Assembly: GCA_903926465.1 (NCBI GenBank)
Contig: CAIYJE010000174.1
Span: forward strand, 1-46,329
DNA length: 46,329 bases
Direction: 5' to 3'
Source of the DNA: an uncultured Planctomycetales bacterium
GTDB taxonomy: Bacteria > Planctomycetota > Planctomycetia > Isosphaerales > Isosphaeraceae
Made by a program: the position numbers and the translations under genes. Positions 1 through 46,329 of this stretch are shown here, piece by piece. A model generated the notes under the pieces. That model was not told the origin of the DNA, made no database searches, and was given only the letters and a program-made list of their open reading frames with translations. How positions within the stretch are numbered: position 1 is the first letter of the stretch; each line of letters starts with the position of its first letter.

Positions 1-129
1 ATGAGCGTCTTCCGGACTCTGAAACAGAGGGGCCATAACCCAGTATCCGCCGTGACGAATGCTGTTCGCGAGTACCTCAAGACCGGCCAACTCCCGCCGC
101 TTCCAGGATCAAGCACTGCATTCGGCTGA
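1..129 (+). CDS. IS66-family transposase, C-terminal fragment (partial at left edge)
   Basis: The frame is open from base 1 and stops at 127-129, giving 42 residues. The tail reads SVFRTLKQRGHNP, then an amphipathic helix, then LKTGQLPPLP, which I recognise as the end of planctomycete IS66-type (DDE) transposases. The ATG at base 1 is probably an internal methionine, because the full protein is several hundred residues and should continue off the left edge. The stop codon lies only a few bases from a GTAA-type element end, as usual in this family. The family call rests on the C-terminal motif alone. Confidence 0.75.
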   Translation: MSVFRTLKQRGHNPVSAVTNAVREYLKTGQLPPLPGSSTAFG

Positions 130-137
130 ATGGTTAC
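1..137 (+). mobile_element. Right end of an IS66-like insertion sequence
   Basis: The transposase stop at 129 is followed by AATGGTTAC, ending at 137. On the opposite strand this reads GTAACCATT, and IS66-family terminal repeats are known to begin with GTAA. The adjacent PIN-toxin frame collapses exactly at this point, so 137/138 is the likely element/host junction. The next eight bases (138-145, GGAATTAT) would be one copy of the 8-bp target duplication. The left end and the second copy lie outside the window, so the duplication cannot be confirmed here. Confidence 0.6.
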
Positions 138-370
138 GGAATTATCAATGTTCCGTCCGTACGAAACTCCCGCATCATCTCGGCCACCCGTGCCCTATAC
201 GGTTTGCGAGCAACAGCGTTACCACATTCTAAGAAAATGAGCGAAGTTGTCGTGAAAGTGCGAGACATCATTTGTGTTGTGCTCAACGCCTTCACCGCAC
301 TCTTGTGCCACTGGTCTGATGGCTCCAGGAGAGCCAGGATTCCAACGGTATCCAGAAAGATGGGAGTCAT
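134..370 (-). pseudogene. VapC-like PIN-domain toxin, truncated by the IS66 end
   Basis: The 78 residues start MTPIFLDTVGILALLEP. The first conserved PIN aspartate is D7, and FLECGN supplies the conserved acidic residue of the second motif near residue 48. PIN toxins are RNases of roughly 130-140 residues, so the C-terminal acidic residues that complete the metal site are missing. The frame ends in TAA at 136-134, bases that belong to the GTAA end of the insertion sequence. The start ATG overlaps the upstream antitoxin stop in an ATGA, the usual toxin-antitoxin arrangement. It is almost certainly inactive as a nuclease. Confidence 0.75.
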
Positions 371-578
371 GGTTGATGCTCGCTATGTCGAGCAGAGAGG
401 CCAGGGTCTGAGGTGTCAACCGGCTGACAAAGTAGTTCACGGATGCGCTGCTGGTGTGGCGAAAGCGGCCCCTCGTCCTTCATAGGTTTTGGCTCAAAAG
501 TCACCTTGCTTCCTTCGGGCAAGTCGACCGGAGCGGTCGAAAAACTCCATTTTCAAAGACTGCATGTATCGTTTTCAT
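367..578 (-). pseudogene. DUF104-type antitoxin with an internal frameshift
   Basis: From ATG 578-576 the frame reads MKTIHAVFENGVFRP and then stops shortly afterwards as LRSTCPKEAR. A second frame continues with APVDLPEGSKVTFEP and a charged tail, ending in TGA (369-367) that overlaps the toxin ATG. Joined, the two parts give about 70 residues resembling DUF104 antitoxins, which pair with PIN toxins. The interval is 212 bases, not a multiple of three. The missing base falls around 535-538, between FRP and APVDLPEG. It is either a genuine decay mutation, plausible because the partner toxin is also broken, or a sequencing error. Confidence 0.7.
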
Positions 579-694
579 CGGTCGTTCTTTCAAAAAAGGT
601 GGGTGGTCAAACACTTTCGCCGCTCAAGTTGAATTGTATGGAGGAGGCGCATACTTCCGAAATCTTTTGAGGTGCAGGTCTCTTCCGGAGAAGC

Positions 695-711
695 CTCTGG
701 AAAAGCCAGAG
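695..711. terminator. Small hairpin downstream of the ceramidase-like gene
   Basis: CTCTGG, AAAAG, CCAGAG forms a 6-bp stem about 40 bases past the stop of the minus-strand gene at 753. There is no U-run, so a role in termination is only suggested. Confidence 0.3.
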
Positions 712-752
712 CAAGCAGGACGCCTACACCACAAAAAGCTAATCTTTAGACT

Positions 753-2174
753 TTAAGGCTTGGCTGGTGGCGCGGCTTTCACGCAGTCGGCGAAGGCATT
801 CATGAGGGTGGCCGCAGCGTTGGGTCCCACGCTGTTGATCTCGCCATACTGCGCCTTGGGGCGGCCATAGGCAAACGGCGGTTTTTCGTCCCACTGGCGT
901 CTTGGAATGATGTACCCAACCTCGTCGGCGGCGAGGCCGAAGAGCAGCCATTTCGGGCCTGGCAAGATCTTCACCACCGGGGTTTCCAGAGCGGCATCGG
1001 GAAAATCGGCCCCTGCGTCGGCTGGTTCCTGGAACTGCCCATACACCAGTTCCGGGTACAGTTCACCCGGAATGGCAGCCACGTGAAGTTGCCCCAGGCG
1101 CAGGTAGGAGACTTCCGATTCGATCGCGATCTCTCCCTTGGTAGAGCGGGATGGTAGTTTTTCACCCGTCTTGTAGGGGTCGCCGGTCCAGGCGAAGCCG
1201 TCTCGGTCCATCACTCCCCCTGCCCTCATCAGCTTGAAAACCGGGTTTTCCAGCTTGAGCGCTACCGGTCGGGTTGAGACCACAAACGGGGTCAGCTCGA
1301 TTGGCTCCAGCGTGCCGAGCGCCTTCACGGCTAGGTTGGCCACATCCTTGCCGTAGGCATCGGCATATTCGAAGTTGCCATCAGCAACCACCCGGCCGTC
1401 TGGAAGTTTCCAGGTGCCGGGGTTGGACATCAGGCCGCCGATTGCGCCACTGAAATAGGCCACCGGACAGTGATACGTTTGTTCCAGTTGCTGAACCGTG
1501 GCATGCAGAAAATCGGCCGTGATCATAGTATTCTTGGAGCCCAGGCTCTCGGGGTGGCAGTTCCACTGGACCAGAATTCCTAAGGGTGGCGTGGTTGCTT
1601 GATTCTGGCCCGGCGAGCTGAAACGCAGAATCCGCATGATCCCGTCCTTGGCGACCGGTTTGCGGCTATCGTCAACAATCTCGGTGCCATCGGCCGTGCC
1701 ATACTCCACGCGAGCGGGCTTGAGACTAGTCTCGGCCTGTCGAACCGCCTCCACCACGCGTTGCACCACCAGAGCAATGTATTCGGGATCGACCCCGGTC
1801 ATGGTGGGCGCAGGGCCCCAGAGGCCAATGACATCGGGCCCTTCATGGTTATGAGTGCTTGAAACCATGACATGTTGAAAGTCTGGCAATTTGGCGCGAA
1901 TGTCCTGAACGGTGGGGCGCTGGAGCCCGACCAGGTCTACGGCCACCATTGCGATCTTACGATCACCGTCTTCCAGCACCACCGCTCGCGTCCACAGCGG
2001 GTCATGTACGCCGGTGGCCTTGCGGCCGTGTCCGTAGCCGGCAATCCAGACGGCCTTCTTCTGTACGTCGGGCGTGATATCGGCCTTACCGAAACCGACG
2101 GCGAGGTCAGCCCAGGCTAACCCCTCGGCGCAGAAACCGGTCAGAAATAGAGCTAGAAACAGCGTGCGCTTCAT
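753..2174 (-). CDS. Secreted neutral/alkaline non-lysosomal ceramidase-like hydrolase
   Basis: 473 residues. The N-terminus MKRTLFLALFLTGFCAEGLAWA is a signal peptide. The mature part starts LAVGFGKADITPD, typical of the neutral ceramidase N-terminal domain. The conserved SSTHNHEGPD near residue 107 supplies zinc-ligand histidines, and a later GAIGGLMSNPG sits where ceramidases have their active-site loop. Neutral ceramidases cleave ceramide to sphingosine and fatty acid. Planctomycetes carry many such single-domain paralogues whose substrate is unknown, so lipid amidase activity is a family-level guess. It is shorter than classical ceramidases (over 600 residues) and lacks an obvious C-terminal Ig-like domain. 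The next minus-strand gene upstream starts at 5229 and ends 118 bases before this one, so co-transcription is possible. Confidence 0.75.
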   Translation of the reverse strand: MKRTLFLALFLTGFCAEGLAWADLAVGFGKADITPDVQKKAVWIAGYGHGRKATGVHDPLWTRAVVLEDGDRKIAMVAVDLVGLQRPTVQDIRAKLPDFQHVMVSSTHNHEGPDVIGLWGPAPTMTGVDPEYIALVVQRVVEAVRQAETSLKPARVEYGTADGTEIVDDSRKPVAKDGIMRILRFSSPGQNQATTPPLGILVQWNCHPESLGSKNTMITADFLHATVQQLEQTYHCPVAYFSGAIGGLMSNPGTWKLPDGRVVADGNFEYADAYGKDVANLAVKALGTLEPIELTPFVVSTRPVALKLENPVFKLMRAGGVMDRDGFAWTGDPYKTGEKLPSRSTKGEIAIESEVSYLRLGQLHVAAIPGELYPELVYGQFQEPADAGADFPDAALETPVVKILPGPKWLLFGLAADEVGYIIPRRQWDEKPPFAYGRPKAQYGEINSVGPNAAATLMNAFADCVKAAPPAKP

Positions 2175-2292
2175 GCGGGTTCATCCTTCTACGACAATGG
2201 GATCAGTGAAAAATCAAGAATCTCAGTGATTTCCAGAGGATCTAGAATGTCCTGAAAGACTTTGTGGTCATCACGAACGGGTTCTCAACAGG

Positions 2293-5229
2293 TCAGGGCA
2301 TTGCAGGAACGGTCACAGGGTTGAGGGGGCGTTCCAAGGTGCCCGTGAAGCCAGATTGCCCGACGATGGTTGAGCCGGGCACATAGGCTGCGAATGGTCG
2401 CGAGTTGTCGTTTGGGCGATCGGTGCTTCGCCCCCGGCCGTTCTGGGAAACCGGCTGAAGATCAGGGGCTCTCTTTACTGGAGCCGTGGCTGCCAGTTGG
2501 GCGCGTAGTTTCCAAAGTTTCAAGGGGTCGATCTGATCGTAAAGCAGTCGGACGGCTGCGTCTGTGTCTGGGCCACTTTTTTCGTGTCGGGCGTCGAGGG
2601 CAAGTGATTGCCTGACCTGTGCTGCGAATGGATGGTGAGTGGCTGGATTCCGGATGGGGGACAGCCTGTTTAGATATTCCACGTCTTGCTGGCCGCGGCG
2701 GAACGCTTTGAGCCGCACCGAGGGGACCGGTGGTTCGGTCTCGTTCTGGCCCGGATAGAACAAGGCGAGTTCGTCGGCCTTGGTCCATGAGTCGATCGTG
2801 CCGATCGTCTGCCAGGGCAAGACGCCGTTCAGTCCTCGGCTCCAGGCGTCGAGGCACCAGGCCACGGCCTGCAGGTTCGATGATCCAATGGGATTGGCCG
2901 CGCCATATTCGATCAGCACTTGATCACGTGTGCTCTGTTGCTGCTGAAGTTTGCCATATTGACGGAACGCTTCGCCGCTGATCACCAGGTAATCGGACAG
3001 ATCTGCAAGTGTATCACGCTGCCATTGAGGGCGAGAGAGATCGACCCGGTACGATAGCTTTGGGCCGCTTGAGTCGAATGCCAAGGAGTTCCAGCCCTCA
3101 TGCATGGCCAGGCCAAACCAGCGGAGCGCCCAGAAATCCTGGAAGTTGGCGGGCTCGTCCAGCAGCCAGGGGGAACTGCCCCGGCTCCAGCCGTTCTTCT
3201 TGAAGTCATTCTTGCCGTTCAAGAACCCCTGAAAGATGGTGCTCTGCCACTTCTTCTCCTTGAGGTGCTGGGCGAACTGGCGGCTGACCTCGACCAGAGC
3301 TGCGCGATATTCGGAGGTGAACGCCAGGTCGGCCCAGTAGTTGCCGTTGTAGTTCCCCTCGATGGGCGTGGGCCAGTTCTCGTGCATGGGCAGGTAGAAC
3401 CCGTCGATCGGTATCCCCTTGCGCGGGAGATCGGCGAAGGCTGAGCCATCAAAGAGCGGACCGAACCGGCGGTCCCAGGCGGTCCAGTCCAGCATCTTCC
3501 CGTCCCACCTCGGAGCGGCACCCTCGGAGACCACGCCGTTCTGGTGGTAAGGCACACGGTTGATGAACGTGCGGTGCTTGTGGGCCAGCCGGTAATAGTC
3601 GCGTTCGTTGGCGGGCAAATCGTAACAGTTCATCTCGGGCAAGAATGTCAGGCGATCCCCAAGTGCAAAGTCCCAGACCGTGAGCGTGACGATTAACTCG
3701 GTGGATGCACCATTGGCTTCGAGCTTCAGCGTGCCCTCATGCTTGCCTGGTGGTGTATTGTGTGGCACGTAAAGCTCAACGTGCAGGCTGCGCTGGGTGC
3801 GGCCGGGTACATCGGGCCAGGAGCGTGTATGGCCTTGGGGCACAATGGGATCGCCAACCCAGGCTCCGTTGGCGGTGGGCACTTCAAGATATTTGCCAAT
3901 TTCGACCTGGATTCCAACCGAACGTTTGTCTGCAAAGGTGAGGCTGGCTCGCGTGTGATTGAGTGCGGGATCGCTGCCGGAGATCACTGCTTGAAGTGCC
4001 ACGAACTCGTTTCGCGCTGCCTGGATTTGGACCCTCCGGTTTCGCGCCTGCCAGAGGTGGTTGGCCTGGTTGTAGAACTTCGGCCTGGGTCCGGTTCCGG
4101 CTTGGCCCAGGGCGGTGAACGTATCCAGTTCATCCACCACGAATACCTGGCCGCTGTCACCAAGCTTCACCGGCCGTGGAGCTGCCGTCTCCTGGAACGG
4201 TTCGACTGGCGATGAAGGTAACTGCGCCTGTTCGATTTCCCGTTCGCGTGGGATTTTGACGTCAATCTTGGTCCATGGTCCGGTGTTCGCTGCCCCATCC
4301 ACGCCGGCGACTTCCACCTGAACCTGAGTACCTGGTTCGAACCCGGCCTCCGCCAGCGAACCTTCCACGACATCGCCGGGCCTGGCACTTTTGGGTGTAT
4401 TCCAGGTTGGTAGTTCCTGGCCGTTGGCCTTCACCCGGAAGCCAAGAACCTGGGCTTGGCCAGGCCCGGTGTCGCTTGGTGCCCAGAAATTGTAGCCGCC
4501 GGTTTCCGTGTTCCCCAGCTTGATTGATTGGGGCGGGTCACGATCCTCGGGCCCGAGCTCGATGGTGAAGTAAGGGGCCTTGTCTTTACCGGCCTCGCGG
4601 CTGTACAGAAACCGGTTCGGGAACAGCCGATGCTGGTACTGGGTGCCGTCATAGGTCCATTCGCTGCCCGTATCGTCAAAAACCAGGAAGCCATGACTGA
4701 GCCCGGCGACCCGTGCAGCGACAACCATGGGATCGACCGGAATTGATTGCCAGCCGTCGGCGTCTGGCTCCGAGGCATCTGCCATTTTCCAACGCGAGGT
4801 TCCGAACCCCAGCACCACGCTCGTGATGTCGCTGCCGGGCGTGGACCAAGGAACATCCGGGTTCTTGCGGAATCGAAACGAGGCCCCAGCTGCGCCCGGG
4901 GCATACGAGGGCGAGGTCCCCTCCTCCCACTCAGCCGAGACTGTACTCACCGTCACCCGTCTCAAGCGTTCCTTGTCGGCCAGCCGTACGTGGAGCGTGG
5001 CCTTGGTGATGACCCGCCCTCGCAAAGGGGCCGGGTCAAGATCGACGAGCGTCATCTCCTGGATCGACTTCAGTTTAAGGCGACTGGATCCACCCAGGTT
5101 GGCCGTGGCCTCTTCGCCGACCGTTGACACCCAGGTATCACGGCTGACGGGAATCCGGACCTCTTCGGCTCGAATGGAAAGTGGGCAAAAGATCACTATT
5201 GCCGTGATGAGCAGACCCAGGGATCTCAT
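2293..5229 (-). CDS. Large secreted protein: DNRLRE-like N-terminal domain plus DUF4091/GH123-like domain
   Basis: 978 residues with signal peptide MRSLGLLITAIVIFCPLSIRA. Residues ~22-230 look like a beta-sandwich of the DNRLRE type (RDTWVST, NLGGSSRLKLKS). A fibronectin-like linker follows. From ~residue 360 the protein resembles the DUF4091/GH123-like family: a beta domain (RNEFVALQAVISG) leads into a TIM-barrel-like region containing LTFLPEMNCYDLP, DGFYLPMHENWPTP and LLDEPANFQDFWALRWFG. Relatives are putative glycoside hydrolases acting on N-acetylhexosamines or complex polysaccharides. I cannot assign catalytic acids with certainty. The C-terminal ~80 residues are low-complexity and basic. 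The gene is divergent from the DUF1501 gene across a 250-base spacer. Confidence 0.6.
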   Translation of the reverse strand: MRSLGLLITAIVIFCPLSIRAEEVRIPVSRDTWVSTVGEEATANLGGSSRLKLKSIQEMTLVDLDPAPLRGRVITKATLHVRLADKERLRRVTVSTVSAEWEEGTSPSYAPGAAGASFRFRKNPDVPWSTPGSDITSVVLGFGTSRWKMADASEPDADGWQSIPVDPMVVAARVAGLSHGFLVFDDTGSEWTYDGTQYQHRLFPNRFLYSREAGKDKAPYFTIELGPEDRDPPQSIKLGNTETGGYNFWAPSDTGPGQAQVLGFRVKANGQELPTWNTPKSARPGDVVEGSLAEAGFEPGTQVQVEVAGVDGAANTGPWTKIDVKIPREREIEQAQLPSSPVEPFQETAAPRPVKLGDSGQVFVVDELDTFTALGQAGTGPRPKFYNQANHLWQARNRRVQIQAARNEFVALQAVISGSDPALNHTRASLTFADKRSVGIQVEIGKYLEVPTANGAWVGDPIVPQGHTRSWPDVPGRTQRSLHVELYVPHNTPPGKHEGTLKLEANGASTELIVTLTVWDFALGDRLTFLPEMNCYDLPANERDYYRLAHKHRTFINRVPYHQNGVVSEGAAPRWDGKMLDWTAWDRRFGPLFDGSAFADLPRKGIPIDGFYLPMHENWPTPIEGNYNGNYWADLAFTSEYRAALVEVSRQFAQHLKEKKWQSTIFQGFLNGKNDFKKNGWSRGSSPWLLDEPANFQDFWALRWFGLAMHEGWNSLAFDSSGPKLSYRVDLSRPQWQRDTLADLSDYLVISGEAFRQYGKLQQQQSTRDQVLIEYGAANPIGSSNLQAVAWCLDAWSRGLNGVLPWQTIGTIDSWTKADELALFYPGQNETEPPVPSVRLKAFRRGQQDVEYLNRLSPIRNPATHHPFAAQVRQSLALDARHEKSGPDTDAAVRLLYDQIDPLKLWKLRAQLAATAPVKRAPDLQPVSQNGRGRSTDRPNDNSRPFAAYVPGSTIVGQSGFTGTLERPLNPVTVPAMP

Positions 5230-5478
5230 GGCGGTTGTCCGGTTCGGCTGGGGAGGGACAGGTTGGGTTGCTTGATCTTACCGCAGAAATCTAGCCAGAG
5301 AACCCTTTCCGGGCAGGCTTAGACTCCCTGGATCAGGCCGTTTCGGCAACATCGACCGGCGAACCGGGCGGTTTCGCTTGTCGCTCCCCTAAATTTGGAC
5401 GATAATCTGATCATCTACCGCAAGTTTGGCGAAACTGCCCCGCCGACCACCGCCTGCCCGCCTCGGGAGCCTCAACCC

Positions 5479-6819
5479 ATGCTGACCCTTCATGGCCCCG
5501 CGTATCGCAACCCCTGCGATGGTTTTTCTCGGCGCGACTTTTTGAAAGTTGGGGCCCTGACCTACGGCGGCCTCAGCTTGCCCCAGATTCTGGCGGCCGA
5601 TGCCCAGGCGGCTCCAGGGCAGGCCAAGCGGCACAAATCGGTGATCATGGTGTTCCTGGCCGGCGGCCCACCGCACCAGGATATGGTGGACCTCAAGCCC
5701 GATGCACCGGCTGAGATTCGCGGCGAATACAAGCCAATCTCGACCAACGTGCCGGGGCTCGACTTCTGTGAGCACATGCCCTTGCTGGCTCAACGGGCCG
5801 ATAAGCTGGCCGTGATCCGGTCGCTGGTCGGTTGCAAAGACGAGCATTCGGCCTTCCAGATGCTGACCGGATTTCCGGATACGCCGTTCAAGCGCGCGGG
5901 CCGCCCTGCCCTGGGTTCCATCGTGTCCTACCTGCAAGGGCCCGTGGATCCGGCGATTCCCCCCTTCGTGGGGCTGTCGCCACGAACAAGCGAGGTGCGT
6001 TGGGGCGATCCCGGGATGGCGGGATACCTGGGGCTGGCACACGGTCCGTTCACGCCCAACCGAGGTGAGACGGTCGACCCGACAAAGACCGGTATCGAGG
6101 TCTCGCGCTACCAGGACCGTCAGAGCCTGCTAGGAAAGCTGGACGAACTCAAGCGCCGCCTGGACCGGGACGAGGCCCTGGCCGGTATGGACGGGTTCGA
6201 CCGTGCGGCCTTCGAGATTTTGACGTCGAGTCGGCTGGTCGATGCGCTTGATGTGACCAAGGAAGATCCCCGGTTGCGGGCAAGGTATGGTATTGGCGAC
6301 ATGAAGGCCGAAGCCGACGGACCGCCAACCTGCATGGATCACTTCCTGATGGCCAGGCGGCTGGTGGAGGTCGGTGCCCGGTGCGTGACGATCTCGTTTG
6401 GCCGGTGGGATACGCATGGCAATAATTTCAAGGACAATGCGATCCGCATTCCCAAGCTGGATATGGCCCTTTCAGCGTTGATTGATGATCTATACGCCCG
6501 AGGGCTGGAAAACGACGTGACGGTGGTGGTGTGGGGTGAGTTCGGCCGTACGCCCAAAATCAATAAAGACGCAGGCCGCGATCATTGGGCACGGGTGAAC
6601 TTTGCGATGCTGGCGGGTGGGGGCTTGAGGACGGGCCAGGTAATTGGTTCCACCGATAAAGATGCCGCCTATGCCAAAGATCGTCCCGTGCATGTACAGG
6701 AAGTCTTCTCGACGATCTATGATCGCCTGGGAATTGGTTCCGAGGCGATGGTTCCCGACAAGACCGGCCGCCCGATGTGGCTGCTCGACCGCTATGAGCC
6801 GATCCGGGAACTGATTTAA
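5479..6819 (+). CDS. Tat-exported DUF1501 protein
   Basis: 446 residues from ATG 5479; the frame could extend to TTG 5395. I prefer 5479 because GGGAG lies about 10 bases upstream and the product then begins with a compact Tat leader (SRRDFLKVGAL, residues ~15-25) followed by an AADA-type cleavage region. DUF1501 proteins belong to the alkaline phosphatase/sulfatase-like superfamily. The signature residues are present: FLAGGPPHQD near the N-terminus, RWDTHGNN in the middle, and EFGRTPKIN followed by GRDHW near residues 350-368. In planctomycetes these genes usually pair with DUF1549/DUF1553 cytochrome-type genes; no such partner is adjacent here. Substrate unknown. Confidence 0.85.
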   Translation: MLTLHGPAYRNPCDGFSRRDFLKVGALTYGGLSLPQILAADAQAAPGQAKRHKSVIMVFLAGGPPHQDMVDLKPDAPAEIRGEYKPISTNVPGLDFCEHMPLLAQRADKLAVIRSLVGCKDEHSAFQMLTGFPDTPFKRAGRPALGSIVSYLQGPVDPAIPPFVGLSPRTSEVRWGDPGMAGYLGLAHGPFTPNRGETVDPTKTGIEVSRYQDRQSLLGKLDELKRRLDRDEALAGMDGFDRAAFEILTSSRLVDALDVTKEDPRLRARYGIGDMKAEADGPPTCMDHFLMARRLVEVGARCVTISFGRWDTHGNNFKDNAIRIPKLDMALSALIDDLYARGLENDVTVVVWGEFGRTPKINKDAGRDHWARVNFAMLAGGGLRTGQVIGSTDKDAAYAKDRPVHVQEVFSTIYDRLGIGSEAMVPDKTGRPMWLLDRYEPIRELI

Positions 6820-6936
6820 GGTTCGCGGGGGACCGTGTCAACGGTTGGCCGATAACACGCTACTGCAAACCAATATCCCGTGTCCTTCTGATAAAGCGTG
6901 CGTGCCCTAACCATTCCATGGTTTCTGGATACGTTA

Positions 6937-6978
6937 AAACGGCATGAGTTTCTGCTGCTTGTGAAACTCATACCGTTT
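6937..6978. terminator. Long hairpin 1 of a three-hairpin cluster
   Basis: AAACGG-c-ATGAGTTTC pairs with GAAACTCAT-a-CCGTTT around a 10-base loop, giving 15 paired positions with one mismatch. It sits between the convergent DUF1501 gene and the lipoprotein gene. Confidence 0.55.
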
Positions 6979-6985
6979 GGAAATC

Positions 6986-7014
6986 GCCTCTGGATCAAAC
7001 CTGGAACCAGAGGC
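6986..7014. terminator. Hairpin 2 of the convergent intergenic cluster
   Basis: GCCTCTGG and CCAGAGGC form an 8-bp perfect stem around a 13-base loop. No long T-run follows on either strand. Confidence 0.45.
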
Positions 7015-7024
7015 TCACTGTCGA

Positions 7025-7051
7025 GGAAGGATCCAGGATATCGATCCTTCC
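7025..7051. terminator. Hairpin 3 of the convergent intergenic cluster
   Basis: GGAAGGATC and GATCCTTCC form a 9-bp perfect stem around a 9-base loop, about 48 bases past the stop of the minus-strand lipoprotein gene. Confidence 0.5.
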
Positions 7052-7098
7052 CTTCAATGCTGCCTTCGGGCCAGATTCGGCTACGAATTGGGCTTTTA

Positions 7099-7527
7099 CT
7101 ACTCACTCGTTCCAGAGTTATCGTCCTCCACTTCAGGAAGCACGATATCTACAGGATAGTCTGTCTTCCCGCTCTCAACTCTGAATGTCAAACCGGAATT
7201 GGGATTCATCAAGTCCGGTGGCAAAGACTCGTAGCTTTCGGTTTCTCCAGACACCATGACTTTGTAATCGCCAAACGGTAGCGCCAAACTAAACGTACCG
7301 TCACCTGCGATTGGTGATTCCACGGTAAACATATCGTTGTTTGCGTCTTCGACCTGAATCTTTCCTTTGATCAAGGGCTCGTGTTGAAAGTGGACCTTAC
7401 CTTTGATGGTCGATGGTGTTGTCGTCTGCGCAGGTCCGGTGGAACGGCTACATCCCAAGTTTGCAAACGTGAAGCAACCCAGATAAAAAGCGATCATTCT
7501 CAATCGCATGGTAATAACATGATTCAT
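7099..7527 (-). CDS. Small lipoprotein with carboxypeptidase-regulatory-like beta domain
   Basis: 142 residues from ATG 7527, chosen over an upstream in-frame ATG (7656) because AAGGA lies 7 bases before it and the product then starts with a lipoprotein signal ending FANLGCS (lipobox, Cys about residue 25). The mature part reads TIKGKVHFQHEPLIKGKIQV, GTFSLALPFGDYKVMV, an all-beta pattern typical of carboxypeptidase-regulatory-like or transthyretin-like domains. The C-terminus is acidic (EVEDDNSGTSE). Such lipoproteins commonly follow DUF1559 genes in planctomycetes, as here, 176 bases downstream of the DUF1559 stop. The role is probably structural in the cell envelope; no enzyme motif is visible. 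Confidence 0.7.
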   Translation of the reverse strand: MNHVITMRLRMIAFYLGCFTFANLGCSRSTGPAQTTTPSTIKGKVHFQHEPLIKGKIQVEDANNDMFTVESPIAGDGTFSLALPFGDYKVMVSGETESYESLPPDLMNPNSGLTFRVESGKTDYPVDIVLPEVEDDNSGTSE

Positions 7528-7618
7528 AGATATGTCCTTGGTGCCACTCGCGTGATGGCTGTTGAATACAGACCCGAAGGGCCACGGCCTCTCAGTGTCA
7601 GGGGGCTCTAATGGAATT

Positions 7619-7645
7619 GACCGGTCAAGCATGGCTTGCCCGGTC
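7619..7645 (-). terminator. Intercistronic hairpin between DUF1559 and lipoprotein genes
   Basis: GACCGG, one mismatch, CAAGC, a 3-base loop, then GCTTG and CCGGTC form an 11-bp near-perfect stem, 59 bases after the DUF1559 stop. No T-run follows, so it may act as a partial terminator or an mRNA-stabilising end rather than a full stop. Confidence 0.45.
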
Positions 7646-7703
7646 ATCAGTTTCAAGCAAAATTAACGAGGGAGATATCCCGACCATCCCCCTGTGAGAT
7701 TCA

Positions 7704-8942
7704 TTAATAGTCGCTATCGTTAATGGTTTCACCACCGGCGATCGAACCCAGGGCGCGCCAGAGGGTAGGATCGACCTGGTTCAAGACGTAGCGAACGGTA
7801 CCATCGGCAAAAAGAACGTTGACGCCAGTTGAGTGCTTGCTGCTGGCACTGATAGCGGCATACGTCAGGCCGAAGTCATTTTCATCGACGTTGTCCCAGT
7901 CCATTTCCTGGGTTTGGCCGAAGTTGCCGCGATTTGCAGCAAGGCTTATTGCCATGACGCCATGGTTTGGTGGCATCGCGGTGTTGTAACCTGAATAGTA
8001 CACACCACCGTTCAGGCCCCGCGTGTGGCCAATTGGTCCACCCAGCTTGTCAGCTCCGGTTGCAGGAGTTGAGCACTTGGCTCGGGTGATCTGTTCCTCC
8101 AACGCTTTTCTGGAAGCGATACCGGGCAGTGGCACATTATCAGAGGCCCACGTGGTACCGGTTGGCAGAATTCCCGCGGACGAAGAGGGGACCGAGCCAG
8201 CCAGGGTAGAAGCCTGGCAGCTACGCATCTGAGCGTGGCCAACTGTACCTTCTGCGGCCATCATAGTATTGCTCAGACCGTCGGAAACGTCTCGGATTTT
8301 ACGAGACTGGTTCGGGCCGAACAGCCCTTCGTTCTTGGGACCATGTGAGAAGGTGGTCCAGTTGATCGAGAATACGTACCAGTTTCCTTCACAAACACCG
8401 TAGCTGGTGGTGGGAGTGTAGGTTGGAATACCGCCGGTCAGGGTCGAAGCTGGACCGGTTCCGCCCAGTGTGACGGGATCGTCGTAGGTCAGGCCGGTAT
8501 CACTGGGGCAGTGAAGCATGTTGAAAGAGTAGGTATTCACGGTCGCATTTTCGTTGGCGCTGTAACCCTTCTGGGAGGTGAAGTTGATGCTGTTGTAGAG
8601 CGTACCCTTCTCCATATAGGGGAAGGACCGGGCAAATGCGCTCCAGGACGACGTGTAGGCAAATTTCCCGACGCCTGGCTGAATTTTCATATTCGGCGTC
8701 TGGAAGGTTGGTGTAAGAATGGTCTGGCAGGGGTATGCACCCAGTGCAGACTCATAGTTGGCAAAGGCCAAGCCGATTTGCTTGAGGTTGTTAGCGCACT
8801 GAGTGCGGCGAGCGGCCTCGCGGGCTGACTGCACGGCTGGTAGCAGCAACGCAACCAGAACGCCAATGATCGAAATGACCACGAGCAATTCGATCAGCGT
8901 AAAGCCGCGACGGAGCGAACGTGAACAAGACTTCGACATCAT
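7704..8942 (-). CDS. DUF1559 pseudopilin-like protein
   Basis: 412 residues. Residues ~11-40 hold the prepilin-type cleavage/methylation signature [12 protein letters not shown] followed by one hydrophobic helix. DUF1559 then follows ([20 protein letters not shown]), with the family's typical end: [11 protein letters not shown] and a terminal [15 protein letters not shown] lies 6 bases upstream of the ATG. Type IV pilin-like leaders are cut by a prepilin peptidase, and the proteins are thought to form surface or secretion-related structures in planctomycetes, where the family is greatly expanded. The exact function is unknown. The gene is followed by a hairpin and a small lipoprotein gene. 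Confidence 0.9.
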
Positions 8943-9079
8943 CTAAAACCTTTCAAAAAATGTCCCTGATTGGTAATCCAACGGAACCGAAGTTGCCGGG
9001 GTCAGGGCAGAGACCGAAAACGAAATGGATTGAGAACGAAGTACCGGGCAATTCTGACGTTTCCAGCAGGCACGCTGGT

Positions 9080-10165
9080 TCAACGAGCCGCAGCCGGGTA
9101 TCGGATCGTCAGTTGCTGATATCGGCTGGGCGTTGTCGTTTTCTTGGCATCGTTGTCGTAGACCACGATGGCGGAAACCTGATCGGCGGTTGTCGCAGGC
9201 AAAAGGGCAATTCCCTCTGCCTTCTGCTTGTCTTCAAATGTCCAGATTAATTCTGGGGTTAGAGGGCCGGTTCCTGCCGATTGTGCCAGGGTTTGGTCGG
9301 CGATGAACCAGAGTCGGTTCCCATGAAAGACGTTGGCCTTGTCTTCACTGGCTGTCAAAACCAGGTAACCCGGTCGAGGCCCAGTGTTGATACGTTCAAG
9401 GGAGGTGAGTTGCTGGTTTTCGAGTCCATCTACGGATTTACCAGCCGAAAAGGCCAAAGCTCTGTGCAGGTCCAGTGTGGCGCCTGGTTCTGGAGTTTGT
9501 GTAATATCCACTTCAAAAACCCGTACCAGGTCGTCAGGTTCGCGAAGGCCAATTGCCAGGTAACGCGCTGTCGCATTGCCAGCACCATCCTGTACTTCAC
9601 GAATGGCGAGTCCTTCCACTTTCCGAAGCCCTACACGGTCGGCTGGTAGTTGCTCTGCCTCCAAGTTTTCCAGAAGGCTTTTGGCAATGTGCCAGCGACG
9701 TACGCTACCGGGCTTGATCGCCCAGGGTTGCTCCTGGCTGCAATCTCCCATGAGTTCGAATCGCAGCAGAAAATCTCGCTGAGCGCGTTCGCTATCCTCT
9801 TTTCCCGAATGGGAACCAACCACGTAATAATGGCCGTCGCTATCCTGAGCGAGTCCTTCCCATTTCGGTCCGAGCTGGAGCCCTGCAGGAAAGTCTGAAC
9901 TTGCCAAACGTGAACCCACGGCTCGACCGGTACTTCGGTCGAAAACACGTAGTTCCGAAGCCTTATCATGAACAATCAGTACGAGATTGCCATTGCCAAT
10001 TGGCTCAACGGCCGATGCTTCCAGTTCCGAATCAACGCTTCCGTCGTGCTGAATGAACGCAGTTGATGGTCCGGTGGGAATCACCTCCCAACCAGACTGG
10101 GCCAAGACACTCAGGCTGGTGCCAGCAAAGCAACCGGCTGCCCAGATTAACTGACGAATCTTCAT
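9080..10165 (-). CDS. Secreted protein, probable beta-propeller (DUF3616/esterase-like phytase type)
   Basis: 361 residues from ATG 10165. An upstream in-frame start (10261) exists, but the 10165 start has AGGGAC 7-8 bases upstream and yields the signal peptide MKIRQLIWAAGCFAGTSLSVLAQ. The mature protein has repeated blade-like segments (GNLVLIVHDKASELRVFD, KWEGLAQDSDGHYYVVGSHS, KVEGLAIREV, RPGYLVLTAS, KAEGIALLP). The recurring W/KxEGLA-D pattern resembles DUF3616 or esterase-like phytase propellers. No certain catalytic residues can be named. It reads in the same direction as the DUF1559 gene with 137 bases between them. Confidence 0.5.
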   Translation of the reverse strand: MKIRQLIWAAGCFAGTSLSVLAQSGWEVIPTGPSTAFIQHDGSVDSELEASAVEPIGNGNLVLIVHDKASELRVFDRSTGRAVGSRLASSDFPAGLQLGPKWEGLAQDSDGHYYVVGSHSGKEDSERAQRDFLLRFELMGDCSQEQPWAIKPGSVRRWHIAKSLLENLEAEQLPADRVGLRKVEGLAIREVQDGAGNATARYLAIGLREPDDLVRVFEVDITQTPEPGATLDLHRALAFSAGKSVDGLENQQLTSLERINTGPRPGYLVLTASEDKANVFHGNRLWFIADQTLAQSAGTGPLTPELIWTFEDKQKAEGIALLPATTADQVSAIVVYDNDAKKTTTPSRYQQLTIRYPAAAR

Positions 10166-10428
10166 GCAAATGTCCCTGCCTGCGGGCAAATTCATCAACA
10201 GTTCAACCTCATTCACGAAGATTCTAATCGATCGTGTTTTTTCTTGTGTGAGGCTCTGCATAAATAAACGTGTGTTTTGTGTGAATTTCGACTGGGTAGT
10301 CTTTTATCAAATGCGAACAATCATTCATAACTAAAATCAGAGAATGCTAAATTCTAGGCGAGATGAGGTTGTCTTAACGGTTTTTTATACTGTTACGTCA
10401 CGAAAAATTCATAATTCCGAGGTGGAAC

Positions 10429-10599
10429 GTGACCCGGATCTCCAAACTGTTTCTGGTCGGATGCTGTGGTGCGTTGTACGGAGCTACTGCCATGCTGGAC
10501 GATTATCACGAACACCAGATTCTGAAGATGCGCAACCGTCCCCAGGACATTACTCAGGATCATCGGGCGCTGCTTTTGTCAGTGCTCTATCGCGGTTGA
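10429..10599 (+). CDS. Putative 56-residue hydrophobic-start small protein
   Basis: A GTG-started frame preceded by GAGGTGG about 4 bases upstream. It begins (M)TRISKLFLVGCCGALYGA, a hydrophobic stretch with a lipobox-like LVGC, and continues with a polar, His/Arg-rich tail (DDYHEHQILKMRNRPQDI) ending LLSVLYRG. A GC-rich hairpin-like CCCCA/TGGGG lies just downstream (10624-10653). The hydrophobic segment before the Cys is short for a lipoprotein signal, so a small membrane protein is equally possible. It overlaps a longer frame (10344-10619) that has no recognisable features. I do not recognise the family. Confidence 0.35.
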   Translation: MTRISKLFLVGCCGALYGATAMLDDYHEHQILKMRNRPQDITQDHRALLLSVLYRG

Positions 10600-10853
10600 A
10601 GATTAGTTTGCACGTGTAGGTCAGCCCCACCTCCCGGCTGTCTCTTGGGGTTGCTTGTGTGTGCAGCCCATTCGGAAACCGTTATCAACGATAGTCAGAG
10701 ACGTTCATTTCCGGTTGAAACCAGTCACGGGAACCGCCAGGAAACCACGACGAGAATTGTAGATCTTGTTTGTGTCTAATAACGTCGTAAACATGGATAT
10801 CAACAAGCGTTTTTGTAAGTGCCTGTCTCGGTTGGCGCACTCATGGCCCGTGG

Positions 10854-10876
10854 CTCGTCTGATCTCATCAGACGAG
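10854..10876. repeat. Perfect 10-bp inverted repeat
   Basis: CTCGTCTGAT, CTC, ATCAGACGAG. It is not followed by a T-run on either strand and lies away from any gene end. Confidence 0.6.
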
Positions 10877-11386
10877 AGTTACACACCTGGATTGCGTGTT
10901 GTCGGGATCGGATATAAGCCCTCGGCTTTGTTCTGGTTACACCAGCGCAGCGGAGGCCGGTTGGCTAGACCATATCGCTACAGGCAAGTGCAGACGTGGA
11001 CTGGCTCGCGCCTCTCGTGAGTCCAGTTCCCTCGCACTCGATTCACATTATCCGGAATTGGCCGGCTGGACACGGTCTAGCAATGCCGTGGGTGCGCTAG
11101 AGGCCAGTCATTGATTTCCTGATCGACAGGTCGCCGATCCGAACGTACGCCAGACGAACTCTAGGGAGATGCTGGTTGCCATTGTCCGTCCATCTCACCA
11201 CCAGCGTTCAGGGCCGCGACAATTGTTCTGCAATCCCGGTACCCCGATCCTTGGACAGGCGGTTGTGGGGTAAATCCCTGGTGTTGGCTCAATGGCTCTG
11301 AAGGGACGTACGACAGTTTTGTGATTCAAGATTCGATCAACGCAGGCAGACCCGTTTGGATAGGAGGCCGCTGTTCGTCGTTGTTG

Positions 11387-11459
11387 GCTGCCAACCTGGG
11401 GGCTGGCAAACAGACACTGCGTAATTGCCTAATAAGGCAATGCGTACAAGGTTGGCAGC
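11387..11459. repeat. Nested inverted repeat (cruciform-like)
   Basis: Outer arms GCTGCCAACCT (11387-11397) and AGGTTGGCAGC (11449-11459) are perfect over 11 bp. Inner arms ATTGCCT (11424-11430) and AGGCAAT (11435-11441) form a 7-bp stem with an AATA loop. The folded strand would give an outer stem with a central hairpin. Confidence 0.6.
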
Positions 11460-11482
11460 AAAACTCTTGTCAATTGACCAAT

Positions 11483-11528
11483 AAAAAACCCTGCATCACC
11501 AGTCAATGAAGACCAGAGATTCAGGGTT
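11483..11528 (-). terminator. Rho-independent terminator of the small basic protein gene
   Basis: On the minus strand AACCCTG (11528-11522) pairs with CAGGGTT (11493-11487), and TTTT follows directly. Inner bases ATC/GAT and GGTC/GACT can extend the stem. It begins about 25 bases past the stop of the gene at 11553. Confidence 0.7.
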
Positions 11529-11552
11529 AATCGTATCAATCGAGCTCTAGTC

Positions 11553-11696
11553 TCAGAGTCCCTTGCCGCCAGCGTGCTTGCGCTTGCGAGGATTCCGAAC
11601 GCCGTTGAGCTTGGCCCGACGTCCCTTGGTAATCGGGGAGCTGTCGGCCTTCTTGCGCCATTTGAAGCTTTTACGATGCCGGGTCTTGGCCTTCAT
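11553..11696 (-). CDS. Very basic 47-residue protein
   Basis: ATG 11696 to TGA 11553. The protein starts MKAKTRHRKSFKWRKKAD and ends NPRKRKHAGGKGL. More than a third of its residues are Lys or Arg and it has almost no acidic residues. Size and composition suggest a nucleic-acid-binding or ribosome-associated protein. There is a faint resemblance to the start of bL35 (KTxR...FKKT), too weak for a call. No good Shine-Dalgarno sequence is visible, but a strong promoter upstream (11779-11807) and a terminator downstream frame it as a single-gene transcript of about 290 bases. It lies 165 bases downstream of the HMG-CoA reductase-like gene. The family is not recognised. Confidence 0.7.
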   Translation of the reverse strand: MKAKTRHRKSFKWRKKADSSPITKGRRAKLNGVRNPRKRKHAGGKGL

Positions 11697-11778
11697 GAGA
11701 GACGCTCGTTCGCAGGTTCAAAAATTTGGGAGCCAGCCCAGACTTGCGTAGAAGTCTCAGACTTTGGCGAAGATCGAA

Positions 11779-11807
11779 ATTATGCCTGACTGGTCCAGAG
11801 ATTTCAA
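11779..11807 (-). promoter_or_regulatory. Sigma-70-type promoter for the small basic protein gene
   Basis: On the minus strand TTGAAA (11807-11802) and CATAAT (11784-11779) are separated by exactly 17 bases. Transcription would start near 11772, leaving a leader of about 75 bases before the ATG at 11696. Confidence 0.6.
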
Positions 11808-11833
11808 GCCGAACTCGTCGTGCAATTCAGCAA

Positions 11834-11849
11834 CACCCCAAACGGGGTG
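11834..11849 (-). terminator. Short GC hairpin after the HMG-CoA reductase-like gene
   Basis: CACCCC and GGGGTG form a 6-bp stem with a 4-base loop, 13 bases past the stop at 11862. Only TTG follows on the minus strand, so termination may be inefficient. Confidence 0.4.
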
Positions 11850-11861
11850 AAATTTCAGAAC

Positions 11862-13130
11862 TCAGCCTTGGGACTTGCGTCCGTATTTTTCGTGTGCGGT
11901 TGCAAACGTACCAGAAACCACGGCCGCCATCAAAGAGAGTTCCAGTGCCAGGGCTGAAGCCGCAATGATCTCGGCCAGCTTTCGAGCCGCGTGTGGCCCC
12001 TCTTGGCAGCCGAGCAGGGTCAGATTTCGCTGCTGGGCGGGTAAACGCGTGCCGCCTCCCACCGTGCCTACCGTGAGGGACGGGAGGGTCATCCGTAGGG
12101 TCAGCCCCTCCTCCTCCCACAACGTTGCCTGGGTAAAGGCCACGGCATTTTCGGCCACACAGGCGGCATCTTGTCCGGTAGCCAGATAAATGGCCGTAAG
12201 GGCGTTGGCCACATGCAGGTTATTTCCCAGGATGCCAATGGCCTGCGCGGTTGTGACCGCCAGTTGCTGGAAATCGAGCACGGACTGGGCGGTCAGGCCC
12301 AGGAATTCCAGTACATCTCGGGAAAGCTGCGCTTCCACCGAGACGGCGTGGCCGCGTCCCGCTGAAAGGGTGCGCCGGGAGGGTTTTTTGTCGCTATTGA
12401 AGCCAGATTCCAGATAGTACGGATACCCGGTCTCTTTCTGGATCACCTGGCAGGCGGCCTCGGTGGCCAGGGTGACCATGTTTTGGCCAGCCGCATTTCC
12501 CGTGTCGTAGACGAAGTCTAGCACCATCCAGTTCTGAAGGGGAACGGTGTCAATTCTGAGTAACCGTCCGTACCGGGTGGTTGATTCGGCAGCCGCCCGA
12601 AGCATACCCAGGTGGGCGTTGACCCACTCCAGAAATGGCCCCGTTTCGGAAATGCTGGGAAGCACAAATGCGGGCGACCTGGAAAGTTCCTGCTTCAGGT
12701 GAACGGTTCGACAGCCTCCGCTCATGGCCAAGGCCAGCAAGCCACGGGTCATGGAAAGCGTCAGCGTTCCTTCCAGAGTTGCCAGCGGCACGGCGAATTC
12801 ACCCTGCGCATAGGTGCCCTGAACCACCAAAGGGGACGCGATCGACATAGGTAGCGGCACAAAACCGACATGGTTTTCAATGATTCCCGGCAGTTCCGCC
12901 GTCTCGGGGAGAGGCGTTCCGGTCAGGTCAACACCGGTGTTCTTCTCAACCCAACGGATCCGTCGATCTCGGTCTTTAGCCTGGGTTCCGCCCGGTGGTT
13001 TGCCGGGAATGCTTCGCACGCTCGGTAATTCACTGTCAAGAACGGTTACCGCGGCGGGCTGCAGAGGCGATGTTACCGGCCTACCTTCATGCGATGGGTC
13101 GGCCAGGGTTTCTTGAGGTTTGAGATCCAT
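11862..13130 (-). CDS. Divergent hydroxymethylglutaryl-CoA reductase
   Basis: 422 residues. HMG-CoA reductase reduces HMG-CoA to mevalonate with NAD(P)H. Visible family motifs: IENHVGFVPLPMSIASPL (res ~85-101), the catalytic-glutamate motif FAVPLATLEG (E120), DKK (K248/K249, catalytic lysine), HVANALTAIYLATGQD (catalytic D321), the nucleotide-binding GTVGGGTRLP (~355-364) and a C-terminal histidine (H413 in TAHEKYGR). The usual GDAMGMN segment is altered to GNAAGQN (~211-217). The first ~55 residues are a Pro-rich extension. Most bacteria make isoprenoids by the MEP route, and ispF of that route lies 2.5 kb away, so this enzyme may serve another branch, for example acyl-CoA metabolism. That role is inference. 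Confidence 0.8.
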   Translation of the reverse strand: MDLKPQETLADPSHEGRPVTSPLQPAAVTVLDSELPSVRSIPGKPPGGTQAKDRDRRIRWVEKNTGVDLTGTPLPETAELPGIIENHVGFVPLPMSIASPLVVQGTYAQGEFAVPLATLEGTLTLSMTRGLLALAMSGGCRTVHLKQELSRSPAFVLPSISETGPFLEWVNAHLGMLRAAAESTTRYGRLLRIDTVPLQNWMVLDFVYDTGNAAGQNMVTLATEAACQVIQKETGYPYYLESGFNSDKKPSRRTLSAGRGHAVSVEAQLSRDVLEFLGLTAQSVLDFQQLAVTTAQAIGILGNNLHVANALTAIYLATGQDAACVAENAVAFTQATLWEEEGLTLRMTLPSLTVGTVGGGTRLPAQQRNLTLLGCQEGPHAARKLAEIIAASALALELSLMAAVVSGTFATAHEKYGRKSQG

Positions 13131-13291
13131 GGTTTTGATCGTTTCCAGCAGCCGAGACGAGACTCAAGCCCGGTTGAGCTTAAAAATCTTGGAGAAGACG
13201 CGATTTTCCGAAGCGGCCTGCCCAGAGGCCAGGCCCGAATGCGTTTAATGCAAGGCTTGAGTGTATCGGAACTCAGGCAAAAAAGGAGCCA

Positions 13292-13337
13292 ACCAAAAAA
13301 GAAGCCCGGTGGGGTCCAGAAGAGGAATCCACCGGGC
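13292..13337 (-). terminator. Rho-independent terminator of the aldo/keto reductase gene
   Basis: On the minus strand GCCCGGTGG (13337-13329) pairs with CCACCGGGC (13312-13304), followed by TTCTTTTTT. A 9-bp GC-rich stem, 54 bases past the stop. Confidence 0.8.
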
Positions 13338-13390
13338 ATGATCAGGACTAATCAGGGAGAATCTGGGCCGACCACAGCTTCTGCCGTGGG

Positions 13391-14656
13391 TCAGGCGAGG
13401 TGTTCATCCACCTTGGGCAGCAGGGCGGTGAAGTTTAGCCCATTCGGGCAGGCCTTCTGAGCGGCCGCCAAGTCAGCCCCCTGCCAGCGCTTTTCGCTGG
13501 CGGTCAGTTCGGCGTAAAAACGCCGAGCTTCGCCCCGGTAGCCATGGTGTTGGAAATAGGTGAGGTATCGGGTGAGATCGCCCAATCGAGCGTCGGTTCC
13601 CGCAGCCTTGGAGCAACGGCCGTCACAGTCGGCGCACAAGGTTGGGCCGGCGGCCAAGGCCGCATCTCGTAGTTGGTGGATATCGGCTTCCTTGAGCGGC
13701 CCGGTGTAGCGTAGTGCCGCATCGGAGTTTTCCCGGATGTGGTCGGTGTTACGCATGGAAACGCAGGCCGTGGAAATTCGCTCGTCAGACCAGATTGCGT
13801 GGAGCAACCCCTGGAATGGTGTGAGGTTGCGTTCTTTGAGCATGGGAACCCGCTTCACCACCTCTTCAAGGATAGCTGCCCCTTGACCGTTTCCGGGGTT
13901 GAACTGGCCGGCCACCTGCTTCATCGAGATCAGGCCAATTTGCTTGGCATGGCAGGCGTCGAGGGCTTTGTTCAGGGGAGACTCTTTATCGAGCCAAGGG
14001 GTGTACTGCAGCATGATGGCGTCAACGTACCCGCCTTCCGCTGCGGCCTGAAGGAATTCCGCACGTCGCTCGTGGTGGGACGAGAAGCCGAAGAACTTGA
14101 TTTTGCCCTGGGTCTTGAGCTTTTCAACGGCCTTGGCCCATTCCTTGTCCTTGGGTACGTCCACGCCATGCTGGGGGCTCTGATCACCCAGAGCATGAAT
14201 GAAGAACAGGTCGAGATAGTCGGTCCCGAGTGCCTTCAGACGCTCGTCAACCACCTTCTCAAGGTCTTTTGGTTCATTGGGGTGGTCTTTGGTGACCAGG
14301 AAGATTTGCTTGCGAACTTCGGGGGCAACTTCAAACCAACGCTTGATGCCGGGCTCAGAGCCGTACGATTTGGCCGCGTCGTAGTATCGGATTCCGCTGG
14401 CATACGCAAACCGGAGCAAGCGATCGAGACCGGTACTCTGCCAGGTTCCAAGGTTCAAAATTGAGACATCGACGCCGGTTTTCCCCAGCTTGCGCTTGGG
14501 CAAAATCGGTTCAGCGGCGGGGTCGTCAGCGGCATTCGCCCTGGCTGATCCAGTTGCGACAATCGTGGAGCTTGCGGCAAGGCCGGCGGCGGCCGTGTTC
14601 AGGAATGTGCGGCGATTCGGAGAATCGAGTGAATCGCCCGTCAAGCCTTGGTCCAT
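13391..14656 (-). CDS. Tat-exported aldo/keto reductase with C-terminal Cys cluster
   Basis: 421 residues from ATG 14656, preceded by GGGGAG about 9 bases away; upstream in-frame ATGs (14665, 14698) are less well placed. The Tat leader has NRRTFLNTAAAGLAASS, and the mature domain starts KRKLGKTGVDVSILNLGTW, standard for aldo/keto reductases. Catalytic-tetrad residues are visible: D in YDAAKSYG, Y in KSYG, K in LVTKDHP and H in FFIHALG. The tail holds CADCDGRC and a later KACPNG, the four-cysteine pattern of ferredoxin-like ends in this subfamily. It probably acts on sugars or aldehydes in the periplasm. Substrate unknown; no partner gene is adjacent. Confidence 0.85.
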   Translation of the reverse strand: MDQGLTGDSLDSPNRRTFLNTAAAGLAASSTIVATGSARANAADDPAAEPILPKRKLGKTGVDVSILNLGTWQSTGLDRLLRFAYASGIRYYDAAKSYGSEPGIKRWFEVAPEVRKQIFLVTKDHPNEPKDLEKVVDERLKALGTDYLDLFFIHALGDQSPQHGVDVPKDKEWAKAVEKLKTQGKIKFFGFSSHHERRAEFLQAAAEGGYVDAIMLQYTPWLDKESPLNKALDACHAKQIGLISMKQVAGQFNPGNGQGAAILEEVVKRVPMLKERNLTPFQGLLHAIWSDERISTACVSMRNTDHIRENSDAALRYTGPLKEADIHQLRDAALAAGPTLCADCDGRCSKAAGTDARLGDLTRYLTYFQHHGYRGEARRFYAELTASEKRWQGADLAAAQKACPNGLNFTALLPKVDEHLA

Positions 14657-14979
14657 CGATTTCATCTCCCCGGCGCGGGATTGGCGAGGGTCAAGCACAA
14701 CACCCTTGGTCGGCTTTGACTGATTCGCACGTTACTCTCTTCACAGATTAAGGCTGCGCTTCCCCGGTGTCGAGGGACAAGCCTTTCTGAGGAGCCCTGG
14801 AACGGGTCTGGCTTGAGGTCAGAGCCGCGTGGCCGCGGGAGCACCGACTCCCGAGGGGATCTGGGCGTACCTGACAAACAGTTCGACCGTTCTCTCGGAT
14901 GGATTGACCTGGCTGGGAACCCGTTCTGACCGCTCCCTGCCGCGAGGCAACTGTCCAGGTTCACCCTGGTACGTCGGCT
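14657..14979. other. Spacer between aldo/keto reductase and csrA genes
   Basis: About 320 bases. I see no gene, RNA or terminator with a clear T-run. An antisense-looking frame here (14662-14964) has no ribosome site and is low-complexity. Confidence 0.4.
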
Positions 14980-15228
14980 TCAACCGATGACCACGGAATC
15001 AGCAGCCTGAAACACGAGGCTGTAGTCCTGAGGCTCCGTATCCAGGTTGCAGTCCTCGGTCTCAGCTTCTTCAAGCGTCTGACGAACGAGTTCCTCACGC
15101 ATGACCTGGACTTCTCGCGGGGCTTCAATTCCAAGCCGAACCGTGTTCCGATCGACCTTGACGATCGTGACCACGATGTTGCCGTCGATCACGATCTTTT
15201 CGTTCAGCTTCCGGCTGAGTACCAACAT
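14980..15228 (-). CDS. csrA: Carbon storage regulator CsrA
   Basis: 82 residues beginning MLVLSRKLNEKIVIDGNI, the invariant CsrA start. The beta-strand pattern continues with VRLGIEAPREVQVMRE, including the RNA-contacting R44. A strong AAGGAGG lies 6 bases before the ATG. CsrA is a dimeric RNA-binding regulator that recognises GGA motifs in mRNA leaders and controls translation or stability. The C-terminal ~25 residues (EEAETEDCNLDTEPQ and on) form an acidic extension beyond the usual ~60-residue core. The gene is divergent from ispF across a 416-base spacer. Confidence 0.97.
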   Translation of the reverse strand: MLVLSRKLNEKIVIDGNIVVTIVKVDRNTVRLGIEAPREVQVMREELVRQTLEEAETEDCNLDTEPQDYSLVFQAADSVVIG

Positions 15229-15644
15229 GAGGACCTCCTTGCGATTGCGACCCGATTGGGTGGATGGCTTCCGTTGTTCGACACCTCAAATTCGGGGCGA
15301 TGCCGTTTTTGTGACACCACCTGTCCTCCGAGTCTGTCGCTGAGATTCTATTGCAGTCCATATGCCGACCGGGTGAAAGAGGTCCCCAAAATAATAGTAA
15401 CATGATGTGGAATAAGCGGTTAAAATTTCTCAAGTTTGGCATTGACTCTGCCGAAGACAGCCTCGGTCTTGAAAAAATGACTTTCAAAATTCATGCACGC
15501 AAGCATTAGTTAGTAGGAACTCCAATCTATCGATGGACGGGGATTGGCAAGTTTGGCGGTCGCGGGTACGATCCGGAACGCGCATGAAGGCAGCGGCAAC
15601 TCTGGCCAGGGCCGCGAGAACTGGTGGTGATCTGGGGTGACATT
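15229..15644. other. Divergent spacer csrA/ispF
   Basis: 416 bases between divergent genes that must hold both promoters. The stretch around 15380-15490 is AT-rich, but I cannot pick a convincing -35/-10 pair. No small gene seen. Confidence 0.4.
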
Positions 15645-16124
15645 ATGAGGGTGGGTCTTGGACACGATCTGCATCGACTTGAGCCAGGCCGTCTGCTGAT
15701 TCTGGGCGGGGTCCGGATTGAGTATGACCGTGGCCTGATGGGCCACTCGGACGCCGACGTGGTGCTTCATGCGGTGGCCGATGCTCTGCTGGGGGCTGCT
15801 GCTCTGGGCGATATTGGTGAGCACTTTCCCGATACCGACCCTCGCCACAAAGATCTGGATAGTGGTCGCCTGCTCTCGGAGGTCATGGACCTGATTTCCA
15901 GAGGGGGGTGGCAGGTCATGAACTGTGACCTGACAATTCATGCGCAGGCCCCCAAACTTGTTCCCTACAAGGAACGCATTCGTCAGAACGTTGCTCGCCT
16001 GTTGCTGATCGAACCCGGCGACATGAACGTCAAGGCAAAGACGGGTGAACTGGTGGGTCCGGTCGGCCGTGGCGAGGCGATTGCCTGCGATGCGGTTGTT
16101 CTGATTGAGCGAGCCACGCTCTGA
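15645..16124 (+). CDS. ispF: 2-C-methyl-D-erythritol 2,4-cyclodiphosphate synthase
   Basis: 159 residues, the usual size. MRVGLGHDLHRL gives the D8/H10 zinc ligands, and GHSDADVVLHAVADALLGA with GDIGEHFPDTDP is the family signature. The near-C-terminal KAKTGELVGPVGRGE matches the nucleotide-binding end. IspF cyclises CDP-methylerythritol 2-phosphate to MEcPP in the MEP isoprenoid pathway, in the cytoplasm. The start ATG at 15645 is chosen over an upstream TTG in the same frame (15624). cysS begins 49 bases downstream, so ispF and cysS form a short operon, a common bacterial pairing. Confidence 0.96.
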   Translation: MRVGLGHDLHRLEPGRLLILGGVRIEYDRGLMGHSDADVVLHAVADALLGAAALGDIGEHFPDTDPRHKDLDSGRLLSEVMDLISRGGWQVMNCDLTIHAQAPKLVPYKERIRQNVARLLLIEPGDMNVKAKTGELVGPVGRGEAIACDAVVLIERATL

Positions 16125-16173
16125 GCACGTTGTTTCTATTGTTCAATCCGCCTCCCCTGCACCGGGACCAGTC

Positions 16174-17670
16174 ATGCCGATTCGCCTGTATAACACGCTG
16201 ACCCAGACCAAGGAGGATTTGCAGACGGTGGTCCCCGGCCGGGTTGGGATGTACGTCTGTGGACCCACGGTCTATTCCTTCAGCCACATTGGTCACATGG
16301 TCGGTCCTGTGATTTTTGACACCATCAAGCGTTATCTCGTCTACAGCGGGTACGAGGTGACGTGGGTGGTGAACATCACCGACGTGGACGACAAGCTGAT
16401 CCAGCGCGTGCAGGCCGAGGGGGCCACCCCAGCCGACATGGCCGCACGAGTGAAGGCGCTGGCGGAGACGGTAACGGCCGATTATCTCGACTGTCTGAAG
16501 GCGCTCGGGGTTGATGGCATTGACCAGATGCCCAGAGCCACCGAACACATTCCGGGCATCCTGGAGATTACCCAGGGGCTCATCGAAAAAGGAAACGCCT
16601 ACGCATCAGGCGGCGACGTTTACTTCGACGTCACGACCGACGCCGATTACGGCAAGCTCAGCCATCGCGATTTCGAGGAACTTGAAGCCGGCGCGCGGGT
16701 CGATCCTGGCGACAAGAAGCGCAATCCTGGTGACTTTGCGCTTTGGAAAGGCTCCAAGCCGGGTGAACCGGCCTGGGACAGCCCCTGGGGGCCTGGCCGG
16801 CCTGGCTGGCATATCGAGTGCTCGGCCATGAGTATGAAGCTTCTGGGCCCACACTTTGATATCCATGGCGGCGGCTTGGATCTGGTGTTCCCCCACCATG
16901 AAAACGAGGTTGCCCAGTCCGAATGTTATTCCGGGAAGCCGTTCGCAACCTACTGGTTGCACAATGGCTTGTTGACCAAGGGGGGGAAAAAGATCAGCAA
17001 GTCCGACCCCGAGACCATCGTCGAGATGCGGGATCTGCTGGCACGTCATCAGCCAGACACCATTCGGGCCTTGCTGCTCTCAAGCCATTATCGGCGGCCG
17101 ATCGACTACTCAAACGATCGACTGGACGAGCTAGACCGTGCCCTGCGCGGGTTTCGTACCTTCTTTGACCGCTTCGAGCGGATCACCGGCCAGTCTTTCT
17201 ACAGTTTGAACGCGTCTTCCCAGAAGACGGCCGGAGCCGAGTTTCCGGATGAGGTCAGCGACCTGCGTCGCCAGTTTCTGGACGCGATGGACGATGACTT
17301 CAATACCGGCGGGGCGCTGGGTGTTTTGTTTGACCTGCTGCGGGTTTTGAACCGTTATGCAGACCTGCAGCAACTGGATAAGCCGCCTGTGGATGCTGCC
17401 GTGCAAGCTCGATTCGTGGCCGGCGTGGTCACGCTCAGAGAGCTCGCGGGCCTGCTCGGTCTTTTCCGTGAACCCTCCAAGTCGGCGGAAGCCGACTCGG
17501 GCGATCGTCTTACGGGCCCACTGCTTGATTTGCTGGTGAGCCTTCGGACCTCCCTTCGCAAGAGCAAGAACTTTGCGCTTTCCGACGAGATCCGCGATCG
17601 CCTGACCGAACTGGGTGTGATTCTCGAAGATGGCGCGGGGGGGACCCGCTGGAAAATTACAGACCGCTGA
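16174..17670 (+). CDS. cysS: Cysteinyl-tRNA synthetase
   Basis: 498 residues from ATG 16174 with GGGA 7 bases upstream; the frame also runs back into ispF from a TTG at 16105. It is a class I aminoacyl-tRNA synthetase. YVCGPTVYSFSHIGH carries the zinc Cys and the HIGH motif, VVNITDVDDKLI follows, HGGGLDLVFPHHENE is the zinc/active-site segment, and GGKKISKSD is the KMSKS loop. The DALR-like anticodon-binding helical region fills residues ~380-460. It charges tRNA-Cys in the cytoplasm. It lies between ispF and ruvC, reading the same way. Confidence 0.97.
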   Translation: MPIRLYNTLTQTKEDLQTVVPGRVGMYVCGPTVYSFSHIGHMVGPVIFDTIKRYLVYSGYEVTWVVNITDVDDKLIQRVQAEGATPADMAARVKALAETVTADYLDCLKALGVDGIDQMPRATEHIPGILEITQGLIEKGNAYASGGDVYFDVTTDADYGKLSHRDFEELEAGARVDPGDKKRNPGDFALWKGSKPGEPAWDSPWGPGRPGWHIECSAMSMKLLGPHFDIHGGGLDLVFPHHENEVAQSECYSGKPFATYWLHNGLLTKGGKKISKSDPETIVEMRDLLARHQPDTIRALLLSSHYRRPIDYSNDRLDELDRALRGFRTFFDRFERITGQSFYSLNASSQKTAGAEFPDEVSDLRRQFLDAMDDDFNTGGALGVLFDLLRVLNRYADLQQLDKPPVDAAVQARFVAGVVTLRELAGLLGLFREPSKSAEADSGDRLTGPLLDLLVSLRTSLRKSKNFALSDEIRDRLTELGVILEDGAGGTRWKITDR

Positions 17671-17701
17671 CCGCCCCTGGTCGTCCAGGATGGAGTGACC
17701 A

Positions 17702-18271
17702 TTGGCGAGCATGAAGCCACAGACGAGTTCGTTGCCAGTTCCGGCGCCGCGTTCCGGGCCTGATCGGGTTCTGGGTATCGATCCCGGCTTGAACGTAACC
17801 GGCTACGCGGTACTTGAACGCGAGCCCGGGCTGGCCGGAGCGGCTCGGGTTCTTGAGGCTGGGATCATTCGAACCCAGCGCGCCTCCGAAGATATGGGGA
17901 CCCGCCTGGGAATCATTCACCAGGGAGTGCTGGAGGTTCTCGAGCTATTTCAGCCGTCTGCCATGGCGCTTGAGCAAGTTCACACCCACCTCAAGCGGCC
18001 TCGTACGGCCGTACTCATGGCTCACGCCCGTGGTGTGATCTTGCTGGCGGGTCAGCTTCGGGGCGTGCCGGTTCATGGCTATGCGGCGGCCCGCATCAAG
18101 AAGACCCTCACCGGCAGTGGTCGCGCACCCAAAGATCAGATGCAGCGTGCCATCCAGACCGAGCTCAAACTGCCCTGCTTGCCGGAACCGCATGACGTTG
18201 CCGATGCCTGCGCCGTGGCACTCTGCCATTTGCTGACGGCCCGGATGCGAACGATGCTCGGGGATCTTTGA
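17702..18271 (+). CDS. ruvC: Crossover junction endodeoxyribonuclease RuvC
   Basis: 189 residues if the TTG at 17702 is used; GGAG lies 6 bases before it, which favours TTG over the ATG at 17711. RVLGIDPGLNVTGYAV gives the first catalytic Asp, MALEQVHTHLKRP the catalytic Glu, and HDVADACAVALCH the last two acidic residues. RuvC resolves Holliday junctions with RuvAB. ruvA and ruvB are not in the window. It sits 31 bases after cysS and probably shares its mRNA. The ~18-residue N-terminal extension before VLGIDPG is proline-rich and probably disordered. Confidence 0.95.
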   Translation: MASMKPQTSSLPVPAPRSGPDRVLGIDPGLNVTGYAVLEREPGLAGAARVLEAGIIRTQRASEDMGTRLGIIHQGVLEVLELFQPSAMALEQVHTHLKRPRTAVLMAHARGVILLAGQLRGVPVHGYAAARIKKTLTGSGRAPKDQMQRAIQTELKLPCLPEPHDVADACAVALCHLLTARMRTMLGDL

Positions 18272-19000
18272 ATTGCTGTGAATCTTGATGCCCGTTGTAA
18301 TTAAAATTAAATATGATCACTCGTTTGTGTCAATGGAATTCCTAAGGCATCGCCGGCCGGTAAGAGCTTGAGTTGCACATCGTGTAAAAGGTTGCCATTC
18401 GATCTGGGCGGTTATCGCTTCAGGTGCGTGTCGGCGTGGATTGTCGGAATGTTGGTGAGTTCATGGGGTAAGAATGGAGCCAGTGGTTCCTGCGGTGCAA
18501 ACGCCAAAGCGTCTGATCTGGCTTTCGTGTTGTGGTTTACGCGCAAGCCGTGCACATGATGAACTGAAGATTCTTGCCTGGCCGCCGTTGTTGCTGTAAG
18601 GCCATTGCCATCGGTGCTCAACTGTTTGGGTTTCAGAACGTCGGGGTCAGAAATGGTCGAGCGTTACTGTCTGATTGACACGCAATCTAATCCTGAGACC
18701 CGATAGGCTGGTTTGTGTAGAAGTATGCACAGAGTCTGGCCTAGATTCATCAATTTCATGCATTCTTCATAATACTTCATAATTCTTCACCATATCATCA
18801 CGTGAAACTATGGGTATGGGTGTTGCTCAAATGTCGATTCGTGCTTAAACTAGAGCCATCGTTTCCGGAAACTCCGAAGCTGAAGTGAGGCAACGGATTG
18901 AGTCTACTCGTGGCTGCTCGGACGCCATCACGAGTTCCTACCTATCGTCTGGCGAGTCGATTCGTTAGGCGATCAAACCAATGCGCGTTGTTGAAACACC
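18272..19000. other. Gene-poor spacer after ruvC
   Basis: About 730 bases. Frames at 18368-18559 and 18898-19101 have no ribosome site or family motif. The only structure I see is a set of short AT-rich repeats at 18764-18793, listed separately. Confidence 0.45.
18764..18793. repeat. Three 10-bp-spaced CTTCA repeats
   Basis: CTTCATAAT occurs at 18765 and 18775 and the related CTTCACCAT at 18785, spaced exactly 10 bases (one helical turn), about 215-235 bases upstream of the gene at 19001. The spacing suggests a possible operator; no regulator is known. Confidence 0.4.
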
Positions 19001-19654
19001 ATGCGGAAGATTCTGGGTATTTCTTACGAGTGTCTGGAGTTCGCGCGAGCCACCGATCAGATGACGATTTGGCAGGATGGGCTGTACCTCTTGTGCCGTA
19101 AACTTCCAGGCCATACCGACCCCGTGGTCACGATCGTCAAGTTGGGTTTGATCCGCCGATTGCCGGGAATCGTGAGCGAGGCTTGCCGACATCGTGCGTT
19201 TGTGGGCCGAGATTACCATGACGATCTGATTGCACCCATGCTGGTGCAATCTCGTCTTGAGGATTATCTACATTCCTTGCGTGAGCTAGCAACGCTCGAT
19301 TCCGCGAGCTTGGGTCCGGTTGTCCGATGCCAGAAGTATCTGGCGGATGAGATCGAGAGAGCCACAGGACTTGAGGCACGGGCGCTTGCGGCACGCTATC
19401 TCCACTTTCACCTTCCAAGACTGGCACCCGCTTACGATCGTGCTCTCACCAAGGTTCTGGGCAAAGTCTGTGTCAGGCGTATTCACAGAAGTGATATTCC
19501 GGATGGCGGAGACCCGGCATACTCACAGTTTTGCGCACAGATTCTTTTGCTCCAAGAGGAAATCGAAGAAAACTTTGAGTTCCGGTTGACTCTTCGCCAG
19601 ATTGAGCGACTCCTCCAGTTTCTTTCTCAGCGAGGTGTCGCTACCGAATCTTAG
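19001..19654 (+). CDS. Unknown 217-residue protein
   Basis: Starts MRKILGISYECLEFARA. No signal peptide or membrane segment, so it is probably cytoplasmic. The sequence is rich in His and Arg. The most distinctive stretch is ARYLHFHLPRLAPAYDRAL (res ~128-146), reminiscent of the LHF-x-P-x-x-P-x-x-D motif seen in some uncharacterised bacterial proteins. The C-terminus is helical (LRQIERLLQFLSQRG). The ribosome site is weak, so the start could differ. It stands alone between long spacers and reads toward the membrane-protein gene 150 bases downstream. I do not recognise the function. Confidence 0.55.
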   Translation: MRKILGISYECLEFARATDQMTIWQDGLYLLCRKLPGHTDPVVTIVKLGLIRRLPGIVSEACRHRAFVGRDYHDDLIAPMLVQSRLEDYLHSLRELATLDSASLGPVVRCQKYLADEIERATGLEARALAARYLHFHLPRLAPAYDRALTKVLGKVCVRRIHRSDIPDGGDPAYSQFCAQILLLQEEIEENFEFRLTLRQIERLLQFLSQRGVATES

Positions 19655-19805
19655 CAGATTCAGTACGGACCTCTTTTGTAGCCAGTGTCCGTGTTGGTGC
19701 ATCATTCGTTTGTGCGTATGAGTGCTAACTTGGCCAGGAAAGACCGAGATCTGGGGGGTTGTTGCTCGTGAACGTGCTCGTTGTGGTCTATCCGGAGTCT
19801 TGTAG

Positions 19806-21644
19806 GTGAAATCCCAATCAGTCCGGAATTCTGGTTCTCTGTTTACAGAATCTGGACTCTATCTATTGGCCGCGCTCTTCGTTGGAATCGTGTTGGTATT
19901 GTCGCTGCGGCTCTGGGAGTCTGATCTACAAGTACCGATTCATTACACGGTAGGGGGAGATTCGGACTTTTTCCTGGCACTTTTCAAGAATACCCTGGAG
20001 ACCGGTTGGTATACGAATGCCCCACGGTTGGGTGCACCGGGCGTGATGGACCTTCATGACTTTCCAGACCTGATGACGAGTACTTTCGTTCTGGCTTCGG
20101 TGCTCGGACAATTAACGGACAACTTGGGTTATGTCTTCAACGGGTTCTATGGACTCACATTTCTGTTGGCAACCTGGACCTCGCTTTTCGTGATGCGAAG
20201 GGTGGGGGTCACTGGTCCGGTTTCGGTCGCCATGAGCCTGATCTTTGCCTTTAGTCCCTACCACTTTTATCGGGGGATGAATCATCCCCATTATTCCGCG
20301 TATTTTCCCGTGCCACTGGTTCTCTTGATCTGCCTTTGGATCATCGAGGGAAAAACGCTTTTTGTCGGACCAGCCACTGTTTGGCTTCCGCGCTGGCAAT
20401 GGAGTTGGTCCAGGGGGCTCTCCGCCGTTCTCGCAATCGTTTTGATATCCATTGCTGGTCCGTATTACGCAATTTTTGGAGTCGTACTTTTACTTGCCTC
20501 GGGACTCATCGCGGTCGTGCGTTGTCCCGCTCGCTGGGAACGTGGAATCGAGGCATCGAGCTTGGTTTTGCTGGTTGCTGCGCTTTACGCCGTCCAGATG
20601 GTGCCGTACTGGACTTATCGGATCAAGAATGGCGTGAATCCGCAGGCGGTTCAGCGTGATAGCTCCGATTATTATTCCTTTGCTCTGAGCCTGAATAACC
20701 TGTTAATGCCATCTGCCTGGCACCCAATTCAGGCCGTGCGTCCGCTTAGTCTGGGGTATGAGCCAGTTCCAGATCTGTCCTCAAATGCTGCATTTCATGA
20801 CCAGAACGAGGCCGTGGGCTCGAATCCACTGGGATTGGTGGGTAGCTGTGGATTACTGGCGTTGGTGCTCACTGGGGTGGCGGCGCCTGTGATCTGGACC
20901 CAAAGCCTTCCGCATCTGGCGAATCTGGCAAGTCTGTCGCTGGCAGCGCTGGTGTTCTCACTGACGGGTGGCTTCAGTGAAATCATTGCCCTGCATATCA
21001 CCCCCCTGCTCCGAAGCTATAACAGGATGGCGGTGTTTCTGAGCTTCATGGCGCTACTGGCGATGGCAATTCTGATCAATGCAGGCTTCAAAGCCTGGGC
21101 GACCAGTGTTCGCCGCCGCTATGCTCTGATTGGTCTGGTCGCGGTAGGCACATCTCTGGCGCTTTGGGAGCAGATTCCCGCGGCGATTGTGCCGGCCTAT
21201 GCGCGTGACCGCCTCATTTATCAGTCTGACCATGACTTTGTTCAAAAGATAGAAGCAAACGTAAAGTCTGGATCCCTGATCTTTCAATTGCCCATCGTTG
21301 AGTTTCCCGAGAGTCAGTCCTCGGAAATCTCTCAATACGATCAGATGCGTGGGTTTTACCATTCCAAGCAGCTGCGTTGGAGCTTTGGTGCCATCAAAGG
21401 GCGACGGTCGTCGGTCTGGCAGAAATCGGTCGCTACGCGTCCTGTTTCAGACTTCCTGGATGCAATTCGAAAAGCAGGATTCGCTGGGGTCTATGTGAAT
21501 CGGCTGGGCTACGCGGATCAAGGCCTGAGAATCTTGGGTGAACTTGAGTCGAATCTGGGGTCTCCACAATTTGTAAGTCGGCAAGGTGATTTGCTGTTCT
21601 TTCCTCTGGGAACTCCTGCTGCTACGTCTCCAACAGGACGGTGA
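19806..21644 (+). CDS. Polytopic membrane protein, GT-C glycosyltransferase-like
   Basis: 612 residues from GTG 19806. About ten or more hydrophobic segments span residues ~18-450. An extracytoplasmic loop after the first segment contains GGDSDFFLALFKNTLETG and LHDFPDLMT, a placement and acidic pattern like GT-C glycosyltransferases, which use lipid-linked sugars. FAFSPYHFYRGMNHPHYS lies in the membrane core. The last ~160 residues are soluble and alpha/beta, with IFQLPIVEFPES and VSRQGDLLFFPLG. The donor and acceptor are unknown. The next gene, 79 bases downstream, encodes another membrane protein, so the two may be co-transcribed. Confidence 0.6.
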   Translation: MKSQSVRNSGSLFTESGLYLLAALFVGIVLVLSLRLWESDLQVPIHYTVGGDSDFFLALFKNTLETGWYTNAPRLGAPGVMDLHDFPDLMTSTFVLASVLGQLTDNLGYVFNGFYGLTFLLATWTSLFVMRRVGVTGPVSVAMSLIFAFSPYHFYRGMNHPHYSAYFPVPLVLLICLWIIEGKTLFVGPATVWLPRWQWSWSRGLSAVLAIVLISIAGPYYAIFGVVLLLASGLIAVVRCPARWERGIEASSLVLLVAALYAVQMVPYWTYRIKNGVNPQAVQRDSSDYYSFALSLNNLLMPSAWHPIQAVRPLSLGYEPVPDLSSNAAFHDQNEAVGSNPLGLVGSCGLLALVLTGVAAPVIWTQSLPHLANLASLSLAALVFSLTGGFSEIIALHITPLLRSYNRMAVFLSFMALLAMAILINAGFKAWATSVRRRYALIGLVAVGTSLALWEQIPAAIVPAYARDRLIYQSDHDFVQKIEANVKSGSLIFQLPIVEFPESQSSEISQYDQMRGFYHSKQLRWSFGAIKGRRSSVWQKSVATRPVSDFLDAIRKAGFAGVYVNRLGYADQGLRILGELESNLGSPQFVSRQGDLLFFPLGTPAATSPTGR

Positions 21645-21723
21645 TGATGCTTGGAGCTGAAGCCCACACTTGATGTGCCTGCGCAGATTGATCTTGATCC
21701 ACCTGTTTACCAAGAGTTAAGCG

Positions 21724-23727
21724 ATGAGTCTGAACCCCGTTGAGAAATCGTGGTATCTTCGCCCAAGGTTTCATGGGTTTCATGTGACGCAGTTGATCAC
21801 GCTGATCATCCTGATTGGGTTGCCGTTTGTGCCTGCGTTGATGAATGGATTTGTAAACTGGGACGATGATTCCAACTTTCTGAACAATCAAGACTTCCGC
21901 GGTCTGTCTTGGCCTCACATTCGCTGGGCGTGGACCACGTTTCTTCTCGATGTTTATCAACCGCTGGCGTGGATGTTGCTTGAACTGGAATACACGTTCT
22001 GTGGGCTTGGCCCGTGGGGTTATCACGCCCTCAGTCTCATCTTGCACGTGGCCGTCTGCCTGATGGTTTTGGTTTTCATTCTTGAACTGCTGGAACGCGT
22101 GAGGGGCCAAGAGAACCCGGTCGGTACTCGATATGCTACCATGGCTTCGGTGTTGCTGTTCGCCGTTCATCCCTTGCGGGTTGAGGTGGTGGCGTGGGTT
22201 TCTTGCCAGCCATATTTACCGTGTGTGTTGTTTTACGTAATTGCGTTGTGGGCTTACCTGCGAGCCCATCCGAAACCTGCCGAAATTCAACCTGCCTGGC
22301 TTTGTATTGCCTGGGTGGCTGCTGCTGCGGCCGTGCTGTTCAAGGCGGTGGCGCTTTCGCTTCCCTTGGTGCTGATGATTCTGGACCTGTATCCCTTGCG
22401 TCGAATGGGAGGGCCGGTTGGTCATTGGTTTGGTCCGATAGCTCGCAGAGCGTGGCTGGAAAAGTTGCCGTTCTTTGCCTTGGCCGGCGGATTCGCGCTG
22501 CTAGCGGTTCTGGGTCGTGGGGCTACTGCGGAAGCGGTTCCAACCGAACTTAACCAGGTCTCAACCCGGCTAGTGAAAGCGGCTTATGGGATTTCATTTT
22601 ATGTCTCCGAGTCTGTCTACCCTGTACGTCCAAGCGTATACCACCCACCGCCAACGAATCTGAAGGTCACAGAGTACCCCTATTTCGTGGCTACCCTGGC
22701 TGTTGGGGTGATAACAATGGCGGTACTATTACTGGGGCGAAGGGCTCCGGGATTGGCAGCGGTCTGGGCGGCCTATATTGCAACTCTCTTACCCCACCTG
22801 GGTTTGGCCGTCAACGATACCAAGCTGGTTGCCGAACGCTATTCCTATATCTCCACTCTGCCCTGGGTCGTTTTGTTGGCCTATTGTTTGAGTCTGCCTT
22901 CGGTCTGGAAGTATCGTCATCGACTGATCATTCCCCTGGCGTTGGTGACTGCAATCTTTTCGGTCCAGACCTGGAAACAGTGTCATGTGTGGGGAAGTAG
23001 TGAGGGGTTGTATCGTCAGGCGCTTGCCAATACCGATCCCAATGATCCGTTTTTACTGAATAATCTGGGAGCCGAGTTGCTGGACAAAGGGGCAACCGAG
23101 GAAGCCGAATCCTGTTTTCGACGTGCCCTAGCCCTGAAACCCGATGACTTTGGATCTCTGAATAATCTGGGTTTGATTCTACTGCAGCGAGATCAGCCGG
23201 GTGCTGCGGCCACTTGTTTTGCAAAGTCCATCGAGGTTGAGCCGATTTTTGCAGATGCGCACAAGAATCTGGGGGTTGCGCTGGAGCGGCAAGGTCTGCT
23301 GGATCAAGCCGAGGCCAGGTATCTAGATGCCGTCAAGATTGATCCAACGTTCTCGGTAGCCCTGGCAGCCTTGGCGGCTTTGGAGACGCGTCAAGGGCGA
23401 ATCCTTGATGCGACGGCTCACTACTCAAGGGCCGTGGCGTCCGACCCTGACCAGCCTGATTGGCTGGCGGCGCTGGGTACCATGCTTGCCCGCCAAGGGC
23501 AATTCGAGCGTGCGATTGTGAGCCTCCGATCAGCGGTGCGGCTCCGACCCGGATATCTGGATGCACGGGCGAACCTTGGCATGGCGCTCATGAATCAGGG
23601 AGATGCCAGGGGTGCCGAGCAAGAGTTTCAGCGTGTATTGCGCACGCGTTCCGACCACCCGGTGGCACTCAGGGGTCTGGCAACCATCCGGCAACGAAAG
23701 TCAGGGACTGGCTTCCAAGGTCAATGA
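21724..23727 (+). CDS. Membrane protein with C-terminal TPR repeats (TMTC-like)
   Basis: 667 residues. Residues ~20-420 are polytopic, with an acidic FVNWDDDSNFLNNQDFRGLSW loop after the first segment and HPLRVEVVAWVS later, the pattern of planctomycete TPR membrane proteins that resemble eukaryotic TMTC/PMT-type O-mannosyltransferases. From ~430 at least six tetratricopeptide repeats follow (for example LLNNLGAELLDKGATEEAES and DAHKNLGVALERQGLLDQAE), with the consensus small/aromatic positions intact. The WDDD acidic residues sit where GT-C enzymes hold their catalytic aspartate. It may glycosylate exported proteins or act as a scaffold; neither is proven. Confidence 0.7.
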   Translation: MSLNPVEKSWYLRPRFHGFHVTQLITLIILIGLPFVPALMNGFVNWDDDSNFLNNQDFRGLSWPHIRWAWTTFLLDVYQPLAWMLLELEYTFCGLGPWGYHALSLILHVAVCLMVLVFILELLERVRGQENPVGTRYATMASVLLFAVHPLRVEVVAWVSCQPYLPCVLFYVIALWAYLRAHPKPAEIQPAWLCIAWVAAAAAVLFKAVALSLPLVLMILDLYPLRRMGGPVGHWFGPIARRAWLEKLPFFALAGGFALLAVLGRGATAEAVPTELNQVSTRLVKAAYGISFYVSESVYPVRPSVYHPPPTNLKVTEYPYFVATLAVGVITMAVLLLGRRAPGLAAVWAAYIATLLPHLGLAVNDTKLVAERYSYISTLPWVVLLAYCLSLPSVWKYRHRLIIPLALVTAIFSVQTWKQCHVWGSSEGLYRQALANTDPNDPFLLNNLGAELLDKGATEEAESCFRRALALKPDDFGSLNNLGLILLQRDQPGAAATCFAKSIEVEPIFADAHKNLGVALERQGLLDQAEARYLDAVKIDPTFSVALAALAALETRQGRILDATAHYSRAVASDPDQPDWLAALGTMLARQGQFERAIVSLRSAVRLRPGYLDARANLGMALMNQGDARGAEQEFQRVLRTRSDHPVALRGLATIRQRKSGTGFQGQ

Positions 23728-24582
23728 TCTCTGTGCGGGGCTGTATGCACGCGTGCCTATTACCGTGATTATGTTGCCTGCTTTTTTTGGAGATCAGCCC
23801 AAAGCACTCGAAAGTGGATTGATTGGTTTCCGCTATAGCACAAAGCGTCTTATACGCTGGATTTGTCTCCGATAGGTTATTCGGTAAGAAGCCCACTCGC
23901 TTGCGTTCCGACCTTATATCTCCGCTCAACGGCTTGGCCCAGTCGTCTACCACGCATTGGTGAACCGCCCTGCAAATCGATCCGGCCGACTTCACCTGGA
24001 CTTATTTCTTCAGGGCGAAAGTTTTCCACGCGTTCGAACCATCTCTGGGTTTCTTTCGTAATTGGCGCCAGAGGTCGAAACAGGGTTCCAAGTCTGGCCC
24101 AGATCGAGCAATCTGGTGCCGGATGTGAAGCGTTTGGATTCATTTAGTGAGGTAAGCTCTGGGTTCTAGAGGTGCAGTAAGAAGGAGATCGAGCGTTTTT
24201 GATGAGAAGATTGTATGAAGGCGTCAAAGCGAACTAGCAAGGTATCTGTAAAAAAGCGAGAGATAATCGGGTGAGTTGGATGCTGGAACATAAATAATGT
24301 GGTGTAATTCGTCAGGCTCGCGCAGTCTTGATTGTACCTACAGGGGTAGCAGACACGGGCTTGGGTTGGGCTAAAACCTTGAAGAATGTGTGAAATTATG
24401 CAGTGTAAAAGAGCAAAGTATTATTCACGCCAAGCTCATCAAGGCTTCACACATTTTCGAGTTCTCCCGGGTACTATTAGCGTGTCGGGAAAAAGTCGCG
24501 AGTTATCCAACGGGAGGCGTTGGTGAACTGTTCCTGCGACTACATACTTGCTCGACGCGGAACATCTCAGGAGTTGTGATTC
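23728..24582. other. Long spacer and leader upstream of the second DUF1559 gene
   Basis: About 850 bases. Overlapping frames on both strands (23863-24147 plus, 23877-24143 minus) show no recognisable domain or ribosome site; either could be a decayed gene. The last ~180 bases are AT-rich and probably hold the promoter of the DUF1559 gene. Confidence 0.4.
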
Positions 24583-25701
24583 ATGGTCCCGATTGCTTCA
24601 GCCAAGGCTCGTCGCGGTTTTACGCTGATCGAGCTACTGGTGGTCATTTCCATCATTGGCGTCCTCGTTGCCCTCTTGCTTCCCGCTGTTCAGGCCGCTC
24701 GTGAGGCCGCTCGTCGTACCCAGTGCGCGAACAACCTCAAGCAGATTGGTCTTGCACTCGCCAGCTACGAAAGTTCGAACAAGTCTCTTCCTCCTGGTGG
24801 TGAATCAACCACCTACCGTGTCACCACCCTGAACGGCCGAGGTGGTTACATTGAGTCGGGAAATTTGATTGTTCCCGCCGCCACCGCATTCATCGACGGT
24901 GGTTGGAGCACCAACGCCCGTTTGATGGCTTATCTTGAGAAGGGCAATCTGTACAATCAGATGAACTTCCAGCTTGATTACAACAATGCGACCGGTGCCA
25001 ATTTCACCGCCAGCAGCGCTGTGGTCAACGTGTTCATCTGCCCCGCCGCCGCTCGGCTTGGTAACGGTGGTCAAGACGGTATTGATCCTAATGATACGTT
25101 CTCAGTTGCCAGTGGTCATGGGTACGGTTTTAATGACTACGCCGCTACGGTTTACACCGACATCGGTGTTGACACCAATGGTGGCTATGGCACCAAGGCT
25201 ACTCCTTACCGGAACAAGACGACCCGCGCTGATGGTCTGCTTGCTAAGGGATCTACTCGTATTGCTCAGGTGACTGACGGTCTGAGTAATACGATTGCTT
25301 TCGGTGAAGACGCTGGTCGTGACGCTCGGTTTATCAGCCCTTACACCGAAGGCTATATTGACAACGACTTCACCGCAGTGACCCGTCCCGTCTCTGGTCC
25401 TGCTGCTCGCCGCCGTTACTGGCGCTGGGCCGAGCCTGATACCGCCTTTGGCGTGTCTGGCCAGCCAAATAACAAGTACGGTGTCGACCATGAGGCGACC
25501 GAATGGGGTGCAACCACGGTTTCTGCCGGCAACAACTCTGGTGTTAACGATGAACTGGCTTCCTCGCACGGTATCGGAGCTCACGTTCTGATGGGCGACG
25601 GCACGGTTCGTATGATCAAGAACGAAATCAGCGTCGGTGTGCTTCGAGCACTGGTGACCCGTGCTGGCCAGGAAACGATCAACGATTCTGACTTCGACTG
25701 A
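24583..25701 (+). CDS. DUF1559 pseudopilin-like protein, probably highly expressed
   Basis: 372 residues, with AGGAG 9 bases before the ATG. The prepilin-like leader [12 protein letters not shown] and its hydrophobic helix (res ~10-34) are followed by [20 protein letters not shown], and the protein ends [15 protein letters not shown] and [11 protein letters not shown]. It shares its N-terminal ~65 residues almost unchanged with the DUF1559 protein at 7704-8942, but the middle region differs. Codon choice leans to CGT, GGT, GCT, AAC, AAG and TAC far more than in its neighbours, which suggests strong expression. A 16-bp hairpin lies 93 bases downstream. The likely role is a surface or fibre subunit. 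Confidence 0.9.
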
Positions 25702-25794
25702 TCACCTTAGTTTCCCACCGTACTTGGCATTTGTCCTAAATGCTTGATAAAGTTCATTGACTCGCTGAATGAAGTCTTCCGTTCAAAAGCTAAC

Positions 25795-25830
25795 AACCCA
25801 TTCTGGCAACTTTCGTTGCCAGAATGGGTT
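25795..25830 (+). terminator. Perfect 16-bp hairpin after DUF1559
   Basis: AACCCATTCTGGCAAC, TTTC, GTTGCCAGAATGGGTT. It lies 93 bases past the stop. No T-run follows, so it may protect the mRNA 3' end or terminate with help from other factors. Confidence 0.6.
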
Positions 25831-26218
25831 GGTCTAGTATATGAGATTGAATTAGAAAGACAGGAGTTGGGTGTTCGAAGATTGTAGTTCATAGCCAATC
25901 ATGATCGGGTTGAGCGTGCAGTATGGATTCCCCAACTGTTGCTTCAGGTTGTTTGTATTTGCAAGCTATTCGTGTTCATGGTCTTCTGCTAGCTGTTTTA
26001 AAGATGCTTAACGTCAATGACCAATACTCTCCCATGTATTTTGAACAATAATGGGATGCATACCTAAACATGAAAAAAGAATGCATTTGCGAGAGTTAAT
26101 TGGAACCGTTAAAGTACATGCCGTCCAATCGAATCTCACCTGCTGAGTCGCAACGAGTTCTGATACCTGGCCGTTTGTCCTTGGTCTTCCAACGGTGTTC
26201 CGAGGAGTTGGGTTGTTT
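25831..26218. other. Spacer before the tandem paralogue pair
   Basis: About 390 AT-rich bases without a convincing gene. It should contain the promoter of the gene at 26219. Confidence 0.35.
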
Positions 26219-26734
26219 ATGTGTTGCCAATCTACAGCCGGTGTTCGGCGTAAACTCATTCTCGCAACGGTCGCGGCCGCGCTTGGCGTGTTTCCTGGAA
26301 TTCTACTGACGGGTTCCCACCCTGTTCTGGCTCAGCAGGCAGTAACAGAACCGCCTGGTCTCTTTCATCGATTTGATCGTACGTATCTGTATTTTGCCAA
26401 AATTACCCACGTTATTGATGAGCCGGGCCATAACATGCCCCCCGGTTCAATTCAGGTGTACGTGTTTGGTAATATGGAACCGGTGATGCTCTACGGCGAA
26501 GAGGCCGATGCGTTTCGGAAAGCACTTACGCCGATTACCAAGGATTTGACGCCTCGGAATCCGACCGCATCTCCCAAGCCTGATTCGACCAATTCGGCGG
26601 CGGGTAAGCCCAGACGAAGAATTATCGCCGGCCAAGGAAGTCCTTCCGTTGTTCCCTCGGTGCCCAGACCAGCCGCTGGCGGGGCCGAGAATGCCAAGCC
26701 TGAACCACCCAAAACCGCATTCGACGAAGGATAA
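26219..26734 (+). CDS. Small secreted protein, paralogue A of a tandem pair
   Basis: 171 residues from ATG 26219, with AGGAG 11 bases upstream; a GTG at 26195 is the alternative. MCCQSTAGVRRKLILATVAAALGVF is a signal peptide ending near LAQQA. The core (res ~50-110) reads HRFDRTYLYFAKITHVIDEP, MPPGSIQVYVFGN and LYGEEADAFRKAL. The tail is low-complexity (Pro, Ser, Gly, Arg). The core is shared with the protein at 26890. The pattern (strand, then V-x-x-VTHV, then strand, then L-GEEA-AF helix) resembles small beta/alpha domains found as short stand-alone bacterial proteins. Function unknown; probably envelope or periplasm. Confidence 0.65.
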   Translation: MCCQSTAGVRRKLILATVAAALGVFPGILLTGSHPVLAQQAVTEPPGLFHRFDRTYLYFAKITHVIDEPGHNMPPGSIQVYVFGNMEPVMLYGEEADAFRKALTPITKDLTPRNPTASPKPDSTNSAAGKPRRRIIAGQGSPSVVPSVPRPAAGGAENAKPEPPKTAFDEG

Positions 26735-26889
26735 TCCAGATTTGACGAAAAGAGATTGAGTCTTCTCGAACTCATACTCTTGTCCTCTGATCCGGTTCCA
26801 ATCGTTTCGTTCATGATAAATTGGAGTAATCTGGCCAGCGGTCGGATTGCTCTTCATCTTTACCCTCAAGTTCGGGAGTTTTCGCTGAT

Positions 26890-27390
26890 ATGACTACGCA
26901 CCGATCTTCGGCTTCAAAATCACGAATTCTGTCTGCCGCTTCATTCTCAACGGTGTTGGCAGTTGCAGGAATTTGCCTCTCTGGTTTGCCAAGTGCGGCT
27001 GCACGACAAGCTCCCTCCGATGCGCCACCACTGTTCTACAAGTTCGACAAGTACTATGTGAATCTCGAAAAAGTGACTCACGTGATTGACGAGCCCGGCT
27101 TTAATATGCCCCCCGGTTCGATTCAGGTTTACTTCGAAGGCAACCAGAATTGGATTGCGCTATTTGGTGAAGAGGCCGATGCTTTCCGGAAGGCCATTGC
27201 ACAGGTCACCACGGACCTGACACCCAAAAAGAAGGCTACCCCTACAGCCGAAAAGGGGGATCAGGCTAAAGGTGCGCCCGTCGGCGCCAAGAAGCGAACC
27301 ATCACCTCGGGTGGGGCTGCGCCCGCTGCGTCTGGCGCTGCTGCGCCCAAGCCTGCCGCAGTTCCCGCTAATAATGATCCAGGATTATGA
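26890..27390 (+). CDS. Small secreted protein, paralogue B of a tandem pair
   Basis: 166 residues. The N-terminus has a signal peptide (LAVAGICLSGLPSAAARQA). The core reads YKFDKYYVNLEKVTHVIDEP, MPPGSIQVYFEGN and LFGEEADAFRKAI, and so matches paralogue A at most positions. The tail is Lys/Ala/Pro-rich (KKKATPTAEKGDQAKG and on) and ends NNDPGL. It starts 155 bases after paralogue A with no clear terminator between, so the two are probably co-expressed. The shared core at both protein and DNA level points to a tandem duplication. Function unknown. Confidence 0.7.
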   Translation: MTTHRSSASKSRILSAASFSTVLAVAGICLSGLPSAAARQAPSDAPPLFYKFDKYYVNLEKVTHVIDEPGFNMPPGSIQVYFEGNQNWIALFGEEADAFRKAIAQVTTDLTPKKKATPTAEKGDQAKGAPVGAKKRTITSGGAAPAASGAAAPKPAAVPANNDPGL

Positions 27391-27655
27391 AGTCCAAGCG
27401 TCTTTCTCGGCTGAGAGTTGGAGTTGTCAGGGTTGGTTCCAAATTCGATTCCTAGAAGGAATTTCGATCTGTCGCCCCAATTCTCGGCATTCCTCTTGTG
27501 CTCGCTTCTTGTGGGGGTTCGCTCGTATGGGCCCTTTGCCGTCTCACCCTTGAGTGTTGACCGTAGGGCGTTTCTGGGTACTTGGCCTCGCGCTTAGACA
27601 TGGGTTTGTTGAGATCAGACTTTTTTTTCGGACTGTCTTCAAAGGGTACTGATCG

Positions 27656-29116
27656 ATGAGTGAATTACAAGAACACGCGAATACCCAGTCGGGGCCAAGT
27701 CCCGTTCCTCAAGAAGCAACATCAGGTCCGGAACTTTCCAAGCCTCATACAGACGGGGTTCCCAATCCGGTTTTGAAGTCGAAATCGAAACCGCTCAAAA
27801 TATTTGGTGGTTCGCCAGAGCCAGCCAAGGAAATGCCCAGTGCTGGTGCGCTTCCCTTGGATTCAGGTGTCTCCACCGGGGGATCTTCTGAGCTGGGGGT
27901 GTCTGGGCCAATTGTTCCAGCAGGAACTGGGTCAGACGCTCCTGATCTTGCACCTGAAGTCTCCGAGGAGGGCCAACTGGAAGTGCCCGTGGCCCCTTGG
28001 TTGACTGGTGTCAGTGAAAGCTTTGCCTCTCTAACCCAGAAGCTCATGTTCTGGAATCGAGACAGGGATGACGATGAGGCTGATTCGGAATCGTACAACA
28101 CGTTCGGCCAACCGTTTCGAGCCATCTGTACGAATCCCAACTGCAAGTGCAGAGTCAGAACTACCCCTGACCAATCTGGGAAGATCATTCAATGCCCTGC
28201 CTGTAGTAATCGTTTCTATGTACCAACGATCTCCATTGAGTGCCCGAACCACAAATGTGGCTCCCCTGGTATTGTGACCGTTGATCGGATGAGAACTCAG
28301 CTCAAATGTGATGAGTGTGGTACGGCTTTCTTTTTTGACCAGGGTGGCCGTGGACTTGTTCTTGGTAAATATACGGGTAAATACGTCGATCCTTTGAAAA
28401 TTGCAACGCCTCCAAAGTCTAAGCCGGACCTACCCGATAAAATCTCAAAGTGGTGGTCCAAGCTGGATCCCAGGGTTCGTAACGGTGGCAAAGTCGGCAT
28501 TTATGCTGTGATTGGAGCGGTTGCTCTGTTCGGGATCTGGAACCGGTTTCTGACGCCAGGTCCGGAGTTGCCACCAACCCTCGATGGTCGGGTCAATTAC
28601 GTGGCCAAGGCACTCATGAATAGCGAGTTCGAAAAGATTGGCTATCTGATGGATAGCAAGGCGACTAAAAAAGAGCTCGATCAATGGTTGGAGAAGGTGC
28701 GTCCGAAGGATTGGCCCGTAAAACTCAAAGACTGGAAGATTACCTCGGCCAGCGGACAACGAAACACGAAGGTTGCGAGCTTTCGTGTCACATTCACCGG
28801 ACCCTCAGCCGCTCCGCTGGTAAATCAGCCTCCGCCTCCACAGGTTGCGGAGGAAGGCGTGGAATTTATCGAAGAAGTTGTCGCCGACGATGTGGACGTT
28901 GAAGAAGAGTTGGCTGAAGAATCGGTGGATCCAGAGAATCTCTCGGATGAGACTGTGCCTGGTTCAGACCAAGCTCAGCCGACCTCTCCCAAATCGAACG
29001 AAGCGCCCACGCATGCCGTCAGCATCAATTTCGTCAATCGTGGTGAGGAACTTGGTGGCTGGTGGCTGGATATGGCAACCAATCTGCGTTCCGTAGGGCT
29101 TGGTGATCCAGAGTAG
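27656..29116 (+). CDS. Zinc-ribbon, single-pass membrane protein with acidic insert
   Basis: 486 residues. The first ~130 are Pro/Ser/Gly-rich and disordered. Residues ~158-225 hold two zinc ribbons: CTNPNCKC with CPAC, then CPNHKC with CDEC. One transmembrane helix follows near 277-295 (GIYAVIGAVALFGIW). The C-terminal domain (res ~310-480) looks beta-rich (VASFRVTFTG, HAVSINFVNRGEELGGWWLD) and is interrupted by an acidic, Pro-containing insert around 395-455 (EFIEEVVADDVDVEEELAEE). The zinc ribbons are probably cytoplasmic and the C-terminal domain on the other side of the membrane. It follows the tandem paralogues by 266 bases and may work with them. No known family recognised. Confidence 0.65.
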   Translation: MSELQEHANTQSGPSPVPQEATSGPELSKPHTDGVPNPVLKSKSKPLKIFGGSPEPAKEMPSAGALPLDSGVSTGGSSELGVSGPIVPAGTGSDAPDLAPEVSEEGQLEVPVAPWLTGVSESFASLTQKLMFWNRDRDDDEADSESYNTFGQPFRAICTNPNCKCRVRTTPDQSGKIIQCPACSNRFYVPTISIECPNHKCGSPGIVTVDRMRTQLKCDECGTAFFFDQGGRGLVLGKYTGKYVDPLKIATPPKSKPDLPDKISKWWSKLDPRVRNGGKVGIYAVIGAVALFGIWNRFLTPGPELPPTLDGRVNYVAKALMNSEFEKIGYLMDSKATKKELDQWLEKVRPKDWPVKLKDWKITSASGQRNTKVASFRVTFTGPSAAPLVNQPPPPQVAEEGVEFIEEVVADDVDVEEELAEESVDPENLSDETVPGSDQAQPTSPKSNEAPTHAVSINFVNRGEELGGWWLDMATNLRSVGLGDPE

Positions 29117-29419
29117 CGACAAGTTTTCGCCGTTTTCATTCTTTCGCGGTTTTCAGGTGAGTTGTTTTTTATTTTAGTAGTTCTGACGGACTCTGTTTTC
29201 TAGGAGTGATCAGCCGACCGTTCCTCAAGACGGTGTTTGCTCTTTCAAGGCTTGAAGATTGTGTTTTCTGACTCGGTTTTTACGAAGATCGACTCGCCTA
29301 TTGCCCTTGGACAGGCTGTGCGCCAGACTAAATGAGGTGAGGGGGCTAGGTCATCGGGCATCCGGCCCGCAGTGAGCCCTCCTGGCATTGATCGCAGCGA
29401 AAACCCTTGGAAAAATGAG

Positions 29420-30217
29420 ATGAAAACCAATCCAGTCAAACATGCTTTGAAGCAGGGGAAACCACAGATCGGCACCTGGCTTTCGCTTGGGAGCCCGATT
29501 GCTGCTCGGTTCCTTTCTCGTTCCGGTCTGCCCTGGCTCACGGTTGACATGGAGCATTCGCATGTGGACCTGAATACCGCCGCCTTGATGTTTGGTGCCA
29601 TTGCTGACGCCGGCTGTGTACCGCTGGCGCGGGTGGCGACAGGCCGCCATGACCTGATCAAGCAGGTGCTGGATTGCGGAGCGATGGGGATTGTGGCACC
29701 CATGGTCATGACACCCGAGGAGGCTCGGGCTGTGGTTGCGGCCGCCAAGTACCCACCCAAAGGTACGCGATCGGTGGGCGGTAGCCTGCATGCCTTGAAT
29801 TTTGAGGCACCGGCCGATACCTATTTTCGCAAAGCCGATGACGAGATTCTGGTCGTGATCCAGACCGAGCACATTCTTGCCGTTGATATTGCCGACGCTA
29901 TCTATAGCGTTCCGGGTATCGACGCGGTGTTTGTAGGTCCCAATGACCTGGCTGCTACCATGCGCAGTTCAGACGGAACTCCACCCGATGCAGCCACGTT
30001 CGAGGCCACTCTAGCCAGGATCAACGAGGCCTGTCACCGCAACAACGTACCTTCAGGGCTGCACGTTCAGACCGCCGAGCAGGCGCTTCAGCGTGCCAAA
30101 GAGGGCTGGCAGTTCATTGCGGTGGCGAGCGAACTGAAATTCATGCTGGATGGCGTGGCAGCGCTGGCTGCTGCCGTTCATCCTGAACTGGCCAAGGCCG
30201 ATCTGGCCCGTTATTGA
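29420..30217 (+). CDS. HpcH/HpaI-type class II aldolase
   Basis: 265 residues from ATG 29420. Family motifs: GTWLSLGSPIAARFLSRSG, LTVDMEHSHVDL (with the family's acidic and His residues), GAMGIVAPMVMTPEEARAVV, PPKGTRSVGG, a VVIQTEH metal-ligand stretch and AVFVGPNDLAATM. These enzymes cleave or form 4-hydroxy-2-oxo acids with a divalent metal. The family includes HpaI, GarL and rhamnonate aldolases; the substrate here is not clear. It reads plus-strand between two unrelated membrane-associated genes and has no catabolic neighbours. Confidence 0.9.
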   Translation: MKTNPVKHALKQGKPQIGTWLSLGSPIAARFLSRSGLPWLTVDMEHSHVDLNTAALMFGAIADAGCVPLARVATGRHDLIKQVLDCGAMGIVAPMVMTPEEARAVVAAAKYPPKGTRSVGGSLHALNFEAPADTYFRKADDEILVVIQTEHILAVDIADAIYSVPGIDAVFVGPNDLAATMRSSDGTPPDAATFEATLARINEACHRNNVPSGLHVQTAEQALQRAKEGWQFIAVASELKFMLDGVAALAAAVHPELAKADLARY

Positions 30218-30382
30218 TTCTGTCCTGGGTACGCTGGGCCTGCTTCAGGTGGGGCCAAGTGAGTGCATTTGTACGGAATTGCGTGGAGCTTTTCTCCGAG
30301 GCATCAAAGCCATCTGTCCGGGGCCGAGGTCACCTAAGTTGTCAACTTGCTTGGCTCGGCTCTTGAACTACGTTCAGTAAGG

Positions 30383-33334
30383 ATGCATGTCGTGATCGTT
30401 CGGTTGGTGTGTCTTCTGTGCCCTATTGTTCTTGGTCTCATTTGTTTTGGCCCCGTATTGCTTAAGGGTCAGCAGTTTGGCTTTCGTGATTCGGCAGATT
30501 TCTATTACCCACTCTACTTGCGTGTTCAACAGGAATGGCAAGCGGGCCGGCTTCCACTCTGGGAACCTGAGGAAAATGGAGGAATGCCACTGCTTGGTAA
30601 TCCCACGGCGGCCGTTCTCTATCCGGGCAAGTTCGTATTTGCCGTCTTGGATTATGCCTGGGCTGCACGGATCTACGTGATCGCACACGTTGCCTTGGCG
30701 CATGTGGCCATGCTGCTACTTTTGCGGGGATGGGGTCTCAGTCTGCTTGCTGCATCCTTGGGGGCCATGGCATATGCATTTGGTGGACCAGTTTTGTATC
30801 AGTACTCCAACGTGATCTTTCTCGTGGGCGCGGCCTGGATGCCATTGGGTTTTCTCGCCGCGGACCGATGGATTCGACATGGTACAGCTCCTTCACTGGC
30901 TGCTCTGGCGGCCGTTTTAGCCATGCAGACGCTCGGTGGCGATCCGGAAGCCGCCTACATCACGGTGATTTCGACATTCCTATATTCCGTCTGTTTCTCA
31001 ATGACGGAATCACGATTCGGATCGTTGCAGAGATGGCTGGTCGGCCTGGGTCCGGTGCTGGGGTTGTATCTTGTCGTTCTCGCCTGGTCGGTAATAACAC
31101 CAGTTTCTGCGATGAATTCCGTGAGACCTTATCAATTGGACCTTGCGGCCATTCTGAAAGTATTCTGGTTGCTCACGGCTCTCTACGTGATGCTTCGTTA
31201 CTGGAAGCGTCGAGGTTGGGGGCTGGAAGCGCGTCTACTCGGTCTTAGCGGTGCTGCGTTCCTTGGACTCCTCATTTCAGCCATTCAAGTTTTACCTGCT
31301 CTTGAGTTTATCTCGCTGAGTTTGCGGGCTTCTACTGGCCCTGGGATTGGCACGATCTACCAGTTCAGCACTCATCCTGCTCGTCTTGCTGAAATTCTCT
31401 GGCCAGGTTTTTTTGGCGGCCATTCTGGCGGAAAGAATCACTTATGGTTAATGGCCCTGCCTCCAGACCGAGATCATAATGTATGGGTTGAATCCTTGTA
31501 CCTTGGTGGCCTCACCCTGCTCTTGGCGCTTTCCGGAATGATCAGGTGCTGCAAGGGGCCAGCCTGGCATCTGTGGTTAACTTTACTCACCATCCTCGGG
31601 TTTCTACTTGCGATGGGCCGGTACGGGAGTCCAGGATTCTGGCTCCAAGCTTTGAGTGACTCGACCACGCATCCCCGTACCAGTCATTTGTTAGAAACCA
31701 GCCCATGGAAGGTGGATGGTTTTGCCAGCCCATACTGGTTTCTGAAAACGGTTCTGCCCGGCTTTGATGCGTTTCGTTATCCTGGAAAATTCCTGGTACT
31801 AGCCTCACTAGGATTCTGCGCTTTGGCCGCCATTGGTGCCGATGATCTTCTCCGTCATCGTGGCAAACAGGCGTTTCTCTGGCTTTCGAGCTTGGGATGT
31901 ACCCTCAGTCTCGTGTTGTGTGGGCTCGTTTGTTCATCATGGGGCGATAAGCTCCTGACATCTTTTCTGGGCGGGCAACCGGAATGGACCACCAGTATCT
32001 TTGGGCCGCTTGATACTTCGGCCGCTCGTATCTCTTTGCGGTATGCCTTGCTTCAGGGTGCACTCTCGTGCCTCACAGCCTTTGGCGTCGGCTTGCTCGT
32101 GTCCAAACAACCGAAACTCTCTGGCCTGATTTTGCTTGTGGTGGGTGTATTCGAACTCGGTTTCTGGAATCACTCGTTGATCTACACCGTACCGCAGTCT
32201 TTGTTTAGCGATAAGCCACACGCATGGAAGGTGATTGAACAAGCGGAACTCCGCGAACCTGCATCGGGTCCGTTTCGAGTTCATCGGATCCCCAACTGGG
32301 CTCCCGCAGCTTGGGTGAATGCTGGGTCGCCTGTGCGGCATCAAGAGATCATCGACTGGGAATGGAATAGCGTCCGGCCGAAATATGGCATTAACTTCGG
32401 GTTAACCTACACCTATGTCGTTGGGACTACGGAATGGATAGATATGGTGCCGTTTTTTGATGCGTTTCCCATCAGTCTGAGTGATGAAACACTCCGTGGC
32501 TTCGGCCTGAAATCTGGACAAAAGATTAATTACTTCACTCGGCGTGGCTTTGACCTCTGGAACACTCGATATTTCATCTTGCCTGCCAGGCTGGCCGTTG
32601 GCAGTCCGATTCGTGGGATCTTGTCATTTCTCCCAGAGACCACGGAGATAGATCCCCCAGCTGGGGCATTGGAGGGTCCTGATGGAGAAGCGAATCGCAA
32701 GCGATTGCTGATTGACGAGGATGTGCAGATTTTGCGTAATGATGCGGCATTTCCTCGCGCCTGGATTGTACACCGGGCCCGTTTCAATGAACCGATCACC
32801 GACATGAGCCTTGATGCACGTCGGCCGCTCATGAAAGAAATTCTCTATCAAGATGATGAACTCTGGCACATCGATGGTCGGTCCGTTTACGATCCACGCG
32901 CTCTTGCCTGGTTGGAAGTTGACTCCAAGGAACGCCAGTCCTTCATGAAGAGGTTATCTGGAGCCCTTCCTGACCCAGAGGAGTCCGTCACGATTGATCG
33001 GATGGAGCCTCAGCGAGTCGAGATGACGGCCCAACTCAAGTCCGCAGGCCTGGTCGTACTTGCCGACATTTATTACCCAGGCTGGCGGTTGACGATTGAT
33101 GGTATTCCCGCCCCAATTCATCGTGTGAATCGAGCGATGCGGGGGGCATTTGTTGGCGCTGGGTCACACCGCCTGGTGTATGAGTATGAACCGAACTCGG
33201 TACGGGTCGGGGCGATCCTGACTTTAGTCGGAATAGGGCTCACAGGGCTTCTGATGTTCGCGTTACCATTCCGGTTCACGGACAGACTCAAAGCCGTTCG
33301 TTGGATCCTACCCAACAGAGCCCAGCCGTTTTAG
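30383..33334 (+). CDS. YfhO-like polytopic membrane protein
   Basis: 983 residues. The ATG at 30383 abuts AAGG; the GTG at 30392 would be better spaced, so the start is uncertain by three codons. The acidic loop FRDSADFYYPLYLRVQQEWQ follows the first helix, then WEPEENGGMPLLGNPTAAVLYP, both typical of YfhO-like membrane proteins (GT-C-like fold). About twelve hydrophobic segments run to residue ~600. The last ~380 residues form a soluble beta-rich domain (WKVIEQAELREPASGPFRVH, NTRYFILPARL, DIYYPGWRLTIDG), and a final helix is present. Relatives are linked to lipoteichoic acid or surface glycosylation. The specific role here is unknown. Confidence 0.8.
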   Translation: MHVVIVRLVCLLCPIVLGLICFGPVLLKGQQFGFRDSADFYYPLYLRVQQEWQAGRLPLWEPEENGGMPLLGNPTAAVLYPGKFVFAVLDYAWAARIYVIAHVALAHVAMLLLLRGWGLSLLAASLGAMAYAFGGPVLYQYSNVIFLVGAAWMPLGFLAADRWIRHGTAPSLAALAAVLAMQTLGGDPEAAYITVISTFLYSVCFSMTESRFGSLQRWLVGLGPVLGLYLVVLAWSVITPVSAMNSVRPYQLDLAAILKVFWLLTALYVMLRYWKRRGWGLEARLLGLSGAAFLGLLISAIQVLPALEFISLSLRASTGPGIGTIYQFSTHPARLAEILWPGFFGGHSGGKNHLWLMALPPDRDHNVWVESLYLGGLTLLLALSGMIRCCKGPAWHLWLTLLTILGFLLAMGRYGSPGFWLQALSDSTTHPRTSHLLETSPWKVDGFASPYWFLKTVLPGFDAFRYPGKFLVLASLGFCALAAIGADDLLRHRGKQAFLWLSSLGCTLSLVLCGLVCSSWGDKLLTSFLGGQPEWTTSIFGPLDTSAARISLRYALLQGALSCLTAFGVGLLVSKQPKLSGLILLVVGVFELGFWNHSLIYTVPQSLFSDKPHAWKVIEQAELREPASGPFRVHRIPNWAPAAWVNAGSPVRHQEIIDWEWNSVRPKYGINFGLTYTYVVGTTEWIDMVPFFDAFPISLSDETLRGFGLKSGQKINYFTRRGFDLWNTRYFILPARLAVGSPIRGILSFLPETTEIDPPAGALEGPDGEANRKRLLIDEDVQILRNDAAFPRAWIVHRARFNEPITDMSLDARRPLMKEILYQDDELWHIDGRSVYDPRALAWLEVDSKERQSFMKRLSGALPDPEESVTIDRMEPQRVEMTAQLKSAGLVVLADIYYPGWRLTIDGIPAPIHRVNRAMRGAFVGAGSHRLVYEYEPNSVRVGAILTLVGIGLTGLLMFALPFRFTDRLKAVRWILPNRAQPF

Positions 33335-33401
33335 TGCGACTCTGTGAAGTTCTCAGAAAGAGCCTGTAAGCAAGCGATTCCTGGATTCTGAGCACGGAAA
33401 A

Positions 33402-33452
33402 GCCCTGATTGTCAGGGCACACCAGAGAAGCCCACGGTGTCGCAATCAGGGC
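33402..33452 (-). terminator. Rho-independent terminator of the YHS-like gene
   Basis: On the minus strand GCCCTGATTG pairs with CAATCAGGGC (10 bp), followed by TTTT. It lies in the 148-base spacer between convergent genes, about 31 bases past the stop at 33483. Confidence 0.7.
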
Positions 33453-33482
33453 GGGTTTAGCGCATGCTCACCGAACGCTCGA

Positions 33483-34499
33483 TCACTTTCCCCCTAGTGC
33501 TTTCACGCGTTGGGCCGCCGTTTTGGCCTGCTCACTCTCGCTGAACTCTTTCACAATCCGCTGGTAGTAGATGACTGCCGCCGACTTGTTTCCGGTCTTC
33601 TCAAACTCCTGGGCACGTTTCAACAGTTCCGCGGCCTTGTCGGTCACCGGTTTGGAACCGGTCGGTGCTGGCTTATCGGGTTTGGTCTCGACGGTTGCAT
33701 CTGGCTTGGTCGATTCTTCGGCGGCAGGTTCCAGCGCTGGGTCGGGAGTGGATTCCGCCTTCTTTGCCAGCTTGGCCAGGTATTTCTCGGGCTCGGCCAG
33801 GAACTCATCGCGGCAACCGGTACAGCAAACCGGATAGCTTTTGCCCTGGAACGCCACGGCAATGGTGCCCTCTCCTCCCGTGATAATGCACTTGGGTTTG
33901 CCCGCTGATCCCTTGGACGCGCCCAGGGACGGATCGTTGCGACTCATCCGGATCTCAACCGCACGGCTATACTTGGCGCCTGATTTCCGCTCATCCCAGA
34001 AGGTATACCCTTCCTTGTTGCTCAGCAAACGCACCACCAGTCGTCGGCTGGGGCCATCGCCGGGCGGTGCGTCGGGGATCAGCGTCAGAGTTGGGGTCTG
34101 GGCCGACTCATCCAGCGTTCCTATCCAGCGCACCGGGGCATCCTCTGCGTCGGTCCCCTCCAGAACGTAGCCCTCTCCCTCGGCCCGAAGCTGGCCGGTG
34201 GCCAGCAGCTTGTTCCCGGTGAACTGCAACTTCAAGGCGACAGGTTGCCCTTTCTCAAACTTCCAGCCAAACACGTGGGTTTCCTGCCAGCCCTTGAGCT
34301 TGTTGCCCGTGGGAATCCCTACCCCTTTCCAGGTGCCCACCATGTGCTCGAATGGTTTGAGCGCCGCCGGGGCGGCAATTGCCGTATCTTGCCGAACCGC
34401 AGCCAGACCAACCATGCCGCGGGAACTCAGGATCATTCCCAGGATAAGCACAACCTGATGCAGCAAGCGGGTACTCAACCAAGCCAGAGATCGTCGCAT
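33483..34499 (-). CDS. Secreted protein with YHS/TRASH-like metal domain and TPR-like end
   Basis: 338 residues, N-terminal signal or anchor segment (LLHQVVLILGMILSSRGMVGLAA). Residues ~45-180 look like a beta-barrel-type domain (MVGTWKGVGIPTGNK, FTGNKLLATGQL, RWIGTLDE). Residues ~200-245 form a YHS/TRASH-like metal domain: CIITGGEGTIAVAFQGKSY then CCTGCRDEF. A Pro/Lys/Glu linker follows, and the last ~50 residues resemble a TPR (LLKRAQEFEKTGNKSAAVIYYQ is the helix pair). YHS domains usually bind copper or other soft metals. The redoxin/cytochrome gene lies 90 bases upstream in the same direction; an operon of metal-related envelope proteins is plausible. Confidence 0.65.
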   Translation of the reverse strand: MRRSLAWLSTRLLHQVVLILGMILSSRGMVGLAAVRQDTAIAAPAALKPFEHMVGTWKGVGIPTGNKLKGWQETHVFGWKFEKGQPVALKLQFTGNKLLATGQLRAEGEGYVLEGTDAEDAPVRWIGTLDESAQTPTLTLIPDAPPGDGPSRRLVVRLLSNKEGYTFWDERKSGAKYSRAVEIRMSRNDPSLGASKGSAGKPKCIITGGEGTIAVAFQGKSYPVCCTGCRDEFLAEPEKYLAKLAKKAESTPDPALEPAAEESTKPDATVETKPDKPAPTGSKPVTDKAAELLKRAQEFEKTGNKSAAVIYYQRIVKEFSESEQAKTAAQRVKALGGK

Positions 34500-34589
34500 T
34501 GATCTTCCCTTGTTATGACGGATGGTTCACGGTTGTCGCATTCAAGACCCGTTCAGCGCTGAGTGTGGGGAACAACATATCGGTTGGCC

Positions 34590-36509
<1,920 letters not shown>

Positions 36510-36884
36510 GAGGAGTCCCTGACAAACGGGGTGCGAAACGGGCCAGGCCCAACCAGTACTCTCTATGGGCAGTCGGTCCATTCTCAACGATCTTCGAGTG
36601 TACCTATGTAAAGCCACGGTTACCCATCCCTGGGTTTCAAGAAAATTCGGAGACATTCATCCTACAAGGCTTCGCCAGCCATCCGGTGCGGCTGGATCGG
36701 GTTCCGGTGAACCTGTTAAATGCGGCGCGGATAATTCAGGATTTCGACGTTCTGATGAGGCTGGGGCCCTGCGTTGGGCTGGCCAACAGCGGGCAGGATG
36801 GTTAAGATCCAATGATCAAGAGGTAGCCTTCGCCTGGCGGGCGTTAAGGCTGTCCCGTGCTGGAATGAGATTAGCGGTTCCTCC
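36510..36884. other. Divergent spacer
   Basis: 375 bases between divergent genes, holding both promoters. No small gene or clear promoter pair is visible. Confidence 0.35.
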
Positions 36885-37157
36885 ATGCGTCGTGTGACAG
36901 TGATCCTACCTGACTTTGGGATCGGTCCAGATGCGGTGATCGTCGTCAGCCATTGGTATTACCGGCGTGGCGAAGAGGTCTGGGAGGGGGATCGACTGGT
37001 TGAAATTCTGGTCGGTGCGGCAACTTTCGACGTTCCCGCCCCGGAGACAGGACGCCTCACCCAAATTTGTTTCGAAGAAGACGACCGCGTACGACCGGGT
37101 CAGGTTCTTGGGATCCTGATGGTCGACGAGGGTTCGGCTGCACCCCCTGGTGCCTGA
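36885..37157 (+). CDS. Lipoyl/biotinyl-fold protein lacking the modified lysine
   Basis: 90 residues covering one lipoyl-type domain: YRRGEEVWEGDRLVEILVG, then AATFDVPAPETGRLTQI, then DDRVRPGQVLGILMV. In true lipoyl domains the hairpin turn reads DKA, with Lys modified; here the aligned residues are GAA, so there is no lysine to lipoylate or biotinylate. It is a complete stand-alone domain, not a fragment. It is followed 8 bases later by the Nudix gene and so belongs to the Nudix-tmk-holB operon. It may be a structural or regulatory relative. The Shine-Dalgarno sequence is weak. Confidence 0.75.
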   Translation: MRRVTVILPDFGIGPDAVIVVSHWYYRRGEEVWEGDRLVEILVGAATFDVPAPETGRLTQICFEEDDRVRPGQVLGILMVDEGSAAPPGA

Positions 37158-37165
37158 ACGTGGTC

Positions 37166-37666
37166 ATGAATCCGCTGCTGGAGTTCTCTGCTGGAGTGAT
37201 CCCCTACCGCGTTGAGGCGGACGGTTCGCTGTCTTTTTTGATTTTGCATTCTGCGACCGTGAGAAACCCCCGAGCCCGCTGGGAATTTCCCAAGGGCGGC
37301 ATGGAGCCTGGGGAAACCCCAAGACAGACGGCGGCGCGAGAGTTCTTGGAAGAAACTAGCCTGACGGAGTGGGGCTTCCGTGAAGGGTTTGAACGGAACC
37401 TGTCTTACACCTACCTGCGACGCGGCCGAAAAGTCTTGAAGTCGGTGATGTATTACGTGGTTGAGGTTTACGACTGCTCCAATCTCGCCCGGTCGTTCGA
37501 ACATACCGAAGACCCTTACGGACACTGGTGTCGCTGGGGCTCGTTCTCAGAAACCATGTCTCTGCTGTACCATGCGAAGATCCGCCAGCTCTTCGCCGAG
37601 GCCGATATCTGGATCCGAGATCAGATTTTGCCGGTCACCACCACATTGACCCCCACCCCCCGTTAA
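37166..37666 (+). CDS. Nudix hydrolase
   Basis: 166 residues from ATG 37166. FSAGVIPYRVEADGSLSFLIL is the N-terminal strand, and the Nudix box reads GGMEPGETPRQTAAREFLEE followed by TSL, with the usual Gly before the last hydrophobic residue replaced by Ser. EFPKGG and the WGSF..T end resemble diadenosine-polyphosphate (Ap4A-type) hydrolases such as NUDT2-like enzymes. It would hydrolyse nucleoside diphosphate-linked substrates with Mg2+. Nudix and tmk are 57 bases apart and probably co-transcribed, which suggests a nucleotide-pool role. Confidence 0.9.
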   Translation: MNPLLEFSAGVIPYRVEADGSLSFLILHSATVRNPRARWEFPKGGMEPGETPRQTAAREFLEETSLTEWGFREGFERNLSYTYLRRGRKVLKSVMYYVVEVYDCSNLARSFEHTEDPYGHWCRWGSFSETMSLLYHAKIRQLFAEADIWIRDQILPVTTTLTPTPR

Positions 37667-37723
37667 ACAAACAGCTTCTCTGATGGCGACCGGTTCGCCC
37701 TGCCTCGGGTGGAAGACGCACAT

Positions 37724-38398
37724 ATGCATAGCCAGGTTAGCTCCGGGGTTCACAAGGTTTCGCCTGATCGTGGTCTGTTCCTCTCGCTTGATGGCCCAGA
37801 TGGTGGCGGTAAGTCCTCGCAGGTTGCCCGGCTCGCGGAATGGATTCAAGCGCAGGGATTCACGGTCACGCTTTGCCGTGATCCTGGCGGTACTGCGCTT
37901 GGTGATCGGATCCGAGCCTTGCTGCTGGCTCAGAACGACACGGTTTCGATTTCCCTTGAAGCCGAGATGTTGCTTTACATGGCCAGTCGGGCCCAGCTGG
38001 TTGTCGAGCAGATCAGGCCGGCGCTCCAGGCAGGTCATGTGGTGGTTTGTGATCGGTATCTGCTGGCGAATGTGGTTTATCAGGGACATGCGGGCGGGCT
38101 AGCGGTGGACGATCTTTGGAACGTGGGGCGGATTGCTACGGGTGGCTTGATGCCACACCTTACGCTGGTACTGGATGTCCCCCCAGAAGTGGCAGCCAGG
38201 CGGATTGGGGTCCCGCGAGACCGCCTGGAGGCACGCGGGGAGGAATACCACCGTCGCGTTCGGTCGGGCTTTCTGCGAGCATTGAAAACTTACCCGGCAC
38301 CATTTCGACTGATCGATGCCAACGTCGAGCCTGACCTGGTTGCCGCCAAAATTCAAAATGAGGTGGCGCATGCCCTGGGGATCCGTTCGCGGGCATGA
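37724..38398 (+). CDS. tmk: Thymidylate kinase
   Basis: 224 residues from ATG 37724, with GGAAG 8 bases upstream (a GTG at 37709 is less likely). P-loop LDGPDGGGKSSQ, the DR-like RDPGGT motif, VVCDRYLLANVVYQG (the DRY segment) and LTLVLDVPPEVAARRI are all present. It phosphorylates dTMP to dTDP. The usual LID-region arginines appear in RIGVPRDRLEARGEEYHRR. Its 3' end overlaps the start of holB by 29 bases, the classic bacterial tmk-holB arrangement. Confidence 0.96.
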   Translation: MHSQVSSGVHKVSPDRGLFLSLDGPDGGGKSSQVARLAEWIQAQGFTVTLCRDPGGTALGDRIRALLLAQNDTVSISLEAEMLLYMASRAQLVVEQIRPALQAGHVVVCDRYLLANVVYQGHAGGLAVDDLWNVGRIATGGLMPHLTLVLDVPPEVAARRIGVPRDRLEARGEEYHRRVRSGFLRALKTYPAPFRLIDANVEPDLVAAKIQNEVAHALGIRSRA

Positions 38399-39428
38399 CC
38401 GTCTGGTGGCAGAGTTGCGTCGCACGCTCACCTTGGGCCGGCTTCCGCATGCCTTTTTATTTGTGGGTCCAGAAGGTGTTGGTAAACATCTGTTCGCCCT
38501 CACGCTGGCTCAGGCACTGCTTTGTGAGCGGGCAGAACCGAATGAACTCAACCCGTGTGGAGTCTGCCCGGCTTGTCTTCAGGTCCAGGCAAAATCTCAC
38601 CCCGACCTGCTTTTGGCCGCCAGGCCCGCAGAGAAGCATGAATTGCCGATCCAGGTCATCCGCGACCTGTGTGGTGAGCTAGCTCTACGCCCAATGCGTG
38701 GTGGGCATCGAGTTGCGATTGTGGATGATGCGGATCACCTGAGCGAGGAAGCGTCAAACGCCTTCCTCAAAACCCTGGAGGAACCGCCCCCAGGTTCTGT
38801 GTTGATCCTGCTTGGAAGTACCCCCGAGGCCCAGCTTGATACGGTGGTTTCTCGGTGCCGGGTGCTCAGATTTGATCCACTTTCTGAGTCGGATGTGGTG
38901 CAAATCTTGATGGAGCAGGCCGTGGCGGACGATCCCGAACACGCCAAGCGGGTGGCCAGCCATGGCGAGGGGAGTGTCAAGCGTGCGATCGCCTTGGCAA
39001 ACCCAGAGCTGGATTCGTTCCGCAGAAGCTTACTGGACGAACTGGCAAACCCGCGACCCTTTGATGCGCCGGCCATGGCTTCGCGGATAGAAACCTTTGT
39101 GAAGGAAGCGGGCAAAGAGAGTGTGTTGCACCGCGAGCGAGCGAGCGTACTGGCCAATGAACTGGCGCGGTTTTTCCGCAATGTGCTCTGGGAAACTGCC
39201 GGCCTAACTGCCCCATCCCCTGACCCTGGAGATCGGCAGGCAGCCGCCTTACTGGCGCAGAGGCTTGAGCCTGAAGATGTCTTCCTGCTCGCCGATCGGT
39301 GCCTGGAGGCCGACTATCACATCAAGCGCAAACTCTACATGCCGCTCATTTTGACAGCCTTGGTGGTCGATCTTGCGAGTCTGATCCATCCTCCCCGATC
39401 CTCGGGCCAGAGCCGGGACCAGGGTTAA
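38370..39428 (+). CDS. holB: DNA polymerase III subunit delta prime
   Basis: 352 residues from ATG 38370, which lies inside tmk and is preceded by GAGGTGG. Walker A-like GPEGVGKHLFA, zinc cysteines in NPCGVCPACL, VAIVDDADHLSEEASNAFLK (Walker B region) and LLGSTPEAQLDTVVSRCRVLRF (sensor 1 and SRC) identify an AAA+ clamp-loader subunit. It helps load the beta clamp during replication. The C-terminal ~120 residues are the helical collar domain. It is the last gene of the operon; a small hairpin follows at 39470. Confidence 0.93.
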   Translation: MPWGSVRGHDRLVAELRRTLTLGRLPHAFLFVGPEGVGKHLFALTLAQALLCERAEPNELNPCGVCPACLQVQAKSHPDLLLAARPAEKHELPIQVIRDLCGELALRPMRGGHRVAIVDDADHLSEEASNAFLKTLEEPPPGSVLILLGSTPEAQLDTVVSRCRVLRFDPLSESDVVQILMEQAVADDPEHAKRVASHGEGSVKRAIALANPELDSFRRSLLDELANPRPFDAPAMASRIETFVKEAGKESVLHRERASVLANELARFFRNVLWETAGLTAPSPDPGDRQAAALLAQRLEPEDVFLLADRCLEADYHIKRKLYMPLILTALVVDLASLIHPPRSSGQSRDQG

Positions 39429-39469
39429 GCTACGTACGCAGTCGCTGGTGGCCAGGCAAGTTCAGAGGC

Positions 39470-39489
39470 GTTGGTGAAAGTTCACCAAC
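39470..39489. terminator. 9-bp hairpin between convergent genes
   Basis: GTTGGTGAA, AG, TTCACCAAC, ending directly before the stop of the minus-strand lipoprotein gene. There is no T-run; it may serve both holB and the lipoprotein gene. Confidence 0.5.
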
Positions 39490-39490
39490 T

Positions 39491-39967
39491 TCAATCGAGT
39501 GCTGGCGGAGTTTCGATAGGGCTGTCTGCTGGATTCGCTGGTGGCGGGCTGAGCGGAGGCTCGGCGGGAAGGTTGGGCTTGGGCTCAGCCGGCATCTCTG
39601 GCAACTCCAGATTTGCCTCGGCAGGAATGGCGGGAGGGCTGACCTTTTCCTGAGCGGGGGTCAGTGTAGTACGTCCCTCAGGCGGAGTAGGAGCAGCATC
39701 CGACCCTGTGAAAGGTCCAGGTGAGGCCGTGGCTGGAGCGCTGACCATGGGGGCGGGAGCCGCAACCATGGGTACGTGCATCTGAGTGGCGGCCGTGGTT
39801 GAATCTACGGCGGCAAGTTCGGAACCGGCCCAGGGGGTATAAGAGCCCTGTGCGTATCGGCTGGAACTGCTCCGCGGAAAGTCGTCGCACGTGTCGCAAT
39901 GGGCACAGCCAACGGCAAGCAATGCTGCGGCTGCCGGAGTTGCCAGCCACCACTTTGACCGTGACAT
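39491..39967 (-). CDS. Proline-rich lipoprotein
   Basis: 158 residues from ATG 39967 with AAGGA 7 bases upstream. The signal MSRSKWWLATPAAAALLAVGC ends in a lipobox (AVGC, Cys 21), followed by AHCDTCDD with two more cysteines. The rest is Pro/Ala/Glu-rich and apparently disordered (PAEANLELPEMPAEP, LPAEPPLSPPPANPAD). No domain recognised. It may be a spacer-like envelope lipoprotein. Confidence 0.65.
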   Translation of the reverse strand: MSRSKWWLATPAAAALLAVGCAHCDTCDDFPRSSSSRYAQGSYTPWAGSELAAVDSTTAATQMHVPMVAAPAPMVSAPATASPGPFTGSDAAPTPPEGRTTLTPAQEKVSPPAIPAEANLELPEMPAEPKPNLPAEPPLSPPPANPADSPIETPPALD

Positions 39968-40690
39968 CAATGTATCCTTTCCGGAAAGGGCGAGCACGCC
40001 AGAACAGCGCGGGGCCGACTTTGCCCACCCACGTTCGGCTTCGTATGTCTTCCATCGGCGGTTCGACCGGGATTCATTCAACGGTTTCTGAATTTGGTCA
40101 GGCGATTGGTTTGGGTTGTTCGGGTGAGTGAAAATGGGAAATCTGGAGCGGTTGGCTTGGGCGGGTATGAGGCTGAGCCTCGAAGGACCGATTCAGGCGG
40201 CGAGCCAGGTGGTGGGGGTTGAGTCCAACTTGGGCAAGCGTGCTGGATGGCGGGATGCCAGGTTCTCGTCTTATGCCGGTGGTGAATGCCTGTGTCTTGT
40301 GGGTCACCATGCTGAGCTGGATCGTGTGGTGTAGAGCCGCAGAATGTTTCCTGAATTCAACCCAATCGAATCGTTCTTCTTGGATGTGTTTGAATCCAGG
40401 TTCCGGATCTGTTTGCCTGGGATTCCAGCAGTTTTTGCGTTCGGGCTCGCTCATTCTCCTCTGGGAGTACGGGTGCGGCCCAAGGCTCAAGCTCTGGTAC
40501 GTGGGGTGCTTTGTCCCTCATTTAGCCTCGCAGAGTTGACGCGGCTTCATATACGACCTAGCTTTCAAAAGATTCATGGCCCAACCGTGGCCTGACCCCG
40601 GACGCTGCTTCCGGTGGAAACGAAATACGCGTGGTCGTTCATGTAAGTGAATGACGATAAGAGCTTTCGCACCCTAAGTCGAGCCTGCTC
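39968..40690. other. Gene-poor divergent spacer
   Basis: About 720 bases between the divergent lipoprotein and sigma-factor genes. The minus-strand frame 40098-40490 has no ribosome site or motif and looks like chance. No RNA gene seen. Confidence 0.4.
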
Positions 40691-41530
40691 ATGAGTTCTC
40701 GTGTACATGGTCGTTCTGCACATGGACAGACCGGGCTTCAGTGGTATCTCCGGGAGATCAATCAGACCCCCCTGCTCACTCAGGTTGAAGAGCGTGAGCT
40801 GGCAGAGCGGGTGGCGCTGGGTGACCCCGTGGCGAGAGATCTGATGGTTCGCGCCAATCTTCGACTTGTGGTCAATATTGCCCGTAACTATACGGATAAG
40901 CGTTTGAACCTGGAGGACCTGATTGAAGAAGGTAATCTTGGTTTGATGCGTGCGGTTGAGGGGTTTGATCCGGGGATGTCGGTCCGGTTTAGCACGTATG
41001 CCAGTTACTGGATCAAGCAATCGATCCGGCGGGCCGTGATGAATCAAGGGAAAGCGATCCGACTACCCGCGTACATGGTCACACTTCTGAGTAAATGGCG
41101 TCGCGCTTCCGTGGTGCTCGCCGATCGACTTGGCCGGCAGCCTACGAGCGAAGAAATTGGTCGGGCTCTCAAGCTTTCGGTCAAGAAGGTTGGAATTGTG
41201 GTCAAGGCGTTGAAGGTCAACAATCTCTCGCTCCAGCTTGAAAGTGGCGGAGAGGATGGAATTGTGCTGGATGAGATTCTGACCGACGACCGATCGCTGA
41301 CCCCCGATGAAACGATTATCCAGGCCGACGAACTGGCCCGTGTTTTTGAACGCATGGTACACCTTGACCCCCGTGAGCGTGAGGTGATCCGGTTGCGCTA
41401 TGGCATTGGGGTAGAGAATGCACTGACCTTGCGTGAGATTGGCGAACGGTTGAATCTCACGCGTGAGCGGGTGCGCCAGCTTGAACGGGTGGCTCGCCGC
41501 AAGCTTACCGATCCGGAGTTCATGGACTGA
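40691..41530 (+). CDS. Sigma-70 family RNA polymerase sigma factor (group 2-like)
   Basis: 279 residues. Region 1.2 (LQWYLREINQTPLLTQVEE) is followed by region 2 (NLEDLIEEGNLGLMRAVEGF, then RFSTYASYWIKQSIRRAV), region 3 (~120-190) and region 4 with LDPREREVIRLRYG and the HTH LTRERVRQLE. Region 1.1 is absent and the total length is much shorter than a primary RpoD, so it is probably a group 2 or 3 sigma directing an accessory regulon. Regions 2.4 and 4.2 are intact, so it should recognise RpoD-like promoters. It is monocistronic, with a terminator 33 bases downstream. Confidence 0.92.
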   Translation: MSSRVHGRSAHGQTGLQWYLREINQTPLLTQVEERELAERVALGDPVARDLMVRANLRLVVNIARNYTDKRLNLEDLIEEGNLGLMRAVEGFDPGMSVRFSTYASYWIKQSIRRAVMNQGKAIRLPAYMVTLLSKWRRASVVLADRLGRQPTSEEIGRALKLSVKKVGIVVKALKVNNLSLQLESGGEDGIVLDEILTDDRSLTPDETIIQADELARVFERMVHLDPREREVIRLRYGIGVENALTLREIGERLNLTRERVRQLERVARRKLTDPEFMD

Positions 41531-41562
41531 GAGCAGAGCCTTTCAAACGACGGAATCTCCTG

Positions 41563-41596
41563 GATCCTCCTCGCCCACGCAGTGAGGATCTCTTTT
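41563..41596 (+). terminator. Rho-independent terminator of the sigma-factor gene
   Basis: GATCCTC and GAGGATC form a 7-bp stem around a 14-base loop, followed by TCTTTT, 33 bases past the stop. Confidence 0.6.
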
Positions 41597-42428
41597 CGGC
41601 TAGCAATAAGATCACCTTGGCTGATTTCTCGCAGGTAGTAGCGGTTGCTTGGTTCGAACTGGTTTGATGCGAGGATGTCGAGTGTAAGTTGGTGGAGCGA
41701 TGTGACCTTATCTATCGGTTTGCATCCTCCGCGATCACCAGCTGATCGAAGCCGTTATCAAAAGCTTATGAAGAGCTCTACGGCCGCCCAGGGTCAACCG
41801 CTATCCGAGGGCGATTGATCCTGGGTTTGGAAAATGCCCGCCTGATATCCAATCACCCTGGGTTCCTGGAACGGTTCTGATGGTTGATGGGCGGAGTGGG
41901 ATGCAGCCCAATGCACTGCTTTCGCCGTTTGGTAAAGCCATCGCCGTGCTGGTCGAGCGTATCGCCTGGGGAGCTCCTGTCCCCCTCCCCCCTATGTAAA
42001 GCGGCCAGCTCAGGTAACCAAGGCAGGGTCGCTGTCGTTCACGGTTGGTCAGACTGCGTGAGAACTTCGCCTCAACCCATGATCCTGAGCGTGCATCGAC
42101 GCTTCGGCCATGATGCCGGGTGGTGGCTGAGTCAAAGGGTTCGTATCAGATTGGTAGGCACCGGCCTGTTCGCTTTTGTTCCAGACTCTGCTGGATGTCT
42201 CGTTATGGAAACTCATCTATGTAGCAATTGATCAGCATCAGTTGGAGGGGGTCTGAGCATGTTCCATTGTGACTGTGGCGGCTTGTTTTTCAGGTTGACT
42301 GGTAACTAGCGTCAGATGCAGGCCTTGGACAGTCCTCGGCTTGACGATCGAGGCACCGCCCGTAGACGACGTCATGTTTAGTCGTCACGTCTGTTTTTTC
42401 GTCACTTCGCCGCGAAAGGATCTGTTTT
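41597..42428. other. Long leader/spacer before the beta-repeat protein
   Basis: About 830 bases. A 39-codon frame at 41880-41999 and a longer one at 41884-42231 have no family motif; neither is called. The stretch just before 42429 has AAAGGA 8 bases from the ATG of the next gene. Confidence 0.4.
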
Positions 42429-44426
42429 ATGCGTATTCAACCACGTCATCGCAACCGTTGTCGCACCCTGTCCATGGATGTTCTGGAAGGTCGACAGCTG
42501 CTTGCAGGCAACGTGACTGCGGCACTCTGGCCATTGGGTTCCGCCAACTTGCAGATCAATCTCAGTACCACTCTGAATCAGTCGATCACGATTTCCCAGC
42601 CATCTGCGGGGATTATCCGTGTCGCCGGTGATCGAATTGCATCGCCCCCTGATGTGACGCTTGTCAACTCGGTCGGCTACACCGACTTTGCCGCCAGTTC
42701 CGTTTCCTCCATCACCGTCAGTACGTATGCTGGGGTTTCTGCTACCGGCAACCAGACCGTGAACCTCAACACTCTCAAGATCTCTGGTAAGCTTGATATT
42801 ACGCTTGGGTCTGGTGTGGATACCGTTAACTCAAGCGATGTTCAAACCGGACAGCTCAATATCACGGGCGCCTTGGCCGGCGTCAAAGCCAACACGTTCA
42901 CCCTGAGAAATACGATGACTGGTGCCTCAACCATCAAGGGTGGTTCTGGTATCGACAAGATCTCACTGCTTGGCGGTACGTTTGGAACCACATCCATTTC
43001 TACCGCCGGAAACGCCAGCGACTTTGTAACCGTCGGTGCTTCCACGGCCTTGCCTACCAGTCCAGCCAAGCCAATCACACTGGCCCAGTTGGCCATCACC
43101 GAAGGTAACGGAAATAACACGATCAACGTGACTTCGCCGTCGATCACCAATACCGCGAATATCACGGTTGGCAACGGCACCAACAAAATTACGATGGACA
43201 ATTCCGCTTTCGGTTCATCGGTCATTGTGGCCGGTTCTGGCAGCAACGCCATTGACGTTAGCAATAACTCCGTCAAGAAGGTCGGTGGTCTCAGCGTGAC
43301 TTCGGGCCTTGGCGCTACCAGCCGCCAGGCTGTGAACGTCTCCGGGAACTCAATCCCACTGGGCCCGCTGACACTGAACCTTGGTAACCAGGTGTCGATG
43401 TTATCGCCAACGGCTTCAACGCTCGATGCCGTCAGTAACACGGTAGGCAAGTTACTCAAGGTTACGGTGGGCGACAACTTCGGCACCCTCAATCTCAAGG
43501 GGAATCTGGCACTGGCGGGTGAGTTGATCAATGCGGGTAACAGCACGACTGGAGCCATCGCAGATACGGTCACGGGCGTCCAGAACCTGACTGTGGGTCT
43601 GAACAGTAACCTGACGGTCTCCAAGACCGTTTCTGGTGACCAAGCCATTATGGCTGGCAACGCCAGCCTGGTGTCGGTCAGCAGCACCGTCTCCGGATAT
43701 CAGGAGATCACCGTTGGTGACAACTCCACGCTGTCCGTGAGTAGCGCAGTCGGCGGAGGCCAGGTACTATCAGGTGCCAACTCTGTGAATGTTGCTGTTA
43801 CGGGTTCCGTTGGTTCTGATTCTACACTCCCAAATAGAGACCAGACGATCAACTTGGGGAATCTCAGCACACTGAATGATGCGGTTGCAAGTTTCGGTGG
43901 TGACGTGTCGGTAACCGCCGGAGATCAGGCGACCGTGATTCTGGGTGACCCTACCTTGGTTGCTGGAATTCTGGCTCCTAAGAGTGATATCGTAATCAGC
44001 GTTGGTAGCTTTGCGGTTGAAGTTGCGGTTGAGAACACGACCTGCAATACCCTGGCGATCATGGGCGGTGATGGTAGCGCTGACCCAAGTGCCCCCACGT
44101 TCTATCTGTTGACCGGGGATGTGATTACCGGCGAAGACGCCTCCGGGAATGGCTTGGACCTTCGCTTTGGCGATGGGAACAACCTCGTCCAGCTTGGTAC
44201 TTATGTTGATCCTCTTAACGCCGTGACCCCTCAGGATTCCATGATTATTGATAACGGGATCAATATCCTGGCTGGCGCCGCTGGTGTTGCCAATGTTTAT
44301 GTCGCCAACACGAGTGCGGGTTATGGCACCATTGATGGCGGTTCCTCACTCGGTGATTATTACGATCTTGGTGGCAATACGGTGAACTGGGTCGTCCAGA
44401 AGTTTCATCGTGAATTTTATATCTGA
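42429..44426 (+). CDS. Secreted beta-repeat protein with planctomycete LEGRQLLA leader
   Basis: 665 residues, ATG with AAAGGA upstream. The N-terminus is basic (MRIQPRHRNRCRTL) and followed by MDVLEGRQLLAGN, the LExRxLLA-type motif that marks many exported planctomycete proteins. The rest is Ser/Thr/Asn/Gly-rich and almost free of Cys, with repeated strand patterns such as NTINVTSPSITNTANITVGNG, ITVGDNSTLSVSSAV and LNLGNQVSM, consistent with a right-handed beta-solenoid. No enzyme motif is visible. It is likely a surface or extracellular adhesin-type protein. A very strong terminator follows at 44474. Confidence 0.75.
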   Translation: MRIQPRHRNRCRTLSMDVLEGRQLLAGNVTAALWPLGSANLQINLSTTLNQSITISQPSAGIIRVAGDRIASPPDVTLVNSVGYTDFAASSVSSITVSTYAGVSATGNQTVNLNTLKISGKLDITLGSGVDTVNSSDVQTGQLNITGALAGVKANTFTLRNTMTGASTIKGGSGIDKISLLGGTFGTTSISTAGNASDFVTVGASTALPTSPAKPITLAQLAITEGNGNNTINVTSPSITNTANITVGNGTNKITMDNSAFGSSVIVAGSGSNAIDVSNNSVKKVGGLSVTSGLGATSRQAVNVSGNSIPLGPLTLNLGNQVSMLSPTASTLDAVSNTVGKLLKVTVGDNFGTLNLKGNLALAGELINAGNSTTGAIADTVTGVQNLTVGLNSNLTVSKTVSGDQAIMAGNASLVSVSSTVSGYQEITVGDNSTLSVSSAVGGGQVLSGANSVNVAVTGSVGSDSTLPNRDQTINLGNLSTLNDAVASFGGDVSVTAGDQATVILGDPTLVAGILAPKSDIVISVGSFAVEVAVENTTCNTLAIMGGDGSADPSAPTFYLLTGDVITGEDASGNGLDLRFGDGNNLVQLGTYVDPLNAVTPQDSMIIDNGINILAGAAGVANVYVANTSAGYGTIDGGSSLGDYYDLGGNTVNWVVQKFHREFYI

Positions 44427-44473
44427 TTCGGCGTGCCAGTTGCTCGCTGGCCTGGCGAACTGACGTTGTACCT

Positions 44474-44510
44474 AAGACCCTGTCCCTTCTGGGACAGGGT
44501 CTTTTATTTT
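44474..44510 (+). terminator. Strong Rho-independent terminator
   Basis: AAGACCCTGTCCC, TTCT, GGGACAGGGTCTT is a 13-bp perfect stem with a 4-base loop, running into TTTTATTTT, 48 bases past the stop. Confidence 0.95.
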
Positions 44511-44695
44511 GTCGTCACACAGATTGTGTTACGCATTGTTTAACACTACCGATCATAAGAAACGGTGGCGAAATGAACCTTCACTCGCGATCAGCCAAAG
44601 CTTTCATTGAACCATACTGAATTCTGGTCCATTCACCGCTCGTGAGTGCAGGTAGATGTTGTGATGTTGTCAACGCATTCCAGATCGGCCCGGTC

Positions 44696-44743
44696 CCCCT
44701 CATCTGGCCGTTCCGGCTACCTGCTCCCGCAGTGCGGGAGAAG
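44696..44743 (+). repeat. REP-like palindrome, copy 1
   Basis: Begins CCCCTCATCTGGCC and contains the palindrome CTCCCGCAGTGCGGGAG, ending AAG. It matches the reverse complement of copy 2 over ~45 bases with a few differences. Confidence 0.6.
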
Positions 44744-44847
44744 CCAGGACAGGCCAGCCCAGGGCTTCTCTGGTACGTGTTGTGGTATAAGATCTGGCAA
44801 ATACTCGCGTGTTCAATCTACCAATGTCGAACCGGAGGTCTTAACTG

Positions 44848-44893
44848 CTTCTCCCGCGTGCGGGAGACGGTGGCCGAAGGCCGGATGAGGGCG
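44848..44893 (-). repeat. REP-like palindrome, copy 2 (inverted)
   Basis: Read on the minus strand it begins CGCCCTCATCCGGCC and carries the palindrome CTCCCGCACGCGGGAG. Opposite orientation to copy 1, 104 bases away. Confidence 0.6.
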
Positions 44894-45671
44894 TTTTCTC
44901 CGAGAAACCGTTGTGACAAGAAGTCAAACGAACGATCATCCGAGCCCTTCTTCATTTCGCCATCGTTTCTAAGTTGATGGTTGCACGAATCTTCGAGTTC
45001 TGTTCTTTGTGCTTCGCTCGGTCTCAAGACTCGACTTGAGCAGTAGAGTGACTTTGAATGAATCTCCGATGGGTCCAGGGCAAAGCCGGTATGTCTCGAT
45101 GGCCAAAGGCCAGATTCAAGACGATCTCTGGGTCCAATCGTATCTGTCGCGGGCGTCCTACCTACTTTTCATCTTCCAATTCAGGCCAGCGGCCCTCACC
45201 AAAACGAGACACTGTCCGCGAACGTATCGCTACGGGGCTTCAGGCCTACGCCCAGACACTTCTGGATGAACGTGCGAGTAACGCCTCAGTAGTGAATTGG
45301 AAACTTATAGTGGTTCACGTTCGGGTTGCACACACAAACAACCCCAGGAAACAGCCGGGCGTGGCTATCCCACAGGTGCAACCCAATCCTTAACCGCTGT
45401 ACGTGTTACTTGCAACGCTCCATAAGCCATAACGAGTTAATGTATAACCAAAGGATAAGCGCAGACGCCTTGAAACTGCCGGAGCCAGTCTGTTTGTGGA
45501 GTTGGCTTTCCCTTCCCCATGGTCGATGACACTAGGCGTGATCGAGGGCTTGGCCAAAGTGTGGAGTGGCGGAAGGCCTATCGACCTCGGAATACCCGAA
45601 AACCGCGAGCTTCCAGACGTGCACTTGTCAACATTTCCGCGTGATGCATGATCAGGATCGGAGTGACGACC
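44894..45671. other. Spacer with an uncalled frame
   Basis: About 780 bases. A plus frame at 45058-45393 includes RPSPKRDTVRERIATGLQAY and LLDERASN, which look protein-like, but there is no clear start or ribosome site; it could be a decayed gene. No other feature seen. Confidence 0.35.
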
Positions 45672-46329
45672 TTATCTGAGACGAAGCCTTAGCTGGGCGT
45701 ATGAGATCCGTTGGACTGACGAAGTGATCACGGTGGGATCCGATGTAGTCGCCATCACAAACTGAGCCACACGGGGTATGCGGTTCTGGCTGGCACTGGT
45801 GGTTCGCATCGAAGGTGTGAGGAACTGAGATGCTCGGACGCGAATCCGATAGGATTGATTGAAAGTGAGATCTTTTTGCGGAGTGAGCACCACTAGGCCC
45901 GTGTCTGGGTGATATTGTGCGGAGTCCAGCGTCAGGAGTGTTCCTCTCGTACTGTGGTTGTTGCCCAGCTTGTTGGTTGCGACCTCGACGAGCCTGTAAT
46001 TGCTCAGGCGCTCGGCTCTCGCTGGGTTTCGTTGCTTTCCGATATCAAGAGAAATCGTCTTCAATAATGCGCCAGGTACCGGTGCTATCACCGTGCCAGA
46101 CCCGATTGAGAGTGGTGCAACATTGACGATCATCGTCTGAGTTGTGCTCATGGCCGGATTTCCACTATCGGTTACCCGCACCTGAATCGTCACAGTTCCG
46201 GCTGTTTGAGGAGTGAAGGTGAGCTGGCCGGTGCTGGGATTGATGGTTGCGCCGGTTGGTGCCCCTGGGTCCAGGCTGTAATGGAGCGTTTGGCCAGGAT
46301 CGGGATCGGTGGCATTCAGGTTGACCGTG
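45672..46329 (-). CDS. C-terminal part of a large cadherin/Ig-like repeat protein (runs off right edge)
   Basis: The frame is open from the right edge to TAA at 45674-45672, at least 218 residues. Near the edge it reads NLNATDPDPGQTLHYSLDPG, ATINPSTGQLTFTPQ and TVTIQVRVTDSGNP, the pattern of cadherin-like/putative-Ig (He_PIG-type) repeats. The last ~140 residues (PLSIGSGTVIAPVPG, VLTPQKDLTFNQSYRIRV) form another beta domain and end in an Arg/Leu-rich tail (AQLRLRLR). Such giant surface proteins are common in planctomycetes. The true start lies outside the window. Confidence 0.8.
   Translation of the reverse strand, partial: TVNLNATDPDPGQTLHYSLDPGAPTGATINPSTGQLTFTPQTAGTVTIQVRVTDSGNPAMSTTQTMIVNVAPLSIGSGTVIAPVPGALLKTISLDIGKQRNPARAERLSNYRLVEVATNKLGNNHSTRGTLLTLDSAQYHPDTGLVVLTPQKDLTFNQSYRIRVRASQFLTPSMRTTSASQNRIPRVAQFVMATTSDPTVITSSVQRISYAQLRLRLR

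Follow-up and report, generated by a model that had tools for sequence, protein, structure and literature searches.

New bacterial ribosomal proteins have mostly been accidental finds in cryo-EM maps, and the described systems closest to the locus reported here are small proteins of the ribosome. bTHX (Thx, PF17070), a 30S protein of Thermus and others, is very small, Lys/Arg-rich and lineage-restricted. The 50S protein bL37 has 24 amino acids and is found in mycobacteria/actinobacteria only (PMC5876184); it is tiny, was overlooked until a map of the ribosome had been obtained, and consists of a helix and then a loop, sitting in an rRNA pocket. A third one, bS22 (mS38; COX24_C, PF08213), is small and extremely basic (61% Lys/Arg in Borrelia), and both bS22 and bL38 are missing from the annotation of the Borrelia genome though they are present in the ribosome (PMC10618245). 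The 47-residue protein described below is likewise small and very basic and is encoded in a single lineage, the planctomycete family Isosphaeraceae. As an uncatalogued, family-wide and single-copy protein with a putative housekeeping promoter it represents a concrete candidate for a ribosomal protein.

The gene is located in the window, i.e. the whole stretch of DNA that was analysed (46,329 nucleotides from an uncultured Planctomycetales bacterium of the Isosphaeraceae). The complete unit is found on the minus strand (11807-11483), the strand being absent from the original prediction. Its features and its upstream neighbour are the following:

11802..11807, minus strand: -35 element TTGAAA, read from the sequence; the TTG is conserved in relatives
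11779..11784, minus strand: -10 element CATAAT, 17 nt past the -35 element; the motif recurs in relatives
11697..11772, minus strand: 5' leader of ~76 bases, from a presumed transcription start near 11772
11553..11696, minus strand: gene of the 47-residue basic protein, ATG to TGA, 47 codons, stop codon included
11483..11526, minus strand: intrinsic terminator, hairpin 11526-11489 followed by the T-run TTTTTT 11488-11483 (fold z -5.65)
11862..13130, minus strand: HMG-CoA reductase gene (PF00368, E 3.8e-95), upstream neighbour in a separate unit

This layout agrees with the one that had been proposed before, which comprised a TTGAAA-17-CATAAT promoter (present at 11807-11779), a leader of ~75 bases (~76 bases between the presumed start and the ATG at 11696), a 47-codon Lys/Arg-rich gene (11696-11553) and a stem followed by a run of T.

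The encoded protein (MKAKTRHRKSFKWRKKADSSPITKGRRAKLNGVRNPRKRKHAGGKGL) has a mass of 5.4 kDa and a pI of 12, and contains 19 Lys + Arg against 1 Asp + Glu, giving a net charge of about +18; over 30 relatives the share of Lys + Arg is ~40%. When translated, the homologues measure 45-50 amino acids, with the ATG fixed and the stop at nearly the same place. Within the family 13-16 residues are invariant and these are spaced along the chain (K2, K4, K9, W13, S20-P21, K24, R26, K29, G32, K38, G44). The non-basic ones among them (W13, S20, P21, G32 and G44) argue for a defined binding site.

Many open frames of only 47 codons are spurious, and this one might therefore have arisen by chance over a non-coding RNA, with no gene at all. 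We consider this hardly credible: the amino acids are conserved across 20 genera in the presence of synonymous change, start and stop are fixed, and in the same stretch the +1 frame is interrupted by stops in all 30 relatives and the +2 frame in 17 of them. The median dN/dS is ~0.23, with synonymous sites near saturation, and codon position 3 is the most variable position of the gene. Judged by these substitution patterns the gene is real, conserved and under purifying selection. The usage of AAG for Lys (gene 0.88, bS21 0.84, long ORFs 0.75) and of CGC+CGT for Arg (0.60, 0.68 and 0.47, respectively) is shifted toward that of bS21, which can be taken as a weak sign of high expression.

When 59 relatives were searched with the single sequence, almost every member of the window's own family returned a homologue, with identities of 64-81%. 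The profile search then yielded exactly one copy in each of 42 of the 45 Isosphaeraceae genomes (E about 6e-19 to 4e-28), the near-universal single-copy occurrence looked for in a ribosomal protein; the three genomes without a homologue are 81%, 68% and 93% complete. A conserved frame in close relatives, which the original prediction had set as a check, is thus present, and the promoter is conserved alongside it. The carriers include Singulisphaera acidiphila, Singulisphaera sp. GP187, Paludisphaera soli, Aquisphaera insulae and Tautonia sociabilis, and many metagenome bins also carry the gene.

Outside the family, the search covered two sets from the phylum (149 and 392 genomes) and one from the class (297 genomes), which overlap and include some family members. 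No convincing homologue was found among the ~650 other Planctomycetota genomes, the matches being marginal, partial or interrupted. The weak matches L002 and L003 (E 0.001-0.003) were discounted, the match frame of L002 lacking a family-like protein with an M-start and L003 being read in the match frame like L002. Of the remaining ones, L098 offered a frame of 25 codons, L099 had a stop within the match, and G185 and others (E 0.002-0.05 per genome) showed stops or partial matches. A pattern scan over 84,980 species, of a type that misses distant relatives, returned Isosphaeraceae only, and no homologue was found in viral contigs. Among the carriers are three public metagenome bins whose records name Candidatus Kuenenia stuttgartiensis (gene at L061:402-539, L062:7965-8102 and L063:1290-1427). 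Spread to another class via these bins was rejected: they are the same genomes as G180, G170 and G449, which are placed in the family of the window, and the Candidatus Kuenenia record titles are therefore wrong. The apparent confinement to Isosphaeraceae goes beyond the original prediction, and from the distribution we infer vertical descent of the gene.

The near-universal single copy and the lack of homologues in viral contigs, together with the absence of a conserved partner gene, also speak against a toxin or peptide. That the product would be some other small basic one, such as a secreted or antimicrobial peptide, a partnerless toxin or a leader peptide, is compatible with its size and charge; the sequence has neither a signal peptide nor a hydrophobic stretch, and we regard this possibility as very improbable.

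Comparison of the protein with reference collections gave no match in Pfam (window protein, E <= 10), NCBIfam or PHROGs, and the family profile matched no chain among the PDB sequences at E <= 10. When used as a single query against the PDB sequences, the protein gave chance matches only, to eL29 and eukaryotic S9. The earlier statement that it matches no known family is correct for these four collections. The protein family has gone unnoticed, or at least without a name, in an entire family of bacteria. AlphaFold2 predicts a short helix at residues 11-19 and otherwise mostly loops, at low to moderate confidence (pLDDT 70, pTM 0.33), and a PDB fold search with this low-confidence model gave no match.

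With respect to the known small ribosomal proteins, the conservation of the 47-residue protein equals that of bTHX in the same genomes (mean pairwise identity 0.72 vs 0.71 for the bTHX core, 19 shared genomes). The two have no sequence likeness in Pfam scans, and Thx was absent among the Pfam matches of 29 family members at E <= 1. A separate bTHX is encoded in the window's own genome (G000:C21:84575-84646) and in many relatives, and the 47-residue protein is therefore neither bTHX nor its replacement. bS21 is also encoded separately in the genomes that carry the protein; replacement of either bTHX or bS21 was rejected as both are encoded in the window's own genome. bL37 differs in being half as long and in belonging to another phylum; the family profile showed no likeness to it among the PDB sequences (E <= 10), a weak test, since a search of this kind easily misses chains of such small size. 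bS22 of Borrelia is more basic than the 47-residue protein (61% vs ~40% Lys/Arg), and PF08213 had no match in 59 genomes, and none to the protein or the members of its family. uL30 was not found in 58 of the 59 relatives searched. The sole uL30 match among the 59 planctomycete genomes is located at a contig start (G151:C223:104-256), and the contig carrying it may be a contamination.

The best explanation of these data, to which we give an even chance, is that the gene encodes an Isosphaeraceae-specific small ribosomal or ribosome-associated protein. The reasons are that the protein is small, extremely basic, present in single copy and lineage-wide, that it has spaced invariant residues and that its promoter is of the housekeeping type; in addition, there is the precedent of bL37 (PMC5876184) and bS22/bL38 (PMC10618245), which were found by cryo-EM. 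The narrower proposition that it is an unrecognised ribosomal protein, exclusive to Isosphaeraceae, which fills a novel rRNA pocket or the space left by uL30, is a serious possibility that we rate somewhat short of even. The protein would be produced from a constitutive housekeeping promoter. With its charge of about +18, its spaced invariant residues and little regular structure apart from the short helix at 11-19, it would thread into an rRNA pocket and neutralise phosphates. Its mode of action would then be like that of bTHX, bL37 and bS22 in other bacteria, without sequence kinship to them. Counted against a ribosomal protein are the variable gene neighbourhood, the lack of detectable likeness to solved ribosomal proteins, an evolution that is faster than that of bS21 (identity 0.73 vs 0.96 in shared genomes), and the fact that sister families are also without uL30 and yet do not have the protein.

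A further point on that side is that the composition fits a DNA-binding protein too. A small nucleoid-associated protein, binding and compacting DNA by virtue of its charge like H1-like or small basic DNA-binding proteins, would have the observed pI and charge, and a stand-alone, constitutive, single-copy gene fits it equally; moreover, the consensus contains in its middle a stretch KGRRPK that is faintly AT-hook-like. However, the AT-hook core R-G-R-P is absent, the alignment having K-G-R-R-x-K, and the proline of this stretch is variable, being replaced by A, T, V or Q in others. Repeated Lys/Ala blocks are absent as well, and the invariant W13, SP, G32 and GG suggest a specific structured target over non-specific charge binding. 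A nucleoid protein is thus unlikely in our estimation, albeit well worth weighing. In more general terms, composition, conservation and context make binding to nucleic acid or to the ribosome plausible, as the original prediction had it.

The promoter TTGAAA-17-CATAAT fits 10 of 12 consensus positions; when the 200 upstream bases were shuffled 60 times, no shuffled version reached its score. In the relatives, the 200 bases that precede the start codon contain TTGnnn-17/18-CATAAT or near variants, 41-106 bases before the ATG. The pattern TTG-N20/21-NAYAAT occurs <=120 bases upstream in the loci of 26 of 30 relatives, as compared to ~0 in same-locus control stretches. In the window's own genome there are 9 copies of CTTGA-N18/20-CATAAT (vs 1 for the reversed control), and other copies directly precede the genes for tmRNA and tRNA-Val and a cobalamin riboswitch, which therefore makes it a housekeeping promoter. 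The loci concerned are L111 (G000:C23:69018-69046), L113 and L116; the tag peptide of this tmRNA is ANNTVGYRLAA. Both the recurrence of the pattern and its copies in the genome support a working housekeeping promoter, and TTGnnn-17/18-CATAAT would constitute a usable consensus for such promoters in Isosphaeraceae. The same pattern was not found before the bS21 or bTHX genes of Isosphaeraceae, and no Shine-Dalgarno sequence was evident in the leader of the window's gene or in the relatives. The structure of the leader in the window is no stronger than that of shuffled sequence (z 0.01), and Rfam gave no match. A structured autoregulatory leader was rejected, being unsupported in the window, and leader length and sequence differ among relatives.

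These regulatory features bear on whether the protein could be an RNA-binding accessory factor, i.e. an RNA chaperone, a ribosome assembly or hibernation factor, or a regulator, that touches rRNA or mRNA but does not count as a stoichiometric component of the ribosome. Such a factor would share all sequence features that point to a ribosomal protein, and it would sit well with the evolution faster than that of bS21 and with the lack of linkage to ribosomal operons. A plain housekeeping promoter, in common with tmRNA and a tRNA, and a leader without sign of structural control argue against it, and we deem it about as unlikely as a nucleoid protein.

The gene neighbourhood is not conserved among relatives: HMG-CoA reductase is the neighbour in the window and other contexts were found elsewhere, among them, in several relatives, what we take from translated sequences to be the SUF operon. 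A conserved operon with HMG-CoA reductase was rejected since this neighbour is not kept in relatives. No ribosomal-protein operon context was seen for the gene, nor adjacency to translation genes. HMG-CoA reductase is an enzyme of the mevalonate route. The MEP route is the one expected in most planctomycetes, and the role of the reductase in this genome therefore merits attention.

At the downstream end of the unit, the terminator stretch of 53 bases folds at -21.8 kcal/mol. Among the relatives a clear T-run terminator is limited to the window, L012 and L061-L063, with a weaker one in L019, and it is therefore not a conserved feature of the unit. Just past the terminator the window contains an imperfect inverted repeat (11384-11462; arms TTGGCTGCCAACCT / AGGTTGGCAGCAAA, inner hairpin GCCTAATAAGGC), which occurs once in the genome and therefore belongs to no repeat family; as RNA it folds at -31.6 kcal/mol (z -3.3).
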